Shown piece by piece: positions 1 to 10,898 of a stretch of 10,898 nt of DNA; position 1 is the stretch's first letter, and every line of letters begins with the position of its first letter. A model generated the notes under the pieces. It was not told where the DNA came from, ran no database searches, and saw nothing but the letters and a program-made list of their open reading frames with translations. Position numbers and translations under genes: made by a program. Origin of the DNA: JBGPLH01 sp041486365 [NCBI: Thermodesulfobacteriota bacterium] (GTDB taxonomy: Bacteria > JAUYMQ01); NCBI GenBank assembly GCA_041486365.1, contig JBGPLH010000084.1, forward strand, positions 1-10,898. Direction: 5' to 3'.

Positions 1-869
1 AGGACGGCGGAGGCCGCCTGGTCCGCCGTCGCGCCTCCGGCGTGCAGCAGGAATCCGAGCGCCGCATCGCGCGATCCGAGCCCCTGGGGGATCAGCGAGA
101 CGATCCCGATGAGGTAGGCGGCGCAGTAGGCGGCCAGGAGGAAAAGAATCGGCGGGTCGATCCCCGACGCGCGAAGGCTCACTTTCAGCATCCCGGCCAC
201 CGCAAGATCCACCAGCAGGAAACAGATGGCGAAGATCCCGACGAGCGGGGGCCGGACGTGGGCCGCCGCGGCCAGGAGCGGCGCCGCGGCCGGGCGAAGT
301 CGCGCCGGCAGCCGCGCGAGGATTGCGTCGGGATGACGGACGGCGACGCGCCCGACGACCATGGCGAGGACCGCGCCCACCACCGCCGCGAGCGCGAGCA
401 GCGCGCCCGACGTGCCCTTGAGCGCGGGGATCGCGAGGGGAGCCGCCGCCACGGACGCCAGCGCCGCCACGGCGATCGCCAGGAACCCCTCCAGCGGTAT
501 CAGGATCGAGCCGGCGGCAAGCGGAACGCCGTAGCGCTCCTTCAGAAGATAGACCCGCATCGGAAATCCCATGCGGAGCGGATTCGTGGCGTTCACCGCC
601 TGGGAGGCCAGCATCACCGCCGAAAGGCCGAGGAAGGGAACGCGCGCACCCGCGCGCCGCAGGAAGATCCAGGAAGGGAGGAAGGTCAGCGCCATTCCCG
701 CCGAGACGAGCACGAGGATCGCGCCCCAGCCGGCCACGTCGAGGCTCGGGACGATGGCCCGGGGATCTAACCGCGCGAGGGCCCATAAGGCGCATGCGGC
801 GGCGGCCAGCAGGAACCCCCGCTCGATCCATCGCCGCGCATTGCTCCTCGCCGGCCCCGTCGCGCGCAT
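1..869 (-). CDS. Flippase-like integral membrane protein (UPF0104/AglD2, LPG-synthase TM-like), 3' end outside window
   Basis: I translated this minus-strand frame from the ATG at 869-867; 289 codons are visible and no stop occurs before the left edge, so the C-terminus is missing. The protein is very hydrophobic, with likely membrane segments near residues 18-33, 48-68, 120-145, 157-173, 210-230 and 241-262. Two blocks match the UPF0104 family (TIGR00374-like, related to the membrane part of lysylphosphatidylglycerol synthase): N-A-T-N-P-L-R-M-G with a following R at 93-105, and S-L-I-P-Q-G-L-G-S-R-D-A-A-L at 258-271. Family members are proposed to move or bind lipid-linked substrates, and archaeal AglD acts in glycan assembly. 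The start lies 10 bases after the radical SAM stop, with AGGGG (881-877) seven bases upstream and overlapping that stop, so it belongs to the same operon. The family call is solid; transport activity is inferred. Confidence 0.82.
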   Translation of the reverse strand, partial: MRATGPARSNARRWIERGFLLAAAACALWALARLDPRAIVPSLDVAGWGAILVLVSAGMALTFLPSWIFLRRAGARVPFLGLSAVMLASQAVNATNPLRMGFPMRVYLLKERYGVPLAAGSILIPLEGFLAIAVAALASVAAAPLAIPALKGTSGALLALAAVVGAVLAMVVGRVAVRHPDAILARLPARLRPAAAPLLAAAAHVRPPLVGIFAICFLLVDLAVAGMLKVSLRASGIDPPILFLLAAYCAAYLIGIVSLIPQGLGSRDAALGFLLHAGGATADQAASAV

Positions 870-879
870 GGCGGCGCCC

Positions 880-2046
880 CTATTCGTCGACCCGCACCTG
901 GAGCGGGATGAGGTCCGTCGGTTCCTCCGAGCCGGGGGACGCGCCGCCTGGCGTGCCCAGCGGATGTCCCGCGTGTCCCGGCATATTCGCCCGGGAAGGG
1001 CCCGGCTGTGGCCGCGACGTCATGCCGCACCAGGAGCGGCAGTGGTCGGGGTAGTCCTCGTCGAGCATGAGCTGGCGGAAGTCCCTGGCCGCCCCCGACT
1101 CCAGCGCTCCGCGCAGGCCCGTCTCGAAGACGCTCGCAAGCGGCCGGTGCGCGTAGTTGCAGCAGGGCGCGAGGTATCCGTCCTTGTTGATGTAGACGAT
1201 CCCGGCGAAGGGGCTCACGCAGGGGCTCGGCCGATCGAGGAAGTACTCCAGGTTGTCGACGTTCGTCTCGAAGCCGTAGGAGTGGCACTTCGCGCGAACC
1301 TCGTCCATGAACGAGCGCACGTCGGGGTCCGTCACCGTGAGGCTCACGAATCCGTGATCGAGGCTCGCGGTGCTCTCGTGCAGCCCCTGGAAGTGGAGCG
1401 TCTTCACGTTGCCGATGCCGGCGGCCAGCTCCGGCATGTTCCGGAGCGAGTCGATGTTGTCCCGGCTCACCACCGCGTTGATCCGGAGGGGGATGTTCGA
1501 GATCGAGGTGAAGTAGCGCATGTTGTCGAGGATCCGGTTGAGATCCACCTTTCGGATCGCGCGGAACGTCTCCGGATCGGTCGCGTCGATGCTCACGGCC
1601 AGCTCGCCGAGGCCCGACTCGACCAGCTCCTTGCCCAGGTGCCGCAGCATCGTCCCGTTGGTCGTCACCGAGGGAGTGCGAACGTACTTCGCGGCGTGGC
1701 GGATCACCTCGATGATGCGCGGGTACATGAGCGGCTCCCCCTCTCCGAACAGGTGGAGCAGGCGCACGCCCCTGCACTCCTCGATGAGCTTCATGAGGGG
1801 ATCGAAGGGCATGTCGCCCACCTGCCCGAGCATCTCGAGGTTCTCGCGGTAGCACCACTTGCAGCGCATGTTGCAGCGGTTCGTGATCTCAATCTGCACC
1901 ACGCTGGGGGGGAAGTTGTAGTAGCGCAGCCGGGCGTGACGCCGCAGCACGCGCACCTCGAACAGGCGGAGTACGTCGAGCTTGTTCTTGGCCCAGAGGG
2001 CGCGGGTGAGGTAGCGGGCACGATGAAGGTTCGGGAGCCTGGTCAT
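880..2046 (-). CDS. Radical SAM protein with reduced SPASM/twitch-type C-terminal cluster domain
   Basis: The 388-residue protein carries the radical SAM signature C58-x3-C62-x2-C65 (CNMRCKWC), which binds the [4Fe-4S] cluster that cleaves SAM. It is followed by GEGEP at 101-105, the usual GGE-type SAM-binding motif, and a TTNGT strand at 128-132. A second cysteine set lies near the end: C276-x13-G290-x4-C295, C296, then C336-x3-C340. This fits the start of a SPASM domain but with fewer cysteines than the full form, suggesting one auxiliary cluster. Residues 342-380 form a Pro/Gly/Ser-rich tail that is probably disordered. The ATG start (2046-2044) overlaps the methyltransferase stop in an ATGA junction, so translation is coupled. 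The substrate is unknown. In this setting it may modify a sugar, lipid or peptide, and nothing seen here decides which. Family call sure, reaction open. Confidence 0.93.
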   Translation of the reverse strand: MTRLPNLHRARYLTRALWAKNKLDVLRLFEVRVLRRHARLRYYNFPPSVVQIEITNRCNMRCKWCYRENLEMLGQVGDMPFDPLMKLIEECRGVRLLHLFGEGEPLMYPRIIEVIRHAAKYVRTPSVTTNGTMLRHLGKELVESGLGELAVSIDATDPETFRAIRKVDLNRILDNMRYFTSISNIPLRINAVVSRDNIDSLRNMPELAAGIGNVKTLHFQGLHESTASLDHGFVSLTVTDPDVRSFMDEVRAKCHSYGFETNVDNLEYFLDRPSPCVSPFAGIVYINKDGYLAPCCNYAHRPLASVFETGLRGALESGAARDFRQLMLDEDYPDHCRSWCGMTSRPQPGPSRANMPGHAGHPLGTPGGASPGSEEPTDLIPLQVRVDE

Positions 2047-2894
2047 GACGAGGGGTTTCCTTCCTTATGGATCGGCACGCCGCCCTGATCCGAAGGCGTC
2101 GCGACGAAGAAGTGTTGCCGGAAGAACAGGTTCCGGAGACCGGGCACGTGGCTCGCCGCCCAGGCGATCGGGTGCTTGCCGGGGAGGTTCGCGTTCTTCA
2201 CCACGGTCGTGTTGGCGAGGAGCCGCAGCCCCGCCGCCCGACACAGCCGATCCACGGATCCGGGCGCGTAATAGAACGTGTGGGTGATGCCGGGCTCCGG
2301 CGCGCGGTGGGCCGGGGCGTGATCGAGCGCGCCGATCGAGAGGATCACCCCGCCGGGGCGGAGGAGCGCGCGAAACCGGCGAAGCGCCCCGAGGGGGTCG
2401 TGCAGGTAGCAGAAATTGTCGAACATCGTGATCGCGTCGAGGGAGTGGCGAGGAAGCCCGAACATCTCGTCGGGCCCCATCACCTTGAGGTGGGGCGTCT
2501 CCCGCGCGATCACCTCCCGCGCGGCGGCCGACGCCTCCACCCCGAGCACGTCCCAGCCGGCATCGGAGGCCTCCCGGAGGAAGACCCCCGTCGCGCACCC
2601 GTGATCGAGGAGCCGTCCCTTCGGCGCGTAGCGGGAGAGCAGGCGGACCCGCCGGCGGGCGACCTCGCGCCGCCAGTCCTCTCCCGAACGGTAGTGCTCG
2701 TAGTCGGTCTCCGGTCGCGCGGCGAAGTATTGATCGTAGAAATCGGCCATGGCGACCGGCGCGGGTCGCGTGGCGGCGTAGCACAGCCCGCACCGCTCGC
2801 AGCGCACGATGGTGTGCGGCGGCTTCACGGCGACGACCTGCCGCGGCGCGGGGCCGCACAGCGCGCAGGACACGTTTTCCGTCCGCTCGTTCAC
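2043..2894 (-). CDS. Class I SAM-dependent methyltransferase with N-terminal zinc-binding cysteines
   Basis: The 283-residue protein starts at GTG 2894-2892, which overlaps the upstream stop as GTGA and has AGGAG (2904-2900) five bases upstream. The open frame continues far upstream without a start codon being needed, so this coupled GTG is the best start. Two cysteine pairs, C10-x2-C13 and C32-x2-C35, form a small zinc-knuckle-like module of the kind seen before Methyltransf_11/23 domains. Motif I is LLDHGCATGVF at 95-105, with an acidic strand end in GVEAS at 118-122, and a later LLRPGG loop at 177-182. The core is a Rossmann-type SAM methyltransferase. Some sugar C-methyltransferases share this zinc-plus-MT layout but are longer (about 410 residues), so the acceptor cannot be assigned. 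Position between the Rossmann protein and the radical SAM gene suggests action on the sugar or glycolipid product of the cluster. Confidence 0.9.
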   Translation of the reverse strand: MNERTENVSCALCGPAPRQVVAVKPPHTIVRCERCGLCYAATRPAPVAMADFYDQYFAARPETDYEHYRSGEDWRREVARRRVRLLSRYAPKGRLLDHGCATGVFLREASDAGWDVLGVEASAAAREVIARETPHLKVMGPDEMFGLPRHSLDAITMFDNFCYLHDPLGALRRFRALLRPGGVILSIGALDHAPAHRAPEPGITHTFYYAPGSVDRLCRAAGLRLLANTTVVKNANLPGKHPIAWAASHVPGLRNLFFRQHFFVATPSDQGGVPIHKEGNPSS

Positions 2895-3949
2895 GCCTTC
2901 TCCTGCACGATCTGGACAAGACCCTCGGGCCCCGGTCGCCCGAGCAGCATGGCGCCCGCGAGGAGCCCCGCGGCGTGGAGTCCCACCAGCGGCGCGGGTC
3001 CCAGGAAGGCCATCGTCCGTCCCATCCGCCGCGGGCCGATCTCCTCTTCCGGAAAGACCGGCACCCCGGCCGCCCGCAGCTCGCCCGCGCGCACCCACCC
3101 GGCGAACTGCACCACGGCCGCATGGGGCGCGCGCTTCTGAAGCGACTCGACCGTGAGCTCGCCCCCCTTGCCGAGCATCAGCGTCTCCCGCGTGTAGTCC
3201 GCCACGATGAGGGCGTCGGCGTTCTCCACGGCCCAGGCGCCCTGATCGCCCGAGAGCGCCGGCGCGCGCCGGACATCGGCGCCGAGCCTCGCCAGCGCCG
3301 CCGCGATCCGGCTCGCGAACTTGCCCTCCCCCGCCACGGCGATGCGCGATCCGTGCACCTCCACCTGGAGGGCGTGGAGCATCTTCACGGCCAGCAGGCC
3401 GTTGTGCTCGAATACGTCCACCGCCGGGTGATCCTCGTTCACGGCCCCCACGCGCACGCCGCGGGCGGCGCAGGCGCGGAGATCGATGTCCCCCGGCCGC
3501 AGCTCCCAGGCCTCGCACATGGCCGCGATGGCCCTGCCCTCGCCGAGCTTCCGGACCTTCGCGGCGTCCAGCGGCCGCACCCAGCCGAGGTTCGTGACGA
3601 GATCGGCCTGCTTCAGCACCGCCGCGTCGAGCCGTTCCACCGGGACGATCCGATCCGGGGCACCCAGTCGCTTGCGCCAGCGCGCCACCACACCGTGAGC
3701 CTCCTCCGCCTTCCCGAAGCGCGAGTCGCGCGCCACCGTGAACACGCGCGACGCGCCCGCCCAGGCAGCGATCACGGCGGTGAGGGCGAAGTGGCCCGTT
3801 GCCGCCTCGGTGACGACGGTCAGGTCGCGGAGATCGAGCCCGAGCCGATCGACCGCGCGGGTGACGAGCGCGCGCAGCCGCTCCGGATGGACCGCTTCCG
3901 GTCCCGGCTCCGGGGCCCCGCGACGCGGATCAGGAGTGTAGGGGGTCAT
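2891..3949 (-). CDS. Unassigned Rossmann-type, dehydrogenase-like protein
   Basis: I do not recognise a characterised family for this 352-residue protein. It has two alpha/beta lobes. The first contains TVVTEAATGHFALTAVIAAW (44-63) and a V-F-T-V-A-R-D-S-R-F strand-loop at 69-78. The second has a dinucleotide-type glycine loop, A-V-A-G-E-G-K-F-A-S at 204-213, with a long helix and G-A-D-V following. Between them lie C145-E-A-W-E-L-R-P-G-D-I-D-L and VGAVNEDHPAVDVFEHNG (167-184). The two-lobe layout recalls D-2-hydroxyacid dehydrogenases or S-adenosylhomocysteine hydrolase, but I see no diagnostic catalytic His/Glu/Arg set of either. The start ATG 3949-3947 overlaps the aminotransferase stop (ATGA) and has a near-perfect AGGAGGT six bases upstream. 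Its stop overlaps the methyltransferase start. Context suggests an NAD(P)-dependent redox or lyase step on a nucleotide sugar; that is inference only. Confidence 0.88.
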   Translation of the reverse strand: MTPYTPDPRRGAPEPGPEAVHPERLRALVTRAVDRLGLDLRDLTVVTEAATGHFALTAVIAAWAGASRVFTVARDSRFGKAEEAHGVVARWRKRLGAPDRIVPVERLDAAVLKQADLVTNLGWVRPLDAAKVRKLGEGRAIAAMCEAWELRPGDIDLRACAARGVRVGAVNEDHPAVDVFEHNGLLAVKMLHALQVEVHGSRIAVAGEGKFASRIAAALARLGADVRRAPALSGDQGAWAVENADALIVADYTRETLMLGKGGELTVESLQKRAPHAAVVQFAGWVRAGELRAAGVPVFPEEEIGPRRMGRTMAFLGPAPLVGLHAAGLLAGAMLLGRPGPEGLVQIVQEKA

Positions 3950-5073
3950 GCGAGCACCTCCTCGAGGACGGCGATCACGCGGCCCTGGGACGCGGGGTCG
4001 AGCCCCGGGTACAGCGGCAGGGTCAGGCTCCGCTCCCGGGCGGCCCACGCCTTCGGGAACGACTTCGCGGAGAAACCGAAGGTCCGCCGGTACCAACCGA
4101 GCATCGGCACGCAGTGGGTACCGAAAGTGGTCTCGATCCCGGCGCGGCGGAGCGCCGCCTGGGCCCGCGCGCGGAGCGCCCGGGTGCCCAGGAGCAGGAC
4201 GAAGGACTGCACCGATGCGATCCGGTCCGGGAGCGCGGGCGGAAGGCCTACCCCGGGCAGCCGCGAGAGCGCCTCGCGGTAGATCGCCGCCAGCCGCGCC
4301 CTCTCCGCGAGGATCCCGTCGAGGCGCTCGAGCTGCGCGAGTCCGAGCGCTCCCTGGAGATCGGTCATGCGGCAGTTGAGCCCCGGTGCATCCATCCGGA
4401 ATCCCTTCGCCGTGCGCACCATCCCGTGGGTGCGCAGCGCCGCAACCCGCTGGGCCAGCGCGCGCTTCGACGTCACCAGCAGACCCCCCTCCCCCGTCGT
4501 CAGGATCTTGCGGGGGTGAAAGGAGAAGCAGCCCGCGTCGCCCATCGTCCCGGCCGCGCGGCCGCGCAGGCTCGACCCGAGCGCGCATGCGGCGTCCTCG
4601 ACCAGGGCCGGGCGCTTCCCCCGCGCCGCGCGGGATACCGCGGCGCGGATGGCCGGGACATCGGCGAGCAGCCCGAAGGGATGCACGGGCATCACGGCGC
4701 GCGTGCGGCGCGTCACCGCGCGGGCGAAGTCCTCGGGCGTCGCCGCGAAGTCCTCCAGCGAGATGTCGCAGAACACGGGGCGCGCTCCGAGCCAGGCCAC
4801 CACGTTGGCCGTGGCCGGAAACGTGAAGGCCGGCACGATCACCTCGTTGCCGCGCCCCACGCCGAGCGCGGCCAGCGCGAGATGGAGCGCCGCGGTCCCG
4901 CTGCTCACCGCCACCGCGTGCGGCACGCCCAGGCGCGCCGCCAGCTTCTCCTCGAAGGCGCGCACGCAGGGACCCTGCACGAGGTCGCCGCCCGCGAGCA
5001 CCGCGAGCACGGCCCGCGCCTCGTCCCGGCCGACCGAGGGACGCGAGAGGCGAATATCGTTAGGCGCGCGCAC
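3946..5073 (-). CDS. DegT/DnrJ/EryC1/StrS-family PLP-dependent aminotransferase (nucleotide-sugar type)
   Basis: This is a full-length (375-residue) member of the DegT/DnrJ/EryC1/StrS family, which usually transfers an amino group from glutamate to a keto sugar bound to a nucleotide. Landmarks are the phosphate-binding S57-S-G-T-A-A, the E-V-I-V-P-A-F-T-F-P block at 77-86, E159-D160 contacting the PLP ring, and the Schiff-base lysine K189 in SFHPRKILTTGEGG. The residue after E-D-A-A is Cys (C163) where many relatives carry Gln or His. The start is GTG 5073-5071, with GGAG (5084-5081) seven bases upstream, and it overlaps the epimerase gene by 14 bases. Pairing with a sugar epimerase/dehydratase upstream supports production of an amino sugar. 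Some family members act as dehydratases instead, but those lack the lysine, which is present here. Confidence 0.95.
   Translation of the reverse strand: MRAPNDIRLSRPSVGRDEARAVLAVLAGGDLVQGPCVRAFEEKLAARLGVPHAVAVSSGTAALHLALAALGVGRGNEVIVPAFTFPATANVVAWLGARPVFCDISLEDFAATPEDFARAVTRRTRAVMPVHPFGLLADVPAIRAAVSRAARGKRPALVEDAACALGSSLRGRAAGTMGDAGCFSFHPRKILTTGEGGLLVTSKRALAQRVAALRTHGMVRTAKGFRMDAPGLNCRMTDLQGALGLAQLERLDGILAERARLAAIYREALSRLPGVGLPPALPDRIASVQSFVLLLGTRALRARAQAALRRAGIETTFGTHCVPMLGWYRRTFGFSAKSFPKAWAARERSLTLPLYPGLDPASQGRVIAVLEEVLA
3956..3962 (-). promoter_or_regulatory. Near-perfect Shine-Dalgarno site for the unassigned Rossmann gene
   Basis: AGGAGGT lies inside the last codons of the aminotransferase gene, six bases before ATG 3949-3947. 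It is the strongest ribosome site in the window and suggests the Rossmann gene is initiated efficiently in its own right, beyond simple re-initiation at the ATGA overlap. Confidence 0.75.
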
Positions 5074-6046
5074 GGTACCACTCCGCCGTGCGGCGGATGC
5101 CCTCGTCGAGGTCCACCGTCGGCCTGTAACCGAGAATCTGCTTCGCCTTCTCGACGCTCGGGATCCGCAGCTCCACGTCGGCGTAGGTCTTCGGCTCGAA
5201 CAGGATGCGGCTCCTGCTGGCCGTCACGCGCACCACCGTCTCGGCGAGGCCGTAGATGGTGATCGTCCCGCGCGGGTTGCCGATGTTGAAGACGTTTCCC
5301 ACCGCCGCCGGGTTCTCCAGGCACAGCAGGACCCCCTCGACGAGATCGTCCACGTAGCACCAGGAGCGGATCTGATCGCCGTCGCCATGGATCGTGATGG
5401 GCTCGTCCACGATGGCCCGGCGCACGAAGATCTGCAGCGCGCCCTCCCCCACCTGACCCGGTCCGTACACGTTGAAGGGGCGCACGCTCACGACGGGGAG
5501 GCCGTGCTCCTTGTGGTAGGCGTGGCCCATGTGTTCGGCGGCGAGCTTGGAGACCGCGTAGGTCCAGCGCCCCTCGCCCACCCGGCCGAGCGTCGTGGAG
5601 TCGTGCTCCTCGCTCTTGTAGGCGTAGGAGCCGAACACCTCGCTCGTGGAGAAATCGACGAGCCGCAAGAGGCCCGGCTGCTCCATCGCCACCTCGAGCA
5701 CGTTGTAGGTGCCGATCAGGTTCACCTTCATCGTGGTCGTGATGCTCCGTATCACGGTGTCGATGCCCGCGATCGCCGCGAGATGCAGCACGATCTGCGC
5801 CCCTCGCATCGCCTCGCGCAGCCGCGGGAGATCGAGCACATCGCCCCTCACCACGGTGAGGTTCGCGTTGTTCCAGACGGCCCCCTGCCCGATCGCGTCG
5901 CGGGCGAAGGTGTCGTACACCGTGACCCGGTTCTTCTGGATCAGCCGCTCGACGAGCCGGCTCCCGATGAACCCGGCCCCGCCGGTGATGAAGATCCGCT
6001 TGCCTTCAATTGCCCCGAAGGATGTTCGGGCCGATATCTCATCCAT
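5060..6046 (-). CDS. NAD-dependent epimerase/dehydratase (extended SDR) acting on a nucleotide sugar
   Basis: The 328-residue protein is an extended short-chain dehydrogenase. It shows the NAD-binding loop TGGAGFIGS at 21-29, an acidic D45 after the second strand, GDVLD at 68-72, HLAA at 88-91, STSEVFG at 133-139 and the catalytic Y163-x3-K167. The substrate-binding RPFNVYGPGQ (189-198) and RSWCYVDDLVEG (227-238) blocks are typical of UDP-glucose 4-epimerase, dTDP-glucose 4,6-dehydratase and UDP-glucuronate decarboxylase relatives. I cannot choose among these by eye; the TSEVFG and RWTYAVSK segments lean toward the dehydratase/decarboxylase side. It starts at ATG 6046-6044, overlapping the GT4 stop by 8 bases, and its end overlaps the aminotransferase by 14 bases. 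It probably supplies the keto or epimerised sugar used by that enzyme. Confidence 0.94.
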   Translation of the reverse strand: MDEISARTSFGAIEGKRIFITGGAGFIGSRLVERLIQKNRVTVYDTFARDAIGQGAVWNNANLTVVRGDVLDLPRLREAMRGAQIVLHLAAIAGIDTVIRSITTTMKVNLIGTYNVLEVAMEQPGLLRLVDFSTSEVFGSYAYKSEEHDSTTLGRVGEGRWTYAVSKLAAEHMGHAYHKEHGLPVVSVRPFNVYGPGQVGEGALQIFVRRAIVDEPITIHGDGDQIRSWCYVDDLVEGVLLCLENPAAVGNVFNIGNPRGTITIYGLAETVVRVTASRSRILFEPKTYADVELRIPSVEKAKQILGYRPTVDLDEGIRRTAEWYRARA

Positions 6047-7259
6047 GAATCACGCTCTCGTAGAGTTTCACGGTGTCCTCGAAGATCAGGGCGTCGCGCC
6101 GGCGGTGCCCCTCGAGCAGCGCCCGCCCGCCCGCGGCCAGGTGATCGGCCAGCTCCGCATGGCCGAGGATCCGGTCCAGGGCCCGCGCGAGGGCCTGCGG
6201 ATCGCGCTGGGGCACCAGCCAGGCGGCCTCGCCGTGGGGGAACAGCTTCCTCTCACGTGAGAGTTGCTCGGCCCCGGCTTCGCCGGGGACCTCGGGTCCC
6301 CCGTCGCTGATCACGCAGGGCACGCCGAGGAACATCGCCTCCGCGATCGTCGTCGCCCAGCAGTTGTCCACCAGGTTGAGCGAGACGAAGACGTCGGAGG
6401 CCTTGAGAATCGAGCCGATGTCGCTCCGCGCGCCGGTGAAGATCGCGTGCCGAGCCAGCCCGCGCGACTTCGCGCCCTCCCGCAGCGAGAGCAGCAACGG
6501 GCCGTCACCGACGAAGACCACCTTGGTCGCCGGACGGCGCTCGACGAGCGCCACCGCCGCGTCGAGCATCGTCCAGGGATCCTTCAGCTCGTACATTCGC
6601 GCGATGAAGGTCACGACGCGCTCGTCCTTGATCCCGAACTCCCTCCGGAACGCGTCGCCGTCACCCGCGTTCAGCTCGGCTTCGTCCAGCGGCAGGAAGA
6701 TCCGGTGCAGCGTCTTGCCGGTCATGCCCGCGAGCCGGTCGTGCACCTCCGTGCAGGGCCCGCCGCCGGCCACGACCGCACGGGCGCCGCGGATCACGGC
6801 GCGGTTGAAGACCTCCGGCAGCGCGCGAAGGTCCGTCCCGAGCGGCGAGAGGATCACGGGCTTGCGCCGGAGCGCTCCCGCCGCGAGCGCCAGGGCGCCC
6901 ATCGGCGTCCAGAAGGCGTGGATCACGTCGGTGCCGCCCGCCATCCCGAGCGCGTGCCAGACCATGCTGGCCGCGAAGGGCACGAGCTGCGCCGCGGCTC
7001 CGCGATCACGCCCGATCCCCACCATCAGCCCCGCATCCCCGTAGGCGAGCCGCTCGAGCCGCCGGGGCCAGACGTAGGGGAACCGGATCACCTCCACGCC
7101 GTCCAGCCGCTCCCGCGCGGGAGCGTCCTTCCACCCTGGCGCGATCACCCGCACGTCGACGCCGAGGGCGGCGAGGCCCCTCGCCCAGCGGTGGAGGAAG
7201 ATCCCGGCGTAGTCGCCCGCGTATCGCGGGTAGGAGCTGGTGAGCCACAGGGCGCGCAT
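6039..7259 (-). CDS. Glycosyltransferase family 4 (GT-B fold)
   Basis: This 406-residue protein has the two-lobe GT-B layout of family GT4. The N-terminal lobe begins with W-L-T-S-S-Y-P-R-Y-A-G-D-Y-A-G and contains HAFWTPMGALAL (114-125), a probable acceptor-lobe segment. The donor lobe starts near residue 212 with VVTFIARMYELKDPWTML, followed by VVFVGDGPLL at 247-256 and the sugar-nucleotide block ending A-E307-A-M-F-L-G-V-P-C-V-I-S-D-G. In the usual E-x7-E motif the second Glu is E307, while the first position holds Asn (N299). The same substitution occurs in known GT4 subgroups, so the enzyme need not be dead. The ATG 7259-7257 lacks a strong ribosome site. The gene begins 39 bases after the GT2 stop and overlaps the epimerase gene. 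It likely extends a lipid-linked or capsular glycan in the cytoplasm; donor and acceptor are unknown. Confidence 0.93.
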   Translation of the reverse strand: MRALWLTSSYPRYAGDYAGIFLHRWARGLAALGVDVRVIAPGWKDAPARERLDGVEVIRFPYVWPRRLERLAYGDAGLMVGIGRDRGAAAQLVPFAASMVWHALGMAGGTDVIHAFWTPMGALALAAGALRRKPVILSPLGTDLRALPEVFNRAVIRGARAVVAGGGPCTEVHDRLAGMTGKTLHRIFLPLDEAELNAGDGDAFRREFGIKDERVVTFIARMYELKDPWTMLDAAVALVERRPATKVVFVGDGPLLLSLREGAKSRGLARHAIFTGARSDIGSILKASDVFVSLNLVDNCWATTIAEAMFLGVPCVISDGGPEVPGEAGAEQLSRERKLFPHGEAAWLVPQRDPQALARALDRILGHAELADHLAAGGRALLEGHRRRDALIFEDTVKLYESVIHG

Positions 7260-7298
7260 GAGAGAGCGAGTTCCATTCCGCGCAGTGCGCGCGAGCGG

Positions 7299-8249
7299 CT
7301 AGCGAAGGTGCTTGTTGTAGTCCAGGTCGAACCACATGGCGAAGAACAGCGACTGGCATCCGGAGATGCACAGGAACGCCGCGAAGATCGCCGTGGTCGG
7401 CGCGATCGGGCCGACCAGCAGCCGATACGCGATTCCCCAGGCGCCCAGGGCCAACCCCGCCGGCGTCAGGGTGAGGCCGAGCAGGTAGAAGAAGAGCAGC
7501 GGGTGGAAATCGCGGATCACGTACTTCTCCCTGAGCCGCCACAGGAACCCGCGCCAGAGCAGCCAGGAGATCCGGGGCACCACCGCGTGGAGCCGGATCC
7601 CCGATTTCTCGCCGATCCGGTAGATGGGCCGCACCGAGACGTCGCACACGCGGAAGTTGGCCACGTTCAGCTTGATCAGGATGTCGTTCGGCATGCCGTA
7701 CCGCGTGTAGATCCGGTCCAGGTCGATCCGCCCGAGCGCGGTGGCGGTGATCGCCGTGTAGCCGCTCTGAGAATCGGCGATGTGCCAGTAGCCGGACGCG
7801 ATCTTGGTGAGGAGCGAGAGGAACGCGTTGCCCAGGTAGCGGACACGGGGGATCATCTCCCAGGACTCGCCGCGGAAGAGGCGGTTCCCCTTCGTGTACT
7901 CGGCCTGTCCCGAGCTGATCGGATCGAGCAGCCGCGGCAGATCGTCGGGGTCCATCTGGGCGTCGCCCGCCATCACGACGGCCACGTCGAGCCCGGCCTC
8001 CAGCGCCCTCCGGTAGCCGGTCACGATGGCGGCGCCCACGCCCAGGTTGCGCTCGTGGTGCAGGAGCTCGATCTTCCCTGCGGCGAAGGACACGTGGCTG
8101 CGCACCACGTCGGTGGTCTTGTCGGAGCTCGCGTCGTTCACGACGATGATCCGGTCGACGAAGTCCGGCATCGTCGAGAGAACCCGCCCGATCAGGAGCT
8201 CCTCGTTGTGAGCCGGCACGACGACGGCGACGGACTTGCCTTCGTACAC
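7299..8249 (-). CDS. Glycosyltransferase family 2, polyprenyl-phosphate sugar synthase-like, with two C-terminal TM helices
   Basis: The protein has a GT-A domain of the dolichol-phosphate mannosyltransferase type: VAVVVPAHNEE (7-17), IIVVNDASSD (34-43), HHERNLGVGAAIVTGY (64-79) and the metal-binding region M-A-G-D96-A-Q-M-D100-P. ADSQSGYTAI at 158-167 is typical of DPM1-like enzymes. After residue 250 come two hydrophobic stretches (about 251-278 and 281-306), so the catalytic domain is probably held at the inner face of the membrane. I chose the GTG at 8249-8247 (316 residues) because the conserved fold begins six residues later and GAGGGG lies four bases upstream. A TTG at 8294 would add 15 unremarkable residues and has no ribosome site. 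The likely job is loading a sugar from a nucleotide donor onto polyprenyl phosphate for use by a GT-C enzyme; the sugar is unknown. Confidence 0.92.
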   Translation of the reverse strand: MYEGKSVAVVVPAHNEELLIGRVLSTMPDFVDRIIVVNDASSDKTTDVVRSHVSFAAGKIELLHHERNLGVGAAIVTGYRRALEAGLDVAVVMAGDAQMDPDDLPRLLDPISSGQAEYTKGNRLFRGESWEMIPRVRYLGNAFLSLLTKIASGYWHIADSQSGYTAITATALGRIDLDRIYTRYGMPNDILIKLNVANFRVCDVSVRPIYRIGEKSGIRLHAVVPRISWLLWRGFLWRLREKYVIRDFHPLLFFYLLGLTLTPAGLALGAWGIAYRLLVGPIAPTTAIFAAFLCISGCQSLFFAMWFDLDYNKHLR

Positions 8250-8253
8250 CTTG

Positions 8254-8259
8254 CCCCTC
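8254..8259 (-). promoter_or_regulatory. Ribosome binding site before the GT2 GTG start
   Basis: GAGGGG ends four bases before GTG 8249-8247, slightly closer than ideal. It is the only purine-rich site near any candidate start of the GT2 gene; the TTG at 8294 has none. Confidence 0.45.
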
Positions 8260-8341
8260 GGATTCGATGGGTCCGAACCGCACGATCGGCCCAACGTTCT
8301 TATCGACAGGAGGCTTCCGATGCTTGAGTGCCGAAAGCCAC

Positions 8342-8368
8342 ATAATTCATTGATTTTTCACTGGTAAA
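8342..8368 (-). promoter_or_regulatory. Possible promoter for the glycan operon (AT-rich gap before GT2)
   Basis: The 108 bases between the DUF2723 stop and the GT2 start begin with an AT-rich patch unlike its surroundings. TTTACC (8368-8363) and AATTAT (8347-8342) could serve as -35 and -10 boxes with a 15-base spacer, each matching the sigma-70 consensus at four of six positions. The short spacer makes this weak; the base composition is the main reason to note it. Confidence 0.22.
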
Positions 8369-10535
8369 TCGGATTGAGCCCCGGGGCGATCCCCGCGTCC
8401 AAGGCACCCAGCTCCTTGCGCCAGGCCCTTACGAATCGTCGGTCGTCGGTCCGGGACAGGGCCACGAGGAGGGCCTTCCTGGCTGGCTCGTGACGGCCCT
8501 GTTTTCGTTCGAGCACAGAGAGCTGGTAGAAGGGCTCCGCCGCCCGGGAATTGATGGCAATGGCCTCCGCGATGATCCGGCGGGCGGCGTCATACTTGTC
8601 CTGCCCGATCTTCAGGATCGCCACGTTGAGGAGGTAGGTGGCGTTCCCCGGGGTCAACGATGCGGCCCGTCGGAACATCCGCTCGGCATCATCCCACCTA
8701 CCTGTGAGGCCATAGGCCTCGCCCAGCGCGTTCGCGACGGTGGCATCCTCCGGAGAGAGCCGTACCGCGAGATCCAGGAGACGGACCGCGTCACGAGGAC
8801 GCCCCTGCAGCTTGAAGACTCCGGCGGAGGCGGTGAGCATGTACCCGTGGTACCGGAGGGCTTCCTGATCGAGGAGCGTGCCCGGGTGTCTCGCGGGCCG
8901 GCCGGGGCTTTCTGAAAGTGAGAGCTCCTCTCGAAGAAAGCGCCCCATGTCCTCGAAATACGTCTGCCCCTCGGCCGCGGTGGCCGATCGCTTACCCGAC
9001 GCGTCGAACCGCCAGAGATACCGCCACGGCCGCAGGTAGGCATAGACATTCTGGTTCAGCTCGCCGAGGGGCTCCCAGTAGACTGGCGCTCTGGGCAGGT
9101 TCGCGCGGAGAAGGGCTTGGAAATAGACATCCCATCTCACCTGCCTGGGATCGGTCGCGGGGAACGCGAGTTTGGGAAAGCGCTCGGCCGTGACGGGGGT
9201 GAAGTTCTCGGCGGTGGTGAGATCGCTCACGAGCAGAATCGAGACGTCCGGGCGCATCCCTTCCACGTCCTGGAGGTAACGGAACGCAAACCAGTTCGCT
9301 GTTGCGAACACGATCGCGTCGGGCGGAAGGGGCAGCAAGTTCTCCTCCGCCACGCGCCGACCCGAGCCGTCCGCACGCGAGAGAGCGCGAATCGCCCCCC
9401 CGCGGGTTTGCGCGGCGATCTCCAGGATGAGGGCGAGACAGGCGAGCACGGCAGCGAACCGGAGAGCCACGGCTCGTCGATCGACAAGCCATCCCAACCC
9501 GATCCCGCACCAGAGCGCCACGAAGAAGAAGGTCGGGAGATAGGCATCCGGGATGGTCCAGATGAACAGGAAGAAAAGCAGGTTCCCCGAGCAGAAGAGG
9601 ATGGTAAACAAACCGATTCGGATCGATCGCGCCAACAGGATCGCGATTCCGGCGATGGCCCCCAGCCAGCCGACCGGAGTCATCTCCGCGTTCAGGTTCA
9701 CCATGAACTGCCGCACGTAGGGCCACAGCGGCCTGGCCATGTCGGTGAAATGGAATGACGAGTCCTTGCGATCGGAGACGAGATTCCAGAATCGGGCCCA
9801 GCTGTCGGGATGACCCCAATTGATGGGAGGCTCCGTTCCAGCGCGAAGAGGGAGGTAGAGGTAGACGGAGGCGCCGAGCCCGCCGAACAGCGCCACAAGT
9901 AGGAGTGTCCGGACCCCCCGTCCACGCGGGAGCCCAGTCAGCACCATGAGTGCGAAGGCCGGCAGGAAGAAGACGGACGTGCCGTGAACGCCGCCCGACA
10001 GGCCCAGGACGAAAGCGCACCCGAAGAGGTAGCGATCGTCCTGTGTGACGCACCATCGGACGGCGAGCCACACGATCAGGGACACGACCCACGCAAAGAC
10101 GGCGTAGACCTCCCCCTGCGTGGCGTAGCCCCAGAACGTTGGGCTGACGGCCAGCAGTGTCGCGGCGAGAATCCCCGCGAGGCGCCCCCCGCTGGGTGTG
10201 CCCCCCCAGCGGCCATGGATTTCGGCCAGGCACAGCGCGAGGAACACACAGGCCAGGGTGGCGCAGACCGAGGAAAGAAGGTTCACCCGAACGGCCACGG
10301 CACCCAGGGGAATGAGCGTCATGAGATTTGCCAGCAGGACGTACGTGGGTGATCCGGGGGGATGGGGAATTCCGAGCGTATAGGCGACGTCAGCGAACTC
10401 GGGCGTGTCATACCAGGCGATGGTTGGACGCAGGGTCAGGACGTAGAGAAGGGCGAGCGAGGTCCCCCAGATCCACAGAAGCATCGCCGATGGGCGTTGG
10501 TTCGCCGCGCCCTCTTGTGTCCCGAATGCGTTCAT
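8358..10535 (-). CDS. DUF2723 (TMEM260-like) multi-pass membrane glycosyltransferase candidate with C-terminal TPR repeats
   Basis: The 725-residue protein has about ten hydrophobic helices in residues 17-375 and a soluble C-terminal half. The first loop holds R-P-T-I-A-W-Y-D43-T-P-E46-F and G-I-P-H-P-P-G-S-P, the hallmark of DUF2723. This family includes human TMEM260, reported as a protein O-mannosyltransferase, and the acidic loop pair (D43/E46) is the expected GT-C active-site position. Residues 405-500 form an extracytoplasmic-looking domain (VFATANWFAFRYLQ, RPDVSILLVSDL). TPR-like helices follow at about 561-695 (YHGYMLTASAGVFKLQGRPRD, ANALGEAYGLTGRWDDAERM, and so on). I start at ATG 10535-10533, with GGAG (10546-10543) seven bases upstream; the open frame reaches 10613, but that extension runs through the upstream terminator. 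By eye the gene is somewhat less G/C-biased than the operon downstream. Acceptor and sugar are not predictable. Confidence 0.88.
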   Translation of the reverse strand: MNAFGTQEGAANQRPSAMLLWIWGTSLALLYVLTLRPTIAWYDTPEFADVAYTLGIPHPPGSPTYVLLANLMTLIPLGAVAVRVNLLSSVCATLACVFLALCLAEIHGRWGGTPSGGRLAGILAATLLAVSPTFWGYATQGEVYAVFAWVVSLIVWLAVRWCVTQDDRYLFGCAFVLGLSGGVHGTSVFFLPAFALMVLTGLPRGRGVRTLLLVALFGGLGASVYLYLPLRAGTEPPINWGHPDSWARFWNLVSDRKDSSFHFTDMARPLWPYVRQFMVNLNAEMTPVGWLGAIAGIAILLARSIRIGLFTILFCSGNLLFFLFIWTIPDAYLPTFFFVALWCGIGLGWLVDRRAVALRFAAVLACLALILEIAAQTRGGAIRALSRADGSGRRVAEENLLPLPPDAIVFATANWFAFRYLQDVEGMRPDVSILLVSDLTTAENFTPVTAERFPKLAFPATDPRQVRWDVYFQALLRANLPRAPVYWEPLGELNQNVYAYLRPWRYLWRFDASGKRSATAAEGQTYFEDMGRFLREELSLSESPGRPARHPGTLLDQEALRYHGYMLTASAGVFKLQGRPRDAVRLLDLAVRLSPEDATVANALGEAYGLTGRWDDAERMFRRAASLTPGNATYLLNVAILKIGQDKYDAARRIIAEAIAINSRAAEPFYQLSVLERKQGRHEPARKALLVALSRTDDRRFVRAWRKELGALDAGIAPGLNPIYQ

Positions 10536-10542
10536 ACCCCCA

Positions 10543-10546
10543 CTCC
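10543..10546 (-). promoter_or_regulatory. Ribosome binding site deciding the DUF2723 gene start
   Basis: GGAG lies seven bases before ATG 10535-10533. The open frame itself continues upstream to 10613 with another ATG at 10562-10560, but those lack a well-placed purine-rich site and the longer frame would include the pilin terminator. This supports the shorter start. Confidence 0.6.
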
Positions 10547-10577
10547 GCGCATGCCCCCTCATCGGTCGATCCGACGG

Positions 10578-10611
10578 AAAATAAAGGGGGCCCGAAGGCC
10601 ATCCGGGCCCC
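10578..10611 (-). terminator. Rho-independent terminator after the pilin-like gene
   Basis: On the minus strand an 8-bp G/C stem is formed by 10611-10604 and 10594-10587 (GGGGCCCG on the plus strand pairing with CGGGCCCC), with a 9-base loop. It is followed directly by CTTTATTTTCC, a T-rich run (10586-10577) that stands out in this GC-rich DNA. It sits 53 bases after the pilin stop and 42 bases before the DUF2723 start, so it should end the pilin transcript. Confidence 0.85.
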
Positions 10612-10623
10612 ACTTCACCGAAC

Positions 10624-10649
10624 GGGCCGGCCCGCTCGCGCGAGCCGGC
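10624..10649 (-). repeat. GC-rich inverted repeat in the pilin 3' untranslated region
   Basis: GCCGGC at 10626-10631 can pair with GCCGGC at 10644-10649, and the centre contains the perfect 12-base palindrome GCTCGCGCGAGC (10634-10645). No T-run follows, so it is not itself a rho-independent terminator. It could protect the 3' end of the abundant pilin mRNA or be chance in GC-rich DNA. Confidence 0.5.
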
Positions 10650-10664
10650 ATTCCTCGGGCACCC

Positions 10665-10898
10665 CTAGTTGATCACGTCGTTGTCGCTGGGGACCTGTGT
10701 CGCCTCGCGACCTGCCTCCGTCACCGTCCAGAGGTCGCGCGTGGCGTCGCCATCGATGTTGCCACCCGCGGTCCCCGTGAAGGACGTGCCGCCCGTGAAG
10801 GTGAAGCTGTTCATGATGTCGGTGTAGACCTTCGGCGTCGAGGCCGGCGTGAACCCGGCTGTCGTCAGAACCGCATACGTGTTGTTCTCGGCAAAGTA
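10665..10898 (-). CDS. Type IV pilin-like protein, C-terminal part (5' end outside window)
   Basis: The last 77 codons are visible, in frame from the right edge to TAG at 10667-10665. The fragment begins Y-F-A-E-N-N-T-Y-A-V-L-T-T-A-G-F-T-P, the segment that follows the long N-terminal helix in many PilA-type pilins. It then runs through short beta-prone, Gly/Thr-rich stretches to G-N-I-D-G-D-A-T-R-D-L-W-T-V-T-E, a common pilin C-terminal pattern. The prepilin peptidase site and hydrophobic helix would be outside the window, so the assignment rests on this C-terminal pattern alone; a type II secretion pseudopilin is the main alternative. No cysteine pair (D-loop disulphide) is present in the visible part. 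A strong terminator follows, implying its own transcript. Confidence 0.7.
   Translation of the reverse strand, partial: YFAENNTYAVLTTAGFTPASTPKVYTDIMNSFTFTGGTSFTGTAGGNIDGDATRDLWTVTEAGREATQVPSDNDVIN

Follow-up and report, generated by a model that had tools for sequence, protein, structure and literature searches.

A rare protein family with two predicted Rossmann-like lobes accompanies SDR and DegT genes of putative sugar-nucleotide operons

For many unusual sugars of bacterial glycans the structures are known and the genes are not. The stretch of DNA analysed here (the window, 10,898 nucleotides of contig JBGPLH010000084.1 from a Thermodesulfobacteriota bacterium) raises this question for a protein, here called Q, encoded between an aminotransferase and a methyltransferase gene: to which family does it belong, and which step may it perform? 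The genes on the minus strand run in the order TMEM260-like/TPR, GT2, GT4, SDR, DegT, Q, methyltransferase, radical SAM/SPASM and LPG_synthase_TM, with the following features, given in order of position:

3..869, minus strand: LPG_synthase_TM membrane protein, partial (PF03706, 4.3e-25)
880..2046, minus strand: radical SAM/SPASM protein in the Q operon (PF04055, PF13186)
2043..2894, minus strand: SAM methyltransferase with N-terminal CxxC...CxxC (PF13489, 1.3e-19)
2891..3949, minus strand: Q, a 352-aa protein with two Rossmann-like lobes, predicted (ORF, conservation, model)
3946..5073, minus strand: DegT/DnrJ/EryC1/StrS aminotransferase (PF01041, 1.1e-101)
3955..3963, minus strand: Shine-Dalgarno-like site GAGGAGGTG 5' of the Q ATG (by eye)
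5060..6046, minus strand: sugar-nucleotide SDR with the motif STSEVFG (Pfam and PDB relatives)
6039..7259, minus strand: GT4-type glycosyltransferase (PF13692, PF00534)
7299..8294, minus strand: GT2-type glycosyltransferase, start codon uncertain (PF00535)
8358..10613, minus strand: TMEM260-like protein O-mannosyltransferase domain with TPRs (PF11028, 5.6e-36)

The Q open reading frame is complete, as an earlier, sequence-only reading of this DNA had stated, and runs from an ATG start to a TGA stop. That reading had also described 4-base overlaps with both neighbours, and these are seen at 3946-3949, where the Q start and the DegT stop share four bases, and at 2891-2894, where the Q stop and the GTG start of the methyltransferase do so. 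Its claim that Q has the best ribosome site of the window stands in part: of the seven gene starts compared by eye (all but those at 10613 and 869), that of Q has, in GAGGAGGTG, the strongest Shine-Dalgarno-like site. A deltaproteobacterial MAG (locus L001) carries a Q that is 71% identical to that of the window within the same gene order (GT2-GT4-SDR-DegT-Q-methyltransferase-radical SAM); with GTG 6746 as the start there, Q again shares four bases with each neighbour. Between the two loci, the dN/dS of Q is 0.26, and that of six neighbouring genes 0.13-0.35. Because gene order, overlaps, identity and dN/dS together go beyond chance, Q is a genuine gene under purifying selection.

Searches of the family libraries with Q reached no family cut-off in Pfam (at E<=10) and none in NCBIfam, and for all six members of the family collected below nothing rose above the cut-offs of Pfam, NCBIfam or PHROGs. 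PF00389, whose cut-off is 24.6 bits, scored at best 12.7 bits on Q members, with two of the six members at E<=1; TIGR02853 of NCBIfam (dipicolinate synthase A, DpaA) gave 17.2 bits against 319.65, weak NCBIfam matches of the DpaA type had E values of 0.0028 and 0.0024, and a PDB sequence search with Q returned a weak 40-residue DpaA match alone (E 0.41). The Pfam AdoHcyase family was absent for Q at E<=10 and for the six members at E<=1, in a library that detects true SAH hydrolases. In the literature we recognised no paper as treating the Q protein, for whose family there is no name that could serve as a search term. None of the libraries searched describes the Q family; the kinds of fold and pathway to which it is compared here are already known. 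Two further statements of the sequence-only reading were thus borne out, namely that Q falls in no characterised family and that it matches no catalytic signature of a characterised dehydrogenase.

Four further full-length relatives and one fragment were found, giving five full-length members including that of the window, two of which (window and L001) represent one operon. L001 came from a scan of genome contigs by exact 8-residue patterns, a method that detects close relatives only. Searches of plasmids by tblastn yielded relatives on a plasmid of Isosphaeraceae bacterium EP7 (L002, 39% identical) and on a Paracoccus liaowanqingii plasmid (L003, 40% identical), and a genome profile search found one in genome G151 (L009, E 2.9e-86). 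In such profile searches over largely overlapping sets, Q was found in 2 of 192, 2 of 290, 2 of 384 and 2 of 386 genomes, always the same two, and as scoring took in at most 11, 7, 5 and 5 candidates from each genome, absence of Q from the others is soft; the raw tallies of three each took in one match that was dropped. Two matches were set aside as noise: that in G112 (E 6.7e-4) runs antisense to an ORF resembling an ABC transporter ATPase, and that in G077 (E 5.1e-4) covers 80 positions within an 871-aa frame. A group of 16 genomes held no Q, the E. coli genomes showed no DNA-level match to the Q gene of L003, and the phage collection gave no match to Q, to its L002 relative or to the SDR (E 1e-40). 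Five scans of viral contigs gave either no match (two scans) or one locus alone (L006, three scans). There, at 7715-8062, the N-lobe of a Q relative (116 aa, 38% identity over 107 aa) runs off the end of a viral contig, which also bears genes for the small and large terminase subunits (PHROG matches at 1.5e-29 and 1e-25).

Among the five full-length members 56 columns are invariant, many of them polar; the N-lobe (37-195) holds 39 of these and the C-lobe (196-340) the other 17. The conserved blocks TEAA[TS]G, TNxGxxRP, MxE[AS]WExR, ACxxRG, NExHP and QFxG likewise lie mostly in the N-lobe. The sequence-only reading had placed a dinucleotide-type glycine loop at residues 204-213, which in the window read AVAGEGKFAS. 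The loop is indeed present there, but it is not a feature of the family: the position reads AGEGKF or AGRGKF in the window and L001, SDNPF in L002, CDNPF in L003 and SNDPF in L009, and F211 is the sole residue of the region that is invariant across the five. Since the loop is kept in only two of five members, we do not regard it as the cofactor signature of the Q family, and no claim about a cofactor is based on it.

An SDR gene lies one or two genes upstream of Q in all five loci (window, L001, L002, L003 and L009), and in the first four of these DegT is directly upstream. Of the co-occurrence that the sequence-only reading would have counted as support, the DegT part therefore recurs, whereas a methyltransferase follows Q in two of five loci, the window and L001, which are one and the same operon. 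DegT and Q overlap by four bases in L003 and are separated by 273 bases in L002. Locus L009 reads SDR-Q-PF13480 protein-carbamoyltransferase, with Q overlapping the end of the SDR by 11 bases; genome G151 has 13 DegT matches, none of them on this contig, so that the view of Q as locked into an amino-sugar operon is not supported. The Q genes of L002 and L003 sit within polysaccharide clusters. A formyltransferase, closest to ArnA, comes directly after Q in L002 and another is found about 5 kb from Q on the opposite strand in L003, and both clusters have a second DegT. In L002 an exact 85-bp tandem duplication in two copies (12974-13146) covers the last part of Q and the first part of the formyltransferase gene. 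The SDRs fall into two types, that of the window, L001 and L009 (58-77% identical to each other) and another in L002 (29% identical to the window's) and L003 (30% over 270 aa). The SDR upstream of Q in L003 (9776-10703) is split over two frames, by a sequencing error or as a pseudogene. Given the other SDR type in L002 and L003 and the broken frame in L003, a substrate common to all five loci is doubtful.

Among 384 genomes, 20 have an SDR matching that of the window at E<=1e-60, 14 of them at an identity of at least 50%. Q was found in 2 of these 14 (G001 and G151; at most five candidates per genome scored), and tblastn with four Q proteins detected no Q in the other 18 of the 20 SDR neighbourhoods. 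In eight of the 12 Q-less loci at an identity of at least 50% the sequence continues for 3.9 kb or more past the SDR (L084, L087-L093); L085, L086, L094 and L095 end early and tell little. In these eight, DegT stands beside the SDR in four (L084, L088, L090, L093), a hexapeptide acyltransferase occurs in four (L087, L089 and L093, Pfam-confirmed; L091, by tblastn only), a formyltransferase in one (L084) and a GNAT-type PF13480 protein in two (L084, L088). An acyl-, formyl- or GNAT-type transferase thus follows SDR(-DegT) in six of the eight loci, and none was seen after the SDR in L090 and L092. After SDR-DegT-GNAT an amidohydrolase-like gene was observed in L084 (1194-1952, PF04909) and in L088 (11081-11824, from a look at the ORF).

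Q looks like an optional module rather than an obligate one. The proposal that it is an obligate step of the pathway does not agree with these SDR orthologues, which mostly stand without Q, its genome-wide absence being soft. The N-formyl-, N-acetyl- and GNAT-type transferases of SDR(-DegT) clusters occupy the same operon slot as Q, but Q has no match to their Pfam families and can sit alongside them. As it stands beside a formyltransferase in L002 and a PF13480 protein in L009, it is not simply a substitute for such enzymes.

A similar cluster logic is seen on plasmids of Pararhizobium and Gloeothece (L011, L012), whose SDRs are 41-43% identical to that of the window and have as neighbours a Gfo/Idh protein, a first DegT, acyltransferases, a nucleotide-sugar dehydrogenase and a second DegT, the latter 58-62% identical to the second DegT of L002 and L003. 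According to PMC10622841, the UDP-GlcNAc3NAcA route comprises WbpA, B, E and D. By their annotation the two clusters fit this route with an SDR and a DegT added, and UDP-GlcNAc3NAcA-type (WbpA/B/E/D-like) clusters would share their logic with the window locus. No Q was found in the stretches of L011 and L012 examined, nor anywhere on the plasmids at E 0.01.

For the fold of Q we used AlphaFold2 models. That of the full-length protein, made from three alignment rows, is of moderate confidence (pLDDT 64.7, pTM 0.53). Foldseek placed SAH hydrolases on top, with chains of D-2-hydroxyacid dehydrogenases (2-HADH) and DpaA within the first 20 listed, and among the VIA-align matches listed DpaA (Z 11.0, rmsd 5.8, 223 residues), phosphoglycerate dehydrogenase (Z 10.7, rmsd 5.5, 213 residues) and SAH hydrolase (Z 10.5, rmsd 7.7, 252 residues) were tied. 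The N-lobe modelled alone (pLDDT 69.9, pTM 0.72) gave formate dehydrogenase and shikimate dehydrogenase first among the Foldseek matches listed, and short-chain dehydrogenases, the NAD domain of DpaA and shikimate dehydrogenase, at Z of about 10-11, among the VIA-align matches listed. Each list holds the best 50 matches, and further families may lie beyond them. Because Rossmann domains are common and the models are moderate, we take from them nothing beyond two Rossmann-like lobes. Models and the profile tests below, taken together, suggest that Q has two such lobes, with a remote likeness to 2-hydroxyacid dehydrogenases, DpaA and SAH hydrolase. The two lobes support, as a prediction, the two-lobed Rossmann protein of the sequence-only reading. 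Membership in the SAH hydrolases was rejected: Q resembles them in fold, as the top Foldseek match of the full-length model, but has no match to their Pfam family.

Profile comparison by hhalign was done with 25 rows for 2-HADH, 27 for OTC/ATC and 3 for SAH hydrolase. Q matched the 2-HADH profiles with a probability of 88% (E 3e-6), in a colinear alignment of 184 columns that takes in both lobes, and it matched OTC/ATC with 51% (E 1.5e-4), with EAATG aligned to STRTR; the value for SAH hydrolase was 1.3%, weak as only three sequences entered it, and those for the SDR and DegT were 0.8% and 0.1%. With the lobes taken apart, the N-lobe reached 39% against 2-HADH (75% against the 2-HADH N-lobe alone) and the C-lobe 24%. 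In controls the 2-HADH profiles matched SAH hydrolase at 92.6%, OTC at 67.4% and SDR at 41.1%. Since unrelated Rossmann families score 41-67% in the same test, we read the 88% as suggestive. By these profiles a remote tie of Q to the 2-HADH group, which is also among the best fold matches listed, is favoured over a tie to transcarbamoylases. The transcarbamoylase relationship, prompted by the EAATG/STRTR and HP motifs, was rejected, its 51% lying below the 67% of the 2-HADH-OTC control.

The closest solved relative of the window SDR is 8VR2 (E 2.6e-116), with UDP-glucuronate decarboxylases next (about 4e-41), and its STSEVFG motif is presumably decarboxylase-like. The best PDB relatives of the window DegT are 9BGP, 9BGR, 8VR3 and 8VR5, followed by ArnB; 8VR2 and 8VR3 we take to be structures from work on a triacetamido-pentose pathway. 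The methyltransferase has a distant likeness to dTDP-3-amino-sugar N,N-dimethyltransferase.

From gene context and models, Q may be an optional tailoring enzyme of a sugar-nucleotide pathway, a role to which we give somewhat less than an even chance. It is proposed because all five full-length Q follow an SDR and four of them directly follow DegT, and because six of the eight Q-less SDR loci hold, after SDR(-DegT), a transferase of the type that modifies amines or hydroxyls. Consistent with it, the gene that comes after Q encodes a formyltransferase in L002, a PF13480 protein in L009 and, in the window and L001, the methyltransferase. Substrate, position of the step and reaction, as we infer them, would be as follows. 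The SDR would make a 4-keto sugar nucleotide, in the SDR subfamily of the window probably a decarboxylated pentose; decarboxylation to the 4-keto pentose would usually be followed by amination at C4 by DegT. Q would take the resulting 4-keto or 4-amino compound as its substrate, with N-acylation or methylation, and transfer, coming later. Its site may lie in the cleft between the lobes, formed by E48, N120, R125, E146, E149, R151, N171, E172 and H174, which are predicted to sit in conserved polar loops where the N-lobe strands end, together with Q281 of the C-lobe. The fold group of Q makes redox chemistry, or chemistry derived from it, the first guess; it would most likely take place at C4 and may be of the NAD(P) type. 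The loss of the glycine loop in three of five members speaks against a textbook NAD site, as does the invariant Glu48, which stands where the first loop glycine of the N-lobe would be expected. Any single reaction assigned to Q would be doubtful at best. Equally tentative is the idea that Q represents a new class of sugar-nucleotide enzyme, performing an undescribed step on 4-keto or 4-amino sugar nucleotides with the ligand site moved to the N-lobe. The blocks TEAA[TS]G, TNxGxxRP, MxE[AS]WExR and NExHP would form that site, and the family spans distant bacterial lineages and a phage-encoded relative.

Q might instead be a true member of the 2-HADH/DpaA group, that is, an ordinary NAD-dependent oxidoreductase of 2-keto or 2-hydroxyacids. 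In 2-HADH (PF00389/PF02826) and DpaA two Rossmann-like lobes follow each other in the order predicted for Q, and the best profile match, the fold matches to DpaA and phosphoglycerate dehydrogenase and the weak DpaA-type library matches all point this way. Yet Q is far under every family cut-off, has conserved motifs of its own and has lost the glycine loop in three of five members. The catalytic set of 2-HADH comprises the Arg of NxxRG, a Glu and a His; the column of this Arg aligns with QFAG of Q, which has no Arg, and the Glu and His columns fall in the weakly aligned end. We consider this membership unlikely.

Similarly improbable is a role for Q as a transferase that modifies the sugar amine and has the two-lobed fold of transcarbamoylases, its EAATG corresponding to the STRTR loop and its NExHP to the HPxQ region. 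The OTC/ATC alignment and the slot of Q, used elsewhere by acylating enzymes, would suit such a transferase, against which stand the higher 2-HADH-OTC control, the lack of a Pfam match and the formyltransferase already present beside Q in L002. A role without catalysis, as scaffold or regulator of an SDR/DegT complex, would explain why the Q frame overlaps DegT in the window, L001 and L003 and why the cofactor loop is degenerate; with many invariant polar residues at predicted N-lobe strand ends, and with Q present in G151 without a neighbouring DegT, we see little chance of this as well. Very improbable is a SAM-type methyltransferase relative in the N-lobe, as weak profile matches of the TEAATG region to motif I of PRMT6 (E 0.5 to 0.73) might suggest: the position after strand 2, where SAM-type methyltransferases carry an acid, is Arg or Lys in five of the six members (Glu in L001 alone), the fold matches listed are dehydrogenase domains, and a separate methyltransferase gene comes after Q.

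In the tailoring role, the Q family, which is rare and travels with the SDR-DegT core, would be a concrete candidate for one of the missing steps in making unusual sugars, and an assay of the step could use enzymes that have relatives of solved structure. Its loci contain protein O-glycosyltransferase-like and pilus-type genes, or polysaccharide genes. As in the window, a TMEM260-like gene with TPRs lies near the SDR in L087 (10307-12685) and L091 (4410-6788); this recurrence of the O-mannosyltransferase domain hints at a bacterial protein O-glycosylation system. Upstream of SDR-Q in L009 are two tandem ORFs with a prepilin methylation motif (6978-7760 and 7703-8446; PF07963), and L089 has a T2SSF gene and a sigma-54 regulator ahead of its SDR. 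The TMEM260-like, prepilin-like and T2SSF genes near the SDR suggest O-glycosylation of pilin or another protein in the window, L087, L091, L009 and L089 loci. At the end of the window (10665-10898), where Pfam gives no match, a minus-strand frame ending at 10665 resembles, by eye only, the tail of a type IV pilin. The radical SAM/SPASM protein of the window (880-2046) is 83% identical to that of L001, and its gene ranks with the most conserved of the seven that were compared.
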